Source: Caldisphaera lagunensis DSM 15908 (GTDB lineage Archaea > Thermoproteota > Thermoprotei_A > Sulfolobales > Acidilobaceae). From it: a stretch of DNA of 64,000 nt. Both the position numbers and the translations under genes were made by a program. The notes under the pieces were generated by a model. The model saw nothing but the letters and a program-made list of their open reading frames with translations, ran no database searches and was not told where the DNA came from. Location of the stretch: contig NC_019791.1 of assembly GCF_000317795.1 (NCBI RefSeq), forward strand, positions 124,001 to 188,000. Reading direction: 5' to 3'. This document shows positions 1 to 64,000 of the stretch, one piece after another; position 1 is the first letter of the stretch, and the number at the start of each line of letters is the position of its first letter.

Positions 1-466
1 TTGTTGCTATTATTTCATCTGTTAAACCAACATAATGAATAACAGCTATTGCTCCCAGTCTATGAACTGCTAAACCAAATGCAACAGCCTCTGGAGAGCT
101 TGCCATCAGCATTGATACAGTATCTCCATGCTTTACTCCCATTTCCTTTAAAACATATGCAGCTCTATTGACCTCATAATACAAATCTTGATATGTTACC
201 GATTTTGTATTACCTTTCTCATCTTCCCAATAAAAAATTACCTTATTTGCTTCATTTGGCAAATGCCTATCAACTGCGTTATATGCTAGATTCGATATTC
301 CACCAACAAACCACTTTTCATATGGTGGTGTACCTTCTAGGATTTTAACCGGTTCTTTAAACCATGTAATTAAATTCATTCTATCTCTCCAAAATTTTTC
401 TGGATTTTGTAACCCTTCTTCATTCATCTTTTTAATTTTCTTATAGGAAAACAATTCACCTTCCAT
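1..466 (-). CDS. Acetyl-CoA synthetase-like AMP-forming acyl-CoA synthetase, N-terminal part
   Basis: The visible 155 codons are the N-terminal part of an AMP-forming acyl-CoA synthetase; the rest lies beyond the window edge. The translation has the acetyl-CoA synthetase N-terminal cap (FWRDRMNLITWFKEPVKIL, near residues 25-45), a conserved W-F-x-G-G-x-x-N-L-A-Y-N-A-V-D-R-H stretch near residues 55-75, and the start of the large domain (ALGAIAVIHYVG-like region near 140-150). The start is an ATG at 466 preceded by GGTGAG. The family joins acetate or another short acid to CoA using ATP. The next gene downstream in the window is of the same family, so two short-chain synthetases stand side by side. 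The substrate cannot be told, because the adenylation motifs are not in view. Confidence 0.85.
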   Translation of the reverse strand, partial: MEGELFSYKKIKKMNEEGLQNPEKFWRDRMNLITWFKEPVKILEGTPPYEKWFVGGISNLAYNAVDRHLPNEANKVIFYWEDEKGNTKSVTYQDLYYEVNRAAYVLKEMGVKHGDTVSMLMASSPEAVAFGLAVHRLGAIAVIHYVGLTDEIIAT

Positions 467-578
467 CTATACTCACCTGTACACATTATAGTATTTTGAT
501 TTAGATATTTAAATTTTCCCACATAAATCCTACTATACATTTTGCTAAATGAAATTAAAAAATAAAAAAATTTATAAA

Positions 579-2552
579 TTATTTCATTAATTTCTTTAAT
601 TCAGAAACTGCTCTCTTTATTTCTTCTACAGAATCTGGATTTTCAACTACAGGAGAGATGGTTGCTTTTCCTTCCTTAGCTATATCCCTTATTATCCTTC
701 TCATTATTTTTCCGCTTCTTGTTCTAGGCAAATCTTTAACTTCAATTATTTTTTCAGGCTCAAAGGGTTTACCTAATTTTGTTGAAACCATGTTCTTAAT
801 CTCATTAATTTCTTTATCATTTAACTTCTTCCCTGGCTTTGGTATAGCAAAACATACAATTACTTCTCCTTTAATTGGATCAGGATAGCCTATGCAAGCG
901 CTTTCTGCCACACTATTATGAGCATTAATTATTGTTTCTAATTCTGCAGGTCCAATTCTTTTTCCTGCAACCTTTATTACATCATCAGCCCTACCTAAAA
1001 TATACCAATAACCATCTTCATCTATTAATGCATAATCTCCATGGAACCATACACCTTTAAAAGTATTCCAATATGTTTCTATATACCTTTTAGGATCTTT
1101 CCAAAGACCTCTTGTCATACTTGGTGAAGGCTTAGTTGCGACAAGATAACCAGGCTTATTTCTAACAGGATTACCATAATCATCATATACTTCAACACTC
1201 ATTCCTAAACCAGGACCCCATAACGTTGATGGCTTTAGACTTACAACAACGCTTGGCAATAGGAAACAACCCAATATTTCAGTTCCTCCACTTAAATTAA
1301 TTAATGGCCTTTGTTCTTTTCCCACATCTCTCATTACCCAAAACCAAGTATCTTCATCTATTGGCTCCCCTGTATTTCCAAATGCCCTTAAACTAGACAA
1401 ATCATGTTTTTCAATTCCTTCATTACCCAATGCTTTCAACAATCTAGCTGCAGTTGCTGCAAATCCTAAATGTGTTATTTTAAAATCTTCTATTAATTTC
1501 CATACCTTATCCTTATTCGGGTAATCCAATGCACCTTCTAAAGAAAAGTGTGAGGCTCCCAAGATTTGTGTACCAATAACTTGCCATGGTCCCATCATCC
1601 AACCAATGTCAGTTATCCACCATAAAATATCATTTTCCTTGCTAAAACCAGTTTTTATATCTAGATTAAAGTAATGTTCTTTTGCTGGCTGTAATATTGT
1701 ACCTATTTGACTTATCACTGCACCTTTAGGATTTCCTGTTGTACCGCTTGTAAACATTAATAAAGCAGGATCTTCAGCATCGGTTTCTATCGCTTCAAAT
1801 TCTGGTCTTTTACCATTAATTGCATCATCAAACCATATATCTCTATTATCATTCCATGGTATATTTGATTTTTCAAACCTTCTTGCAACTATTACCTTAA
1901 GACTAACATTAGATCTTTCAACAGCCTCATCTGCACTTTTCTTTAATTCTATTATTTTACCTTTTCTATAATAACCATCAGATGTTATGAGAACCTTTGA
2001 ATTAGCTGCCTTTAATCTTTCTGCAACCGCATCTGGTGCAAAACCACTAAAAATCGGATTTGCTATAGCACCTAATCTAAATGCAGCATACATTGAAATA
2101 ACTGTTTCAGGCATCAAAGGGGCATATATGGAAATCACGTCTCCTTTCTTTACTCCTATTTCTGTTAAATAGTTTGATAATTTGTTCACTTTTTCTAGCA
2201 TTTCTATATAACTTAATTTAACAACTTTTCCATCTTCTCCATACCATATCATAGCAGTTTTATTTCCGAATCCATTTTTTATTATCCTATCTAACGCATT
2301 ATATGATATATTTATTTTACCATTTAAGTACCATTTTGTCCATTCTATTCCCTGGGTTGTATCATAAACTTCATCAAATTTTCTAAACCATTCTAGTCCA
2401 AGCCAATCTGGTAAATTACCCCAAAACCATTTCAAATCATCTTGGCTTTTTTTAACTAAACTATTATAATTTTCAATTTTATTTTTTTCCATAAATTCTG
2501 TAACATTAGCACTATTAATTAAATCCTTTGGAGGGGACCATATATAAACCAT
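579..2552 (-). CDS. Short-chain acyl-CoA synthetase (AMP-forming)
   Basis: 657-residue AMP-forming acyl-CoA synthetase of the acetyl/propionyl-CoA synthetase type. It has an N-terminal cap, the P-loop-like TSGTTGNPKGA motif about 270 residues in, the hinge region before GRADDVIKVAGKRIG, and the C-terminal lysine motif RTRSGKIMRR near residue 615. It should activate a small carboxylic acid through an acyl-adenylate. The frame is open upstream to a GTG at 2579. The ATG at 2552 directly follows GAGGTGGAAAAA, an excellent ribosome-binding site, so I place the start there. In crenarchaea some relatives act on 3-hydroxypropionate or 4-hydroxybutyrate; the sequence alone does not choose. It is divergent from the thiolase-like operon. 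Confidence 0.88.
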   Translation of the reverse strand: MVYIWSPPKDLINSANVTEFMEKNKIENYNSLVKKSQDDLKWFWGNLPDWLGLEWFRKFDEVYDTTQGIEWTKWYLNGKINISYNALDRIIKNGFGNKTAMIWYGEDGKVVKLSYIEMLEKVNKLSNYLTEIGVKKGDVISIYAPLMPETVISMYAAFRLGAIANPIFSGFAPDAVAERLKAANSKVLITSDGYYRKGKIIELKKSADEAVERSNVSLKVIVARRFEKSNIPWNDNRDIWFDDAINGKRPEFEAIETDAEDPALLMFTSGTTGNPKGAVISQIGTILQPAKEHYFNLDIKTGFSKENDILWWITDIGWMMGPWQVIGTQILGASHFSLEGALDYPNKDKVWKLIEDFKITHLGFAATAARLLKALGNEGIEKHDLSSLRAFGNTGEPIDEDTWFWVMRDVGKEQRPLINLSGGTEILGCFLLPSVVVSLKPSTLWGPGLGMSVEVYDDYGNPVRNKPGYLVATKPSPSMTRGLWKDPKRYIETYWNTFKGVWFHGDYALIDEDGYWYILGRADDVIKVAGKRIGPAELETIINAHNSVAESACIGYPDPIKGEVIVCFAIPKPGKKLNDKEINEIKNMVSTKLGKPFEPEKIIEVKDLPRTRSGKIMRRIIRDIAKEGKATISPVVENPDSVEEIKRAVSELKKLMK

Positions 2553-2646
2553 TTTTTCCACCTCTTCTGCAGTGTACACTATTATATATATTAATATACT
2601 CAGAGTATTTATACAAGTAATATCTTAAATATGTATGGGTGTGTAA
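2553..2646. promoter_or_regulatory. Divergent promoter region
   Basis: This short A/T-rich interval separates the acyl-CoA synthetase (minus strand) from the thiolase-like operon (plus strand). TATA-like stretches are visible for both directions: TTTATA near 2608-2613 for the plus strand, and a run of TATATA near 2581-2590 that reads TATATAATA on the minus strand. Opposed initiation from so short a spacer suggests joint control of the two units. No clear operator was seen. Confidence 0.45.
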
Positions 2647-3801
2647 ATGTCCCGTGTAGCTATAGTTGGAGCGGGTTGGTATGGTTTTAAACCAACAACA
2701 ATTGATGTATCATTTCAAGACATGATGTTTGAATCCTCTTCAAGAGCATATGCAAGCGCTAACATAGATCCTAGATATGATATTGATGCATTTGTTGATT
2801 GCCAAGAAGATATGTGGGAAGGTATAGCTATAGCTGATGAATTTGCTCCAGAACCAATAGGAGGAGCATTAAGGCCCACATTCACAGTTGCTGGTGATGG
2901 TTTAGAAGGTATTGCACATGCATATATGCTAATAAAAACTGGTCATTTTAATGTAGTTTCTGTAGAATCTCATGGAAAGCCAAGCGAAATAAAAACTTTG
3001 CAAGATATATATAGATTTGCATTAGATCCATTGCATGTAAGACCTTTAGATACAGGTAATCCATTATTTTATGCAGGTTTAGATGCTGTTGCTTACATGA
3101 AGAGAACTAATACAAAAAGAGAACACTTAGCAATGGTTGCTGTTAAGAATAAAAATAATGGATTAAGAAATGAAAGGGCTTCATTTTCAACAAAGATTGA
3201 TTTAGATAATGTTTTATCATCTAGTTATAGCATTTATCCACTATCTAATTATGAAATTGCTCCATTTAGTGATGCAAGCATTACATTTGTTTTAGCTAGT
3301 GAAGAATATGCTAAAAAGTTTACTGATACCCCTGTTTATATAGAGGGAATAGGCTATTCAACTGAAACAGGTACAGGAGCAACAGAATGGCATGAATGGG
3401 GGAAAATGAGATCTATTAGAGAGGCAGCTTTAATGGCATATAAATTAGCTAACTTAAATGGTAATCCTCAAGTAGACTTTGCAGAAGTTGAAGATAGGTT
3501 TAGCTATATGGAGCTATTATCATTAGAGGAATCATTGATTGTTAAAGAAGGAGAAGCCCATGAATTACTAGAAAATGGGGAATTTAACTTTAATGGTTCA
3601 TTACCAGTAAATCCAAGTGGTGGAAGTCTATCAATGGGAGTTCAATTAGAAGCAACTGGCCTTTCAAGATTATTAGAATCATATCTTCAGCTAACAGGTA
3701 AAGCAGGTTCTCATCAACTCAAAAATGTTAGGAGATCATTGGTTGTTTCTTGGAGGGGTGTTCCTACATATACGAGTATGGTAGCTCTTCTTTCTGTTTG
3801 A
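2647..3801 (+). CDS. Thiolase-like protein without catalytic cysteines (SCP2-thiolase/aldolase type)
   Basis: 384-residue thiolase-fold protein (SCP2/acetyl-CoA acetyltransferase superfamily): VAIVGAG start, the NPSGG motif near residue 318 and a typical C-terminal half. The catalytic residues of a true thiolase are missing. The nucleophilic Cys region reads TVAGDGLEGIAHA, the HD motif reads AEVEDRFSYMEL, the G-H-P His position reads SMGVQ, and the C-terminal Cys region reads SWRGVPTY. The only cysteine is near residue 52. Known Cys-less relatives include Ltp2-type retro-aldolases, which bind DUF35 partners; two DUF35 genes follow here. Ordinary thiolysis is therefore unlikely; an aldolase or structural role is inferred. 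First gene of a four-gene operon. Confidence 0.85.
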   Translation: MSRVAIVGAGWYGFKPTTIDVSFQDMMFESSSRAYASANIDPRYDIDAFVDCQEDMWEGIAIADEFAPEPIGGALRPTFTVAGDGLEGIAHAYMLIKTGHFNVVSVESHGKPSEIKTLQDIYRFALDPLHVRPLDTGNPLFYAGLDAVAYMKRTNTKREHLAMVAVKNKNNGLRNERASFSTKIDLDNVLSSSYSIYPLSNYEIAPFSDASITFVLASEEYAKKFTDTPVYIEGIGYSTETGTGATEWHEWGKMRSIREAALMAYKLANLNGNPQVDFAEVEDRFSYMELLSLEESLIVKEGEAHELLENGEFNFNGSLPVNPSGGSLSMGVQLEATGLSRLLESYLQLTGKAGSHQLKNVRRSLVVSWRGVPTYTSMVALLSV

Positions 3802-3811
3802 GGTGATTTGC

Positions 3812-4990
3812 ATGAGATCGAATATATTCATGAAGGATAGGGTAGCAATTGTAAGTGCTGGATTAACAAAATTTATGAGAAGAGCTCAAGAAACTCCGAG
3901 AGAATTAGCTTGGGAAGCAGCAAAAATGGCCTTAGATTCTGCTGGATTAACATTAAAGGATATAGATTGTGTTGTAATAGGATCTGCCCCTGATACATTT
4001 GATGGTATGCACTTTAAAGGAGAATATTTAGCTGATGGCTCTGGTGCAATAAATAAACCAATGACTAGAGTTTATGTTGGTGGAGGAACAGGAGTTTTTG
4101 TTCCAGAAGCAGCTTATTGGCATATTGCTAGCGGTTTATGCAAAAAAGTATTAGTTGTTGCAGAAGAAAAAATGAGTCCGGCCCATCCACATCCACAATA
4201 TGTTTTCAAATATATTTGGGATCCAATATTAGAAAGACCATTAGGACCTAATTTAATTTGGATATTTGCTATGGAAATGAGAAGATATATGGCAAAATGT
4301 GGTGCTAAGAAAGAAGATATTGCATTAGTTAGTGTTAAAAATAAAAGAAATGCATTAGATCATCCTGCAGCTTTAACTGCAGCAAACATAACTGTTGATG
4401 ATGTGTTGAAGAGTGAAACGTTGGTTTGGCCTGTTAATTTGTTGGATGTTTCCCCAGTTACTGATGGAGCAGCTGCATTAGTTATGACTTCAGAAAATGT
4501 TGCTAGAGAAATTACAGATACCCCAGTATGGGTTGAAGGGGTTGGATTTACTTTAGAAAATCAACATTGGTATAATAGGGAATTAGCATTTCCAAGATAT
4601 TTAAATTATGCAGCAAGAATGGCATATAAAATGGCAGGTATTGAAAGACCATGGAAGGAAATAGATGTTGCCGAGCCTTATGATCCGTTTGATTACAAAG
4701 AATTGCACCATATAGAAGGTTTAATGTTAGCGAGGCCTTGTGAAGCATATAAGTTAGTAAGAGAGGGGTATTTTGATAGGGATGGAGAATTACCTACAAG
4801 TCCTAGCGGAGGATTATTAGGTGTTGGAAATCCAATAGCTGCTGCTGGAACTATGAAGGTTGCAGAACTTTTCTGGCAATTAAGGTATGAAGCTGGAAAA
4901 AGACAAGTAAAGAAACCTGTTCACAAAGCGGTTGCAAATGCATGGGGTGATTTAATGCAGGCTGGAACTGTTATTGTTTTAAGTAATTAG
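3812..4990 (+). CDS. Second thiolase-like protein, also lacking catalytic residues
   Basis: 392-residue paralogue of the preceding gene. The thiolase fold is recognisable (RVAIVSAG start, SPVTDGAAALVM near residue 210, SPSGGLLGVGNP near 330). The nucleophile region reads YVGGGTGVFVPEAA without Cys, the usual HD motif reads AEPYDPFDYKEL with Tyr in the His position, and the usual GHP is GNP. A Tyr in that place recalls Cys-less thiolase-like aldolases, though this is from memory and not from an alignment. A GTG at 3803 is in frame, but the ATG at 3812 follows AGGTGAT at ideal distance, so I start there. It begins 10 bases after its partner ends, so the two are probably co-translated and form a heteromer. 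Confidence 0.83.
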   Translation: MRSNIFMKDRVAIVSAGLTKFMRRAQETPRELAWEAAKMALDSAGLTLKDIDCVVIGSAPDTFDGMHFKGEYLADGSGAINKPMTRVYVGGGTGVFVPEAAYWHIASGLCKKVLVVAEEKMSPAHPHPQYVFKYIWDPILERPLGPNLIWIFAMEMRRYMAKCGAKKEDIALVSVKNKRNALDHPAALTAANITVDDVLKSETLVWPVNLLDVSPVTDGAAALVMTSENVAREITDTPVWVEGVGFTLENQHWYNRELAFPRYLNYAARMAYKMAGIERPWKEIDVAEPYDPFDYKELHHIEGLMLARPCEAYKLVREGYFDRDGELPTSPSGGLLGVGNPIAAAGTMKVAELFWQLRYEAGKRQVKKPVHKAVANAWGDLMQAGTVIVLSN

Positions 4991-5000
4991 GGGTGATCTC

Positions 5001-5531
5001 ATGAGCACAAAGATAAATAAATTACCTGGTATAAAATTAAAAGAAAATGAAATGTATTCTTTAATTGGCTTAGTTGAAGATATGCCAAAAGCTAAATATG
5101 ACTTTGCTGCTGGTACAACAATATCAACATTTTTACATGGACTAAAAGAAGGTAAAATATTGGGAAGAAAATGCCCTAAATGCGGAAGAATTTATGTACC
5201 TCCAAGATCCTATTGCGAATGGTGTCATGTTGCAACAAATGAATGGATTGAGGTACCTCAAACAGGAGAAATCCATACTGCTGTTATAACATATATATCA
5301 ACTAAAAGAGAAAAAATTGAAAAGCCAGAGGTTGTTGGAACAATAAAGCTTGATGTACCTGGATATAGAGAAGGAGAATATGAGTTTGCAGGGCTATTCC
5401 ACAAAATATGCATTGATCCTCAAGATGTAATAAGTGGAAAAGCCATTGGAATGAAAGTTAAGGTAAAATGGAAGCCAAAGGAAGAAAGGACTGGAAGTAT
5501 ATTAGATATTGAATGTTTTGAGCCTTTATGA
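5001..5531 (+). CDS. DUF35 OB-fold protein with complete zinc ribbon
   Basis: 176-residue DUF35 protein: an N-terminal helical part, then a rubredoxin-like zinc ribbon with CPKC and CEWC pairs near residues 56-75, then an OB-fold. DUF35 proteins are partners of thiolase-fold enzymes and hold acyl-CoA substrates between active sites, as in the archaeal thiolase/HMG-CoA synthase complex and in steroid side-chain aldolase complexes. All four zinc cysteines are present. The start ATG follows GGGGTGATCTC and lies 10 bases after the upstream gene, so it belongs to the same operon. It is the likely zinc-bearing scaffold subunit for the two thiolase-like proteins. Confidence 0.88.
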   Translation: MSTKINKLPGIKLKENEMYSLIGLVEDMPKAKYDFAAGTTISTFLHGLKEGKILGRKCPKCGRIYVPPRSYCEWCHVATNEWIEVPQTGEIHTAVITYISTKREKIEKPEVVGTIKLDVPGYREGEYEFAGLFHKICIDPQDVISGKAIGMKVKVKWKPKEERTGSILDIECFEPL

Positions 5532-5541
5532 GGTGAGAAGT

Positions 5542-6000
5542 ATGAGTTATGATAAAAAAGGAAGGTTAGATGATTTAGTTATATTCCCCGGTGAGCAAGA
5601 AGTAGAAAAATACGTATATACCCCAGGAATTCATGGCTATGATTTCGCAAAGGGACTTAAGGAAGGCAAAATATTGGGTATGAAATGCAAAGATGGAAAA
5701 ATATATGTTCCGCCAAAAACATTTTGCCCTGATTTCACTCAAGGAGAAATAATAGAAATAAAAGACGAATGGATTTTGGTTTCATATACAATAGTATATC
5801 AAGACATGTATAGAAATAAATTGGATAATCCTAAAGTTATTGGGGTAATTAAGCCTAAAAATGCTGAGAGCGGATTAATTCACTTACTTAATATACCTTT
5901 GGATAAATTAGATATAGGTATAAAGGTGAAACCAGTATTTAGACCAGAAAATGAGAGAAAAGGAATAATAAATGATATAATGTATTTTGAATTAGCATAA
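5542..6000 (+). CDS. DUF35 OB-fold protein with degenerate zinc ribbon
   Basis: 152-residue paralogue of the previous gene. The ribbon aligns well (GMKCKDGKIYVPPKTFCPDF against GRKCPKCGRIYVPPRSYCEWC), but the second and fourth cysteines are lost and the first loop is one residue shorter, so this copy should not bind zinc in the usual way. The rest of the OB-fold is kept. The frame is open upstream to 5509, but the ATG at 5542 follows GAGGTGAGAAG, so I start there, 10 bases after the stop of the first DUF35 gene. One complete and one degenerate DUF35 beside two thiolase-like proteins suggests an asymmetric four-subunit complex. Confidence 0.83.
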   Translation: MSYDKKGRLDDLVIFPGEQEVEKYVYTPGIHGYDFAKGLKEGKILGMKCKDGKIYVPPKTFCPDFTQGEIIEIKDEWILVSYTIVYQDMYRNKLDNPKVIGVIKPKNAESGLIHLLNIPLDKLDIGIKVKPVFRPENERKGIINDIMYFELA

Positions 6001-6032
6001 TTATTTTTTAAATTATTTTTATTTTTAAATTT
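6001..6032 (+). terminator. T-rich archaeal terminator after the thiolase/DUF35 operon
   Basis: Three T-runs (TTATTTTTTAAATTATTTTTATTTTTAAA in two stretches) follow the stop codon of the last plus-strand gene, before a convergent minus-strand gene. Archaeal RNA polymerase stops at such runs without a hairpin. Assigned by composition only. Confidence 0.4.
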
Positions 6033-6091
6033 ATAAATAAGAGAATAAATTAGAAAATTTTATACATAATTTTGCATAAAAATCAATATAT

Positions 6092-7741
6092 TTATTTAGA
6101 TAAAGCATCTTTATATAAGTTTCTAATTGTTTTCTTATCAAATTTTCCGGTTGAAGATTTTGGTATTTCATTAACAAAAAATATTTTATCAGGTATCTGC
6201 CATTTAGCAAACCTCTTTGATAAATGATCTTTTAATAAATTTTCTAGTTCTTTAAAATCTTTATTTTTGTATTCTTCCCTAAGAACAACTAATGCTATTG
6301 GCCTCTCTTCCCATTTAGGATGTGGAACTCCTACAACAGAAGCCTCTAAAACTGCAGGATGTGCCATTAAGTAGTTTTCTAAATCAATACTAGAGATCCA
6401 TTCTCCTCCACTTTTTATTAAATCTTTTATACGATCTACAATTTTTACATAACCATTAGGATCTATTGTAGCAGCATCGCCAGATTTCCACCAATTATCA
6501 ATGAACTGTTCTTTAGATCTCTCATCATTATAATATTGTTTAGCAACCCAAGGACCTTTAATTAAAAGCTCTCCTATACTTTTTCCATCCCACGGTAACT
6601 CATTGCCAGCTGGGTCAGTTATCTTAACTTCAACTCCAAATACCGGAAGACCTTGTTTTCTTGCATTTTCTATTTGTTCTTCTTCCTTTAATAACTTAAT
6701 CTTTTTCTTTGGTAAATTAGCTGTAACCAAAGGGGTTGTTTCTGTTGCTCCATAAGCATGTGTAATATTAATTCCGAATTCCTTTAATTGAAGCATTAAT
6801 GCTAATGGGGGCTCTGTTGCTCCAGAAACAAATCTTAAATTATTAAACTTAGGTTTAGGATCAAACTTTCTAAGTACTTCAAGCAAGGGAATTAATATTG
6901 CAGGTGCGCCAGCGGCAACGCTTACCTCTTCTTTTAATAAAATGTTTGCTAAGCTTTCTGGCGTATATCTTCCAGGAAAAACTAGCTTAGCTCCCATCAT
7001 TGTTGCTGCAATATGCGCTCCCCATCCATTTGCATGAAATAGAGGGACAATTGCTGCAAAAGTATCATCAGGTTTTATATTCATTACAGTATTTATTGAC
7101 CATCCATGTAAAATTAAACTTCTATGAGAATAATATACTCCCTTTGGTTTTCCAGTTGTTCCTGATGTATAACAAGCTGTTGCAGCAGATTTTTCATCAA
7201 TCTCTTCATAATTTTTCTTTGGAGAAAAACTTTTTATTAAATCTTCATAATTGTATAATTTTCCCTTTATATCTACATCAACTTTTGATGGATCATCGCT
7301 CATTAATATTGAGAACTCTAGTTTATTGTTTTTTATAAGTGGTTTAGCTATATCAGCAAGAGATTCATCGAACAAGAGCGCTTTTGCTTCTGAATGTTTT
7401 AATATATAATCAAGATCATTTAAATGAAGCCTTTGGTTTAATTGTAACATAACAGCCCCTAAACCAGTTATTGAAAAATAAGATTCAAAATATCTGTGAT
7501 CGTTCCATCCAAGAACTGCTATTCTATCGCCAGCTTTTATACCAAGAGATTCTAATGCATTAGAAATTCTTTTTATTCTATCATATACCTCTTTATAGCT
7601 AAGATTATGAATTTTCCCTCCTTGTAAATTTCTATATGAAACAATTTCTGTATCGTAATGAACTTTTGCTGCATAATCCATAATTTTCCACAAATTAAGC
7701 TGATAATCATCATTCATAGTTGAAGGAAATCCCTTTATCAT
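6092..7741 (-). CDS. Medium/long-chain fatty-acid--CoA ligase
   Basis: 549-residue AMP-forming acyl-CoA ligase of the fatty-acid type. It shows the ATP-binding motif YTSGTTGKPKGVYYSHRS about 190 residues in, HAYGATETTP near 330, the hinge/ribose motif DRIKDLIKSGGEWIS near 425 and the C-terminal PKSSTGKFDKK lysine motif near 530. It lacks the acetyl-CoA-synthetase N-terminal cap of the synthetases at 1-2552. It would activate fatty acids for the dehydrogenase and hydratase genes just downstream in the window. An ATG at 7753 is also possible; I prefer 7741 because GGTGG sits five bases before it. Convergent with the thiolase/DUF35 operon. Confidence 0.87.
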   Translation of the reverse strand: MIKGFPSTMNDDYQLNLWKIMDYAAKVHYDTEIVSYRNLQGGKIHNLSYKEVYDRIKRISNALESLGIKAGDRIAVLGWNDHRYFESYFSITGLGAVMLQLNQRLHLNDLDYILKHSEAKALLFDESLADIAKPLIKNNKLEFSILMSDDPSKVDVDIKGKLYNYEDLIKSFSPKKNYEEIDEKSAATACYTSGTTGKPKGVYYSHRSLILHGWSINTVMNIKPDDTFAAIVPLFHANGWGAHIAATMMGAKLVFPGRYTPESLANILLKEEVSVAAGAPAILIPLLEVLRKFDPKPKFNNLRFVSGATEPPLALMLQLKEFGINITHAYGATETTPLVTANLPKKKIKLLKEEEQIENARKQGLPVFGVEVKITDPAGNELPWDGKSIGELLIKGPWVAKQYYNDERSKEQFIDNWWKSGDAATIDPNGYVKIVDRIKDLIKSGGEWISSIDLENYLMAHPAVLEASVVGVPHPKWEERPIALVVLREEYKNKDFKELENLLKDHLSKRFAKWQIPDKIFFVNEIPKSSTGKFDKKTIRNLYKDALSK

Positions 7742-7806
7742 ATATACCACCATTATACCACTTATATTGTATTCAAAAAAGTATAAAAATCTTCGCTAGA
7801 TCCCTA

Positions 7807-9762
7807 TTATTCTCCTTTATAAACAGGCTTCCTTTTTTCTATAAATGCATTCATACCTTCTTTGAAATCTTCGCTATCAGCTAAAATTACAAGTTCATTT
7901 AGTGAATTCTTTAATGAGTTAACAAAAATAGTTTTAGAATTATTTAATGCATTTTTGACAGCCTTTAATGATAATGGTGAGATCTTTGATATTTTATTTG
8001 TAACTTCAAAAACTGCAATATCTAATTGATCTTCAGGAACTATTATGTCTACAATACCAATTTCTTTCGCTTCTTCAGCTCCTAACCAATCACCAGTTAA
8101 AGCATATCTTGAAATCCTTCTACTTGTTAAATATGTTCCCATTGGAGATGCTATTGGTGGAAATGCTGCAATTAAGACCTCAGGTATTGAAAATATTGAA
8201 TTTTCTGCTGATATAACAATATCAGCCAAAAGAGTTAATTCCATCCCCCCTCCAAAGGCATAACCTTTGATTGCTGCAATTAATGGTTTTGTATAATTTA
8301 ACATTTTGTTTATTAAGGGCCAAGCCAATTCATCAAGCCATTTTTTAGCTATTGAAGAATTTTTCCAATTCTTCATCATTTCTATATCATCCCCTGAGCA
8401 AAAAGAGTTTCCTTCACCAGTTAAGACAACAGATTTAACACTTTTATCATCTTCAGCCTTTTCTAGAAAAATTCTAATGTTTCTCCATACATCTTCATTT
8501 AGTGCATTTAGCTTATTAGGTCTCCTAATTGTTATAACTGCATGATCTTCTATTTTTTCATATGATACAGGTCCTAAATCTTCTCTTAAATAGATATATT
8601 CAAAGAATCCTTTACCATTTTTTGTTCCTAGATTTGTTGATGAAATTTGTTTAAGATATGGGTCAATTAAATAAAATTCAAAACCTGTTTTATTGTATCT
8701 ATCTTCTAAGATTTTTATTATGTTATCAATTCCATAATGATCTGCAAAATAAAGTGGACCATGGGGCCAATTCATTCCTAAAGTCATTGCTTTTTCTATG
8801 TCTTCCTTAGTTGCTATATCATTTCTTATTAAATAAGCAGCTTCATTTGCTGCAACTGCAATAATTCTTCCAGGGTTTAATTTAAACATGGAATCCTTAG
8901 GTATTAAGTTATGTTTTTTAAATAATTTATTAGGATATTCATAAAATCCTGAACCAGTTTTAACTCCAAATTTTCCATTTTTAATTAATTCATTTAGCGT
9001 CTTTGGTATGAATATTTTCTCCCCTCTTTTTATCATTTCATTAATTGCATTGTATAAGGTATCAATACCAACGAAATCTGATAATTCCATAAATCCCATC
9101 GGGAAATTAAGTCTAAACCTTGTCATAGTATCGATGTCTTCTTTTGTAAATCCCTCTTCATACATTATTATTGATTCAAGAAATGTTTTCATATTAATCC
9201 TATTTATTAAAAATCCTGGAACATCTTTTTTCACTAAAACATAATCTTTTTTAATTGATTTTACGTATTCAATTACTTTATTTAGTGTTTCTTGAGAAGT
9301 TTCATTACCTAAAATGATTTCAACTAATGGCATGAGCACTGGGGGATTCATAAAATGTATTCCAATGAATTTATCCATCCTATTTGTTGAATTTGCCAAA
9401 TCATTAATAGGAATTGTTGATGTATTAGTCCCTATTATCGTTTCACTTTTTAAGTATTTTTCTACTTCATTTAACACCTTTACTTTTATTTCAAATTTTT
9501 CAGGAACAGCCTCAATAACGAGATCTACATCTTTCAAATCTTTATATTCAGTTGATACCTTAATTTTATTTAAAACTTCTTCAACCTTGTTTTTATCCAT
9601 TAGCTTTAATAGACTATTTCTAATGTTTTTAATTGCATTATCTAATATTTCCTGAGATACATCTATCATAACAACATCATATCCATATAATGCTGAGACC
9701 TCTGCAATACCATGCCCCATTGTCCCAGAACCTAAAATTCCAATTCTTTCTATTTTAGGCAA
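7807..9762 (-). CDS. 3-hydroxyacyl-CoA dehydrogenase / enoyl-CoA hydratase fusion
   Basis: 651-residue bifunctional beta-oxidation enzyme. Residues about 1-290 are the NAD-binding 3-hydroxyacyl-CoA dehydrogenase (Rossmann motif GSGTMGHGIAE, catalytic-His region GIHFMNPP), followed by a second dehydrogenase C-terminal domain to about 390. The rest is a crotonase domain with FCSGDD, GGGMEL and IPEVLI, keeping both general-acid/base glutamates. The order is opposite to bacterial FadB and typical of archaeal fusions such as the crotonyl-CoA hydratase/3-hydroxybutyryl-CoA dehydrogenase of Metallosphaera. A GTG at 9771 is in frame but is part of the GGTGA ribosome-binding site; the TTG at 9762, five bases later, is the better start. 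It could serve fatty-acid breakdown or 4-hydroxybutyrate carbon metabolism. Confidence 0.9.
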   Translation of the reverse strand: MPKIERIGILGSGTMGHGIAEVSALYGYDVVMIDVSQEILDNAIKNIRNSLLKLMDKNKVEEVLNKIKVSTEYKDLKDVDLVIEAVPEKFEIKVKVLNEVEKYLKSETIIGTNTSTIPINDLANSTNRMDKFIGIHFMNPPVLMPLVEIILGNETSQETLNKVIEYVKSIKKDYVLVKKDVPGFLINRINMKTFLESIIMYEEGFTKEDIDTMTRFRLNFPMGFMELSDFVGIDTLYNAINEMIKRGEKIFIPKTLNELIKNGKFGVKTGSGFYEYPNKLFKKHNLIPKDSMFKLNPGRIIAVAANEAAYLIRNDIATKEDIEKAMTLGMNWPHGPLYFADHYGIDNIIKILEDRYNKTGFEFYLIDPYLKQISSTNLGTKNGKGFFEYIYLREDLGPVSYEKIEDHAVITIRRPNKLNALNEDVWRNIRIFLEKAEDDKSVKSVVLTGEGNSFCSGDDIEMMKNWKNSSIAKKWLDELAWPLINKMLNYTKPLIAAIKGYAFGGGMELTLLADIVISAENSIFSIPEVLIAAFPPIASPMGTYLTSRRISRYALTGDWLGAEEAKEIGIVDIIVPEDQLDIAVFEVTNKISKISPLSLKAVKNALNNSKTIFVNSLKNSLNELVILADSEDFKEGMNAFIEKRKPVYKGE

Positions 9763-9814
9763 ACTTTTCACCTATTAAAAAATTGGATAATGCTATATAA
9801 AAATGTTTAAATGA

Positions 9815-10966
9815 TTATTTTCTTACAGAAGTTATTTTACCAGCTAAAGATCTAGATATAACGAGCTTTTGGATTTCATTAGTTCCATCTCCAATTTCAA
9901 TTCCCTTAATATCTCTATAATATCTTTCTACATTGCTTTCTTTGCTATAACCAAAACCTCCTTCAACTTGCATTGCTAATCTAACTACATCAACACCCCA
10001 TTTAGCAGTTGCATATTTTGCAATAGAAGACCACATTGGGTAATCAATTTCATTATTATCAATCTTTTGTGCTGCATTATAAATTAACAATCTAGATGCT
10101 TCCAATTTAACTTTCATATCTGCAATCATGCTTTGAACCATTTCATGTTCAATAATTGGTTTTCCCATAGTTTCCCTTATCTTAGCATAATTTAGAGATT
10201 CATCAAATGCAGCCTGCATTATACCTAAACCAATGGCAGCAGTTACTACTCTCCCTTCATTTATTCCATCAATAATTATCTTAAATCCATTATTTACTTC
10301 ACCAACAATGTTTTCTTTTGGGACTCTGCAATCTTTAAATAGCAATTCACTTGTTCCTGAACCACGAACTCCCATCATATCTAGTTTGCTTTTCTCAATG
10401 CAATCCTTATTATCAACAACAAATATTGTTATCCCTTTATGTCTATCCTCTTGCTTACCTGTTCTAGCAGCAACCAAAAAGAAATCTGCATATGTAGAGT
10501 TTGTAATCCATGTTTTCCTTCCATTTATAACATAATCATTACCATCAATTTCTGCCTTTGTAGTTATATTAGCTGCATCACTTCCACAACATGGCTCACT
10601 TAATGCAAACGCGCCAATTTTCCCTTTGCTTAATCTTCCTAAGTATTCTTCTTTTAATTCTTCGCTTGCATAATGAACTAAAGGATATGCTACCATTGTA
10701 CCAGAAATACCAGAAATAACTGCAACAGCGCCAGAGGCTCTTGCTAGTTCTTCAACAACTATTGCTGATTCAAGAGTTGACAAATTAGGCCCACCATATT
10801 TATCAGGAACCCTTAATGCAAAATAACCCATGTTTGCTACTTGATTCAAAATATCTTCACTAATAAAGTTTTCAGCATCAATTTTTTTAGCAACTGGCAT
10901 CAATACTTTTTCAGAAAATTCCCTAACTGAACTTCTTAAAAGATCTATATCAGATTTTGTTTCCAT
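9815..10966 (-). CDS. Acyl-CoA dehydrogenase
   Basis: 383-residue flavoprotein of the acyl-CoA dehydrogenase family, making the 2,3-trans-enoyl-CoA in beta-oxidation. Visible motifs are FALSEPCCGSDAANI near residue 117, TWITNSTYADFF near 150 and the C-terminal RDIKGIEIGDGTNEIQ near 350. In short-chain dehydrogenases the catalytic base is the Glu of the YEGTxEIQ motif; here that position is Asp (IGDGT). The alternative helix-G Glu of isovaleryl-type enzymes also appears absent (INEGRVV). The start ATG at 10966 has GGTG 11 bases upstream. It ends 53 bases before the hydratase/dehydrogenase fusion and probably shares its transcript. No ETF genes are in the window, so the electron acceptor is unknown. 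Confidence 0.9.
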   Translation of the reverse strand: METKSDIDLLRSSVREFSEKVLMPVAKKIDAENFISEDILNQVANMGYFALRVPDKYGGPNLSTLESAIVVEELARASGAVAVISGISGTMVAYPLVHYASEELKEEYLGRLSKGKIGAFALSEPCCGSDAANITTKAEIDGNDYVINGRKTWITNSTYADFFLVAARTGKQEDRHKGITIFVVDNKDCIEKSKLDMMGVRGSGTSELLFKDCRVPKENIVGEVNNGFKIIIDGINEGRVVTAAIGLGIMQAAFDESLNYAKIRETMGKPIIEHEMVQSMIADMKVKLEASRLLIYNAAQKIDNNEIDYPMWSSIAKYATAKWGVDVVRLAMQVEGGFGYSKESNVERYYRDIKGIEIGDGTNEIQKLVISRSLAGKITSVRK

Positions 10967-11104
10967 GTTTATACACCAAAAAATAAGGAAATTAAGTGGT
11001 TAATATATTTTTATAAATAAATTAAAAATTATAATAAAATAGGATAATATTATGTATACTAATATTTATTAAATCCAATATACTATTTATACATTGGTGG
11101 GAAA

Positions 11105-12778
11105 ATGGTTGTTATACATAGCAAAGATGTAATAAATAAATATGTTAGTGAAGGTTGGTGGGATAACATAACATTAATTGAAAGATTTAAAAGAAATGTA
11201 TTAAAGAATCCTAGGAGGTTAGCAATTATTGATCCAGCAAATAAAAAAGATTTAGCAGATTTAAATCCGGAAAGAATCACATATGAAGAATTGTATGAAA
11301 GAGTATTGAGAGGAGCATCATTTTTACTAGATAAAGGAATATTTAAAGACAAAATAGTTTTAGTTCAATTTCCCAACACTATTGAACTTGTTATAGCTTA
11401 TTTATCCTCATGGCTTGCATCATCTATTATTTCACCCATACCTCTTCAGTGGAGATCCCATGAAATAAGACATGTGTGTAACACGATTAGACCTGATATT
11501 TACATGCTAATAGATAAATATAAGGAGACAGATTATATTTCAATGGCTAAGGATTTAGCAAACAATGAATGTCTAGGTATTAAAAATATAATAACATTAA
11601 AAGAATGGCATGATATAACTATTAATTATAAGATAAGAGAAGATGTAAATGAAAATTATTTAAATGGGAATGATATAGCAACTATTGCATGGACTTCTGG
11701 AACAGAAGCGGATCCAAAGGCAGCACCTTTAACACATAACAACTGGGGTTTTTTAAGATTTTTATATGATGGTGAAAAATATCAAGGCGGAATATTAAAC
11801 GATGGTGAAGTAATAGCAGTTTCCTCTCCATTAATTAATATGGCAGCGATAGGCGTTGGATTAATACCCTGGATAATTGTTTCTGGAACATTGGTATTGC
11901 ATCATCCTTTCGATCCAGAATTATTTTATAAACAATTAATAAATGAAGGTGTTACATTCACTCTAATGGTACCAGCAGTTGTAGTTTCTTTGCTAAAACA
12001 AGGGTTAATAAACGAAAAATTGAAGTTAAAATACTTAGCAGTAGGAGCTGCTCCACCACCACCTTGGACATTTATAGAATTAAATAACAAAGGGATACAA
12101 CCAATAAATATATGGGGGCAAAATGAAGGCACAGGTCTTTTTTCTACAAATGAAAATATTGAGGATCTTGAAAAAAGAGCAAGAGCATTTCCATGGCCTC
12201 ATAGAAACCTTAAATGGAAACAAATTTTTTATAATGCTATTGAAACAAAAATTGTAGATCCAGCGGGAAATGAAATAAATGAACCAGGTCAAGTTGGAGA
12301 ACTGTGCTATAAGAGTCCTTTTACAATGGCAGGATACTATAATCAACCCCAATTTACTAAAAGATCTTTTGATGAAAATGGATTTTTCTGCACAGGAGAT
12401 TATTTTCAGGTAGTTGATGAAAAAACTATAGCATTCTTTGATAGGAAAAAAGATATAGTAAACAGAGGTGGATTTAAAATACCAACAGCTGAAGTTGAAG
12501 ATTTACTTAAAAAGCATCCTAAGATATTAGATGCAGCAGTTGTTGGATGGCCCGATCAAAGACTTGGAGAAGTAGTTGCTGCATTTGTTGTAGTTAAACA
12601 AGGTGAAACGATTAGTTTAGATGAGATAAAAAAGTTCATGGATGAGCAACAAGTTGCCAAATATAAATGGCCTGAAAGATTATTAATTGTTGAACAAATA
12701 CCAAGAAACCCAGTTGGAAAAGTAATGAAAAATGTTTTAAGAGAAAAAGTTAAAGAATTAGCAAAATCAAATCCATAA
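11105..12778 (+). CDS. AMP-dependent acyl/aryl-CoA ligase
   Basis: 557-residue adenylate-forming enzyme of the acyl- or aryl-acid ligase type. The phosphate-binding loop reads AWTSGTEADPKAAPLTH (about residue 200), an unusual variant with E-A-D in place of the common T-G-x. Later motifs are INIWGQNEGTG near 335, YFQVVDEKTIAFFDRKKDIVNRGGFKI near 430 and the C-terminal NPVGKVMKN lysine motif near 538. The start ATG at 11105 follows GGTGGGAAA. It diverges from the acyl-CoA dehydrogenase across a 138-base spacer and may share regulation with it. The nearest characterised relatives I can think of act on cyclohexane- or benzoate-type acids; the substrate is not determinable here. Confidence 0.85.
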   Translation: MVVIHSKDVINKYVSEGWWDNITLIERFKRNVLKNPRRLAIIDPANKKDLADLNPERITYEELYERVLRGASFLLDKGIFKDKIVLVQFPNTIELVIAYLSSWLASSIISPIPLQWRSHEIRHVCNTIRPDIYMLIDKYKETDYISMAKDLANNECLGIKNIITLKEWHDITINYKIREDVNENYLNGNDIATIAWTSGTEADPKAAPLTHNNWGFLRFLYDGEKYQGGILNDGEVIAVSSPLINMAAIGVGLIPWIIVSGTLVLHHPFDPELFYKQLINEGVTFTLMVPAVVVSLLKQGLINEKLKLKYLAVGAAPPPPWTFIELNNKGIQPINIWGQNEGTGLFSTNENIEDLEKRARAFPWPHRNLKWKQIFYNAIETKIVDPAGNEINEPGQVGELCYKSPFTMAGYYNQPQFTKRSFDENGFFCTGDYFQVVDEKTIAFFDRKKDIVNRGGFKIPTAEVEDLLKKHPKILDAAVVGWPDQRLGEVVAAFVVVKQGETISLDEIKKFMDEQQVAKYKWPERLLIVEQIPRNPVGKVMKNVLREKVKELAKSNP

Positions 12779-13009
12779 TTTGAAATTTTATTAAAAATAT
12801 ATACTTCTTTCTATCATCATTTGATTTTTGTATTTTAAAAATGAGCATCCTAAATATTCATGTCTTAACCATATATCTTATAGGTAAGCCTTTTGAGAAG
12901 GAGCAATTATAAAAAGAGTATTTAGATGTTTTATTTTCTTAAGTTCCTGTTATATTAATTAAATTTAAATGGATAAGTTTTATTTTTTAGTAATTTAAAT
13001 AATTTCTTA

Positions 13010-13831
13010 TTAGAATTCTCTCTTAACATCTTTAATTAATATTCTATACAAAATATACCATGGTCCATTAAATATTGCAAGAATTACTTTCATAAGTGCT
13101 CCCATCCAAATCATATTTAATACCACATTTGCTGGTAATGTGCCTAAGAATGCAATGGGATAAAAAACAACGCTATCAATTATCATAGTAGATATATCTG
13201 ATGTAAATACTCTTGTTAATACAAGATAAACAATCTTTCTATTTGATTTCCAGGCCTCTTCATCTTTATATGCTCTGGATTTAAGTTTAGCAAATATTGT
13301 TGCATTCCAAAGTTCATCTACTATGAAAGCAAGGTATGAGGCAAGCATAATTCTAGGTGCTGCAACCATGAATTGTAGCCAATATTTATTTGCGTTTTCT
13401 TCCCATGAAGGGACTGGTAACACAGCATCTGCCAAAATAAATGTGGCCATTAGTATATTTGCAATTAAGGCAACTGCTATAGTTGCATAAGCTCTTTTTC
13501 TACCATATACTTCATTTATCATATCATCAAGCTGGCTTACAAATGGAAAAATTAATGTACCACCTGAGACAACGAATGGAATTACTATATTATATATTGT
13601 AATCCTCGATGCTAAAATATTTGCTCCTACAGAATAAATAGAATATAAAACAATTAATGTAGGCAATCCATAGTTATTTCTATATTTCTTTACAATATAA
13701 GCACCAAATATAGTACTTATTGCATCGCCTATTATCCAAAATATCCAAGTTAATATCATTGTATTCATTGCTGCTCCCATTTCAATTATTGCCTCTTGAA
13801 AATTTGATGAATAGATATAAAAATTTAACAT
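13010..13831 (-). CDS. VUT/YhhQ family transporter, probable queuosine/archaeosine precursor uptake
   Basis: 273-residue membrane protein with about six hydrophobic segments. It carries the hallmarks of the VUT (YhhQ, QueT-like) family: SGGTLIFPFVSQLDDMINEVYGRKRAY near residues 88-115, LASYLAFIVDELWNATIFAKLK near 165-185, and a later TSDISTMIIDSVVFYPIAF. Bacterial YhhQ imports 7-deazaguanine precursors; in archaea the same base feeds archaeosine in tRNA. The ATG at 13831 has no clear ribosome-binding site but lies about 25 bases after TTTATAAATA, so the transcript may be leaderless. An internal Met near residue 18 is a less likely start. No queuosine or archaeosine enzyme is adjacent. Confidence 0.8.
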   Translation of the reverse strand: MLNFYIYSSNFQEAIIEMGAAMNTMILTWIFWIIGDAISTIFGAYIVKKYRNNYGLPTLIVLYSIYSVGANILASRITIYNIVIPFVVSGGTLIFPFVSQLDDMINEVYGRKRAYATIAVALIANILMATFILADAVLPVPSWEENANKYWLQFMVAAPRIMLASYLAFIVDELWNATIFAKLKSRAYKDEEAWKSNRKIVYLVLTRVFTSDISTMIIDSVVFYPIAFLGTLPANVVLNMIWMGALMKVILAIFNGPWYILYRILIKDVKREF

Positions 13832-14861
13832 AAATAAATTTTCAATTTATTATTTATAAAATTAACATTTTATATGAACTTTTATATTTAGAATACATTT
13901 ATGAATAGATATTATTATAGTTGAAAAATAGTAAAGAACTAACGGATTTTTTCTGGATTAGTGAAGAAAATTTAATTAAACTAATAAAAAGATTTAACAT
14001 AATAACTAGATATGTGATAGCTTATTTTCTTAATACATAATGAAGATATGAGAATTAGCGTATTTATGAACTTATCGTATTGGTGGGATGATATAACATA
14101 AGAATTACAAATCCCATTAGGATCAAATATATTATATAAATGTTCAGGCATTAAAACTTTTACTTTTTTTAATGCAATATTGGTGCAATAAACTTCATAT
14201 AAAAATTCAAATATATAATCTCGATTGTTGATGATATAAAAATTTAAGAGGAATATGAAGGGATAAATACAATAATAAGAGATATAAAAAAGAAAAAAAA
14301 GTGGAGTTCAGATTATTAGTTTATATAAAAAAAAAAAAGAAAAAAAAGAAAAGATGAAAAAGAAGTTAAGTTTTTTGCTTAGACAACTATCTGGTTAACA
14401 AAGAGTCATTTAACATGAAAGACTATTAAATTAAAGATAAAATCAATTGTAAGTTATATAGATTTGTTTTTAGTAGTAAGATTCTGGATCTATTATAAGA
14501 GCTATGGAAACATTATTTATAAAAGTTAATATAATGGATTCTCTTTTTCCAAAAAGTCAAGATGATAGAATGTATAAAAGTAAAGTGATTTAAAAGAATG
14601 ACATGAAAAATTTTTAGTGGGAATAAATAAAAATTCCTGAATTGAAATTCCCCTTGGCTAGATGGGAATATATAAAATTTCGTAATAAGTATATAAGCTA
14701 TTGTTTATTATATTTTACACGAGGAATATAAATCTAATATAGAGTAAATTTGATGTAATTAGGTATACTTAAGAATCTTCATATGGATGTGATATGTAAC
14801 AATAATAAAAAGGATTGGTATCAATAAAATGGAATTGAAAGAAGTAATTAAAAAATTAAAA
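13832..14861. other. About 1 kb without a recognisable gene
   Basis: All frames carry many stops. One short open stretch begins with TTG at 13921 (39 codons, MKNSKELTDFFWISEEN-like start) and another with ATG at 14504 (29 codons, METLFIKVN start). Neither has a good ribosome-binding site or a family I recognise. Around 14290-14370 there is a purine-rich tract dominated by A with a few G. The region may be decayed sequence, but no lesioned gene could be reconstructed. Confidence 0.5.
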
Positions 14862-15449
14862 TTAAATACTTTCCTCTATTATTAATTTAATTGCATCTAT
14901 TAAAATATTTTCATCCATCGAGGGATAGTTGAATTTTTTCATAGCTATTACTTGTTTATGTGTAAGAGGTATATGTATGAAACCACCTTTTATACCTTTA
15001 TTATATGCAAGTCTCATAATCTTGTAAAAAACTTCATTACATAGATATGTTCCAGCATGAAAAGAATAGTAAGCTGGTATCCCTTTAGACCAAAGCTTTT
15101 TCCTAATACTATCCACAGGTAAATTTGTGTATAATGCTTCTGGGCCATTTTCAATATTATCTTCGATTTCATTACCATCATTGAAATAATAGGAATTTAT
15201 TGCAATTCTTTCTATTCTTATTCCAGTAGCACCTGGGGCTAAGCCCATTCCTAACAATAAATCAGGGTCTATTTTATAAAAATTATTCTCCAAAATTTTT
15301 ATAGCTTCTTTATGAACAACAGGTAATTCTAAACCATAGATTTTATATTTTTCATTTTCATAATTATTTAGTTTTTTCGCAATTTCACCGCTTGGATTAT
15401 AATTGAATTCTAAAAAAGGTTCAAATCCTGTTAGGAGTACCTTTTTCAT
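14862..15449 (-). CDS. pcp: Pyrrolidone-carboxylate peptidase
   Basis: 195-residue pyroglutamyl peptidase I (peptidase family C15), which removes N-terminal pyroglutamate from peptides in the cytoplasm. The catalytic triad is visible: Glu in the LLTGFEPF / IERIA region, Cys in FHAGTYLCNEVFY near residue 140, and His in GFIHIPL near 165. Length is slightly below the usual 200-215. A frame extension to 15473 exists, but the ATG at 15449 overlaps the stop of the upstream binding-protein gene as ATGA and has GGTGG eleven bases upstream, so I start there. This translational coupling to a peptide-type ABC binding protein supports a role in using imported peptides. Confidence 0.9.
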   Translation of the reverse strand: MKKVLLTGFEPFLEFNYNPSGEIAKKLNNYENEKYKIYGLELPVVHKEAIKILENNFYKIDPDLLLGMGLAPGATGIRIERIAINSYYFNDGNEIEDNIENGPEALYTNLPVDSIRKKLWSKGIPAYYSFHAGTYLCNEVFYKIMRLAYNKGIKGGFIHIPLTHKQVIAMKKFNYPSMDENILIDAIKLIIEESI

Positions 15450-18199
15450 CCCTTTATCCACCAGAAATACCATGAATCACCTGAACCGCTAAATGATGGA
15501 TTTTCTTGATAGGTTATTTGATTATTATATGCATGCATATATGGCTTTATGACCCAATACTCATATGTATTTTCAGTGTAAACATAAAGATACAGGTTTA
15601 TAGCTAATTGTTCCATTTGTTTATAATACATTTTTGCAGCTGTAACATTGTTTTCTAATGCAGCTTTATCTGCTAGTGTTATCAGATTGTTAAGCTCTAG
15701 ATATTCATTAGATTCGTTTTCGAATAATTGTGCTAAATAGGTATTATTATGTGAAGCAAAATATTTACTTAAGTTCTCGAAATATTCTGAGGATATACCA
15801 TCTGGAGATGGATATGCTCCAGATGCACCATAGATTGAATCAACTGCAAATGAAGTTACTGGATAACCAGAAATCCAACCAAGATAATATATTGGCATTG
15901 GATTTGCTCCCGGAATCATATCAGCTATTTCCGTTGAGAATGGTAAATATAAAGGCTGTGCATTAATATTTGGATCCATTTCATGCAATAATGACGCCCA
16001 CATCTCTGCTGCTGTAAAATCAACAGTGTCTCCAGCAGTAACAATTATTGGGAAGTACACGGATATGTTATAAAATCCAGATTCTTCCATTAATTGCTTT
16101 GCATATGTTAAATTGAGTGTTGGACAACCAGTTAACTCTGATGGTGGTATATAATAAGGTAAGCCTGGTATGATAGCTCCGCAATAGGGTTCTGCAAAAG
16201 TGAAGTGATATTTTTTATTTCCCAAGATATCATTTATGTATTCAGTATAATTAAACGCATATGCAAATGCCTTTCTTACTAATGGATTTGCAAAGTAATA
16301 AGAAGGTATACTATATGATGGATTCATTTGCTTAAGCATGCTTTCGCTTATATTTGCATTAAATACAAAGAACATTTCTACGTTTGTTGGAAATTCATAT
16401 AATAAAGCTTGTCCTTGAGATTCTAATGATTCTATTGATGGAATATAATTGCTAGGTAGTCCAACTACAATATCAGCTTGACCAGAGGCAAACATTTCAT
16501 ATGCAGTGTTTGGATCTTTAACCCAATATATTATAACAGTATCATTTGGCTTAGGTATGTTTGGTATATTTGTGGGCCAATATGGATTTGGTGATAAAAC
16601 AACACTTTGTCCACTTGTATATGATTTAATCATGTAAGGCCCAGATGAAACCGGATTCCATTGAACTTGTGTATTATAATTACCTAAATTACATTCGCTT
16701 TCATATGAATAAAACCCTTCTGGAGTGAAATTAATTCCAGCACCAACTTGATTAAGCCATTTAGCATCTAATATTGCAGTTCCTCCTAATGTGTGAGCCA
16801 AAGCTGCAAAGAATAGTTGTGGAGCAACAGGTTCTATTAGATGAAATGTAACAGTATTTGTTTGATTGTCATAGGTTACTGCATTCATTATTTCATTAAA
16901 AGCTTGTTGCTCATTATTTGAAGTTACAACAGATGTATATGGGGTATAGTTTGGTATTAAATATTGTGTTATCAACCATCCTCCAGTTGATGGTACTCCA
17001 CCAGCACAAAGCATACCTCTTATTACACTATACCATACATCATATGCTGTTAAATTATCACCATTACTAAACTTTAGATTTGGTCTTATCTTAAAGGTAT
17101 AAACAGAGTAATTTGGTGCAATACCCCCATAAAGATTTCTTTGAGACCAATTACCAACAGTTGGTATATATTGGGCTGCCATTGGTAAGAAAGATGTTGT
17201 TGATGAACCATTAAATATAACTAATGTGGAAAATATGTTTGCAATTACCTCCCAACCAACAGTTTCCCAGTCTATATCTGGATCAAAGCTATATGGACCT
17301 CCTGGAACATTTTCTGCAACAATTATAGTACCTGGGTTAGGTACTTGCAGGTTTGATGAATATATTGCAAATGGTGAAGTAGATGATGATACTGCAACGC
17401 TTTGATATGTTGTATAGTTATATGTTTTCCCAGATGAAACGTTTTTAGTTATTATTGTTAATGATACAGCATATAATCCTGGTGAAGAATAAGTTACATT
17501 AACTGGGTTTTCTTCAGGTAATAATGTTGTTTGGTTTGCCATAACAGTCATAGTTTGACCATTACCAAAGTTCCATACATATTCATATATAGTCATGTTT
17601 TGACCAGATGGTGGTTGCAAAAATCCTCCTGATAAATAAACTGTTTCACCTGTTGAGAAAATTGGTGCTGTTGGATTTCTTGTTATGTTAAATGTAATTG
17701 TTGGAACTGTAACTAAATCTGATAGACTTGATGGTACATTTGGTGCTACTGTTATTTCAATCATGTTTGATTGAGAAGATCCTATTAATGAACCGCTTTG
17801 ATATACATTATAATAAACTAAATAATGACCTGGATAATTATAGGTTACATTAACGTATTGTGATGTTGTGTTTATTATTTTCCCATTACCTGCATAGAAT
17901 AATGCATATCTATTGCTTGATGGGGTAAATGATGATAATACAAAGTTAATTGGTGTTCCTGCTACTGATGCATATGTTGATGTTGCAACTGGTTTTAATG
18001 TTGAAAGCGTTGTTGTAGTTGTGGTTGATGTTGTGATTACTGGGGTACTAGTAGTTGTTGAGGTTGTTGTAGTTGTGGTTGTTATAGGCTTTTTAGTTGC
18101 ATAATATGCTGCTACTCCTCCAACAATAATTACCACGATAATTACGATTATTATTCCATATAATGCGCCTTTAGACAAGGATCTATCTTTCCTACTCAA
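15446..18199 (-). CDS. ABC transporter substrate-binding protein, peptide (family 5) type, with anchor, Thr-rich linker and PKD-like domains
   Basis: 917-residue surface protein. Residues 1-35 are a basic N-end (RKDRSLSKG) and one hydrophobic segment, resembling a class III (prepilin-like) signal cut after KG as in Sulfolobus binding proteins. Residues about 38-68 are nearly all Thr/Ser, a likely O-glycosylated stalk encoded by repetitive GTTGTTGTAG-type sequence. Two PKD-like beta domains follow (YVWNFGNGQT near 225), then from about 290 the family-5 solute-binding fold (VAENVPGGPYSFDPDID, TFKIRPNLKFSNGDNLTAYD). It should capture oligopeptides or similar solutes outside the cell. No permease or ATPase gene is nearby, so the rest of the transporter must be elsewhere. 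Overlaps pcp by four bases. Confidence 0.88.
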   Translation of the reverse strand: MSRKDRSLSKGALYGIIIVIIVVIIVGGVAAYYATKKPITTTTTTTSTTTSTPVITTSTTTTTTLSTLKPVATSTYASVAGTPINFVLSSFTPSSNRYALFYAGNGKIINTTSQYVNVTYNYPGHYLVYYNVYQSGSLIGSSQSNMIEITVAPNVPSSLSDLVTVPTITFNITRNPTAPIFSTGETVYLSGGFLQPPSGQNMTIYEYVWNFGNGQTMTVMANQTTLLPEENPVNVTYSSPGLYAVSLTIITKNVSSGKTYNYTTYQSVAVSSSTSPFAIYSSNLQVPNPGTIIVAENVPGGPYSFDPDIDWETVGWEVIANIFSTLVIFNGSSTTSFLPMAAQYIPTVGNWSQRNLYGGIAPNYSVYTFKIRPNLKFSNGDNLTAYDVWYSVIRGMLCAGGVPSTGGWLITQYLIPNYTPYTSVVTSNNEQQAFNEIMNAVTYDNQTNTVTFHLIEPVAPQLFFAALAHTLGGTAILDAKWLNQVGAGINFTPEGFYSYESECNLGNYNTQVQWNPVSSGPYMIKSYTSGQSVVLSPNPYWPTNIPNIPKPNDTVIIYWVKDPNTAYEMFASGQADIVVGLPSNYIPSIESLESQGQALLYEFPTNVEMFFVFNANISESMLKQMNPSYSIPSYYFANPLVRKAFAYAFNYTEYINDILGNKKYHFTFAEPYCGAIIPGLPYYIPPSELTGCPTLNLTYAKQLMEESGFYNISVYFPIIVTAGDTVDFTAAEMWASLLHEMDPNINAQPLYLPFSTEIADMIPGANPMPIYYLGWISGYPVTSFAVDSIYGASGAYPSPDGISSEYFENLSKYFASHNNTYLAQLFENESNEYLELNNLITLADKAALENNVTAAKMYYKQMEQLAINLYLYVYTENTYEYWVIKPYMHAYNNQITYQENPSFSGSGDSWYFWWIKG

Positions 18200-18339
18200 T
18201 ATTCTCCCACCCCACTAATTAATTTGTACTAAAAACACACTTATATAAATTAATGAGAGGTAAAAAACACATACAGAAACTAATTTGTTAATTTATCAAT
18301 ATTTCATTTTATATTATTATGTATTTATTTTTTAATTAA

Positions 18340-18680
18340 TTAAAATATTGAAATTAAAGTTATCCCCTCTGGTATAATTCCCCACGAAAGGAAACCATAC
18401 TTATCAATTGTAATCGAACCAACAGTATCATAGTCATTTTGTTCTGCTGCATTTATCCTTTCTAAAACAAAATTTTCAGCATTTGGATTACTTTTTAATT
18501 TGTTTAATAAATAAACAGAATTCTTTGAAATACCATGTGTTTTTAAAGATTTTTAGTTAAAATACCGTATAGTGCCCAATTAGCTAGAGTAGAATGTTTT
18601 CATTCTCTGTTTTATCATACTATTCATAAAGTGTTTTTGAAGCTCCAATCGTTTTTCCAATTTTTAAGATTCTCTCCTAT
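18340..18680 (-). pseudogene. Decayed gene of unknown function
   Basis: Conceptual translation on the minus strand gives protein-like segments joined by lesions. ILKIGKTIGASKTLYE is followed by an in-frame TAG, then YDKTENENILL, then (other frame) ANWALYGILTKNL, then after another shift a long open run beginning KTHGISKNSVYLLNKLKS and ending GIIPEGITLISIF at a TAA at 18340. The composition and codon use are those of a real gene. I do not recognise the family. Lesions: at least one nonsense codon and two frameshifts. It lies between the binding-protein promoter and the aldo/keto reductase. Confidence 0.55.
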
Positions 18681-18806
18681 TAATATTAACATCTCATAAA
18701 CCTATTTTATCTAAATAGTGAATATATTTCTTATCTGCAGACCTAATAGAATTATGTCATCTTTGGTTGATTAAAATGTAAAACATTTTATAATGTTTAA
18801 AATATT

Positions 18807-18938
18807 GACTTGTTAAAAGAAGAACAGAACCTATTGTAATAACTGTTGATAAAAATATTTTTAAAGCATATTATGAACATTTTTTCAATAACAAACAAGA
18901 TATCGTCAAAAATCCAGCATCTAAATACTACTACTAAT
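18807..18938 (+). pseudogene. Possible short gene fragment, unknown
   Basis: One plus-strand frame reads VKRRTEPIVITVDKNIF followed by KAYYEHFFNNKQDIVKNPAS and stops at TAA in 18936-18938. It looks protein-like but has no start codon with a ribosome-binding site and no upstream continuation. Assigned weakly because it lies in a stretch with several other broken genes. No family recognised; it could be chance. Confidence 0.22.
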
Positions 18939-19015
18939 AATTAGATATTAAAATTGACATTTGCATCAACACATAGGACTAGAACTATGGTTAAAAAGAA
19001 ATTCTCTCGAGATCT

Positions 19016-20044
19016 TTACATAGGTGGCGGTATTGCATGCACAAACGGCTTCGGCTTATATGGTTTCTCAAGGTCATCTATTTCTTTGTCTGTCAACTTT
19101 ATCATAATGGCTTCAACTAATTCCTCTAGATGCTCAACCTTACTTGTCCCAATAATTGGTATAACCCCTTTGTGCAATAGCCATGCTATAGCGATCTGCG
19201 AAGGCTTAACTCCCTTTTCTTGAGCCAGCTCTATCAGTCTTTTCATTATTTCATCGTTATCGGGAGGACCAACATAAATAGATTTAGCATAATAGTTACT
19301 ATTAGACCATAATCTCTCCGGCGTTGACTCTTTATCTTCTGGAATAACTATTTTCCCACCTATGAAATACTTTCCAGTTAGGATACCTACAGCTGTTGGG
19401 CTATAAGCTAAATATGTTAGCCTATGCATCTTTGCAAATGGTAATACTTCTCTTTCATCCTCACGGTAGAGTAAGTTATACAGACTTTGGATGCTTACGG
19501 GTCTTTCCCATCCCTTAGCCATGGCTAAGTAGTAGACCATGGCCAATTGCCATCCAAAGACTGCAGATAAACCATAGTATCTGATAAACCCTTCACTAAC
19601 AAGGTTATTAAAAGTAGAAAGAGTTTCCTCTATCGGCGTCTCATAGTCCCACCTATGCATCTGGTAAAGATCTATGTAATCAGTCTTAAGCCTTAAGAGG
19701 GAATCTTTTACTTGCTTCATTACATGTTTCCTCGAAAGCCCTCTATCATTAGGCTTATCGCTCATTGGAAAATACACTTTTGTTGCTATTACTGCATCAT
19801 CCCTCCTACCAAACAAGAACTCGCCTAGGATCTTCTCAGAACTTCCCTTTGAGTACACGTTAGCTGTGTCGAAGAAATTTATGCCAAGATCCCATGCTTT
19901 TTCAAGTATTTTCAATGCCTGTTCTCTACCAACAATCCATCCACCTTTTCCATAGAGTTGGAGGCTTGGATCTCCGAAGGACATTGTACCAAGACATATC
20001 TTAGATACTTTAGTACCTGACCACCCAAGGTTTATGTATTCCAT
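19016..20044 (-). CDS. Aldo/keto reductase
   Basis: 342-residue aldo/keto reductase (YajO/Tas-like), an NADPH-dependent oxidoreductase with a TIM-barrel fold. Visible are GTMSFGDP near residue 20, the catalytic Asp/Tyr in FFDTANVYSKGSSE near 57-70, the Lys in VIATKVYF near 92, IDLYQMHRWD with the His near 130, and the NADP-binding C-terminal SQIAIAWLLHKGVIPIIGTSK. Its base composition stands out: 28 of the 60 bases at 19021-19080 are G or C, against an A/T-dominated background, and codons such as CTC, GGC and AGG are commoner. Its ribosome-binding site (GGAG) also differs from the local GGTG type. I infer a recent lateral arrival between decayed genes. The physiological substrate is unknown. 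Confidence 0.92.
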   Translation of the reverse strand: MEYINLGWSGTKVSKICLGTMSFGDPSLQLYGKGGWIVGREQALKILEKAWDLGINFFDTANVYSKGSSEKILGEFLFGRRDDAVIATKVYFPMSDKPNDRGLSRKHVMKQVKDSLLRLKTDYIDLYQMHRWDYETPIEETLSTFNNLVSEGFIRYYGLSAVFGWQLAMVYYLAMAKGWERPVSIQSLYNLLYREDEREVLPFAKMHRLTYLAYSPTAVGILTGKYFIGGKIVIPEDKESTPERLWSNSNYYAKSIYVGPPDNDEIMKRLIELAQEKGVKPSQIAIAWLLHKGVIPIIGTSKVEHLEELVEAIMIKLTDKEIDDLEKPYKPKPFVHAIPPPM

Positions 20045-20311
20045 AGATATTCTCCGATATAAGATTTATTAAGGAAAATATTTAAGAATTGTGGAGAAGC
20101 CTAAAGTAGTATGAAAGAATGATTTTTGGTTAAGTTCAAAAAGTTACACATTAAATTTCATTAAATTTAACACGGTATCCCTTATCTGAATATCAGATAT
20201 CAAAGTAGGTAATGATTATATCCCATGTTAAATTATATCTCATTGTTTCTTTATATAAATGTATATAAAATTTTTTATACATACTCGTTATATATTAATT
20301 TGGTAGAGATT

Positions 20312-21217
20312 ATGCCCATAGATATAAATTTAGAGAAATGGCTTAGTCAGCTTCCTAAGGAAGTATTTACACCAAGAAACGTTGAAGAATTTAGAAAATA
20401 TATGGATGAGGGATCAAATATAATAAAGCAGTTTGCTCCTAAAATAGAAATGAAGGAAATAAGAAATGAGTTCATAAATGGTAGAGAATCTAAAATACCT
20501 GTTCGCATTTATATTCCAAAAATTGTTGAAACACAAGGAATTCTAATTTATTTACATGGTGGAGGCTTTGTTTGGGGATCTTCCGATTCCTATGATCATG
20601 TATTGAGATATTTAGCAAATGAATGTAAATGCAAGGTAGCATCAATTGATTATAGATTAGCACCTGAACATAAGTTTCCAGCTGCAGTTATTGATTCATT
20701 TGATTCAGTTAAGTATTTTTATGAAAAAGAAAAGAGCGTTGCTATAGCAGGGGATAGCGCTGGTGGAAACTTATCAGCAGTTTCTAGTATATTAGCAAGG
20801 GATGAAGGAATTAAATTAAAGGCTTCAGTCTTGATATATCCTACCGTGGGTTATGATGCTACATCAAAATCGATGAGAGAATATTCTAACATATTTCTAA
20901 CTAGAGAGGCTATGAACTTTTTTGGATTAATGTATTTAAAATCGCCTACTGATATCTATGATATAAGATTTTCACCAATATTAGCGGAATCCCATAAAAA
21001 TTTACCACCTACATTAATTATAACAGCCGAATATGATCCTTTAAGAGATCAAGGAGAAACATATGCATCTATATTAAATAGATCTGGCGTTGAAACAATT
21101 CAAATAAGATTTGGAGGAGTTACGCATGGTTTCATCAACTTATTAGGAATTGTTCCATCGGCTGAAGTTACTTTACAAACAATTTCATCATTTATTAGAT
21201 CTAAATTAAATAAATAA
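20312..21217 (+). CDS. Alpha/beta hydrolase, hormone-sensitive-lipase type esterase
   Basis: 301-residue carboxylesterase of the HSL family. The oxyanion-hole motif YLHGGGFVWGS is near residue 80, the nucleophile elbow AGDSAGGN near 150, the acid TAEYDPLRD near 245 and the catalytic His in GVTHGFIN near 275: a full Ser-Asp-His set. It hydrolyses short- or medium-chain acyl esters in the cytoplasm. The frame stays open upstream to 20225, but that part is a hydrophobic run lying over the promoter (TTTTATACA near 20270). The ATG at 20312, preceded by GGTAGAG, gives the family's usual length. It is intact although its downstream neighbours are broken; it could supply free fatty acids to the ligases. 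Confidence 0.9.
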   Translation: MPIDINLEKWLSQLPKEVFTPRNVEEFRKYMDEGSNIIKQFAPKIEMKEIRNEFINGRESKIPVRIYIPKIVETQGILIYLHGGGFVWGSSDSYDHVLRYLANECKCKVASIDYRLAPEHKFPAAVIDSFDSVKYFYEKEKSVAIAGDSAGGNLSAVSSILARDEGIKLKASVLIYPTVGYDATSKSMREYSNIFLTREAMNFFGLMYLKSPTDIYDIRFSPILAESHKNLPPTLIITAEYDPLRDQGETYASILNRSGVETIQIRFGGVTHGFINLLGIVPSAEVTLQTISSFIRSKLNK

Positions 21218-21236
21218 TTTTCATTTTTAAATATTA

Positions 21237-21577
21237 TCCTATGAGGTTGAACAAATTCTCCTATCAGATCCTGATGTTAAAGATGCTGCGTAATTCCCTT
21301 CAGACATGAATCTGGAGATGAAGAAGTCATGGCATATATAGTCCCAAATTCTGATAACGTAACTGCAGAGAGCATAATTGATTACTGTATAGAAAGGATG
21401 CCATCATTCTGGATTCCATCATATATTATATTTGTTCAAAGTCTACCTAAGACGCCACTAGGAAGAACAGAAAAGTATAAATTAAGAGTTAATGTACTGC
21501 CTCCTGGAACAAAGGATATGCATGATTACATCAAAAAAAGTTGCATAGTAAGAAAGGATTTAAAGAATAGGTTTTAA
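21237..21577 (+). pseudogene. C-terminal remnant of an acyl-CoA ligase
   Basis: The region encodes only the C-terminal subdomain of an AMP-forming acyl-CoA ligase (CaiC-like). SYEVEQILLSDPDVKDAA is followed by a TAA and a frame change, then ESGDEEVMAYIVPNSDN, and ends with the catalytic-lysine region PKTPLGRTEKYKLR. The adenylation domain, about 400 residues, is absent. The homology starts abruptly about 20 bases after the esterase stop codon, so a deletion fused the two ends. An open frame from an internal ATG at 21329 exists but would make only a non-functional lid domain. Confidence 0.75.
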
Positions 21578-21609
21578 AATGAAAAAAGATTATATTTAGC
21601 GTGATAAAC

Positions 21610-22386
21610 ATGAAAAATATAAATGTAGAAAAGAAAGGAAAAATTACTATAATATACTTAAACAGGCCTGAGAAAAGAAATGCAATTGATTATGATACAG
21701 CCATGGAGCTCGAAAAAGCTGTATTATAATTGGAAAATGATAAAGACGCTTATGTGCTAATTTTAACAGGAGGATTTGACGCTTTTAGTTCAGGGGCTGA
21801 TTTATCAGATATTAAAAGGTTATCAAAAAGAGTCCTTTCAGAAAATGGTCCCCTTGGAATTACGAGAATTAACCTTTCAAAACCAACTATTTCTGCTATT
21901 TCTGGGTATTGTGTAGCAGGAGGTTTTGAATTAGCTCTTTGGACTGATATAAGGATTGCTGAAGAAAATGCTATATTTGGTTTTCTTGAAAGACGATTTG
22001 GAGTTCCATTAATAGATGGAGGTACTCAAAGATTACCATTAATAGTTGGTCTTGGACGAGCCCTTGATCTTATACTTACTGGAAAAACAATAGATGCCGA
22101 AGAAGCATATAAAATAGGAATAGTAAACTATATCGTGCCAAGAGGAAAAAGTCTTGAAAAAGCGCTTGAACTTGCCGAAACTATATCGTCATTTCCTCAA
22201 GAAACTTTAAGAAATGACCGTAAAGCAGTTTATATGGGCATAGGGAACAAACTTGAAGATAAACTTATGATTGAGGCCTTAATGGGCAAGAAATCAATTG
22301 ATAACAAAGGCATTGATTTAAACCTAGTCAATCAATTCCTTAACAGAAAAAATAAAGTTGGAAACAATAATGATTATAAATCTTGA
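21610..22386 (+). pseudogene. Enoyl-CoA hydratase/isomerase gene interrupted by one stop codon
   Basis: From the ATG at 21610 (with GTGAT upstream) the frame gives a complete crotonase-fold protein, 258 codons, broken only by a TAA at codon 40 (21727-21729). Before it: ITIIYLNRPEKRNAIDYDTA. After it: LILTGGFDAFSSGADL (oxyanion loop), VAGGFELALWTDIRIAEEN and FLERRFGVPLIDGGTQRLP. The residue replaced is probably Glu (GAA to TAA), one base change. The remaining 218-codon piece could start at the TTG right after the stop but would lack the first beta strand. Most likely a recent pseudogene, otherwise a sequencing error; it follows the broken ligase and may have formed a CoA-ester operon with it. 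Confidence 0.8.
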
Positions 22387-22783
22387 ATAAAGTAGCATAG
22401 ACGGGAAGCCAAATAACTATAATTTTTTCTTATGGTTCTCATATTAGCTTTGCCACTTACATAACGGCATAATACAGCAATTAAATTTGCCTCTATAATA
22501 GGATTCTTTTTCTTTTAAATCAATTTTCTCTAATTAATTAATTCATAATTTTTCTACATATGGTAATATAATTTTATTGATATAATTTTAGCATTTAAGA
22601 TTGAATATTAGAAATGTAAATCTTACAGAAAAAGAATAGATAAAGATTAATAGAATTAATAAAATATTTTAGATTTATTTGCTTCAATAAATTTGAATCT
22701 CATGATAAATTCCTTTTAATATATAATTCAAGTTAATGTCGTTCTTTATTTCTATATGTTTTTATTTATCCAACAAAATATTT
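22387..22783. other. Intergenic region, possible minus-strand gene fragment
   Basis: Mostly A/T-rich sequence with stops in all frames. On the minus strand about 22374-22512 one frame reads NPIIEANLIAVLCRYVSGKA and continues to a TAA overlapping the end of the crotonase pseudogene. It has no start codon or ribosome-binding site and no family I know. It may be another gene remnant at the edge of the decay zone. The rest holds nothing I can name. Confidence 0.25.
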
Positions 22784-23734
22784 TTAATAAATAAATTCAT
22801 TTAATGCTTCTTTAAGCTTTCCATAGCCTTCTTCAAAGTTTTTTGATGAATAACAAACCCTCATATATGGTCCATTAATCCCAAAATAGCTTGATGGAAC
22901 AACAAGTATTGATTTATCTATTAGTTTTTCTGTAAGCTCTTTTGAGTCAATTTTAGTGTAATTTGAATAATCCATAAATGATATGGTCCCCAATACTGGT
23001 ATTCTTCCTTTAAAAAACTCCAATTTATCTCTTTTATTTAATAATATATCAAGTTTTATTTTTTGTATTTCTCTTACAGTTTTTCTAATATTTTCTCTGT
23101 CTTTTAAAATTTTATATGCTACAGACATATTATATCTGGAAACCCTATCAGTTAATATACCTCTAAAATTATCAATTTTTTCTGCATCCTCTTTACTAGG
23201 GGTAATTATATACCCAACTCTTAGCTCATCACCACCATAAAATTTTGTAAAGGTATTTATCCTGAATGTATTTTCTGGATATGAAGATTTGTCCAAATTC
23301 CTGTAAAATTCCATAAAAGTTTCATCGACAATATAGGCCTTATAATCAGGCTCTAATTCCATAATCTGACCTGTTGGATTATTAGGATTGCTTAGCATAT
23401 AGATATCACCTTCTCCAATTTCCATACCAAGAGCTTCAGGTATTTTTCTTATTAACTCATATTCTGGTAATGGGAATTTGGCTTTCTTAAGACCTTTGTT
23501 ATATAAGTAATAAGCTGTTAAAAAGAAAGCTTCTGTGGCACCATGAGTTATTACCACATTTTCAGCCTTGTCACCATTTACCTCAGCTATTTCTTTTTTC
23601 AAGTCTTCTTCAGAGATTATACTAACTCCTTTAAAATATTTTGAAATATCAATTACATCTGACATCCCACTATTAGATAAATTATATTTTACTTTATGTT
23701 GTTCTAAATATTTGCCTATTTCAAATTGAATCAT
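22784..23734 (-). CDS. PLP-dependent aminotransferase, class I/II
   Basis: 316-residue fold-type I aminotransferase, short for the family. Motifs: ITHGATEAFFLTAYYL near residue 62, the SNPNNPTGQ motif near 112, VDETFMEFY with the pyridine-binding Asp near 135, and the Schiff-base lysine in NTFTKFYGGDELRVGY near 165, with a C-terminal Arg in YMRVCYSS near 295 that would bind the substrate carboxylate. The compact size and lack of an N-terminal arm resemble histidinol-phosphate or threonine-phosphate aminotransferases, but I cannot choose a substrate. The ATG at 23734 has AGGT eight bases upstream. It stands alone, away from the ilv genes, so it should not be called a branched-chain transaminase without tests. 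Confidence 0.87.
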   Translation of the reverse strand: MIQFEIGKYLEQHKVKYNLSNSGMSDVIDISKYFKGVSIISEEDLKKEIAEVNGDKAENVVITHGATEAFFLTAYYLYNKGLKKAKFPLPEYELIRKIPEALGMEIGEGDIYMLSNPNNPTGQIMELEPDYKAYIVDETFMEFYRNLDKSSYPENTFRINTFTKFYGGDELRVGYIITPSKEDAEKIDNFRGILTDRVSRYNMSVAYKILKDRENIRKTVREIQKIKLDILLNKRDKLEFFKGRIPVLGTISFMDYSNYTKIDSKELTEKLIDKSILVVPSSYFGINGPYMRVCYSSKNFEEGYGKLKEALNEFIY

Positions 23735-24166
23735 AATTTTACCTAATAGTAATTTGATATTTTATTTATTTAAGTTTTTCCTTAAAGTTTATTTTATTAA
23801 TCAAAAAATAAAAATCTTTCATTATAATTAGTAAAACTCTGAATATCAATTTTAAATTAATAAGAAAATTAATTATATTGAAATTTTTATATTATTTTGA
23901 TAGATTAGAATTAACTATTCATATTGTTTAAACTATTGAATAATGTATATAATTCGCTTAGCAGGAGAAACTTAATTATGTTTAAATAAATTTAGGGAGT
24001 AAGAGTTTCAACTCAAGGATAAATGTTTTTAAATGTAAAAGATAATAAATAAAATCAAAAAATTTTAAAAATTAAAAACAGAAATAAACATAAAGTTTAT
24101 AATAAAATTTTATTAATGTTTTTGATTATAAAAAGTATTAATAACGTATACATAAACATAATCTAA
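23735..24166. other. A/T-rich intergenic region, nothing recognised
   Basis: Very A/T-rich, stops in every frame, lying between the aminotransferase promoter and the end of the flavodiiron gene, both on the minus strand. No hairpin, repeat or short gene could be supported. Confidence 0.5.
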
Positions 24167-25357
24167 TTATAATAATTTAGCAAGAGCTTCTTCTATCTTT
24201 TTTTCATCATCTTTACTATTAGTTCCCCTAAATTCAATGCTATCAACTATTATGAATTTTGTCCCTTTAATAATGTTTGCTACCTTTTGCTTAACAACAG
24301 GTCCCCAACCATATGATGTTATTATTATAATTGGTATCTTATTATTAACCTTATTTGAGAGCATACTTAATATATATTTTGCTATTGGAAAAACATCATT
24401 TTCATAGGTAGAGATACCATATATTATTAATGAAGAATCTGTTGTTTCTGATATAATATCTGATATATAAGGCCTTTCTTTATCTGTGCATTTAAATACT
24501 CTTGTTTCATAACCATTTTTCTCAATAAACTCTTTAGTAAATAATATAGCAGGATCTATTAAACCATACATGCTATTATAAATTATTGTTACCTTCTTGC
24601 TTCTTATCGATTCATTACCAATTTTATAAAAATAGTCAATAATTTTTTCAGGATCTCTCCATAATAATCCATGACCTGGAAGGATCATTTTTATTTCTAA
24701 ACCTAAATTCTTTATTTTATCAATATTTTTTACAATGTAATTCTTATATGCCCCTATTACAGTTGATGTATATTTTCTTATAAATGGCTCATAATTATCA
24801 AAATTGATCTCATCAGCATATACGGAATCAAAAATACCATATGAACCAAATATATCACATGTGAACATAAATTTCAATTCTTTAACATATGTAACCATGG
24901 TATCAGGCCAATGAAGCCATGGAGTTGTAAAAAACTTTAATGTATATTCTCCAACTTTTATTTCTTCTCCATCTTCGACTTGTTTAAAATTTATATCAAT
25001 TTTATAAAAACTTTTAAGTAAATCTCCAGCCATTTTAGTACCTAACACAAGAGGTTTATTTTTTGTATATTCTAATATATCCTTTATTGAACCGCTATGA
25101 TCAGGTTCTGTATGATTAACAATAATTATCTTTAAGTCTTTAAGATCTTCCTTTAATAATTCTAAAAGTTTTTCTGAATAGGGTTTCTTCCATCCATCAA
25201 TAAGCACATTGCCTTCTTTTGTTTTTATAAGATATGCGTTATACATTATACCTTCTGGTATTTCCCATAATGCTTCAAAATATTTTGTATCATTATCTGA
25301 AACTCTAAGCAAGTATAAATTTTCAGCAATTTTTGTTTTAATAAACTTGTTTTCCAT
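24167..25357 (-). CDS. Flavodiiron protein (A-type flavoprotein, FprA family)
   Basis: 396-residue soluble flavodiiron protein that reduces O2 to water or NO to N2O, protecting an anaerobe or microaerophile. The N-terminal metallo-beta-lactamase domain has the diiron ligands HTEPDH (His82, Glu84, Asp86, His87), then WLHWPDT, FTCDIFGSYG and ILPGHGLLW, i.e. a full canonical set. The C-terminal flavodoxin domain starts near residue 250 with VTIIYNSMYGLIDPAILF and has the ITSYGWGP loop. There is no rubredoxin or NADH-oxidase extension, so this is a class A protein that needs a separate electron donor; no rubredoxin gene is adjacent. It appears to be monocistronic. Confidence 0.93.
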   Translation of the reverse strand: MENKFIKTKIAENLYLLRVSDNDTKYFEALWEIPEGIMYNAYLIKTKEGNVLIDGWKKPYSEKLLELLKEDLKDLKIIIVNHTEPDHSGSIKDILEYTKNKPLVLGTKMAGDLLKSFYKIDINFKQVEDGEEIKVGEYTLKFFTTPWLHWPDTMVTYVKELKFMFTCDIFGSYGIFDSVYADEINFDNYEPFIRKYTSTVIGAYKNYIVKNIDKIKNLGLEIKMILPGHGLLWRDPEKIIDYFYKIGNESIRSKKVTIIYNSMYGLIDPAILFTKEFIEKNGYETRVFKCTDKERPYISDIISETTDSSLIIYGISTYENDVFPIAKYILSMLSNKVNNKIPIIIITSYGWGPVVKQKVANIIKGTKFIIVDSIEFRGTNSKDDEKKIEEALAKLL

Positions 25358-25529
25358 TATATCATCTTTTTATTTTAATATAGTTGAGGTCTTATATTTA
25401 TATTTGAAATGAAATATTTCGTAAAAATTACTTTTACTAAAATATATTAAATTTTTAAAATTTTGGAGTATTAAACTATACTATTATTATTTGCTTTATT
25501 TAATTTAAGATTTTCTTTAATATCATGTT

Positions 25530-26654
25530 TTAAATTTTTAGAAACATATAATAAATTAATGAGGAAACAATAATCATTAAACCTGAAATTAACCAAAGAG
25601 AATAATAATTAATCCTCAATATTATAGTTGATGAAACCAATGGGGAAACTATGCCACTACTTTGCCAAAAGAAGTTTGCAAACCCTGTAACGCTGCCTGC
25701 TTTTTCTTTTCCAATAAATGAGACAGCAGTCGAATTAGCAGGTGTAATAATAAATCTAACAAAGCCCATCAACGATGAAATTAATGCTAATAGATCAGGC
25801 CTAAAAAATATACTAAGCATGAGAGTTAAAACACCATATAATAATTCAAATATAACTAATGAGCTTTTCACACCAATGTTCCTTATAATATATCCTGCTA
25901 TAATAGTAGCTGGTATTCCGGCTAATGCCAAAAGTGAGTAAAGCAATCCAGATAAATAGCTATTGATACCTATGTATAAAAAGTATTTATATGCATAAAG
26001 TGTTATGTTCCAATAAGCTAAGAAAAACAAAAAGCCTGATAAGCTTATAATCAATACATTCTTATCTTTTATAATTTCAAATTTTGCTTTATTACCACCC
26101 TGTTTAACATCTAAAAATAAATAAGATAAAGAAAATATAAATGATAACAAGGAGATCATATAATAAGAATATCTCCATCCAAACCTAATGCTTATAAAGG
26201 GAAGAATCAATCCAGCTAATACTATTGATAAAGGCCAAGCTAAACTATAATAACCTATTGCTACTGCTCTTTCTTTATCATTAAATTTTAATGTTAAGAT
26301 CTTTATTGTAACAGGATAAATCCATCCTGCAGATAAGCCCATTGCAAAGCTTGCTATATATTCTATAAATATTGAATTTGAAAAACCAGAAATGAAAGAA
26401 GTTATGGATAAGCCAATTAATGATATTAAAGCTATGTTGCTAGGTTTTATTTGATCAGAAACTAATCCGGCAGGTATTTGAACTATAACATAGCCAATAA
26501 AGAAAAGAGAATAAATAAGGCTATCTTGTATTGTATTTGGCTTTAATGAGGAATAAGAAGAAACTATACTCCAAGCTATTCTTGAGAAATAGCTCAAAAA
26601 GAATGATGATGAGGTTATGAATATTATTAAACTTTTTTTCAAATACCTCCCCAT
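25530..26654 (-). CDS. MFS transporter
   Basis: 374-residue major facilitator protein with about twelve hydrophobic segments and a short central loop (near residues 180-195). The motif A region reads IPAGLVSDQIKPSN, a weak match to G-x-x-x-D-R-x-G, and the segment AMGLSAGWIYPVTIKIL matches the fourth-fifth helix region. The first residues (MGRYLKKS) are basic. The ATG at 26654 overlaps a GGGGAGG ribosome-binding site that would better serve the TTG at 26642, so the true start may be four codons further in. The substrate is unknown. No operon partner. Confidence 0.85.
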   Translation of the reverse strand: MGRYLKKSLIIFITSSSFFLSYFSRIAWSIVSSYSSLKPNTIQDSLIYSLFFIGYVIVQIPAGLVSDQIKPSNIALISLIGLSITSFISGFSNSIFIEYIASFAMGLSAGWIYPVTIKILTLKFNDKERAVAIGYYSLAWPLSIVLAGLILPFISIRFGWRYSYYMISLLSFIFSLSYLFLDVKQGGNKAKFEIIKDKNVLIISLSGFLFFLAYWNITLYAYKYFLYIGINSYLSGLLYSLLALAGIPATIIAGYIIRNIGVKSSLVIFELLYGVLTLMLSIFFRPDLLALISSLMGFVRFIITPANSTAVSFIGKEKAGSVTGFANFFWQSSGIVSPLVSSTIILRINYYSLWLISGLMIIVSSLIYYMFLKI

Positions 26655-26950
26655 TAAAAATTATATAAAGATAAGATTTAAGCATTCAACTTTATTAAAT
26701 TAATACTTTACCTTCTATTATAACTAAGCGTCTTTAACTATGTTAATAGTTAAGACTTAACATTTTTATTTTTCCCAAAGGATCTTTTATTCTAAATATT
26801 TTATGATAATGCTCATTATTTTTTAAACTAATTAGGATTAATAATTTTTAAAAAAATTAATAACAATTTGAAAACTAATAATCAATCGCTCTTTTCTAGT
26901 ATAACAAAACAAGCATAATTATATTTCATATAAAGTCTTAAATAAATAAG

Positions 26951-27649
26951 TTAAGATATGTTAAAAGAAAATATTTTTCTTTTTTCTTCATATACATCTA
27001 TTGTTAAATCTGTTAATATTGCATAACATTTAAATTGTTGAGACGAGTCTACCCTCAAATACTTAGTTCCATTGGGAAATTCGTAATATGAATAGCAACC
27101 ACCTGTCATATGTCCATTAAAAAATAATGAAGGCCTTAACATTTCAACGAGTTTAAGCATAACAATGCTAGATTCACTTTTTCTCATATTTGGATATAGA
27201 TCTGGTAAATAAGGTGGTTGATGTGAAATAAATATGTTTAGCTTTGAGCCTTTTAATTTTCTATTTATTTTTCTTGCTATATTTATAGCATCATCTGTTG
27301 TTAAATAATGCGATTCATTATTTTTCTTTGTTCTTCCTACTTCAATCAACCCATTTAAACCAGAAATCTTTAAACCTTCAAAATCATAAATTTTTCCATT
27401 TTGAATAGAACGAGGAATAATTAAAGGAAAATTTTCATGATTGCCATATATAGTTATTAATGTAACCTTTCTTTCAATTTCTATAAAATCATTTTCTGAC
27501 ATACCTTCATCCCAATCTCCTGCTGATATCAATACATCAGGTTTTATATCATCAATTAAATTTAATAACCATTCTATTGCAAAATATTCATTTATTCCTT
27601 TAAACATTTTATTTGATTTATGTATATCACTTACAAGCAAAAATTTCAT
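26951..27649 (-). CDS. Calcineurin-like metallophosphoesterase
   Basis: 232-residue phosphoesterase with all five metal-binding blocks in order: SDIHKS near residue 7, SAGDWDEG near 42, YGNHENFP near 70, ISHQPPYLPDL near 140 and FNGHMTGG near 180. Two metal ions at this site hydrolyse phosphomono- or diesters. The protein has no membrane segment or extra domain and is close to the YfcE/MJ0936-like size class. The substrate is not indicated by the context; its neighbours are an MFS transporter and a divergent sugar-acid-type lyase operon. The start ATG at 27649 is preceded by GGGTT. Confidence 0.88.
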   Translation of the reverse strand: MKFLLVSDIHKSNKMFKGINEYFAIEWLLNLIDDIKPDVLISAGDWDEGMSENDFIEIERKVTLITIYGNHENFPLIIPRSIQNGKIYDFEGLKISGLNGLIEVGRTKKNNESHYLTTDDAINIARKINRKLKGSKLNIFISHQPPYLPDLYPNMRKSESSIVMLKLVEMLRPSLFFNGHMTGGCYSYYEFPNGTKYLRVDSSQQFKCYAILTDLTIDVYEEKRKIFSFNIS

Positions 27650-27969
27650 TCTTAACCCGAATTATTATTTTTAATTTATATTTAAAAGTTTATATTAATA
27701 ACAAAATTTTCTTAAACCTTATTACTAAAATATTTTCTGAATTTATAAGATTATAAGGTACAAAAATTGAATTAAATTTTACTGTAATAGATATAAGATT
27801 CCATTTAATGTAAGGAGAAGAATAACCTATTAGCTTTGATATGTTTACTATTTTTTACGTATATAACATATTAATATGAATTATTAAGTGATTAAAAATC
27901 TAATCATTTTCATTTTTTGACTGAATAAGAATTTTAATATCTTTTTAGCAATATTTAAATGGTGGTCTT
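27650..27969. promoter_or_regulatory. Divergent intergenic region with promoter for the lyase operon
   Basis: 320 A/T-rich bases between the phosphoesterase and the two-subunit lyase. Upstream of the plus-strand operon, TTTTAATATC near 27931-27940 is a plausible TATA element, followed by GGTGGTCTT directly before the ATG at 27970. No repeat or operator stands out. Confidence 0.35.
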
Positions 27970-28260
27970 ATGTTAAGAAAAGCAGATGCTCTTGCTTTAA
28001 ATGAAAATGATAATGTTGCAGTTTCTCTTAGAGAATTAAACAAAAATGAAAAGGCTTTAGTTATTAGGGGAAATGAAAAAATCGAAGTTGAAATTATTGA
28101 TAAAATACCGTATGGCCACAAATTTTCTTTATTTAATATAAAAAAGGGTGATTATATCATAAAATATGGTGAAATAATAGGCATTGCAACATCTGATATA
28201 CCAAAGGGAGCTCATGTACATGTACATAATGTTAAAGGATTAAGAGCAGGTGAAAAATGA
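27970..28260 (+). CDS. Small SAF-domain subunit of a UxaA-family lyase
   Basis: 96-residue SAF-domain protein, equivalent to the N-terminal domain of altronate/galactarate dehydratases or to SuyA of (2R)-sulfolactate sulfo-lyase. Typical features are the NENDNVAVSLREL start, IPYGHKFSLFNIKKGDYIIKYGE in the middle and GAHVHVHNVKG at the end, where the His residues contribute to metal or substrate binding. GGTGGTCTT precedes the ATG. Its last four bases (ATGA) overlap the start of the large subunit, so the two are translationally coupled and should form one enzyme. Confidence 0.87.
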   Translation: MLRKADALALNENDNVAVSLRELNKNEKALVIRGNEKIEVEIIDKIPYGHKFSLFNIKKGDYIIKYGEIIGIATSDIPKGAHVHVHNVKGLRAGEK

Positions 28261-29423
28261 TGAAAGAACTATTTGGCTATGTAAGGGAAAATGGTGATGT
28301 TGGATTCAGAAATAAAGTCCTAATAATGCCTACAGTTTCATGTTCTTCTTTAGCTGCATTTAGAATACATCAACTAGTTAACGGTACCGCTTATGTTGAT
28401 AATCAATATGGCTGTGGTCAATTAAAACCAGATTTAGAATTAACCGAAAAAACCTTAATAAATTTTGCCAAAAACCCTAACGTTTCTTCAGTTTTATTAG
28501 TTAGTTTGGGATGCGAAAGCGCAGATTATGAAAAAATTGCTGACAAAATTGCAGAAACCAACAAATGGGTTGAATTATTAGTCATACAAGAAGTTGGTAG
28601 TACAATAGATGCAATTGAAAAAGGGGTTAGGATAGCTAAGGAAATGGTTGAGAAAAATAATAAAAACAGAGAGAGGGTTGATTGGAACTCATTAATATTA
28701 TCTGCTGAATGTGGAGGGTCAGATTTTACATCTGGTATAGCTTCGAATCCTGTTGTTGGATATGTTATGGATAAAGTTGTTGAGCTTGGTGGAACAACGG
28801 TTATATCAGAAACTACAGAAGCAATTGGTGCAGAACATATTTTAGCAAGGAGAGCAATAAATGATGAAGTTAGAGAAAAGTTTTTAAAAATAGTGAAAAG
28901 GGTTGAAAACCTTTCATTAAGCACTGGAGAAGATATAAGAGGTTCAAATCCTTCACCTGGAAACATCAAAGGTGGTATTACCACATTGGAAGAAAAATCA
29001 TTAGGTGCTATTGAAAAAGGGGGTAGAAAGTCTAAGCTAGTTGATGCCATAGAATATGCAGATCTGATACCAAAAAAGAATGGCTTAATTTTTATGGATA
29101 CACCAGGATATGATGTTCAATCTGTTGTAGGTATGGTTGCAGGGGGATCTCAAGCAGTTTTATTTACAACAGGAAGAGGAACTCCAACAGGAAATCCGAT
29201 ATCACCTGTTATAAAAATTACTGCAAACCCTGAAACATTTAAAAAAATGGGGGATAACATAGATTTTGATGCTTCTCCTATAATAAAAGGGGAAGATACA
29301 ATAGAAAATTTGGGAGAAAAGCTCTTTTCATTATTAGTTGATGTATTAAATGGAAAGTTAACAAAGTCAGAAATATTAGGTCATCAAGAATTTGGGATTA
29401 TGAAAATATATCAATCAGTTTAA
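28257..29423 (+). CDS. Large catalytic subunit of a UxaA-family lyase (altronate dehydratase or sulfolactate lyase type)
   Basis: 388-residue UxaA C-terminal-domain protein. Conserved blocks: FRNKVLIMPTVSCSS near residue 17, DNQYGCGQ near 48, VSLGCESAD near 80, ILSAECGGSDFTSGIASNP near 142 and GLIFMDTPGYDVQS near 277. The cysteines in these blocks are those expected to hold the catalytic metal. Relatives dehydrate sugar acids (altronate, galactarate) or remove sulfite from sulfolactate (SuyB, about this length and also split from a small subunit). The split organisation does not decide between them. No uronate pathway gene is adjacent, which leaves the substrate open. Confidence 0.85.
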   Translation: MMKELFGYVRENGDVGFRNKVLIMPTVSCSSLAAFRIHQLVNGTAYVDNQYGCGQLKPDLELTEKTLINFAKNPNVSSVLLVSLGCESADYEKIADKIAETNKWVELLVIQEVGSTIDAIEKGVRIAKEMVEKNNKNRERVDWNSLILSAECGGSDFTSGIASNPVVGYVMDKVVELGGTTVISETTEAIGAEHILARRAINDEVREKFLKIVKRVENLSLSTGEDIRGSNPSPGNIKGGITTLEEKSLGAIEKGGRKSKLVDAIEYADLIPKKNGLIFMDTPGYDVQSVVGMVAGGSQAVLFTTGRGTPTGNPISPVIKITANPETFKKMGDNIDFDASPIIKGEDTIENLGEKLFSLLVDVLNGKLTKSEILGHQEFGIMKIYQSV

Positions 29424-29669
29424 TGTTAAATAAATTTTTAATTATTAATTATATATTACTTTTTGATATTAATCATTTTAATTAAATAGGTATATAATAA
29501 TTCCATAATTTTATATACATAATATTACTATCTTAATAATTTTATCAATAGTTTCTCATAACATCTCTTATTAATAATGATTATCCATTTTTATTATCTT
29601 ATTATGGCATTAATTCAATTTTAGGAAGATCCATTGTTTATATATAATGATGAAATGAAATATTAATAG

Positions 29670-31349
29670 TTATCCTAATAAAGGTCTTGTTACAGCACCC
29701 ATGGAGGCCTGTGAAACCAATGATGCATATTTTGCTAATAAACCTGATTTATATCTTGGTTCTGGAGGACTCCATTTCTTTAATCTATTTTTGATTTCTT
29801 CTTCCGTTAAATCTAAATCCAATCTTTCTTTTTCTACATCTATAATTACATGATCTCCATCTTCTACAACTGCTATTGGACCCCCTACCATTGCTTCTGG
29901 AGATACATGACCTATCATTGGACCCCTCGTTGCTCCTGAAAATCTACCATCAGTTACTAAAGCAACATTGCTCAATCCAGCTCCCATGATTGCAGCAGTT
30001 ACTCTAAGCATTTCAGGCATACCAGGCGAACCCTTAGGTCCTTCATATCTTATAATAACAACACTACCTTCTTTTACTTCGTTATTTTGAATTCCATTAA
30101 ATGCTTCATTTTCTGAATTATAAACTATAGCCTTACCTTCAAATCTTGTTAGATTTGTTGCAGCAACTTTTATAACTGCACCATCTGGCGCCAATGATCC
30201 CTTTAAAACTATTATCCCTCCTCTAGGCTTAATGGGATTTTTAACATCCCTAATAATATGACTAGATACATTAGGGTATTTATATTCATCTAAGTTTTCT
30301 TTTAACGTCTTTCCAGTAACAGTTAATGCTTCACCATGCAATAGGCCTGCATCTAATAATTTCTTCAAAATAATAGGAACACCTCCTATTTCGTCTAAAT
30401 CAGCCATAACATAATCTCCTCCTGGTCTCATACTTGCAATGTAAGGCGTTCTTTTAGATATTCTGTTGAAATCATCTAACGTTAATTTAACTCCTGATTC
30501 ATATGCTATTGCTAATAGATGCAATACAGCATTAGTTGAACCGCCCATTGCCATTAATGTTACGATTGCATTTTCAAATGCTTCAAATGTTAATATATCT
30601 CTAGCTTTTATATCATTTTCAATTAGTTTTTTCAAAGCCTTACCTGTTTCTCTTACATACATGATCCTTCTGGATGAGGTTGCTGTTGGAGAAGCACTAC
30701 CAGGCAATGAAATACCTAATGCTTCGCTCAATGAAGCCATTGTATTAGCTGTAAATAAGCCTGCACATGTGCCTATTGTTGGATGAGCTCTCCTTTCAAT
30801 TTCATATAATTCAGATTCACTTATTTTATTCGCTAAATAAGATCCTATAGCTTCATGGACATCTTCAATGGTTAATTTTTTCCCATTGTAATAACCGGGC
30901 TCCGATGAACCACCATAAACATATATTGATGGTACATTAAGCCTGCTCATTGCCATTAATATTCCTGGGGTAGTTTTATCACAACCTCCTATACCTATTA
31001 AACCATCAAATGCATGGGCATTAAATTGAGCCTCAATCATATCTGCTATTAATTCTCTACTTATCAAACTATATTTCATTCCTTCAGAACCCATCCCTAT
31101 ATTATCATTAACTACCATAGTTGGAAATGCTAATGGTGTTAAATCTGAATCTCTTGCACCTTCTTTTGCAACCCCAGCTAAAGCTAATGTATGATAATTA
31201 CAAGGACCGGCTTCGCTCCATGCAGTTGCTATTGCAACAAGTGGTTTATTTATGTCTTCATCATTTAAACCAATCGATCTTAAAAAAGCCCTATGAGGTG
31301 AATTATATATACCTTTATATCTAGTTGAGCTCGCTAACCTAATGGGCAT
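29670..31349 (-). CDS. ilvD: Dihydroxy-acid dehydratase
   Basis: 559-residue IlvD/Edd-family Fe-S dehydratase, full length. The cluster ligands are visible: AGPCNYHTL near residue 50, [11 protein letters not shown] near 120 and [12 protein letters not shown] near 193; the C-terminal [10 protein letters not shown] and GHVSPEA motifs are present. It turns 2,3-dihydroxy-isovalerate into 2-oxoisovalerate in valine, leucine and pantoate synthesis. Archaeal members may also dehydrate gluconate, so a second role is possible. The start ATG at 31349 follows GGGGATGTAA. It lies about 1.1 kb from ilvB and diverges from that operon, which supports the biosynthetic assignment. Confidence 0.93.
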
Positions 31350-31501
31350 TTACATCCCCACTATAAATATTGTAACTAGAATAAATTAATAAATGCATTC
31401 CTTTGAAACACTTCATAATTTTTTAAAATTAGAATTAATCATATTATAAAAACTCATTAAAATTTTAAGCATGTAAATTCAAAAACAACTTGGTAGAGAG
31501 A

Positions 31502-32163
31502 ATGAGTCAAGAAATAAAATTTGCATTAATTTCACCTTCTGATAAATCTTCTGTTGAACAACTACAAGGAATACTTGGGATTGGGGAGATTATATTTCAA
31601 ATGTTTTTGACACATGGGTAAAAGAAGGTATTTTTATTAAAGCAATAGATGAAAATAACAATTTATTAGGAATAATTCATGTCAAGTTATTTGACGATTT
31701 TGCTTGGTTAGAGGGCATAAGAGTTAGCAAAGATTTAAGAAGAAAAGGAATTGGGAGAAAATTAACAGAAAAAGCAATTGAATTAAGTAACAAGAAGACA
31801 TTTAGGTTAATAGTTAATGAAAAAAATGATGCTTCTTTATCTTTAGTAAAATCAATGAATTTTAAAGAGATTGATAGAGTTTATTTTAATGATGGAAAAA
31901 CAATGGAAATAAATGAAATCATTAAAAAATATCAATTAAAACAGGTAGATAAAATTGATATAAAAATAAAAGGGTTTATTCACGAATGGGTCTGGTTTCC
32001 ATTTGAAAAATACAATGGAGAATTTTATGTAAATAATGACATGATATTGCTTGAAACGAGCCCTCCATTTTTGATTTATAACGGAAATGTAGAATTTAAG
32101 CATAATTCAAATATTAGAAAAGAAAATTCTGAAGGATTTATAGTGTTTGAATTGAATATTTAA
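31502..32163 (+). pseudogene. GNAT-family N-acetyltransferase with a single-base frameshift
   Basis: From the ATG at 31502 (GGTAGAGAGA upstream) about 25 codons read MSQEIKFALISPSDKSSVEQ and then drift. A one-base deletion near 31577 shifts the sense frame, which resumes as WDWGDYISNVFDTWVKEG and continues through VSKDLRRKGIGRKLTEKA, the acetyl-CoA pyrophosphate loop (R-x-x-G-I-G-R), to a TAA at 32161. The joined protein would be about 221 residues: a GNAT domain plus a C-terminal extension of some 90 residues with no recognised domain. Either a recent pseudogene or a sequence error of one T in a TT/GGG run. The substrate is unknown. Confidence 0.8.
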
Positions 32164-32326
32164 TAAATACTTTATAATTTTAATATCAAGAAAAAAAAGC
32201 TTATTTTCTGATAATGTATAATTTAAATATATCAAATTTAATATAGCCCTAAAAATTTTTGTTTAGTTATTATTAATGATTTATTATTAAATTTTATATG
32301 GTATCTCAAGTAGAAAAGCTTAAAAA

Positions 32327-32344
32327 GAAATTTCTTAACTTAAG
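32327..32344 (+). promoter_or_regulatory. Palindromic promoter-region elements upstream of ilvB
   Basis: Directly after a TATA-like AGCTTAAAAAG (32318-32327) come two touching palindromes: GAAATTTC (32327-32334) and CTTAACTTAAG (32334-32344, perfect with a single central base). Their place at or just before the expected transcription start suits binding by an Lrp/AsnC-type regulator, the usual archaeal regulator of amino-acid genes. The regulator itself is inferred. Confidence 0.4.
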
Positions 32345-32404
32345 TGTAACATAGGTGGGTGGAATGCGAAGCCAAATTTGATATTAAAACAAATTTCTTC
32401 TTTG

Positions 32405-32446
32405 GAAATTGTTAGTTCCTGTTCAGAAATTGCTAGTTCTTGTTCA
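32405..32446 (+). repeat. 21-bp tandem repeat in the ilvB leader
   Basis: GAAATTGTTAGTTCCTGTTC-A is followed at once by GAAATTGCTAGTTCTTGTTC-A: two 21-base units with 19 of 21 identical, ending 13 bases before the ilvB start codon and touching its ribosome-binding site (AAAGGTGATC). A 21-base period is two DNA turns, as expected for side-by-side protein contacts. One frame through the repeat codes KLLVPVQKLLVLVQR and stops at the TGA inside the ribosome-binding site, but it lacks a proper start codon. Confidence 0.8.
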
Positions 32447-32459
32447 AAGGTGATCAACA

Positions 32460-34143
32460 ATGGTTAATGGATCAAGATTGGTAGTTGAATCTCTAAAAAG
32501 AGAAGGCGTTAAAGTAATATTTGGAATACCAGGTTTATCAAATATGTCTATCTATAATGAATTCTATGATGAAGTTAATTCTGGAGAAATAAGGCACATT
32601 TTGATGAAGCATGAGCAGGCAGCAGCCCATGCAGCAGATGGATATGCAAGAGCATTAGGAGTACCTGGTGTTTGTACAGCAACCTCAGGCCCAGGGGCTA
32701 TGAATCTAGTAACGGGTTTAATAACAGCCTTCTGGGATTCCAGTCCAGTAGTAGCAATAACTGGTCAGGTCCCAAGAAATTCTATGGGTAAATTAGCATT
32801 TCAGGAAGCAGATACATTAGGCGTTATGGAAAACATTACAAAGTTTGCAGTCAGAATAAATTCGATAAATGAAATACCTCTTTGGATAAAAAACGCTTTT
32901 TACATATCAAACACAGGAAGGAAAGGACCTGTTGTTGTTGATATACCTAGGGATATTTTAAATGAGAATGTTAATGAAATCGAGTTTCCTGATAAACCAT
33001 TTGTCTTAGGATATAAAGAATTTAAAACAGAAATAAATCTTGAAAAAATTAAAAGAGCAATTGAACTCATGATAAGATCCGAAAGACCTGTAATAGTTGT
33101 TGGTACTGGTGTTTTACATTCCAAGGCAACAAAAGAAGTTTTAGATCTTGCAGAATTATTAATGTCTCCAATAGTTTCAACTCTTCCAGCCAAGTCAGCA
33201 GTGCCTAACGATAATCCATTGTATATTGGAGTAATGGGTTATTATGGAAAAACAGAAGCTAATAGAGCAGTTTTGGAGTCAGATTTATTGATAATAATAG
33301 GGTCTAGGCTCAGTGATAGGACATTTACTTCATTAGATGAAATTAGGGATAAGAACTTGATTATAATAAATCTAGATCCAGGCGAATCAATGAGGTCAGG
33401 ATTAAACAGCGTTTCTTTAAATGGTGATGCTAAGATCATTTTAACGCATATAATTAAAAACTTTGTTAAATTGCCTAAGAAAAACAGTTCATGGTTAAAT
33501 AAGGTAAAGGAATATGCAGAATATTATTCAAAGTTTTATTATATTGAGGAAAGAAACTATATGAAGCCATGGAAAATACTTAAAACAATAAGAAATGAAA
33601 TACCAAGAAATTCAATAATTACAACCGGTGTTGGAGAACATCAGATGTTTGCTGAAGTTTTTTGGGAATCATTAGAGCCTAATACATTTTTCACATCTGG
33701 CGGTATGGGAACTATGGGATTTGGTCTGCCAGCTGCCATTGGAGCAAAGGTTGCAATGCCAGATAGAGTCGTAGTAGATTTGGATGGTGATGGTTCTTTT
33801 TTAATGACTGGAAATAATTTAGCAACAGCTGTAGAGGAAAAAATACCCATTATTTCTATAATTTTTGATAATAGTACACTTGGATTAGTAAGACAAGTTC
33901 AAGATTTATTTTTCAACAAAAGAATAGTAGGAGTCGATTTCAAAGCATCTCCAGATTTTGTAAAATATGCAAAATCATTTGGAGCAGAAGGATTTGAGGC
34001 AAATTCATATCAAGATCTTTCTCATTATTTAAGAGAAGCCATGAGATTAGAAGTTCCATCAGTTATTAGAGTACCAATAAATAGGGAGGAACTTGCATTA
34101 CCAACATTACCTCCTGGAGGAAAATTAAGTGAGGTGATATTAA

Positions 34144-34166
<23 letters not shown>
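32460..34166 (+). CDS. ilvB: Acetolactate synthase large subunit
   Basis: 568-residue ThDP enzyme condensing two pyruvates to 2-acetolactate (or pyruvate and 2-oxobutyrate). The catalytic Glu is in LMKHEQAAAHAADGYARA near residue 48, the FAD/substrate region in the middle, and the ThDP-Mg motif DGDGSFLMTGNNLATAVEEK near 440 with its distal Asn in IIFDNSTLG. Full length for the family. Start ATG at 32460 after AAAGGTGATCAACA. It is the first gene of the ilvB-ilvN-ilvC operon, overlapping the next gene by 23 bases. Control probably acts through the palindromes and tandem repeat in the leader. Confidence 0.95.
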
Positions 34167-35476
<1,310 letters not shown>

Positions 35477-35688
35477 TGAATTTATTATTTGAATTGATTT
35501 TTACGAGATAAACCTCCTTCCTGTTAGAGCGGATTCTTATATGAGAAGAATTAAATTTATTAAATCGATAAATAATTAGATCAAATGAAAGCCTTAACTT
35601 TTAAGGTTGATGTAAATCAAATATATGATATTAATATTTTTATGAAATCATATAAAACGTTTTATTATAAAAAACAATAGCTATAATG

Positions 35689-35716
35689 TAATTGTTAACC
35701 GGGGGGTTAACAATTA
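35689..35716. repeat. Perfect 28-bp inverted repeat (12-bp arms, GGGG centre)
   Basis: TAATTGTTAACC and GGTTAACAATTA flank a central GGGG with no mismatch. It lies upstream of, or at, the start of a small membrane-protein gene and 212 bases after ilvC. The G-rich centre is striking in this A/T-rich genome. It may be an operator for a dimeric regulator, or an RNA hairpin at the transcript start. Confidence 0.85.
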
Positions 35717-35757
35717 AAATTAAAACCTTAATAAAACAAATTTTAATAGGAAGAAAA

Positions 35758-36306
35758 TTGAGTCAGAAAATAAGAGTATCATTTCAAAGAAATACAATAG
35801 CAATATTTGCATTTTTAATAGCCTTTATTATAGCCTTGGATTCTTATCTTGTTTTAGCTAAATACCATAATTTAATTCAAAGAGGTGAAGAATATCTAGT
35901 CTTTATTTTATTAATACCTTTCGTTATCCTTTTATTAGCATTTTTAACTTTGTTTAATTCGTATTTTACAATTTCTAATGATAAAATAGAAATCCATTCT
36001 TATATATATCATGAAAAAATAAATAGAGATGATATTGAAAAAATAGTATTTACAAATAATTTGGACCCAGGGTATTTAGTTTCTTTTAGAATAACTGGCT
36101 ATAATTTCCCAGGAACTCAATTTGGATGGTTTAGATTGACGAATGGGAAAAAAGCCTTTCTCTTGATATCAGGCAAAGTTAATAATATATTAATATTTGA
36201 GCTAAAAGATGGCAAGGTTTTTATGATCTCAGGAAATTTTCTAGAAAAGTTAATTAACTACCTAAACATATATAAATGGGATGTCATTAAAAATATGTCC
36301 TATTAA
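35758..36306 (+). CDS. Small membrane protein with two helices and a PH-like domain
   Basis: About 182 residues. Two hydrophobic segments lie near residues 13-35 and 45-68 (AIFAFLIAFIIALDSYLVLA; LVFILLIPFVILLLAFLTLF), followed by a beta-rich soluble part (FTISNDKIEIHSYIYHEKIN, DDIEKIVFTNN, GTQFGWFRLTNGKKAFLLIS) like the bacterial PH domains fused to membrane helices. The function is unknown. The frame is open from a TTG at 35692, but that lies inside the 28-bp palindrome. The TTG at 35758 has AGGAAG just upstream and is my choice, with moderate certainty. It stands alone. Confidence 0.6.
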   Translation: MSQKIRVSFQRNTIAIFAFLIAFIIALDSYLVLAKYHNLIQRGEEYLVFILLIPFVILLLAFLTLFNSYFTISNDKIEIHSYIYHEKINRDDIEKIVFTNNLDPGYLVSFRITGYNFPGTQFGWFRLTNGKKAFLLISGKVNNILIFELKDGKVFMISGNFLEKLINYLNIYKWDVIKNMSY

Positions 36307-36659
36307 GTTTTCTACAACATAATATTATATTATAAGGATAATATAAACCAAGCAAAATTTTTTCCTAATCCATTATAAGTTAAACAATTTAAAAATTCAT
36401 AATTAAAAATTCTTCTCAATCAATAGTAAAAAATTTTTACTTTTTAATAAATCATAGTATGAATAGAAAATTTGAAAGGCGCAAAAGAAAAAATGAAATT
36501 AATATAAACATTTTTGGAAATATGATTCATTTTAAATATAACATTTAGATGAAAATAAATTAATTATAATATAATAAAATAAAAAGTATATTAGTTACAC
36601 TTCCATTTAATTTTTTTAAACTTATATCTTACATTTAATTTTGCGGTGAAATAATAAAA
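36307..36659. other. A/T-rich intergenic region, promoter of the MFS gene
   Basis: 353 bases with stops in all frames. The last 30 bases before the downstream gene contain TTTAATTTTTTTAAACTTATATC, a likely promoter element, and GCGGTGAAA, its ribosome-binding site. Nothing else recognised. Confidence 0.4.
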
Positions 36660-37802
36660 TTGGAAATAAATAACAAAAAAGCAATATCTAAAATATCAAT
36701 TTACAATCTTATAAATAGCATGACATCTAATGCATATTCTCCTTTTTTATCATTTATCGGGGCAACATTAGGATTACCTGGTTATTTGCTAGGTTTGGTT
36801 TCTACATCAGGAACTTTTTTCACAAATTTATCTCAATATTTCTCTTCTTTAACAAAAAAATCACCTAAAAGCTTAATATTTTATGGGAATTTAATAAAAA
36901 GCCTCTCATTATTTGCTTTGTTCTTTTTAACTTCGCAAGGACCTTTATATACAATACTTATTTCCATAATAATGATTGGTTCAGGAATTTCTAGCTTTGG
37001 CTTTTCATTATTAACCGAGTTTTACAGCAGAGCTAGTAGAAGCGTTACTCTCTCTAGAATTTATTTTTACTCATCTCTAGGCTCATTGCCCGTTATAGCA
37101 TTAGGAGGCTTATATCTAGAAGTAAATACAATTTTGGTCAAATATGTTTTTCTAATCGCATCAATTGTTACATCAATTTCAACTTTTATAGTAATAGGAT
37201 TAGATTATAAAGAAGATTATAGAAGTAAAAACAGTGCCTGGATAAATAATGAAGACTTTAATAAACTTAAGAAGTTTTTCATTTTTAATTTAATATATAT
37301 GATAACTTGGTCATTTGCATGGCCGCTTTTCCCATTAGCCCAATTGTATGTTTTTCATATGACAACCTTTCAAGTAGGAATAATTAATATTATAGCAACA
37401 TCTTCTACTATACTTTTGCAAAGATTTTTTGGATATTTCATAGCAAAGCATACAAAGCTTTCCTTATTTATTGGAAGGCTAACAAACACGTTTTTTGCCC
37501 TTGCCTATGCAATTTCTCCAAATGTTAATGGAATTTATTTAGCTAATATATTAGGTGGAGTTTCTAATTCAATAAATAATGTAGGGTACTTTGCATATTT
37601 AGTTGATAACTCAAAAGATAAAAGAGCAGCAATAGGTACTTATAGTGTTATAATGGGAATATCAGCTCTTGCTGGTGGAGAAATAGGTGGATTTACCTAT
37701 GATTATTTAGATCAAAAGTATGGATATCATATATTAAGAAGTTTGTTTTTATACACTGCAATATCAAGGTCTGTTGCAGCTTCCTTGTTTTTGTTTCTAT
37801 GA
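36660..37802 (+). CDS. MFS-type membrane transporter
   Basis: 380-residue polytopic protein of about twelve helices with an MFS layout: two six-helix halves split by a charged loop (DYKEDYRSKNSAWINNEDFNKL, in two parts near residue 190). Motif A is weak. The segment GYFAYLVDNSKDKRAAIGTYSV near 315 resembles the helix 10-11 loop of drug or sugar exporters. Start is a TTG at 36660 with GGTGAAA about 10 bases before. The substrate is unknown. Convergent with the UbiD-family gene. Confidence 0.75.
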   Translation: MEINNKKAISKISIYNLINSMTSNAYSPFLSFIGATLGLPGYLLGLVSTSGTFFTNLSQYFSSLTKKSPKSLIFYGNLIKSLSLFALFFLTSQGPLYTILISIIMIGSGISSFGFSLLTEFYSRASRSVTLSRIYFYSSLGSLPVIALGGLYLEVNTILVKYVFLIASIVTSISTFIVIGLDYKEDYRSKNSAWINNEDFNKLKKFFIFNLIYMITWSFAWPLFPLAQLYVFHMTTFQVGIINIIATSSTILLQRFFGYFIAKHTKLSLFIGRLTNTFFALAYAISPNVNGIYLANILGGVSNSINNVGYFAYLVDNSKDKRAAIGTYSVIMGISALAGGEIGGFTYDYLDQKYGYHILRSLFLYTAISRSVAASLFLFL

Positions 37803-37841
37803 AATTATATCCTTTAACTTGTTGGGGGATAAGAAAGAGAG

Positions 37842-37857
37842 TCCCTTTTTTAAGGGA
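37842..37857. terminator. Hairpin between convergent genes
   Basis: TCCCTTTTTTAAGGGA forms a six-base stem (TCCCTT/AAGGGA) around four T, in the 115-base gap between convergent genes. It is followed by G-rich sequence and could act as a bidirectional transcription end. Function inferred from position only. Confidence 0.35.
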
Positions 37858-37917
37858 GGGAGTGTTTACTTCTCTGCTATATAGTATTTTTAAATATAAA
37901 AATAATAGAAACAATAA

Positions 37918-39402
37918 TTAATAGTAATTAGGATTATTTTGAACTTTTTTTAAATAGTTATTAACCAAAGGTTCTATTTTTCTTAGAATTTCTTCATCTT
38001 CTTCTACAATTTTTGGCCAGGGTTTTCCCCAATTTTCCTCTGGCATTTTTCTTGTTGCATCAATTCCAAGCTTACTCCCAAACGATGGATATAAATTGGA
38101 TGGATCTAATGCATCACTATGAGAATTACTTAAAATTAAAACATCTCTTTCTGGATTAACATTGCAGGAAATAGACCATATAACCTTTCCTAAATCATGG
38201 GGGTCGACATCGTTATCAACAACTATTATAATCTTTGTTAGAGATGATTGCCCAATACCCCATAGAGCACTCATAACCTTTTTTGCTTGTCCAGGATATC
38301 TTTTCTTTATTGACACAATTAGCATTCCTTGAAATACTCCCTCTACTGGATAATTAATTTCAATAATTTCAGGTAAAAGAACTTGCATAATTGGTTTAAA
38401 CATTCTCTCTATTGCTTTTCCTAGAACAGCATCTTCTAAAGGAGGTAATCCAACTACACTACCAAAGTAAATTGGATCATTTCTAATATAGGCCTTATCA
38501 ACTATGAATAGAGGATATTTTTCTATAGGCTTATCATAATACCCCCAATGATCACCAAATGGTCCTTCTTCAACCAGCTTATTAGTTAAAACCCTCCCTT
38601 CTAATATTATTTCAGCATTTGATGGAACCATAATACCATTATCAAGCTCATATAGCTCTATGCCTTTACCCCTAATGATACCGGCAAATAAGGATTTATC
38701 TATAGGATAAGGGACTGGTGAAACTGAGGCAAGCATTGTTCCAGGATCGCTTCCTATAGCAACTGCTATTGGAATTTCCTCTTTAGAAGATTCAATTGCC
38801 TTCATATGCATTAATGCTCCTCTTTTATGAATTTGCCAATGGATAACTGCTTTATTTCCATCAATTATCATCATCCTATATACTCCCATATTAATTATTT
38901 TCTTATCTTGATCCATTGTAATTACCATAGGATATGTTGCGTATCTTCCTCCATCATTAGGCCATGTTTTGAAAAAAGGTATTTTTTCTAATGGATTATC
39001 CTTACCATCTATTATGTTTTCTGTGAAAGCTGCTTTACTTGTTTTCTTAGGAAAATATGATGATAATTTAGATACTTCCCCTAACGCTTTAACTTTGTCA
39101 AGTAAACCAAATGGAATTGGAGAAGTTATTGGTTCTATCATCCTATTTCCTATTTCTTCAAGATTATTTACTGATAAAGTAGATTTAATTAAATCTAAGT
39201 TTGGAAATAAGTTACCCGCTATTTTCCAGTTCTCAAACCCTTTTATTTTCTCAAACAATACAGCAGGACCTTTTGAATACATAACTTTCCTTAAAAATGC
39301 TGGTATTTCTAATATTGGTGAAAGTTCATCATTAACTTTAATTAGTATATTATTTTTTTCTAGCCATTGAATGTATTCTCTCATATCTTTTAATGGATCC
39401 AA
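37918..39402 (-). CDS. UbiD-family decarboxylase
   Basis: 494-residue UbiD-family enzyme, a prenylated-FMN-dependent (de)carboxylase. Recognisable blocks are GPAVLFEKIKGFENWKIAGNLF near residue 48, NMGVYRMMIIDGNKAVIHWQIHKRGA near 175, the acidic catalytic block VEEGPFGDHWGYYD near 280, and the C-terminal DPHDLGKVIWSISCN and GIDATRK. Archaeal members include the trans-anhydromevalonate-phosphate decarboxylase of the archaeal isoprenoid route, a good candidate here but not provable. The frame extends to a GTG at 39411 that belongs to the GGTGG ribosome-binding site; the TTG at 39402 is the better start. No UbiX flavin prenyltransferase is in the window. Confidence 0.9.
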   Translation of the reverse strand: MDPLKDMREYIQWLEKNNILIKVNDELSPILEIPAFLRKVMYSKGPAVLFEKIKGFENWKIAGNLFPNLDLIKSTLSVNNLEEIGNRMIEPITSPIPFGLLDKVKALGEVSKLSSYFPKKTSKAAFTENIIDGKDNPLEKIPFFKTWPNDGGRYATYPMVITMDQDKKIINMGVYRMMIIDGNKAVIHWQIHKRGALMHMKAIESSKEEIPIAVAIGSDPGTMLASVSPVPYPIDKSLFAGIIRGKGIELYELDNGIMVPSNAEIILEGRVLTNKLVEEGPFGDHWGYYDKPIEKYPLFIVDKAYIRNDPIYFGSVVGLPPLEDAVLGKAIERMFKPIMQVLLPEIIEINYPVEGVFQGMLIVSIKKRYPGQAKKVMSALWGIGQSSLTKIIIVVDNDVDPHDLGKVIWSISCNVNPERDVLILSNSHSDALDPSNLYPSFGSKLGIDATRKMPEENWGKPWPKIVEEDEEILRKIEPLVNNYLKKVQNNPNYY

Positions 39403-39411
39403 AATTTCCAC

Positions 39412-40137
39412 CTATATCTACTTTTGTTTTTATTGAATTAAAAATATCCTATAAATTTTAACTATAAATTTAAACATAACAAAATGCTTAAAATCTTGCT
39501 TTAATATTACATAAATATTTAAAAATAATTTCACAAATAATTTTAGGAATAAAACATATTAGATGTAAAATAAAAGAGAGGGGATTTTTCATTATTAGTT
39601 ATTTTATTATTAATAATTGTGTTTTACTTATCAATACTAATTTGTCAATCATAATAAATAGAGAAAGGCCAAAATTAAGAGAATATTCACTCGTGCACCG
39701 GCTTAATATTGCTAATTTAGAAATAATAAAAATTTAGTAATAATGATATAGATAAGTTAAAAATGAGTAGGTTATGTATAATAATTAAAATTGTGTTATA
39801 TAGTTTATTTACCTTAAAAAAGTTAAAAATTATTAAGAATTAATAAAATGGGTCATTGCATCATATAAATCCACAACTCTTATGAGCATACATTATTATA
39901 TCTGTTTCATTCAAAGGAACTATCTCTCTATTAATTCTGTTTTTCTCTTTATTAATATTTAAACTATTCAATTTTTATCACCTATATAAAATAGAAATAC
40001 AAAAGTTAAAAAGATAAATTAATACGTATTATTTTTATTTAATATATTACTGGTATATAAAATTATTTAATAAAAATTCTATATAATTCATCAATAAAAA
40101 CTTTAATAATAGTTTAATAATTATTAATCACCTGTGA
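39412..40137. other. Long A/T-rich intergenic region
   Basis: About 725 bases between the divergent UbiD gene and an MFS gene. One short G+C-richer patch (CACTCGTGCACCGGCTT, 39690-39706) stands out but forms no clear structure. A possible 36-codon minus-strand gene is listed separately. Otherwise nothing recognised. Confidence 0.4.
39861..39971 (-). CDS. Possible 36-residue small protein
   Basis: A TTG at 39971 follows GGTGATAAAAA (ribosome-binding site at normal distance) and opens a 36-codon frame beginning LNSLNINKEKNRINREIV and ending HKSCGFI. It is hydrophilic with no membrane segment and one Cys. There is no recognised family. The evidence is only the good initiation signal in a long gene-free stretch, so this may be chance. 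Confidence 0.3.
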   Translation of the reverse strand: MNSLNINKEKNRINREIVPLNETDIIMYAHKSCGFI

Positions 40138-40146
40138 GTGGTTACA

Positions 40147-41322
40147 ATGAATAAAACAAGAAAATGGGCTTACTCATTATTAGGTTTTGTTATAGCATCA
40201 TTATTAACATCAGCATTATCAATTTATGTTCTTTTTATGCCTTATTTTTCAGAGAAAATAGGAGTAAACATACAAGAATTAATATTATGGGGCAACCTAG
40301 CTTATTTTATTGGAATGCCGATAGGTAAAATTATTGGAAGGTTTTTAAAATTTTATAAAAGATTAACAAAATCTATTATTGGATTAACCGGTTTAATATC
40401 AATTTCTATAGCATTAATGCCTTTTATTTCTTCATTTTCTGAATTAATTATTTTGAGAATTATTCAAGGAACAGTAACATTTTATATGGAAATATTTTCA
40501 AATGTGTATTCTTTTTTGTTTAGCGATTTTAAGTCAAGAAATTTAGCATCTGCAATTTCAATATCAGGAATTCCAGGTGGAGTTGCTATCGGAACATCAG
40601 CATACATTCTAGAAACTCAAAGTCCAATCTTGGTTTATTCCATATTTTCAATAATATCTTTTATAGTTGGATTAATATTTGCTTTTTCAACATTAAATTT
40701 TGAAAATACTATAAAAGAATTAAAAAATGAGTATAAGGGCACTACATATAAATTAAAGATAACTTGGATAATGGGTTTTTATTGGGCTACAATAGCTGGG
40801 TTTAATTTAGTTTTAGCTATATTATTACAGCCATTTGTATCCTCATATTCGGTAAAAGACGTCCCAATAGCTATGGAAACGTTTGGTTATTCTGGAGCAA
40901 TTTTAACTATAGCTGGAGGTTTTATAGCATATCTAACTAAATCATTAAAAATAACTTCAATTGTTATAGGAATTTCATACATAATTTCTTTTATAGGATT
41001 TTTAATTTTATATTTATTTGAACCAGTTGGAATATATTTGGCTCTAACAATTATCTTAATTATGATTGAAGCAATAGCTGTACCATTTATTTATTCAATT
41101 CCTAGAGAAATATATAAAGAAAATATGGTAGCGAAAGGAACTTGGGAATTTGCATTTATAGGATCAAGCTTTCATATATGGGGTGCTTTAATAGTTTTAA
41201 CAATAGGATCACTGATAAGTTTTAGATATTCAATACTAGCATTAGCATTTCCCCCTATATATGGGGCATTGATTTCTTTTTTAATCCCCAGATTTTCTAT
41301 TAAAGGGGATAAAATTGATTAA
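40147..41322 (+). CDS. MFS-type transporter
   Basis: 391-residue polytopic membrane protein of about twelve helices in MFS arrangement, with a central cytoplasmic loop near residue 195 (FENTIKELKNEYKGTTYKLK). The helix-4/5 region reads IIQGTVTFYMEIFSNVYSFLF, then AISISGIPGGVAIGTSAYIL. A GTG at 40138 is in frame; the ATG at 40147, preceded by GTGAGTGG, is preferred. It overlaps the UbiA-family gene by 8 bases and so shares its transcript. The substrate is unknown; the pairing hints at transport linked to an isoprenoid or quinone product, but this is weak. Confidence 0.78.
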   Translation: MNKTRKWAYSLLGFVIASLLTSALSIYVLFMPYFSEKIGVNIQELILWGNLAYFIGMPIGKIIGRFLKFYKRLTKSIIGLTGLISISIALMPFISSFSELIILRIIQGTVTFYMEIFSNVYSFLFSDFKSRNLASAISISGIPGGVAIGTSAYILETQSPILVYSIFSIISFIVGLIFAFSTLNFENTIKELKNEYKGTTYKLKITWIMGFYWATIAGFNLVLAILLQPFVSSYSVKDVPIAMETFGYSGAILTIAGGFIAYLTKSLKITSIVIGISYIISFIGFLILYLFEPVGIYLALTIILIMIEAIAVPFIYSIPREIYKENMVAKGTWEFAFIGSSFHIWGALIVLTIGSLISFRYSILALAFPPIYGALISFLIPRFSIKGDKID

Positions 41323-42250
41323 AAAATGGTTTAAAGCATTAAGCCCTGTAACATTATTGAGTGCATTTTCTTCAGTTACCTTAGGTACAGCTATTGCTTG
41401 GTACAAAACTGGTAAGATTATTTGGGCTTTTTATTTTATAACTCTTATTGCCTTAATTTTAGCCCAAGCTGGAGTAAATTTAATTAACGATTATATTGAT
41501 TATAAAACAAATATAGATTTATTATATAGAAAAACTGGATTATTCCATAGAAATAATGCTATTGTTGATTTGAATTTAAACCCTAAAATTGTTAGATCAG
41601 TCGGCTATTCCATGATCTTCATAGCTTTGTTATCAGGCATTTATTTAGCGCTAAGAGTCGGAATACCAGTAATTGTTATAGGTATAATTGGATTATTTTT
41701 AGGGGTTATATATAGTGAACCACCTTTTAATCTTAAATATAGGGGATATGGAGAGATAATTGCAGCAATAGTTATGGGTCCTTTAGTTGTATGGGGTTCA
41801 TATATTGTACAAACTGGAAATCTATCGACATTATATCCATTGTTAGTTGGTATTATAAACGGTTCCTTTACTTTTTTAATATTATTAGGGTCTAGCTCAT
41901 TAAAGGCTGAGACCTATAAAAAGTTGAATAAGAAAAACATTATAATAGTAATGGGAAATAAAATAAGATATGTAGTTTATTCTGCAATAGGTTTATTGTA
42001 TCTTTCCATAATTCTATCTTCATTGTTTGATTTCATACCTTTGATTGCCTTAATTTCTTTAATATTCATTCCAAATACATTAAAACTGACGCGTCCTTTG
42101 CTCAAAATTGAAGACGTGAATAAAAAATGGGATGAGCTTAGACAATTATGGGCTGGACCATTTAGTGCTAGGATTTTAATTCTTATTATAATAATTGTAT
42201 CTATAATCATAACTAGATTCATAAGAATTTTAGATATATCTATATTTTAA
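41315..42250 (+). CDS. UbiA-family prenyltransferase (MenA-like)
   Basis: 311-residue integral-membrane prenyltransferase with eight or nine helices. The first prenyl-diphosphate/Mg motif reads NLINDYIDYKTNID (N-D-x-x-D-x-x-x-D) near residue 60, and the second region reads GVIYSEPPFNLKYRGYGEI near 130, typical of the MenA branch that prenylates aromatic acids in quinone synthesis. The second motif's acidic residues are only partly kept. Start is a TTG at 41315, overlapping the preceding MFS gene by 8 bases, after GGGGATAAAA. It could act on a quinone precursor or another aromatic acceptor. Confidence 0.83.
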   Translation: MIKKWFKALSPVTLLSAFSSVTLGTAIAWYKTGKIIWAFYFITLIALILAQAGVNLINDYIDYKTNIDLLYRKTGLFHRNNAIVDLNLNPKIVRSVGYSMIFIALLSGIYLALRVGIPVIVIGIIGLFLGVIYSEPPFNLKYRGYGEIIAAIVMGPLVVWGSYIVQTGNLSTLYPLLVGIINGSFTFLILLGSSSLKAETYKKLNKKNIIIVMGNKIRYVVYSAIGLLYLSIILSSLFDFIPLIALISLIFIPNTLKLTRPLLKIEDVNKKWDELRQLWAGPFSARILILIIIIVSIIITRFIRILDISIF

Positions 42251-42396
42251 AAATTTGTTGTGTTTTAAAAAGTTATAAACTTGTTTTAATATTATCATAA
42301 TTTATAGGTTTAATAGATACTAAAATAATATAAAACTAATGATAAATTTATCCATTACCTTTTACTATAAAAAAATCATTTTTAAAAAAAAAAAAA

Positions 42397-43617
42397 TCAA
42401 GATTGATTTCTTGCTTCTAATATTTTATAACCAAATCCATAAGTATATTCTACCTCATTGGGATTAACAACTGTAATTATTGTTCCATTTTGTAATTGAT
42501 ATTTTATCATAGTTACATTTCCAACAGAATAGTAGGCCCTTAAAGCTATCAAATAACCATTTAGCACCGCATTGGATATGTTTGATAGTACGCTCATGTT
42601 TACTGTTTTATATAAATTGTTTTGAGAGAAATGTTCAACAATAAATATAGTAACATTAGCAGCTCTTTGTGCTGCTATTACTCCTATATATGCATTAGGG
42701 AACCAAGGAGAATCAGAAATCCCTCTAACAATTATCCAAGGTATGCCTAACTCGGCATTTACATAAGCAAATCCCATTCCTTCATTTTCACCTGCATCAG
42801 ATTGATATAAGGCATTTTGATCCTCCATCCATGTTAATGGTTCTGTCCATTGGTTTGCTGATCCTATAACACCAACAATAATTTGCGACTTTACAATACC
42901 AGATAAAGAACTATTACCAGTAGCATTTGCAATAGATATATAACCTATTGGGGCATTTTCGGCAATTTGAACTAATCCTAGTGATGCTGGAAGAGCAGCA
43001 ACATAAACATAGCTCAAATCATTAGTTCCAGGCCCATAACCATAATAGGAAGCATTTTGCAATGTTGGTCCTATTTCTCCATAACCACCTATTACAGCAT
43101 TTTGAATCAGGCTTTTATTGTTTACAACCATTTCTACCCCAGTATAGTCACTTTGGAAACCTCTGTTATGATAATGAATTGAAGATTTATCAACTACATA
43201 AGCTCCTATAACTACATCTCCTGGTAAAATATAGGGATTCCTTGATCCAGCAGTACCACTTAAAATATTAGCTATTATATGAAAATGAGTATCCATGATG
43301 TAAGTTGCCATTTCTGCTGCATATTCCTTTTCTCCGCTTCTTACATTAACTACCCATTGATTGCCTATTTTTCCAACGTAAAATGTATAACCGCTAATAT
43401 TTATTTCAGTGACGTTTTTCATTTGAGCTAAAATTGGTGCTTGTTCCATTGCCATTGGAGTTACTATACCTATCATGGGAGTATTAAATAAGAATGAATT
43501 ATTTGATTTATTTGTTTGAGGGGTATTCTTAATATTATATTCGTAAGCAAATAATCCAAAGCCTATCAAGGCTAAAACCAAAAATATTATTGCCAATAAT
43601 TTAACTAGGTTAGCCAT
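42397..43617 (-). CDS. Membrane-anchored nucleoside phosphorylase/MTA-SAH nucleosidase-like protein
   Basis: 406 residues. An N-terminal hydrophobic anchor (residues about 5-25, LVKLLAIIFLVLALIGFGLFA) is followed by an Asn-rich linker and then a PNP/UDP-superfamily domain: IGIVTPMAMEQAPIL, SGTAGSRNPYILPGDVVIG and the C-terminal SDAGENEGMGFAYVN with PWIIVRGISDSP, where family members have the M-E and R-x-I-S-D ribose/base contacts. Residues corresponding to the catalytic Asp and the Glu are kept. The domain would lie outside the cell, unusual for this normally cytoplasmic family. A GTG at 43626 is part of the ribosome-binding site; ATG at 43617 is preferred. The substrate is unknown. Confidence 0.8.
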   Translation of the reverse strand: MANLVKLLAIIFLVLALIGFGLFAYEYNIKNTPQTNKSNNSFLFNTPMIGIVTPMAMEQAPILAQMKNVTEINISGYTFYVGKIGNQWVVNVRSGEKEYAAEMATYIMDTHFHIIANILSGTAGSRNPYILPGDVVIGAYVVDKSSIHYHNRGFQSDYTGVEMVVNNKSLIQNAVIGGYGEIGPTLQNASYYGYGPGTNDLSYVYVAALPASLGLVQIAENAPIGYISIANATGNSSLSGIVKSQIIVGVIGSANQWTEPLTWMEDQNALYQSDAGENEGMGFAYVNAELGIPWIIVRGISDSPWFPNAYIGVIAAQRAANVTIFIVEHFSQNNLYKTVNMSVLSNISNAVLNGYLIALRAYYSVGNVTMIKYQLQNGTIITVVNPNEVEYTYGFGYKILEARNQS

Positions 43618-43626
43618 GTTGATCAC

Positions 43627-44192
43627 AATTTCTATTTAAAGTTGAATATCTTTTAAGCATAACGGTATGTCTTTTGAAATTTTTACTCGACTAAGTAAAA
43701 TTCAAATGATGTACCAAAAATAAATCTATTTGACTTAACTAATAAAAGTCTAAGATAAAATTTATAACATGGGTATTGTTTTAAAAAGTTTTTGATGAAA
43801 TTGTTATAAAATAATTATGAACTTATAGAACATTAATTGTTTAGGGAAACAAGGCATCTCAATTAAAACTAGGAATGAACTACTGGTATCTTATATAGAG
43901 TACTATGATAAAGGAGACAACAAACCTAACATTTTGAGAGGAGAAAAAAATAAAAGGGGGAAGGTTGCCATAATTTTGGCAAATTTCTAACAAATGTTTC
44001 ATAGTTAATATGATAAATATTTAAAAAAGGTTTAACTCAAAATTATAAAGAAAAATTATTCTGAATTTATATTTAAACTAAGAACCTATAATATGCTAAG
44101 TTATTATTGGTATTTTTAGATTATTTATTATTGATAAAGCTTAATAATGGTAGAATTAGTATATAAATTTGAATTAAGTTTTGGTGAAATCC
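43627..44192. other. Divergent intergenic region, nothing recognised beyond promoters
   Basis: About 560 A/T-rich bases between the anchored nucleosidase and the amidohydrolase. The final stretch holds TTGGTGAAATCC, the ribosome-binding site for the plus-strand gene. A purine-rich patch (GGAGAAAAAAATAAAAGGGGG, 43940-43962, written here with gaps ignored) has no obvious role. Confidence 0.35.
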
Positions 44193-45725
44193 ATGGGATC
44201 ACTAGCTATTATTAATGGATTTATATATGCATCGTTTTATCCTTTGCAAATAATAAATTCCTTATTAATTAATGATGGTAAGATCGAAATTATTGGTAAT
44301 AAAGATAAGATATTAGATTATGCAAAAAAAGAAAAAATAGAAATCTTAGATTTAAAAAATAAATATTATGCAATTCCAGGATTTATTGATGCTCATATAC
44401 ATATTGACGAACTGGGCGAATATATCAATGGAATAGATTTAAGGGATGTAAAATCAGTTAAGGATTTATGTGAATCTATAAAAAATAAAAAAGATAAATT
44501 TAAAAATTGGATCTACGGGCATGGATGGGACCAAGAAAAATTTTTAGAAAATAGGTGGCCAAATCATTATGATATAGATAATTGTACTAAAAATAAACCA
44601 GCAATTTTCTCTAGAATTGATTTACATTCAGCTTTAATAAACGAAAAAGCAATAAAATTTCTCTATAGCTTTGATAAAGAGGTCTATGGCATTGATAAAT
44701 TTCCTAATAATGAACCTACTGGTATAATTAAAGAAACTGCATTTGATGAAATTAGGAAACTAATGAGGGAAAACAGAGATATTGAGGAACAAAAGGAATT
44801 AATAGAATTAGCTCAAAATGAATTGATTTCAAAAGGAATAACTTCAGTTGGATTCATGAGCGTAGATGAAAAAAGCTTATCAGCAATTTTAGAATTGAGA
44901 TCTGAAAATAAGCTTAAAATAAGGATTTCAGCTTTTTTGAATGGTAATATTATGTATAAATCAAAACAAATTAAAAATGATGATTTATTTCAAATAAAAG
45001 GCATAAAATTATTTTCAGATGGTTCCTTAGGATCAAGGACTGCATATTTAAGCTATCCTTATGAAGATGATCCAGAAAATAAAGGATTTATAGCTATGGA
45101 AAAAGATCAGCTTTTAGAAAATTGTTTAAAAGCAAAGGAATTGAATTTAAAGACAGCAACTCACGTTATTGGTGATGCTGCTTTAGATAATGTATTAGAT
45201 GTTTATGAAAAATGCGGGGAAAGGAATAGAATTGAACATGCTTCTTTGGTTAGAGAAGATCAATTTATGAAATTATCAAAAATAAACCCTATAATAGTTG
45301 TTCAACCCCATTTCATAATATCAGACTTTTGGGTCATAAAAAGATTGGGTATAAATAGAGCAAAATGGGTTTATCCATTTAAATCGTTAATAAATCATGG
45401 ATTAGACATTGCATTTTCTACAGATGCTCCTGTTGAACCCATTGATCCCTTCTTATCGATAGATGCAGCAGTTAATCGTGGATCAAATCAAAACATAGAA
45501 TTAAGCAAATATACAATGCATGAATCTTTAAATCTTCAAGAGGCGTATGCTTCTTATACTCAAAAAAGTGCAACAGCTATTTATAGACAAGATTTAGGAA
45601 GTATTGAATTAGGAAAGAAGGGGGATATAGTTATATTAAGTAAAGATCCCTTAAATAGTTATTTAAATAACGTTGTAATGACAATAATCGATGGAAACAT
45701 ACTCTATAAAAATAACTTTGAATAA
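44193..45725 (+). CDS. Amidohydrolase family 3 (YtcJ-like) metal hydrolase
   Basis: 510-residue amidohydrolase. The metal ligands are in GFIDAHIHIDELGEYI (H-x-H) near residue 64, ATHVIGDAALDNVLD near 325 and RIEHASLVREDQ near 350, with the catalytic Asp in FSTDAPVEPIDP near 415. YGHGWDQEKF near 110 and LFSDGSLGSRTAYLS near 275 are family signatures. It hydrolyses a C-N bond of an unknown cyclic or acyl amide. The frame extends to a TTG at 44181; the ATG at 44193 with GGTGAAATCC upstream is the true start. No partner gene is adjacent. Confidence 0.9.
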   Translation: MGSLAIINGFIYASFYPLQIINSLLINDGKIEIIGNKDKILDYAKKEKIEILDLKNKYYAIPGFIDAHIHIDELGEYINGIDLRDVKSVKDLCESIKNKKDKFKNWIYGHGWDQEKFLENRWPNHYDIDNCTKNKPAIFSRIDLHSALINEKAIKFLYSFDKEVYGIDKFPNNEPTGIIKETAFDEIRKLMRENRDIEEQKELIELAQNELISKGITSVGFMSVDEKSLSAILELRSENKLKIRISAFLNGNIMYKSKQIKNDDLFQIKGIKLFSDGSLGSRTAYLSYPYEDDPENKGFIAMEKDQLLENCLKAKELNLKTATHVIGDAALDNVLDVYEKCGERNRIEHASLVREDQFMKLSKINPIIVVQPHFIISDFWVIKRLGINRAKWVYPFKSLINHGLDIAFSTDAPVEPIDPFLSIDAAVNRGSNQNIELSKYTMHESLNLQEAYASYTQKSATAIYRQDLGSIELGKKGDIVILSKDPLNSYLNNVVMTIIDGNILYKNNFE

Positions 45726-45800
45726 ATCAAAGATAATTTTAGTTTTGAATTCAAAATAGATTTTTTAATGAGGCTAATAAAAATATAACTGGGAATATAA

Positions 45801-46367
45801 TTGAGTGAGGAAAAGCTTACAACAAATGTATTAATATTAGAGCTTTCAACTATGATAGTCGCAATAGCGTTAGCTTTTAATTCGCAATCATTAAATTATT
45901 ATACAATTAGTCTTCCAGCAATTATAGATTATATTATAGTTAATGTATTAGTAATATGGTTTTGGTGGAGGTATATAAGTGATAGATTTAAGTACCCTAT
46001 AAAAACAAATAACTTTCCATTATATGATGTTCTTTTATTAATTATTATTTCTCTTTTACCAGAAATATTGAGGACTCAAGATATATTTTATTTAACTGGA
46101 ACTTTAGCAGCATTAGCATTTCTTTGGGCCCTAATGCTAAGAAGAATAATAAGAGAATACGCTAATACAATTGATCAACAATCATTAGTTTCATTAAGAC
46201 ATCAAATCAATATAAGATCTTCTATGGGTCTTTTGTTTTTAATTAGTTTTGCAGCTAGCTTTATTTCTCAAATAATAGGAAGACTTATTTTTATTCTGAT
46301 AATATTTGCAATAATATATAGTGTATTCATTGATAGATTTTCAAAGAGTAATAAAAGGTCTATATAG
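45801..46367 (+). CDS. Hypothetical membrane protein
   Basis: 188 residues with about five hydrophobic segments (ELSTMIVAIALAFN, IIDYIIVNVLVIWFWW, YDVLLLIIISLLPEIL, LTGTLAALAFLWALML, and a long C-terminal pair from GLLFLISFAASF). Charged loops lie between the segments, and a basic C-terminus (FSKSNKRSI) suggests a cytoplasmic end. I do not recognise the family. Start is a TTG at 45801 after GGGAATATAA. It lies 75 bases after the amidohydrolase and could share its transcript. Confidence 0.6.
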   Translation: MSEEKLTTNVLILELSTMIVAIALAFNSQSLNYYTISLPAIIDYIIVNVLVIWFWWRYISDRFKYPIKTNNFPLYDVLLLIIISLLPEILRTQDIFYLTGTLAALAFLWALMLRRIIREYANTIDQQSLVSLRHQINIRSSMGLLFLISFAASFISQIIGRLIFILIIFAIIYSVFIDRFSKSNKRSI

Positions 46368-46735
46368 GTTTAGATTTAAAAATAATTAATATTAGTTAAA
46401 AAGATTTATCATGTTATTTTTAATTAAACTTTTTTATTAAAAAGATAAATTATTATGGTAACTAATAGGTAAATAAATTAAAAGTAATAAAACAATTATT
46501 AAAATTTCAAATCATCTTGAATATTTGTCAGAATTGAACGTAAACAAACCCGAACTGCTTTTGCACCGATAACAATCAGCATTAATCAAATTCAATACAA
46601 AGTTTACATACTTAGATTCTTTTATTGTATAAATTAAAACTACTAGTAATATTATGCAAGAATTGATATAATAAAGAATGTAAATTTAATTCAATCTATG
46701 CCCTAAAAGTAGAAGCTGGATATTTCTTTTATCGC
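46368..46735. other. Intergenic region, nothing recognised
   Basis: 368 A/T-rich bases between the membrane protein and the convergent out-of-frame ATPase continuation. The stretch around 46541-46580 is somewhat less A/T-rich (CCCGAACTGCTTTTGCACCG), but has no structure or open frame I can support. Confidence 0.4.
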
Positions 46736-47245
46736 TTAGAAGGTGCAAGGTGTATTCTTTATATTTATCGCATATGTTACATTTGAAAATATTTTCATTT
46801 TAATCCTAAATGGTCTTAATATAAGTTTATTGTCTTTTGATGGATAATAATACCAAATATTATCATATAATTCACTTAACGGTATTTTATAATAGTCTTT
46901 TATAGTCCCATTAAATGTATACAGAGTAGTTATATTATTGTTTATTCTCCTAGCAAATGCTTCTAATTGTAATATTGGATATATTTTATCATCTGCAATT
47001 AAACTAATTAATTCATCTAATCCAATATTTAAAACAAACGCAGGCTTTTCTTTTTCTTCAATTTCTTTAACATGATCAAAGTAATCAATTAGATTATACT
47101 TGGTCGGATCTATGCCATCAATTACATAGTATTTTAATAATTCTTCAATTTTATTGTTTTTTATTCCAGTATTTGTTATGCAATGTTTTAACTGCGAATA
47201 AAATTTGTTAGCAACACAACTTCTTAACCTTATGATAGTTTTCTT
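46736..47245 (-). pseudogene. Out-of-frame continuation of the KaiC-like gene (about 170 codons without a start)
   Basis: Overlapping the end of the KaiC-like gene in the -1 frame is a long open frame from 47245 to a TAA at 46736. It has no ATG, GTG or TTG near its beginning, so it cannot be an ordinary independent gene. Its translation is clearly protein-like: CVANKFYSQLKHCITNTG, IEELLKYYVIDGIDPTKYN, LQLEAFARRINNNITTLYTF, and ending DNIWYYYP, LILRPFRIKMKIFSN. The last part resembles the C-terminal strands of RecA/KaiC-type ATPase domains. A one-base shift at AGAAGAAAACT (near 47240) would join it to the upstream ATPase to give about 465 residues. Either a frameshift mutation or programmed -1 frameshifting. 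Confidence 0.65.
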
Positions 47246-48117
47246 CTAATATTTTCTAATAAGGAAGGAGTTCCTATTAATGTACCAAGTATGATTAGTG
47301 AAGCTAATGAAAATGGGTTTATCTTTGGATGTACTATGATTAGATTTTGGCTTCCAGTATCAATATAAAAATCATTATTATCTAATACAATTTTTATTAT
47401 TTTATGTTTTGCTACTCTATTAAACTTTTTAGGATACAATAATGAAATTGCCTTATCATATTTTATTATAAATGGAATTGTAGTTAATGAAATATTTGAT
47501 CTTCTAGCTTTCCTTATTTCTGCAACTCTAACAATCTTTCCTTTTAAATTTATAGCTTTCAGTAATATTATTGTATCAACCAAAAATTCTTCTATTCCAA
47601 TACCTATTTTTTCACTTCCATATGGAATTTCTTCAATGAGAATCGAAGTAATACCTTTTGTTTTAGAAATTCTGTAGAGAAAATTATGCAAGATCTCTCT
47701 TAAATGTATGATACTATGACTTAATTGAATTAGAGATGTAATGCTATCAATAATTAATATTTTTGCATTTATTTTATCAATAATATCAATAAATTGATTT
47801 AAGAGATCTGGAATCATTTCTTTGTTTGTAAACGTTATTTCTTCTAAAAAATTAAACAACCCTTTATTCTCAAACTCATTAAAATCAAGACCTAAACTTT
47901 TCATGTTTCTAAAAAATTCATTCTTCCCTTCAATAAAACTTATATATATTGTTTTTGAATTATATTTTTTCATATTTTCATATGCTATCTTAGATGCAAA
48001 TGTAGTTTTTCCTGCACCTGGATTTCCAGCAATAAGTATAACATTTCCTTGTTCTATATTGTTTAATAAGTTATCAAGCTCTTCTATGCCAAATGTAAAA
48101 TTATTTGTTTGTGACAT
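47230..48117 (-). CDS. KaiC/RadA-like RecA-superfamily ATPase
   Basis: 295-residue P-loop ATPase of the archaeal KaiC-like group. Walker A GNPGAGKTTFASK is near residue 31, Walker B KILIIDSITSLI near 119, and a catalytic Glu is plausible in YISFIEGKNEFF near 60. The end contains a hydrophobic stretch (PFSLASLIILGTLIGTPSLL) just before the stop. Such proteins act in signalling or recombination-like regulation; the target is unknown. The ATG at 48117 has no strong ribosome-binding site, so it may be leaderless. The protein may be truncated by a frameshift, because sense sequence continues in the -1 frame for about 165 codons. Confidence 0.8.
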   Translation of the reverse strand: MSQTNNFTFGIEELDNLLNNIEQGNVILIAGNPGAGKTTFASKIAYENMKKYNSKTIYISFIEGKNEFFRNMKSLGLDFNEFENKGLFNFLEEITFTNKEMIPDLLNQFIDIIDKINAKILIIDSITSLIQLSHSIIHLREILHNFLYRISKTKGITSILIEEIPYGSEKIGIGIEEFLVDTIILLKAINLKGKIVRVAEIRKARRSNISLTTIPFIIKYDKAISLLYPKKFNRVAKHKIIKIVLDNNDFYIDTGSQNLIIVHPKINPFSLASLIILGTLIGTPSLLENIRRKLS

Positions 48118-48672
48118 TAATACCCTAATAATTTAATAATATCTCAAACTTAAATTTTTATATATTGCAAATTACTTTAATATATGAATTTTTACAGTAA
48201 TGAAATTCCTTCTATTTGAGATGAGCATAATGTTTGGGTTTTCTTTATTCATTATATATGAAATGTATTAATAAGTAATTTAAAATCAAAAATATCTAGC
48301 AGTGAAAATAAACATGTTAAGCTTTTTATTTTGGTATTTAATATGAAAATGTATTTAGGTCAGTATTATTATGTATAATATGATATTATTCAAAATAGGA
48401 TAGAATTCAAGCAAAAGAGGATAAAGATATTGTCTTAACAAAATTTGTTCATTAGCTATACTTCTATTTACTAGTTAAGTATGGAAAAGAAACGAAGTAA
48501 TTCCCCCAGTTTGCCCATACATATAACATGTGCTTATGATAATGATCTATTATGTAATTGTGAACCTTATTAAGAATCCCTTAAGACTTCTTTCATTTGA
48601 TAAATGTAAACATAAAATTATTAAAGGAATATTTTTAATTTAGGATGAAGATGAAGTTAGAAGGAGAAGAAA
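48118..48672. other. Intergenic region, nothing recognised
   Basis: 555 A/T-rich bases between divergent genes, with stops in all frames. A less A/T-rich patch (CCCCCAGTTTGCCCATAC, 48505-48522) has no structure. The end carries AGAAGGAGAAGAAA, the ribosome-binding site of the MFS gene. Confidence 0.4.
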
Positions 48673-49809
48673 ATGATAAAAAAGGAGGTTTATAAATTAT
48701 CTTTTTCAGCGTTTTTTGCAGATTTGGGCTATCAAACGGCTGTAGTTATGTTTCCTTTAATATTTGTTATAATATTAAAAGCCCCTATATGGCTTTATGG
48801 AATTGCAGAAGCATTAAATTATGGTATAGGAAGTTTAATGGGATTAATTGGAGGAATAATGGGAGATAAATTTGGCAGAAAAAAGATGGCAGTTTTAGGA
48901 AATGGCCTCATAATAATTATTTCATTGCTCGGTTTTTCTAAAAATCTGTGGGAAGCATTACTTTTATTTATGATTCCTTGGTGGTTTAGGAACTTTAGGT
49001 CACCTATAAGGAGAGCAATGTTAACAGAAGTAACTGAAGAAAGTGAAAGATCAAAGGCTTTTGGCATACTCCATAGCTTAGACTTAGGAGGAGCAGTTTT
49101 GGCCATAACATATACAACAATATTATTATTCTTTAAGTTTCCAATACAATATTTATTATTAATAACAATGGTTCCCTTAGCAATATCAACATATCTTTTA
49201 TCAATATCTAATTCAGGAAAAAAGGTGGAGAAAAGAAAAATATCTTTTAAAAGCGATAATAAAATAATAACTTTGATAGTTATATCTACAACGTTATTTG
49301 GGTTTACACAATATAGCTTTGGATTTCCAATAATAACTACAGAATTTTTCACTCATCAGGCATATTTATCAGTTATAAGCTATGGTATTTTTCTGTCAGC
49401 ATCTTCATTATTTGGTTTTTTATTAGGTAGATTAAGGATTAACAATTTCTTTGCATTGGGATTTATAGGATATTTATTAGGATCTTTTTCTTCGCTAGGG
49501 TTTGCTCAATTCTCATCTTATGGAATAATGGCCATTTATCCGTTTTCATTTCTTCTAGGAGTTTCAATAGCCTCTACAGAAACATTCGAACCTTCCATTA
49601 TTTCCCGTTTTTCTAAATCGGAAAGCATGGGAAGTAATATGGGACTATTAACCTTTGGAAGAAGTATTGGTGTATTTTTAAGTAATATGATAATGGGACT
49701 GCTTTATGAAATTAGATATAGTTATGCTTACTATTTTTCATCAATAATGTCAATAATCGCATTCATAATAGTTTTGTATATAATTTTTAAAATGAGAATA
49801 AATAAGTGA
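48673..49809 (+). CDS. MFS transporter
   Basis: 378-residue major facilitator with about twelve helices. Motif A is good: GGIMGDKFGRKKM near residue 58. The next loop reads WWFRNFRSPIRRAMLTEV, and a short central loop (SGKKVEKRKISFKSDNK) lies near 180. The late segment FEPSIISRFSKSESMGSNMGLL matches a helix 10-11 loop. Start ATG at 48673 after GGAGAAGAAA. The substrate is unknown and no partner gene is adjacent. Confidence 0.87.
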   Translation: MIKKEVYKLSFSAFFADLGYQTAVVMFPLIFVIILKAPIWLYGIAEALNYGIGSLMGLIGGIMGDKFGRKKMAVLGNGLIIIISLLGFSKNLWEALLLFMIPWWFRNFRSPIRRAMLTEVTEESERSKAFGILHSLDLGGAVLAITYTTILLFFKFPIQYLLLITMVPLAISTYLLSISNSGKKVEKRKISFKSDNKIITLIVISTTLFGFTQYSFGFPIITTEFFTHQAYLSVISYGIFLSASSLFGFLLGRLRINNFFALGFIGYLLGSFSSLGFAQFSSYGIMAIYPFSFLLGVSIASTETFEPSIISRFSKSESMGSNMGLLTFGRSIGVFLSNMIMGLLYEIRYSYAYYFSSIMSIIAFIIVLYIIFKMRINK

Positions 49810-50140
49810 AATATGCTGCCATTTCGAACTATTATCCCATAAAGATTCTACTTAAAATATATCCATCATTTTCTTATCAAAGATGATTATACCATAATTA
49901 GTTTTTAAACAAGTCTTATATTCAAAATACCATTATTTTATATTAGTCTTCTGCTAAGTGTAACCAGTTTCCTTTAGTTTTTATATCATAACTCTGAAAT
50001 TTCTTAACAATAGAGCTATATTTTATTTTTCCCATGATAAAACAGTTCTTAATCCATCTTTCCATATACAGTAAAGAAAGTATGAGCTAATTAGAATGAA
50101 TTTTTATAAAAACTGTAACCCAACTCCTACTTTAACTAGA
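49810..50140. other. Intergenic region with a possible short minus-strand gene fragment
   Basis: 330 bases upstream of the structured RNA segment. On the minus strand an ATG at 50065 opens 40 codons (MERWIKNCFIMGKIKYSS, ending NWLHLAED) to a TAA at 49943. It looks protein-like but has no ribosome-binding site and no family I know, so I treat it as a possible remnant. Nothing else seen. Confidence 0.25.
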
Positions 50141-50454
50141 TGGGGGTTAAGGGGGCGAAAGTCCCCTTCCGTGAGGAGGGGGTGGATAGCCCCCTTATAG
50201 AAGGATTTATTATAATTCATCAATTCTGGGAAAAAAATTAGGCATTGGCTGAAAGCGCTAGGTCATACCCTAGGGACTGGGGATTAAGCCTGTGGAGAGT
50301 AAACCCTCCGTAACCCCGCTTCCGCATAGGGTATAACGGAACGGTTCCGTTCAATAGAATACTGTGTGTGTAGGGGGATCGAGGTTACTCTGAGAAGCAG
50401 GAAATCCCCATCGCGAAGTGGGGATGCCCCGTCCGCAAGGGCGGGGTAGTTCAC
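50141..50454 (+). mobile_element. Orphan IS605-type right end / omega-RNA-like structured segment without tnpB
   Basis: A G+C-rich island in an A/T-rich gap, with five strong pairings: AAGGGGGC/GCCCCCTT (50149-50156 with 50189-50196) enclosing CCCCTTCC/GGAGGGG; ATACCCTA/TAGGGTAT (50265-50272 with 50327-50334); AACGGAAC/GTTCCGTT (50335-50351); ATCCCCA/TGGGGAT (50404-50410 with 50419-50425); CCCCGTCC/GGGCGGGG (50427-50434 with 50439-50446) followed by TAGTTCAC. The last two hairpins and the tail look like the right end of archaeal IS605-type elements, which is also the guide-RNA scaffold of TnpB. One frame reads SEKQEIPIAKWGCPVRKGG, like a TnpB C-terminal tail. No TnpA or TnpB is present. Assigned from pattern memory, without a search. 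Confidence 0.55.
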
Positions 50455-50563
50455 TTATATACCAATCCCTAATAAGAAATAGAGAATATAAAAAATTTTA
50501 CTTACCCCCAATAATGGGAAATTTTTATTAAGATGTAAAAATAATAAAATAAAGGGAATAAAA

Positions 50564-51493
50564 ATGATTCAGATAGATGGTTTTATGGATAGTAATGTTC
50601 ATTTTAAATGGAGTAATAAATTAAAACCAATAGCTTATGTTAATTCTGGAGATGAATTGTTAATTAAAGTCCCAGACTCCTCAACAAAACAAATAAAATA
50701 TGATTTTAAGACAGAAGACCTATCTAAATTAGATTCAAGCAAGTTTGATGGAGCAGTTGGACCAATTTACGTATATGATGCAAAACCTGGAGATGCTTTA
50801 GAAGTAGAAATCCAAGATATTAAAGTTGATAAATGGGGATGGAGTGCAATATTAAGTGATTTTGGTATTCTTAAAAAAAGGTTTAATGAAAGATTAATAA
50901 TATGGGATATCAAAGAAAATTATGCAATAGCAAAGGATTTTTTAAGGGGGATTAAAATACCAATTAGGCCATTTTTAGGTGTAATAGGATTGTCTCCAAA
51001 AGAAGACAAAGAATATGATATGATACCTCCCCAATATTTTGGAGGTAATATGGATAATAGATTAAATGGCATAGGATCAAAAATTTATTTACCCGTTAAT
51101 GTAGAAGGTGCTTTGTTATCGATATCTGATCCCCACGCATCTCAAGGAGATGGAGAAATTTGTGGTACAGCTATTGAAACGAGTGCAGAGGTTAAATTGA
51201 AGGTCAAGGTTATAAAAGATTTAAAAATTAAGAGACCCTTCACAATTAGCCCTAACAAAGATGATTTTAAAGGAGAAGTAATAGCAGCTATGGGTATTTC
51301 AAGCGATTTATATCAAGCAGCAAAAGATGCAGTTAATGATATGATCGAACTTTTGAATAGACAATATAAATTATCATATGAAGAAGGTTATGTTTTAAGC
51401 AGTGTAATAGGTAATTTAAGGATTTCTGAAATTGTTGATGAGCCAAATTTTGTAGTTTCCCTAGTTATACCAAAATATATTTTGGAGAGTTAA
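50564..51493 (+). CDS. Acetamidase/formamidase
   Basis: 309-residue FmdA/AmdA-family amidase, cutting acetamide or formamide to ammonia and the acid. Family marks: VGPIYVYDAKPGDALEVEI near residue 65, GGNMDNRLNGIGSKIYLPVNVEGALLSISD near 160-190, then HASQGDGEICGTAIETSAEV, with the Asp, His and Glu residues expected at the metal site. Start ATG at 50564 after AAAGGGAATAAAA. It lies just 14 bases before panE, so the three genes to panB may be one transcript, although the function does not obviously belong to pantothenate synthesis. Confidence 0.9.
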   Translation: MIQIDGFMDSNVHFKWSNKLKPIAYVNSGDELLIKVPDSSTKQIKYDFKTEDLSKLDSSKFDGAVGPIYVYDAKPGDALEVEIQDIKVDKWGWSAILSDFGILKKRFNERLIIWDIKENYAIAKDFLRGIKIPIRPFLGVIGLSPKEDKEYDMIPPQYFGGNMDNRLNGIGSKIYLPVNVEGALLSISDPHASQGDGEICGTAIETSAEVKLKVKVIKDLKIKRPFTISPNKDDFKGEVIAAMGISSDLYQAAKDAVNDMIELLNRQYKLSYEEGYVLSSVIGNLRISEIVDEPNFVVSLVIPKYILES

Positions 51494-51507
51494 GTAAGGG
51501 AAAGAGA

Positions 51508-52410
51508 GTGAAGATAGGAGTTATAGGTTGTGGAGCAATCGGAAGTTTTTTATCGTATATATTTAAGAAAAGTGGATATGATGTAATTGCTATAGATAAA
51601 ATTCACGGATGTAAAGAACAAAGGGTAATTGTTGAAAAATTAGGAGAAGAAAATATAAGGATTTGTGGTTATGAAGATATAAAAGAAGAACTTGATTATC
51701 TAATTTTTACAGTTAAGGCCTATGATTTAGATGAAGCAATAAGTTTATCTTTAAATAATATAAAGGCTAAGTTAGCTATATCGACTCAAAATGGTCTTTA
51801 TTCACTAGAAAAATTGGAAAAATTTTTTGATGCAGCGTCAATGATAATTTATTATGGCATAAAGAAAATTGAAAAATGCCACTCACTTTTCTCTGGAGGA
51901 AATAAAATAGTGCTTGGATGCAAGAACAAAAATTGTACAAATGAATTTAAAGATTTTAAATTAAATGAGATAAACCTGGAATTAGTTGAAAACGTGGAGC
52001 CATATAGATGGGAAAAGGTTATTATAAATTCAGCGATAAATCCTATAGCAACCCTTTATTTAAAGCACAATGGGTTTATTTTAGAAAATGAACATGCATA
52101 TGATTTGTCATTAAAAATAGCAGAAGAATCAAAGGAAATTGCTTCCCTTCTTAACATAAACTTTAAAAGAGATCCAATAAAGGAGCTTATTGATACCTTA
52201 AGGAACACCTATTATAATTATAATTCCACATTGCAAGACATATGCTTAGGAAAAGAAAAGACAGAACTTGATTACATTAATTTAGCTTTATATGAAGTTG
52301 CTAAAAAGTCAAATTATGAAGCTAAATATAATTACTTTGCATATAAATCTGTTATTGCTTTAAAAAATTTAATAAAAGCAAATAATCGGTTATGTGAACA
52401 AATTAAATAG
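51508..52410 (+). CDS. panE: 2-dehydropantoate 2-reductase
   Basis: 300-residue ketopantoate reductase: Rossmann motif IGVIGCGAIGSFLSYIFKKSG at the start, DYLIFTVKAYDLDEAI near residue 70, and the catalytic-lysine region YRWEKVIINSAINPIATLY near 170. It reduces ketopantoate to pantoate with NADPH, the second step of archaeal pantoate synthesis. Start is a GTG at 51508 with AAGGGAAAGAGA upstream; the panB start follows 8 bases after its stop. An overall short C-terminal domain is normal for the family. Confidence 0.88.
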   Translation: MKIGVIGCGAIGSFLSYIFKKSGYDVIAIDKIHGCKEQRVIVEKLGEENIRICGYEDIKEELDYLIFTVKAYDLDEAISLSLNNIKAKLAISTQNGLYSLEKLEKFFDAASMIIYYGIKKIEKCHSLFSGGNKIVLGCKNKNCTNEFKDFKLNEINLELVENVEPYRWEKVIINSAINPIATLYLKHNGFILENEHAYDLSLKIAEESKEIASLLNINFKRDPIKELIDTLRNTYYNYNSTLQDICLGKEKTELDYINLALYEVAKKSNYEAKYNYFAYKSVIALKNLIKANNRLCEQIK

Positions 52411-52418
52411 GTGAGATT

Positions 52419-53246
52419 TTGGAGAGAAAAAAATTAACCATTAGAGATATTATGAAAATGAAAAATAATAAAAAAATAGTTGCAATAACATCTTATGACT
52501 ATCCAACTGCTAAAATTGCTGATGAAGCAGGAGTTGATATAATATTAATTGGAGATTCATTAGGTATGGTTATTTTAGGTTATCCATCTACATTGCAAGT
52601 AGGTATGAGCGAAATGTTGATTCATACTAAGGCTGTATGTAATGCAAATCCTAAGGCCTTAGTAGTTTCAGATATGCCATTTATGAGCTATGAATATAGT
52701 AAAGAAAAGGCTATTTTAAATTCATCAAAGTTTTTGAGATTAGGGGCAGATGCAATTAAATTAGAAGGAGGTAGTGAATATAAGGAAGTTATAAAAAATA
52801 TTGTAAATTCTGGTATTCCTGTTATGGGCCATATTGGTTTAACTCCTCAAAAATATAAACAAATTGGAGGTTATAGGCTAATAGGAAAGAATTATCAAGA
52901 AGCTAAGGATTTACTAGATGATGCAATTCAGCTTGAGGATTCTGGAATTTTTTCATTGGTCATAGAGTATACTGCATATGAAGTAGCAAAAAGAATAACT
53001 GAAAAAATATCAATTCCAACTATTTGCATTGGAAGTGGTCCTTATTGCGATGGTCAAATAATGGTTATAAATGATATATTAGGTATGGGTGATTATTCTC
53101 CTGAATTTGCAAAAAGATACGTTGATTTAAAATCAATAATTAGAAATGCAATCTCTAATTATAAATCTGAAGTAGAGAATGGAAAGTTCCCTGAAAAATA
53201 TTGGGGAATGAAAGATGAAGATAAGAAAAAATTTGAAAATTCTTAA
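52419..53246 (+). CDS. panB: 3-methyl-2-oxobutanoate hydroxymethyltransferase
   Basis: 275-residue ketopantoate hydroxymethyltransferase with the full family layout: ITSYDYPTAKIADEAGVDIIL near residue 25, GDSLGMVILGY near 47 (metal Asp), VSDMPFMSYE near 85, IKLEGGSEY near 115, GHIGLTPQ near 138 and VIEYTAYEVAKRI near 180. It adds a one-carbon unit to 2-oxoisovalerate, the product of the ilv genes in this window, to make ketopantoate for CoA. Start is a TTG at 52419 after GGTGAGATT. It forms an operon with panE. Archaea often use these two enzymes with distinct later steps (pantoate kinase), not present here. Confidence 0.94.
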   Translation: MERKKLTIRDIMKMKNNKKIVAITSYDYPTAKIADEAGVDIILIGDSLGMVILGYPSTLQVGMSEMLIHTKAVCNANPKALVVSDMPFMSYEYSKEKAILNSSKFLRLGADAIKLEGGSEYKEVIKNIVNSGIPVMGHIGLTPQKYKQIGGYRLIGKNYQEAKDLLDDAIQLEDSGIFSLVIEYTAYEVAKRITEKISIPTICIGSGPYCDGQIMVINDILGMGDYSPEFAKRYVDLKSIIRNAISNYKSEVENGKFPEKYWGMKDEDKKKFENS

Positions 53247-53342
53247 AATATTTTATGATTAATTTTATAAAATCAAATATGTATTTCTAGTATTAAAATA
53301 TTTAAATACTACAATAGGATACATAATTGTATAGGTGAAATT

Positions 53343-54872
53343 ATGGGAGAAAATAGCAAAGGAGCTAGTCTTAGAAAGGAACTTTCATTTTTAGAAATAT
53401 TTATAGCTGGTCTTGTTGGTGCTGTTGGAACTGGTATTTTGTTTTCTCCAGCAGGCATGGCCGGTTATGCAGGCCCCTCTATTATAATTTCATGGATCCT
53501 AGGAGGGATATTTTACACCTTTGTATCAATTCCAATAATTGAACTTGAATTGGTTTGGCCTGAAGCAGGAGGTCCAGCAAGATACCCACTATATACCCAT
53601 GGTAACATTTTAAACCTTATTTCATCTTTCATGAACTTAGTATGGTATCTCTTCATACCCCCAATAGAAGCTTTAGCAACTGTCGAAGGATTAGCCTACT
53701 TTTTCCCAAATTTGCTAGTTCCAGGAACAACTATTCCAACAGTATTAGGTGCTATAGTAGGTACTCTATTACTTCTTTTATTTGTTCCCTTTAATTATTT
53801 TGGTGTTAAAGCCTTTGGAAGGACAACTTTAGGACTTGGATTAATAAAATTGATTATATATATTGTTGCGGCATTATCAATAGCTGTTGTATTCTTTTCT
53901 CCAGGTAATTTTATAAAAACACCAGGAGGATTTGCTCCGTTTGGCTTTTCAGGAATTTTTTTAGCAATACCATTGGCTATGTTCGCCTATGGTGGAATTA
54001 GAGTTATACCTGATTTTGCCGAAGAGGTTAAAGATAAAAGTTTTCTAGGAAAAGCTATACTCTTAACAGTTTTAGGACAAACAATTATTTATATTCTATT
54101 TTCAATTGTTTTTATTGGAGGATTAAATTGGAGTGCATTAGGTATAAAGTTTGGTGATTGGAGTTCTGTATCTAGTTTGCCAGGTAACCCATTTATTGAT
54201 ATATCTTCATCCCTTCATTCCAAACTATCCTTATTGTTAGTTCTAATAGTAGCAATTTTAGGTCCTTTTGTTACAGGTTATATATATCTAGGAAGTGGAA
54301 CAAGAGTAGTATTTGCTATTTCAAGATCTGGCTACATGCCTGATAAATTGAAAGAGGTTAGCGCAACTTATGCTATTCCATATTGGGCTTTAATCATTTT
54401 TGCTATTGTAGGAGCAATACTTACTTTCTTAACCGCACCAATCCATGCAATATATTCATTGCTAGAAGATGCTGTTGTAGGAGGTTATTTGGCATTTGCA
54501 ACTTTACCTGTTACGATGATGGCTGCAAGGAAGAAAAATATAACACCAAAGAATTATAGATTGCCATTGGGATGGGTATGGGCTGTTTTGGCATTTATTT
54601 CATCATCTCTTATAGCATTTTGGAGTGGGTGGCCTTCTGTACCTTACGCTATTGCAATAGGTTTAATTGCCTCTATAGTTTTCGGTTTAATATTTAAAGT
54701 CAAAGGAGAGTTTAGAAAATCTATATGGTACATTGTTTATCTAATATTTATACTAATAATGACGTATATTGGAAGTGATGGAGCTCTTAGTATTATAGGT
54801 TTTATCCCCGCAACAATTATAGTAGCTGTTGTATCTGTTTTGGTATTTTTACCATGGGGAGTATATTCTTAA
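53343..54872 (+). CDS. APC-superfamily amino-acid permease
   Basis: 509-residue permease with about twelve helices. The first helix carries the substrate-binding GLVGAVGTGILFSPAGMAGYAG near residue 22, and ELVWPEAGGPARYPLY near 70 is the second family signature. FAYGGIRVIPDFAEEVKDK near 215 matches helix 6 of the APC fold. Two later helices hold SRSGYMPDKLKEVS, a typical loop. It imports an amino acid or polyamine, probably with protons or sodium. Start ATG at 53343 with AGGTGAAATT upstream. It follows panB by 96 bases with its own promoter-like A/T-rich spacer. Confidence 0.9.
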   Translation: MGENSKGASLRKELSFLEIFIAGLVGAVGTGILFSPAGMAGYAGPSIIISWILGGIFYTFVSIPIIELELVWPEAGGPARYPLYTHGNILNLISSFMNLVWYLFIPPIEALATVEGLAYFFPNLLVPGTTIPTVLGAIVGTLLLLLFVPFNYFGVKAFGRTTLGLGLIKLIIYIVAALSIAVVFFSPGNFIKTPGGFAPFGFSGIFLAIPLAMFAYGGIRVIPDFAEEVKDKSFLGKAILLTVLGQTIIYILFSIVFIGGLNWSALGIKFGDWSSVSSLPGNPFIDISSSLHSKLSLLLVLIVAILGPFVTGYIYLGSGTRVVFAISRSGYMPDKLKEVSATYAIPYWALIIFAIVGAILTFLTAPIHAIYSLLEDAVVGGYLAFATLPVTMMAARKKNITPKNYRLPLGWVWAVLAFISSSLIAFWSGWPSVPYAIAIGLIASIVFGLIFKVKGEFRKSIWYIVYLIFILIMTYIGSDGALSIIGFIPATIIVAVVSVLVFLPWGVYS

Positions 54873-54900
54873 TTTTATTTATCTTTTTTTAATTTTTAAT
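54872..54900 (+). terminator. T-rich terminator after the permease
   Basis: AATTTTATTTATCTTTTTTTAATTTTTAA contains two strong T-runs directly after the permease stop codon, the usual archaeal termination signal. No hairpin. Assigned by composition. Confidence 0.45.
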
Positions 54901-55377
54901 ATTATTAAGCAAAAAGAGAAAATATAAAATTTTTTGGTTATAAAACATCAAATCTATAAAAACTTTTTGGTTATACATGTATATTCTCTTTACAAAGAGC
55001 CTTATCCGACTTTCTCGCAAATATAAAGGCAAAGAGTTTATTTGCTGTATAATGCTGTCAATGATTTCTCAATCATAAGAGAATTTAAGAATAATTGAAA
55101 TCACTATACAACTTTTCTTTAAAAAATATATAATATCAGCAATTAACAAAGAAATCATCACAGCAATTTATATCTAAGATGTTATGTCTTGAAATTTAAT
55201 AAATGGATTATGTTTTTGTAAAAATATTGATTTTTTATCATAACTATAATCATAAAATAACAAAAGATTTTGATTCCATGGTAACATATGCATATAATTA
55301 AATTATTTCAGAAATAAAATTAAATTAAACATATATTTATAACTTCTAATATAATAAATTTATAATAGGAATTTCCA
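54901..55377. other. Intergenic region with a 12-bp direct repeat
   Basis: TTTTTGGTTATA occurs at 54931-54942 and again at 54964-54975, a 33-base spacing. The middle (55000-55080) is less A/T-rich with no open frame. The end holds ATATTTATAACTTC (near 55332-55345), a likely TATA element for the HTH regulator. Nothing else recognised. Confidence 0.35.
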
Positions 55378-56043
55378 ATGCTAATATTAGATTTAACAGT
55401 TAAGAGCGATTGTGGTCTTTCGAAAATATCTCATGATATTAACCAAGAAATTCTTTCATTATCAGTATTTCCAATAAATGAGAAACTTAATTCCGTTACC
55501 ATTATGCTAAAATTATTAGAAAGGGGATCAGATTATGAATTAAAAAGGTGGAAAGTAAGATATAGTGATTTCACTAAATTCGATCTTAATAAGATAGGAA
55601 AAAGCACGTTTATTATAAATGGCGTTAAAGAAGGCCATGGAATTGTAAAGACTCTAGTAAAATATGATTCAGCATTGCTTATGCCAACAATAGCAGGTGA
55701 TAATTATGAAAGATTTCTTATATTATTAAAAAACAAAAAGAACTTAGATTCTTTTATAAAAGAAATAACTAGTGGAAATAAAATATTGAATATTGATTAT
55801 AATGAAGCAAGTACTGGAATTATTATTTCATGGATGTCTAAGGTCCTCCTTGATGTAGGTAATATAAGCAAAAGAGAGTATGAAGTACTTTATAATGCTT
55901 ATAAATACGGTTATTTTAATTGGCCTAGGAAAATTAATGTTGACGCTTTAAGCAAAAAGCTTGAGATTTCGCAGCCTAACCTATTATATCATTTGAGAAA
56001 TTCTATATATAAATTATTATCAAATATCTTATCAGATTCATAA
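55378..56043 (+). CDS. HTH_10 (bacterio-opsin activator-type) transcriptional regulator
   Basis: 221-residue regulator. The N-terminal 140 residues are a mixed alpha/beta ligand-type domain without a clear signature. The C-terminal part is the HTH_10 domain: ISKREYEVLYNAYKYGYFNWPRKI near residues 163-186, then VDALSKKLEISQPNLLYHLR, the recognition helix region. Archaeal members activate specific metabolic genes. The ATG at 55378 lacks a ribosome-binding site and may be leaderless. Its stop codon touches the stop of the convergent CoA-transferase gene with no base between. It could control the CoA-transferase/lyase/MFS group next to it. Confidence 0.87.
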   Translation: MLILDLTVKSDCGLSKISHDINQEILSLSVFPINEKLNSVTIMLKLLERGSDYELKRWKVRYSDFTKFDLNKIGKSTFIINGVKEGHGIVKTLVKYDSALLMPTIAGDNYERFLILLKNKKNLDSFIKEITSGNKILNIDYNEASTGIIISWMSKVLLDVGNISKREYEVLYNAYKYGYFNWPRKINVDALSKKLEISQPNLLYHLRNSIYKLLSNILSDS

Positions 56044-57171
56044 TTAAATTACGCCCTCAATTTCCATTATTTTTATTTCATCTTCATTATATCCAAGTTC
56101 TCTTAATATTTCATACGTGTTTTCACCAAGATCAGGGGCTACATTGCTTTTTATTGAAGTATAAAATGGAGGCTTAGGAACAACTATTTCTCTTTTTTGG
56201 TATAATACATTTATCATTTTAAGCTTTGCATGTTCATCATTAAGCAAATCCCATGGTTTATTTAAGATAGAATAGCTTATATTGCTTTTATCCAATAACT
56301 TTATAAGCTCATAAGAATTAAAAGAATTAATAATTTTATTAAGATAAGGTATTAGGAAGCTTCTGTTTTTATATCTGTCTTCGTTTCTCTTAAATCTATC
56401 ATCATTACATATATCTAAGGATAAGGCATTGCAAAAGTCAATCCATTGTTTATCTGTTGTTACTGCTATGAAAATTGATTTATCATCTTTTGTTTTGAAA
56501 AAATCATAAATACCCCATGCAAATCCTTCTTCATTAATTGGCTTTATAGGTTTACCTAATATTTGATATGTTGATATATGTTGTCCAACAAAAAATAAAG
56601 CAGTTTCAAATAGACCAATATCAACAACTCCTCCTTCATTTGTTTTTTCTCTTTCCAAAATTTTTTGCATTATACCTATAACGGCAAACATTGCAGCTCC
56701 TATATCAACAATTGATGCCCCTAATCTCATTGGTCTATCATTTAAACCTGTCATATATGCCAAACCGCTATGAACTTCTATAGGATAATCTAAAGATTTT
56801 CTATTTTCGTATGGCCCATAACCATATGCTTTAATTGATGCATATATTAATCTTGGATTTATCTTTTTTAATTCTTCATATCCCAAACCCGCATTTTGCA
56901 GTGTTCCACGAGATAAATTATCAATTAATACATCAGATGTCTTAATTAACCTTTTAAATGCTTCTTTCCCTTTTTCTTTAAAAATATCCAAAGATATGCT
57001 TTTTTTATTGTAATTTAAATATGGAAATGTTCCTGAGCTACTCCCAGGTAGCCTTCTAGCAATATCCCCTTCTTTAGGTTTTTCAATCTTTATAACTTCG
57101 AATCCCAATAATGATAATAATAGTCCTGCTGTAGGTCCAGCAACTATATGGCCTATTTCAATTGCTCTCAT
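56044..57171 (-). CDS. Class III (CaiB/BaiF) CoA-transferase
   Basis: 375-residue family III CoA-transferase: IEIGHIVAGPTAGLLLSLLGFEVIKIEKP at the start, NYNKKSISLDI near residue 54, DVLIDNLSRGTL near 80, and YGYGPYENRKSLDYPIEVHSG with the likely catalytic Asp near 128. These enzymes move CoA between acids through an aspartyl-CoA intermediate. GAGGTGTAATT precedes the ATG at 57171. Only two bases separate it from the lyase/synthase gene upstream, so the two form an operon. The CoA acceptor is unknown; a hydroxy-dicarboxylic acid would fit the partner. Confidence 0.91.
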   Translation of the reverse strand: MRAIEIGHIVAGPTAGLLLSLLGFEVIKIEKPKEGDIARRLPGSSSGTFPYLNYNKKSISLDIFKEKGKEAFKRLIKTSDVLIDNLSRGTLQNAGLGYEELKKINPRLIYASIKAYGYGPYENRKSLDYPIEVHSGLAYMTGLNDRPMRLGASIVDIGAAMFAVIGIMQKILEREKTNEGGVVDIGLFETALFFVGQHISTYQILGKPIKPINEEGFAWGIYDFFKTKDDKSIFIAVTTDKQWIDFCNALSLDICNDDRFKRNEDRYKNRSFLIPYLNKIINSFNSYELIKLLDKSNISYSILNKPWDLLNDEHAKLKMINVLYQKREIVVPKPPFYTSIKSNVAPDLGENTYEILRELGYNEDEIKIMEIEGVI

Positions 57172-57173
57172 AA

Positions 57174-58217
57174 TTACACCTCTTTGGATAATTTCAGAAC
57201 ATCATCATAAGAAAGTGATTTACCTTCATTAACACTAACATCCTTAATAAGTTCAACTAGTCTAGAAAGCTTCTCATCACTTAAACTTATTTTATATTTT
57301 TCTAAGATTTTTTTAATCATGCTTCTACCAACGTATACATTAATTGAATATTTTTCTTGAGAAAAGACTGATGAAAAATGTGCATGGGTTCCTGCAGTCA
57401 TAATATTTGTATTTTCTCCTACTATTGGAAAATTTTTTATAAAGAATTCTACTCCTATCTTTTTTAAAATAAGTTCCTTCATATAATCATATAACTCAAA
57501 TAAGGCCTGTTCATTTAATGAAATATTATAACCCATCTTTTTTAAGGCATAGTATATAGTAAATAAATCTGATATCCCATTTCTCTCGCCTATCCCATAA
57601 ACTGTTGCTGAAACTGAGGATGCCCCTTCTTCTATAGCGGATAAACAATTAGCTATTGATAATCCATAATCGTTATGGCAATGGACTTCAATCTCAACAT
57701 CTTTTCCTATCTCATTTATAGCTTGTTTTATTAATGATCTCATAAATACTGGATTAGCATTACCTGTTGTATCTGGGAGCTGAACTTTTTTTAAACCAAT
57801 TTCTTTTAATTTTCTCAAAATGTTTATTATAATTTCTTTATTCGAAACCACATCAACCAAAGCTACAGTAGTCATATCATCAAGCTTAATAGCATACTTT
57901 ATATCTTCAATAACTTTATCAATGTTATCATATTTAAAAGGAAAATGGAGAGATATATGAGCACCTGTTTCATAAATTTGATCGATATCATTTTTAAAAG
58001 CTCTTCCTAATCCATATACATTCTTTATTAGCTTTCTTTTTATTATATCTTCAGTTACCTTTTTTTCAGACCAATGAGCAGAAGGATAACTAACTAATGC
58101 ATTCTGTATTCCAGCATTACCTAGCATTTCAGCAATTTTTATTTTTTCTTCAATTTTATAACTCATCCCGGGTGATTGCAGACCTTCTCTAAGCGTATCA
58201 TCAACTATTTCCACCAT
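57174..58217 (-). CDS. DRE-TIM family aldolase (HMG-CoA lyase / isopropylmalate-synthase superfamily)
   Basis: 347-residue DRE-TIM metallolyase. The start motif is DDTLREGLQSPG (Asp-Arg-Glu) near residue 7, the metal-binding HCHNDYG near 200 and the late YGIGERNG near 230. This last block is of the synthase kind (GIGERxG), while true HMG-CoA lyases carry a G-x-G-G-C-P loop, which is absent. The protein is shorter than isopropylmalate synthase and lacks its regulatory domain. With the CoA-transferase two bases downstream, a catabolic lyase acting on a hydroxyacyl-CoA is my guess; a homocitrate- or citramalate-type synthase is the alternative. A TTG at 58235 is in frame; ATG at 58217 is preferred. 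Confidence 0.82.
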   Translation of the reverse strand: MVEIVDDTLREGLQSPGMSYKIEEKIKIAEMLGNAGIQNALVSYPSAHWSEKKVTEDIIKRKLIKNVYGLGRAFKNDIDQIYETGAHISLHFPFKYDNIDKVIEDIKYAIKLDDMTTVALVDVVSNKEIIINILRKLKEIGLKKVQLPDTTGNANPVFMRSLIKQAINEIGKDVEIEVHCHNDYGLSIANCLSAIEEGASSVSATVYGIGERNGISDLFTIYYALKKMGYNISLNEQALFELYDYMKELILKKIGVEFFIKNFPIVGENTNIMTAGTHAHFSSVFSQEKYSINVYVGRSMIKKILEKYKISLSDEKLSRLVELIKDVSVNEGKSLSYDDVLKLSKEV

Positions 58218-58328
58218 GTTTCTATCCCAAATCAATTATTTTATACTGAAATCTATTTATCTTATATAAAACCCATTTTATTTAATATTTATTATTTTTA
58301 TGATTTATGTATACAAAAGGTGATGTAA

Positions 58329-59681
58329 TTGAGTGTTAGCCAGAAAAGGTATTCTATTGCTGCAAGATTAGATAGATTACCATGGACCAGTTTACATACA
58401 AAACTCCTCATGTTATTAAGTCTTGGAGAATTTTTTGATTTGTATGATTTATTTGCCGGAGGTTTTACAGTTACTCCAATACATCTTTATTATCATGTTG
58501 GCATCGAATCAGCAATATTTTATACCATAGCTATATTCTTCTTGGGTGCATTTGTTGGAGTAATATTACTAGGATATATTGGGGATCTCTTAGGGAGAAG
58601 GACAGTAATAGTAATAAATATGATTATAATGAGCATTGCATATCTATTAACTCCATTTTCTCCTAACATATATGTCTTGGGGGCCTTAAGGTTTATTGCA
58701 GGACTTGGAGCTGGACCCGAGGCGATATTAGTAGTAGATATAATGAGTACCGAATTTTATCCTGCAGCAATAAGAGGGAATAGGCTAGCAATAGCTTATA
58801 CAATAGCATGGATCTCACCAATAATAGTTGCGTTAATATCACTATTTACTATACCTAGTCATTGGCAATGGATTTATTGGGTAGGTGGAATAGGTATTTT
58901 AACAATAATACCTCTTAGATTTATGATACCAGAATCACCTAGGTGGTTGGAAGTCCACAATAAATATGATGAGGCTGATAAGATAGTTTCTCAATTTGAA
59001 CAACAAGCTATAAAAGAAGGGAAAAAGTTACCGGAACCAGTTGAGGTTGAGGTTATAAAGACTGAAAAGGTTCCACTAAGTGAGGCCTTTAAAGGGGTTT
59101 ATCTAAAGAGGATGGTAATGCTATTAATATTCCAATTCTTCCAAGCAGCAGTATATTATGGATTCACATCATTGGCTCCAACAGTTTTGTACTCAAAAGG
59201 ATTCACCTTTGCTAAATCTACAACTATGACTTTCGTAATCTATACTGGGTATTTCATTGGTTCATTATTGTCAATATTTTTAATAGACAAGAAGGTATTT
59301 GATAGAAAATGGCAAATAGTTGTTTACATGACTTTAGCTGGTGTACTAGGTGTATTATTCGGATATTCTCATAGTGTTATTCTACTTGAAACCTCTGGAT
59401 TTTTATTGGCTACCTTTTTAAATCTATTTTCAAATACGTATCATCAATATATGGCTGAAATACTCCCAACAAGGGTAAGGGCTGCTTCTGATGGATTACA
59501 GTACAGTTTAAGTAGATTAGGAACTTTTATATTTCTAACATATTTAGGATCTGTTTTAGTAACATCAGGGCCAACAGCACTTTACCTTACGACGTTTGCA
59601 TTTGCAATAATAGTTGCATTAGATATAGCAGCTTTAGGTCCTAAAGCAACAGGAGAAAGAATAGAAGTAATTGCAAAATAA
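58329..59681 (+). CDS. MFS metabolite:H+ symporter (sugar-porter type)
   Basis: 450-residue MFS protein of the sugar/organic-acid porter kind. Motif A reads GYIGDLLGRRTVIVIN near residue 78, the helix-5 motif FRFIAGLGAGPEAILVVDIMSTE-like segment is near 118 (R-F-I-A-G-L-G-A-G), and PESPRWLEVHNKYDEADKIV near 198 is the family's central-loop signature. Twelve helices. It imports a sugar or organic acid with protons. Start is a TTG at 58329 after GGTGATGTAA. It diverges from the DRE-TIM/CoA-transferase operon by 111 bases, so it probably supplies that pathway's substrate. Confidence 0.9.
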   Translation: MSVSQKRYSIAARLDRLPWTSLHTKLLMLLSLGEFFDLYDLFAGGFTVTPIHLYYHVGIESAIFYTIAIFFLGAFVGVILLGYIGDLLGRRTVIVINMIIMSIAYLLTPFSPNIYVLGALRFIAGLGAGPEAILVVDIMSTEFYPAAIRGNRLAIAYTIAWISPIIVALISLFTIPSHWQWIYWVGGIGILTIIPLRFMIPESPRWLEVHNKYDEADKIVSQFEQQAIKEGKKLPEPVEVEVIKTEKVPLSEAFKGVYLKRMVMLLIFQFFQAAVYYGFTSLAPTVLYSKGFTFAKSTTMTFVIYTGYFIGSLLSIFLIDKKVFDRKWQIVVYMTLAGVLGVLFGYSHSVILLETSGFLLATFLNLFSNTYHQYMAEILPTRVRAASDGLQYSLSRLGTFIFLTYLGSVLVTSGPTALYLTTFAFAIIVALDIAALGPKATGERIEVIAK

Positions 59682-59863
59682 TTTATTATATTTTTAACCT
59701 ATTTTTTAAGATCTATATGAATTATTTAATGCGTTTTGCCTCAAATTAATACGAGGTTTATGATTATCTTTAGCATTTAAAGATAAATAAGTTTTTACAT
59801 TAGCTTTAATTAAAAAACAATAAAAATTTAAAAAGTATCTCATTTTCTTTAAAATTGATAAAA

Positions 59864-60796
59864 ATGGATTGGAAAACAAAAATGGTTAAGGTTGCAAGAA
59901 GGAAAATTTTAGGTAGAAGAGGTGTTTTTATTTTAAGCAATTTTATATCAAATATTTTAACAATACCAAGTTTTGTTGATTCTAGAAGGGAAGGTAAAGA
60001 AAAAGGGATTAGTGCAGTCGTTTTATCATATAATGAACCTGATTGGATAGATTTATCATTAAAAAGCATATCTAACTTAGTTGATGAATATATTGTAGTA
60101 GATTCTTCAAATGATGAGACAACACAAATTATTGAAGAATTATCATCAAAATTACCTATAAAATTAATTAAACAACCACCATTAGGACAGCATATTGCTA
60201 GAAATGAAGCTTTAAAGCATGTTAACTATAAATATGTATTAATATGGGATGCTGATTTTATAGCAACTGATAAATTAATAGAAAAAATTAAAGATTTTGT
60301 TTATAATTCTGATGATAAATTTTATTATTTGGTTTATTATCCATTAATATCATTTTGTGGAGATCTAAGTCATAGATGTAGAGATAAATACCATGTAGAG
60401 CATTGGCTTTTTACATGGTCTAAAAAATTAAAATATCTATGGGATGGTAGAATTGAATATCTTTATTCACCAATATATTATAAGAGGGTTGATTTAAGTT
60501 ATGATCCTTTAGGATATCATATGAGATCTGTAAAGAAACCTGAAAGAGTTGCTTTATCAACACTATTTTATCAAACAAATTATTATGATGTAAAAAATAA
60601 AAAAGGTGAAGAGGAGGCAAACAAATTATTAGAGGAAACTGGTTTAAAGCTTTATAATACGAAGGATTTAAAGGAAATTGGTTTAAAGATAATGAAAGAA
60701 ATGACAATTAATAAACCTTGCTTTGATTATAAGCAATTACCAAAAGAAATAATTGATAGGGCAATTAAAAATGGTATTCCTTTAGGTAAATGCTAA
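59864..60796 (+). CDS. Family 2 glycosyltransferase
   Basis: 310-residue GT-A fold glycosyltransferase. The nucleotide-binding ISAVVLSYNEPDWIDLSLKSI starts near residue 47, DEYIVVDSSNDETTQII near 75, and the metal-binding D-x-D is IWDADF near 130. A Cys/His-rich segment follows (FCGDLSHRCRDKYHVEHW near 167). The N-terminal 45 residues are basic and not part of the domain. It adds a sugar to an unknown acceptor, perhaps a glycolipid or S-layer glycan. The frame opens upstream at a TTG (59855); the ATG at 59864 fits a TATA element TTTAAAAAG about 36 bases before. Confidence 0.85.
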   Translation: MDWKTKMVKVARRKILGRRGVFILSNFISNILTIPSFVDSRREGKEKGISAVVLSYNEPDWIDLSLKSISNLVDEYIVVDSSNDETTQIIEELSSKLPIKLIKQPPLGQHIARNEALKHVNYKYVLIWDADFIATDKLIEKIKDFVYNSDDKFYYLVYYPLISFCGDLSHRCRDKYHVEHWLFTWSKKLKYLWDGRIEYLYSPIYYKRVDLSYDPLGYHMRSVKKPERVALSTLFYQTNYYDVKNKKGEEEANKLLEETGLKLYNTKDLKEIGLKIMKEMTINKPCFDYKQLPKEIIDRAIKNGIPLGKC

Positions 60797-61206
60797 CTAA
60801 TTTTTAATTCAAAGATTTGAATTACAATTTTAATAATAAATCATTAATAATTAATTACCTTATGAGATGCCTATAAATATAAATAAAAACCTTGTTATAA
60901 AAATTTTTATTGTAAATATTAATTCGATATTATAAAAATATTATATGTATTATGTATTTACTATATGAGACCCTCAAAAAACAGGTTTAATAATATATTT
61001 TTACCCAAAATTTTATTACCTTATTTATAATGTAAAATAGAAAAAATTTAATATAATTATGTTACTTTACTATGTAACATAAGAATGCGTATATATGTAA
61101 TCATTGTTTTATGTAAATGGAAATCCCATAATTAATAAAAATTAAGTTAATAAAGCTGTATTTCTTTTAATCAAATTCATCTTAATAAAAATTTAATAAT
61201 TAAGAA
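60797..61206. other. Intergenic region, nothing recognised
   Basis: 410 A/T-rich bases between convergent genes, with stops in all frames and several T-runs that could end either transcript (for example TATATTTTTACCC near 61000). No hairpin or repeat stood out. Confidence 0.4.
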
Positions 61207-62892
61207 TTATGTTTGGTCCATCTTTAAGACCATCTCAGTATTTGTTGGAGGCATATCATCTCTACTAGTTATTAAATCAACGACTATTGGTCCATTAGCT
61301 AAAATTTCTTTTATAGAATTGTCTATTTCTTCATCCCTACTTATTTTTATTCCCCTAATACCAAACGATTCTGCTAATTTAGCAAAATCAGGGTTATTTA
61401 GTTCTGTTCCATAAATTCTATTAGATTTATTAATTAATTGCTTTAAATAAAGGACACGATATGAATTATCATTAACAATTATGATTTTTACGTCCAAATT
61501 TTCATCTTTTATTGTTTGCAAGGCCTCAATGCTCATTAAAGCCTCACCATCTCCTATAATTGCTATTACTTCTCGATCAGGATTTGAAATCTTTGCTCCT
61601 ATTGCAGCAGGTAAGGCAAACCCCATTGATCCTAGATTAGTTGCAGCCATAAATCCTCCAAATTCATATACTTTCATATAATCATATGTATATAAAACGT
61701 GGGTACCTTGACCTCCTATGATGATTCTATTTCTTTTTAATGCATCATTAAGTTTAGAAAAGAACAAAGCAGGATTTACGGCATCTCTATATTTTCTCTT
61801 AAGCGTCTGTTTTATTAGATTGTCCCAATCATTTTTGTATTTTTCTATTTCTTTTTTCCATTGATCATTAATTTTCTTATTTTTGGTATCCCTTTTCAAT
61901 TGATTCACAAGTTCTTTTAGAAAAACTAATGGATCTGCTTTAATTGTTTCATAATATGATGGCCTTAGTTCTGATGAAGGATCATTTGATATAACAACTA
62001 TGCTTTCAGATGGAGTTAAATTAAATCCATATGTTGTTATATCATCAAAGCCTTCTCCAAAGACTAACAGGTAATCTGTTGATTTCAATGCATTATCAGC
62101 ATAAAGAGATCCACCACCATAACCTACTCTGCCTATGCATCTTGGATGATCTTCCTCGCATATCCCTCTTGCATTTCCTGTTGTTAAAATGTAAGAGTCA
62201 GTTATTTCTGATAATTCATAAATGTAACTTCTAGAATTTTCAAAATTAACTTCATTAGAAACTAAAATCAACGGCTTATTGCTTTTCAAAATTTCTTCTT
62301 TTACCCTTTTAACATCTTCTTCATTAACATTTTCTTCTTTTTCATAGCTAATATTTGGAAAATTATTTTCATCTATATTAATTTTTTTATCCCAAATATC
62401 TTCCGGAATTTCTAAGACAACCGGTTTTGGATTTCCATAAAAAAGGTCTATCATAGCTTTTTCAAATTTTTCAACAAATACATCTGGGCTTTCTACATAG
62501 TAATGATATAGATTTAATGCTTTAGATAACCCTTCTTGATCTACCTCTAGCCATGAGTCCGTGTTCTTCAATCTTCTCTTAACACTTCCAGTAATAAGTA
62601 ATAATCTTGATCTATCCTTCATTGCAATACCTAAACCTGTTAATGAGTTTAAAAATCCCCCTCCAGCATGAACAACTGCTGCTGCTGGTTTTTTTGTTGT
62701 TCTATACTCAGCATCTGCAGCAGAAATAGCAACGTTTTCCTTTCTAACTGTTATCTGTTTTATCTCATTTTTGTATTCATATAGAGCATCATAAAAATTT
62801 AATACAGTTGTTCCTATAACACCATAAATTCTTTTTATTCCTAAATTTATTAATCCTCTTGCTAATGCCTCAGATAATTTTATTTCTACCAT
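61207..62892 (-). CDS. ThDP-dependent 2-oxoacid enzyme (acetolactate synthase/decarboxylase superfamily)
   Basis: 561-residue ThDP enzyme, paralogous to IlvB. The catalytic Glu lies in ITVRKENVAISAADAEYR near residue 51, the central domain is recognisable, and the ThDP-Mg motif AIIGDGEALMSIEALQTIK near 445 has its Asn in IIVNDNSYRVL. The substrate-loop His-His pair of decarboxylases is not seen; VVHAGGGFLNSLTGLGIA near 73 is of the synthase kind. It could be a 2-oxoacid decarboxylase, a carboligase or a 2-hydroxyacyl-CoA lyase. It follows the hydroxyacid dehydrogenase by 2 bases, so both act in one route. Start ATG at 62892 has GTGATTAAAA upstream. Confidence 0.86.
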   Translation of the reverse strand: MVEIKLSEALARGLINLGIKRIYGVIGTTVLNFYDALYEYKNEIKQITVRKENVAISAADAEYRTTKKPAAAVVHAGGGFLNSLTGLGIAMKDRSRLLLITGSVKRRLKNTDSWLEVDQEGLSKALNLYHYYVESPDVFVEKFEKAMIDLFYGNPKPVVLEIPEDIWDKKINIDENNFPNISYEKEENVNEEDVKRVKEEILKSNKPLILVSNEVNFENSRSYIYELSEITDSYILTTGNARGICEEDHPRCIGRVGYGGGSLYADNALKSTDYLLVFGEGFDDITTYGFNLTPSESIVVISNDPSSELRPSYYETIKADPLVFLKELVNQLKRDTKNKKINDQWKKEIEKYKNDWDNLIKQTLKRKYRDAVNPALFFSKLNDALKRNRIIIGGQGTHVLYTYDYMKVYEFGGFMAATNLGSMGFALPAAIGAKISNPDREVIAIIGDGEALMSIEALQTIKDENLDVKIIIVNDNSYRVLYLKQLINKSNRIYGTELNNPDFAKLAESFGIRGIKISRDEEIDNSIKEILANGPIVVDLITSRDDMPPTNTEMVLKMDQT

Positions 62893-62894
62893 TT

Positions 62895-63914
62895 TTAATC
62901 ACTGTTGACAACATTTTCAGGTTTTTGTCCCAATAAAACTCTTATCACATTTTCTATTGATACTTGTATAATCCTCATTCTTGTATCAGTATTTGCGCCA
63001 GCAATGTGGGGAGTTAATATTAAGTTTACATTGGGATTCTTTCTGCTCAAAGAAATTAATGGATGATTTATATCAGGGGGTTCTTTATCAAACACATCTA
63101 TAGCTGCTCCAGCAATTATTCCATTTTGCAACGCATTTGCCAAAGCTTCATTATCAATGAGTTCTCCTCTTGAAGCATTTATTAAAATTGATGATGGCTT
63201 CATCATTCTCAATTCTCTCATTGTTATCATTTTTCTTGTCTCATTGGTTAATGGTACGTGAAGAGATATTATATCGCTGTCCCTAAGAATTTGATTAATT
63301 GGTTTAAATGTTACGTTTAAATTTTTTTCATCGTTTTCATTAAGTCTTACTTTATCATAATAAAAAACCTTAACATTAAATGGAATTAATCTCTTTGCTA
63401 ATTCCTTTCCTATCCTTCCCATACCAATAATTCCCCAGCTTTTTCCATACAAATCATAGGTTCCCATATCCATTAATTCCCACTGATACCATTTACCTTC
63501 TTTGATGCTGTTGTTAGCTAAGATTAACCTTTTTAACAAAGATAATGCAACCATGATTGCATATTCTGCAACAGATAAAGAATTGGCTGAACCTATATTT
63601 GCAACAGGAATTCCTTTTTGTTTACATGCCTCTATATCTATATGATCAAAACCTGTCGAGGGTTGTTGTAATAATTTTACACGAGGCCCAAACATTTCAC
63701 ACAAGCTTTTATCAATTTTAATTTTCATTGTATGATCTCCTAAAATAACATCTGCTTTTTGTAATGCATCTTTTATTTTATCCATATTTGTTAAATCAGA
63801 AAATACCTCAATATTAACCTTCTTTTGAAGCTTATTTGCATATGGTTCAAATAAAGATTGATAAAAGGCTTTTGGAAGGGGTCCAAATGCAACTACATTA
63901 CTTTCTTCTTCCAA
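62895..63914 (-). CDS. D-isomer-specific 2-hydroxyacid dehydrogenase
   Basis: 339-residue NAD(P)-linked D-2-hydroxyacid dehydrogenase. The Rossmann motif is WGIIGMGRIGKELAKRL near residue 162, and the catalytic Arg/Glu/His are in LINASRGELID (near 240), DVFDKEPPD (near 270) and LTPHIAGAN (near 292). It interconverts a 2-oxoacid and its D-hydroxy acid. The N-terminal half is slightly divergent from 3-phosphoglycerate and glyoxylate dehydrogenases, and the substrate is unknown. Start is a TTG at 63914 after GGTGAGAAA. It leads the operon with the ThDP enzyme: together they could reduce a 2-oxoacid or oxidise a hydroxyacid and split or decarboxylate the product. Confidence 0.92.
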   Translation of the reverse strand: MEEESNVVAFGPLPKAFYQSLFEPYANKLQKKVNIEVFSDLTNMDKIKDALQKADVILGDHTMKIKIDKSLCEMFGPRVKLLQQPSTGFDHIDIEACKQKGIPVANIGSANSLSVAEYAIMVALSLLKRLILANNSIKEGKWYQWELMDMGTYDLYGKSWGIIGMGRIGKELAKRLIPFNVKVFYYDKVRLNENDEKNLNVTFKPINQILRDSDIISLHVPLTNETRKMITMRELRMMKPSSILINASRGELIDNEALANALQNGIIAGAAIDVFDKEPPDINHPLISLSRKNPNVNLILTPHIAGANTDTRMRIIQVSIENVIRVLLGQKPENVVNSD

Positions 63915-64000
63915 TTTCTCACCATTATATATTTAATTTTAAAAATTTATATTCCTTATTGGATACATTATATTATGCATTAATATAATTAATCCCAATT
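63915..64000 (-). promoter_or_regulatory. Promoter of the hydroxyacid dehydrogenase operon
   Basis: On the minus strand the sequence reads ATAAATTTTTAAAATTAAATATATAATGGTGAGAAA before the TTG start, with a TATA-like A/T block 20-35 bases upstream and GGTGAG as ribosome-binding site. The window ends before any upstream gene is seen. Confidence 0.4.

Follow-up and report, generated by a model that had tools for sequence, protein, structure and literature searches.

A non-autonomous IS200/IS605-type element in Caldisphaera lagunensis with a probable stand-alone omega RNA as its sole cargo

Within a 64,000-nucleotide stretch of the Caldisphaera lagunensis DSM 15908 genome (hereafter, the window; NC_019791.1, positions 124,001 to 188,000), we found a non-autonomous element of the IS200/IS605 type that belongs to the SMN1/PATE kind. 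In the explanation we favour, at about two chances in three, its sole cargo is a stand-alone omega RNA serving TnpB in trans. Alignment of its copies and relatives delimits a 319-bp mobile element adjacent to a TTTAA motif, with hairpins at its left end (LE) and right end (RE) and, between them, a promoter-like box and then a covarying candidate RNA scaffold, both conserved, the scaffold ending at RE. The usual view of non-autonomous transposons is that they consist of two ends and borrow a transposase. The family described here indicates that the guide RNA of a TnpB system can be the sole cargo, under selection and separate from the tnpB-linked form, and thus that nuclease-driven homing can be borrowed too. 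The idea itself is not a new one, since reports from bacteria include omega RNAs that stand alone or act in trans, as well as PATEs with parts resembling omega RNAs; what appears to be new is the interior, which has the properties of a scaffold under selection for a dedicated, stand-alone omega RNA.

The element occupies positions 50136 to 50454 of the window, on the plus strand like all features given below, and ends in GTTCAC; its boundaries were set by aligning copies and by a relative's precise empty site (pARN3 versus pARN4). The original prediction, made from the sequence of the window, had given its extent as 50141-50454: the right end was correct, whereas the left end was not, the element being slightly larger. 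The hairpins, the GTTCAC end and the lack of a tnpA or tnpB open reading frame at the site, which it had also described, are all real. Directly 5' of the element, and outside it, lies the target-site motif TTTAA (50131-50135), which forms the left boundary of every copy in the genome and of most relatives. In Sulfolobus islandicus, TTTAA is the reported TAM of tnpA+tnpB elements and, by measurement, that of the archaeal nuclease SisTnpB1 (PMC10640517). The element is flanked by an MFS-type transporter gene that ends at 49809 and by an ORF that begins at 50564; no ORF of at least 60 aa was found within 50136-50454.

A near-terminal imperfect hairpin at LE spans 50148-50197 (outer arms 50148-50155/50190-50197, inner arms 50163-50170/50175-50182), and the same LE is present in tnpA+tnpB elements. 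It is followed by a putative BRE/TATA-like promoter, GAAGGATTTATTATA (50200-50214), which is conserved although it adjoins an unconserved linker; the family consensus is about GAAA-C/T-GTTTTTATA, and the RNA would start about 25-30 nt downstream. As this stretch is also found at the LE of tnpA+tnpB elements, its conservation need not come from the RNA, which may now be driven by a promoter inherited from an IS. The AT-rich linker (50215-50237) is essentially unconserved, with 17-42% identity versus about 52-86% elsewhere in the RNA, and provides an internal neutral control. The omega-RNA-like scaffold then runs from 50238 to 50454 and comprises a 5' hairpin, P0 (50241-50264), and the stems P1 (50289-50293/50397-50401), P2 (50296-50308/50381-50391), P3 (50314-50317/50374-50377), P4 (50321-50326/50363-50368), P5 (50339-50352), P6 (50404-50425) and P7 (50427-50446). 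The RE hairpin and the terminal TTCAC take up 50427-50454. Similarity between copies stops at this point, and the flanking DNA at 50455-50474 (TTATATACCAATCCCTAATA) is the putative guide, which agrees with the earlier suggestion that a guide would lie just after 50454. In five genomes of the genus, the first 18 nt of this flank had no other match with at most two mismatches, and no empty site was found. The orthologous locus offered no clear empty site either. Among genus members with the downstream gene, the closest (G012; protein 85% identical) loses similarity to the window at about 50524, which suggests that the element is absent there, but its upstream flank does not align.

The stretch 50238-50470 folds with -99.9 kcal/mol compared with a shuffled mean of -76.1 (z -5.1; 0 of 200 shuffles were as strong), and the whole element gives a z of -5.2. 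RNAalifold, run on the full alignment, gave a fold reaching from LE to RE that was partly wrong; we used the fold of the window copy instead and checked it by counting pairs. In 36 stand-alone relatives, 90.8% of cells were paired, versus 40-53% when the partners were slid by 1-3 columns, and 74 double-change cells were counted versus 29.8 +/- 4.6 in shuffles. One P2 pair shows all six standard pair types in this set, and a smaller one (17 sequences from two genera) pointed in the same direction. A covariance model, R1, built from 15 stand-alone copies, matched the window scaffold with 197 bits.

Such folding might instead reflect single-stranded DNA structure useful in transposition, if the element were a plain MITE or PATE that is moved by TnpA in trans and carries its interior as a passenger. 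Ends can suffice, as illustrated by the 52-bp terminal-only PATEs known in Haloquadratum (PMC3119063) and, similarly, by two copies of about 80 bp in this genome (1001408 and 1312540), which consist of LE fused to RE only, at TTTAA. However, the central stems, for which there is no known need in IS605 transposition, are more conserved than the end hairpins: between the copies of this genome and other families, identity is 77-81% for P1/P2, 66% for the LE hairpin, 70% for the RE hairpin and 28% for the linker. These stems also covary across genera while the linker is free to vary, and the scaffold is homologous to the tnpB-fused RNA. We therefore consider a passenger interior unlikely, and take the interior to be not random debris but a candidate stand-alone omega-RNA scaffold under selection.

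Matches to R1 were present in 28 of 197 genomes of the order, with 13 candidates scored per genome. Comparison of 82 placed matches revealed two forms of the RNA, in proportions that are not a census, since the sample was mostly drawn from the best matches and the model was built from long forms. The long form (about 160-184 nt; at least 159 nt) overlapped tnpB in 0 of the 57 loci with enough upstream sequence, one of them having a distant tnpB 412 nt off. In contrast, the short form (about 108-148 nt; at most 148 nt) overlapped the 3' end of tnpB in 20 of 23 loci, one of the overlaps being with a 26-aa tnpB remnant. P1, P2, P6, P7 and RE are common to both forms, and the extra P3-P5 domain is present only in the long one. 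Most long-form loci in which an LE can be recognised have it about 130-150 nt upstream of the RNA, the same arrangement as in the window. At the level of sequence, these comparisons define the scaffold as a dedicated long form, distinct from the shorter tnpB-fused form. Separately, the loci of one genome (G121; L112, L134, L135, L074 and L115) have a stand-alone subtype in which a similar core is preceded by a different 5' part, possibly a second stand-alone lineage.

TnpB-tail-like coding traces had also been proposed for the locus. The homology is genuine, as the core (CCTGTGGA ... GAAGCAGGAAATCC) corresponds to the 3' end of the relatives' tnpB plus the RNA located there, which likewise ends at RE; coding is not, because frame-breaking indels and stops make the core non-coding in the element and its kin. 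The family-built covariance model that matched the window also detects most tnpB-fused copies (E about 1e-12 to 1e-19), whereas curated families gave only sub-threshold scores, no Rfam family reaching its gathering threshold. The outcome named in advance as a refutation of the original prediction, a covariance search lacking any resemblance to IS605 ends or omega RNAs, did not arise with the family-built model. RAGATH-18 (RF03064), the IS607 TnpB reRNA (PMC11061315), scored 25.8 bits against a gathering threshold of 44.9. It resembles the window RNA in the pattern of the closing helix (CCUGUGGAG...GAAGCAGGAA) and in being independent of a coding sequence, but the transposase and TAM of IS607 are not those of IS200/IS605. 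The family sot0042 (RF02656) scored 18.2 bits against 88, and weak matches to SNORD19, Clostridiales-2, isrB and IRE were dismissed as chance.

The P3-P5 domain, missing from the tnpB-linked form, could make the long form behave differently in TnpB. The long RNA might then act as a decoy or regulator that occupies TnpB or represses the parent element and guides no cleavage, a role we judge highly improbable given that the RE end, TTCAC, TTTAA and the exact relation between guide and empty site are all kept, as expected for guiding.

We counted about ten complete or almost complete copies in the genome (1,546,846 bp, one contig), with about 70-90% identity to the one in the window. Every one lies immediately 3' of TTTAA and the right flank differs from copy to copy, which argues against a chance structure. 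Identity of the copies does not exceed about 90%, and so gives no indication that the element has moved recently in this genome. A single larger element (1272845-1274459, minus strand) shares these ends and contains tnpA and tnpB, both broken: its TnpA lacks about 37 residues, HFH has become HFR, with loss of the second His of HUH, and the catalytic Tyr of SPSYFL is gone, and its TnpB has in-frame stops. The remaining two tnpB remnants belong to another type and are disrupted as well, so that all three tnpB copies are broken, and a search with four Pfam families detected no intact TnpA or TnpB in the genome. Two decayed tnpB genes of another type (86909-87283 and 318230-318747) have the same in-frame stop after VVRQD; they are thus either copies of one already broken gene or cases in which the stop was tolerated.

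With both partners broken, the window copy is probably dormant now, and a dead element end, one of the options in the original prediction, may describe its present condition; the reading at family level is a different one. Of its other two options, a non-autonomous element is demonstrated by a dispersed family with precise ends at TTTAA and by the filled and empty sites of pARN4 and pARN3, and a retained omega RNA used in trans is, at family level, well supported by the conserved covarying scaffold and its stand-alone form. That the locus is a remnant in this genome, once functional and now decaying with no present role, would fit the broken tnpA, the three disrupted tnpB copies and the degenerate state of several copies. 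Nevertheless, the window copy retains nearly all scaffold pairs and the strong fold given above, and decay would describe the present state of one host and not the nature of the element, so we find this explanation improbable as an account of the locus.

Related elements of 321-322 bp are found on the S. islandicus plasmids pHVE14 and pARN4 and in Acidianus tailed spindle virus. The pARN4 element is precisely absent from pARN3, which reads GAGGTTTTAA/TGAAGTTAAGAACC uninterrupted, with no target duplication. The empty site in pARN3 is TTTAA followed by TGAAGTTAAGAACCCATTAC, and all 30 bases that follow TTTAA there also follow the pARN4 element (30/30), so that a guide derived from the pARN4 copy would fit this site beside TTTAA. 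This comparison of plasmid sequences demonstrates that relatives transpose precisely, leaving the flank after RE equal to the empty site beside TTTAA, and the pair offers a ready filled/empty-site test in which the guide matches exactly. For the pHVE14 copy a search gave no empty site, and exact-pattern searches of viral contigs gave no match to the RE hairpin or core patterns. Some relatives encode an intact TnpA (HFH, SPSYFL) and a TnpB of about 400 aa with the same RE and RNA core; LE and RE are common to the window element, the tnpA+tnpB element of this genome and the tnpA+tnpB elements of the relatives. Named genomes scanned with the TnpB of this genome yielded two distant relatives only. 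Two further observations concern these elements. The pARN4 element (881-1206) lies exactly at the TTTTAATG start of a DUF1286 gene, at a junction that is uninterrupted in pARN3, and so separates the gene from its upstream neighbour. The Acidianus tailed spindle virus ORF ATSV_D57 (2654-2827), annotated as a hypothetical protein, falls wholly within the element on the opposite strand and is probably not a gene.

If the locus is indeed a vehicle for a guide RNA, a TnpA of the ISC1733 type acting in trans would excise and insert the single strand, and the RNA would be transcribed through RE into the flank. TnpB supplied in trans would bind this RNA, which would direct a cut at an empty TTTAA+flank site, whether one vacated by excision or one on a sister replicon, and repair of the cut would copy the element back (homing). 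In this scheme, RNA expression, TnpB binding and cutting are inferred. A wider proposal, for and against which we hold the balance to be about even, is that SMN1-type elements are guide-RNA-only transposons: an old lineage found across several families, also on plasmids and in viruses, which encodes a dedicated stand-alone omega RNA with an extra domain, relies in trans on TnpA and TnpB from larger relatives and so parasitises RNA-guided homing.

SMN1 and SMN2 are non-autonomous elements of Sulfolobus (Berkner & Lipps, 2007, as cited in PMC3718332 and PMC3839810); according to PMC3718332, SMN1 has 320 bp and depends on the ISC1733 transposase. Since PMC3718332 lists no MITE classes in S. islandicus genomes other than SMN1 (320 bp) and SM3A (164 bp), elimination marks the 321-bp relatives from S. 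islandicus as SMN1-like. The window element resembles SMN1 in length (319 versus 320 bp), in containing no ORF and in having no terminal inverted repeats, and the common ends are what points to an IS200/IS605-type mover such as ISC1733. This likeness is one of size, host and mover by description, the type sequence being from S. islandicus REN1H1. Unlike the RNA proposed here, SMN1 is not described as a guide RNA gene in the literature cited, and no paper joining SMN1, TnpB and Sulfolobus was present in the literature searched. PATEs of Haloquadratum have near-terminal IS605-related palindromes, no terminal inverted repeats and no target duplication, and are too short for a transposase (PMC3119063). 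The window element has all of these features, and its family shares the terminal-only versions, but PATEs are defined by their ends, whereas here the interior is a conserved RNA scaffold common across families. Finally, the omega RNA of SisTnpB1 (IS200/IS605, S. islandicus; PMC10640517) shares with the window RNA the TTTAA TAM, two hairpins near the 3' end and a guide formed by the sequence after RE. The SisTnpB1 RNAs lie at the 3' end of tnpB, whereas the RNA described here is never fused to tnpB, and it has its own promoter-like box as well as the extra P3-P5 domain.
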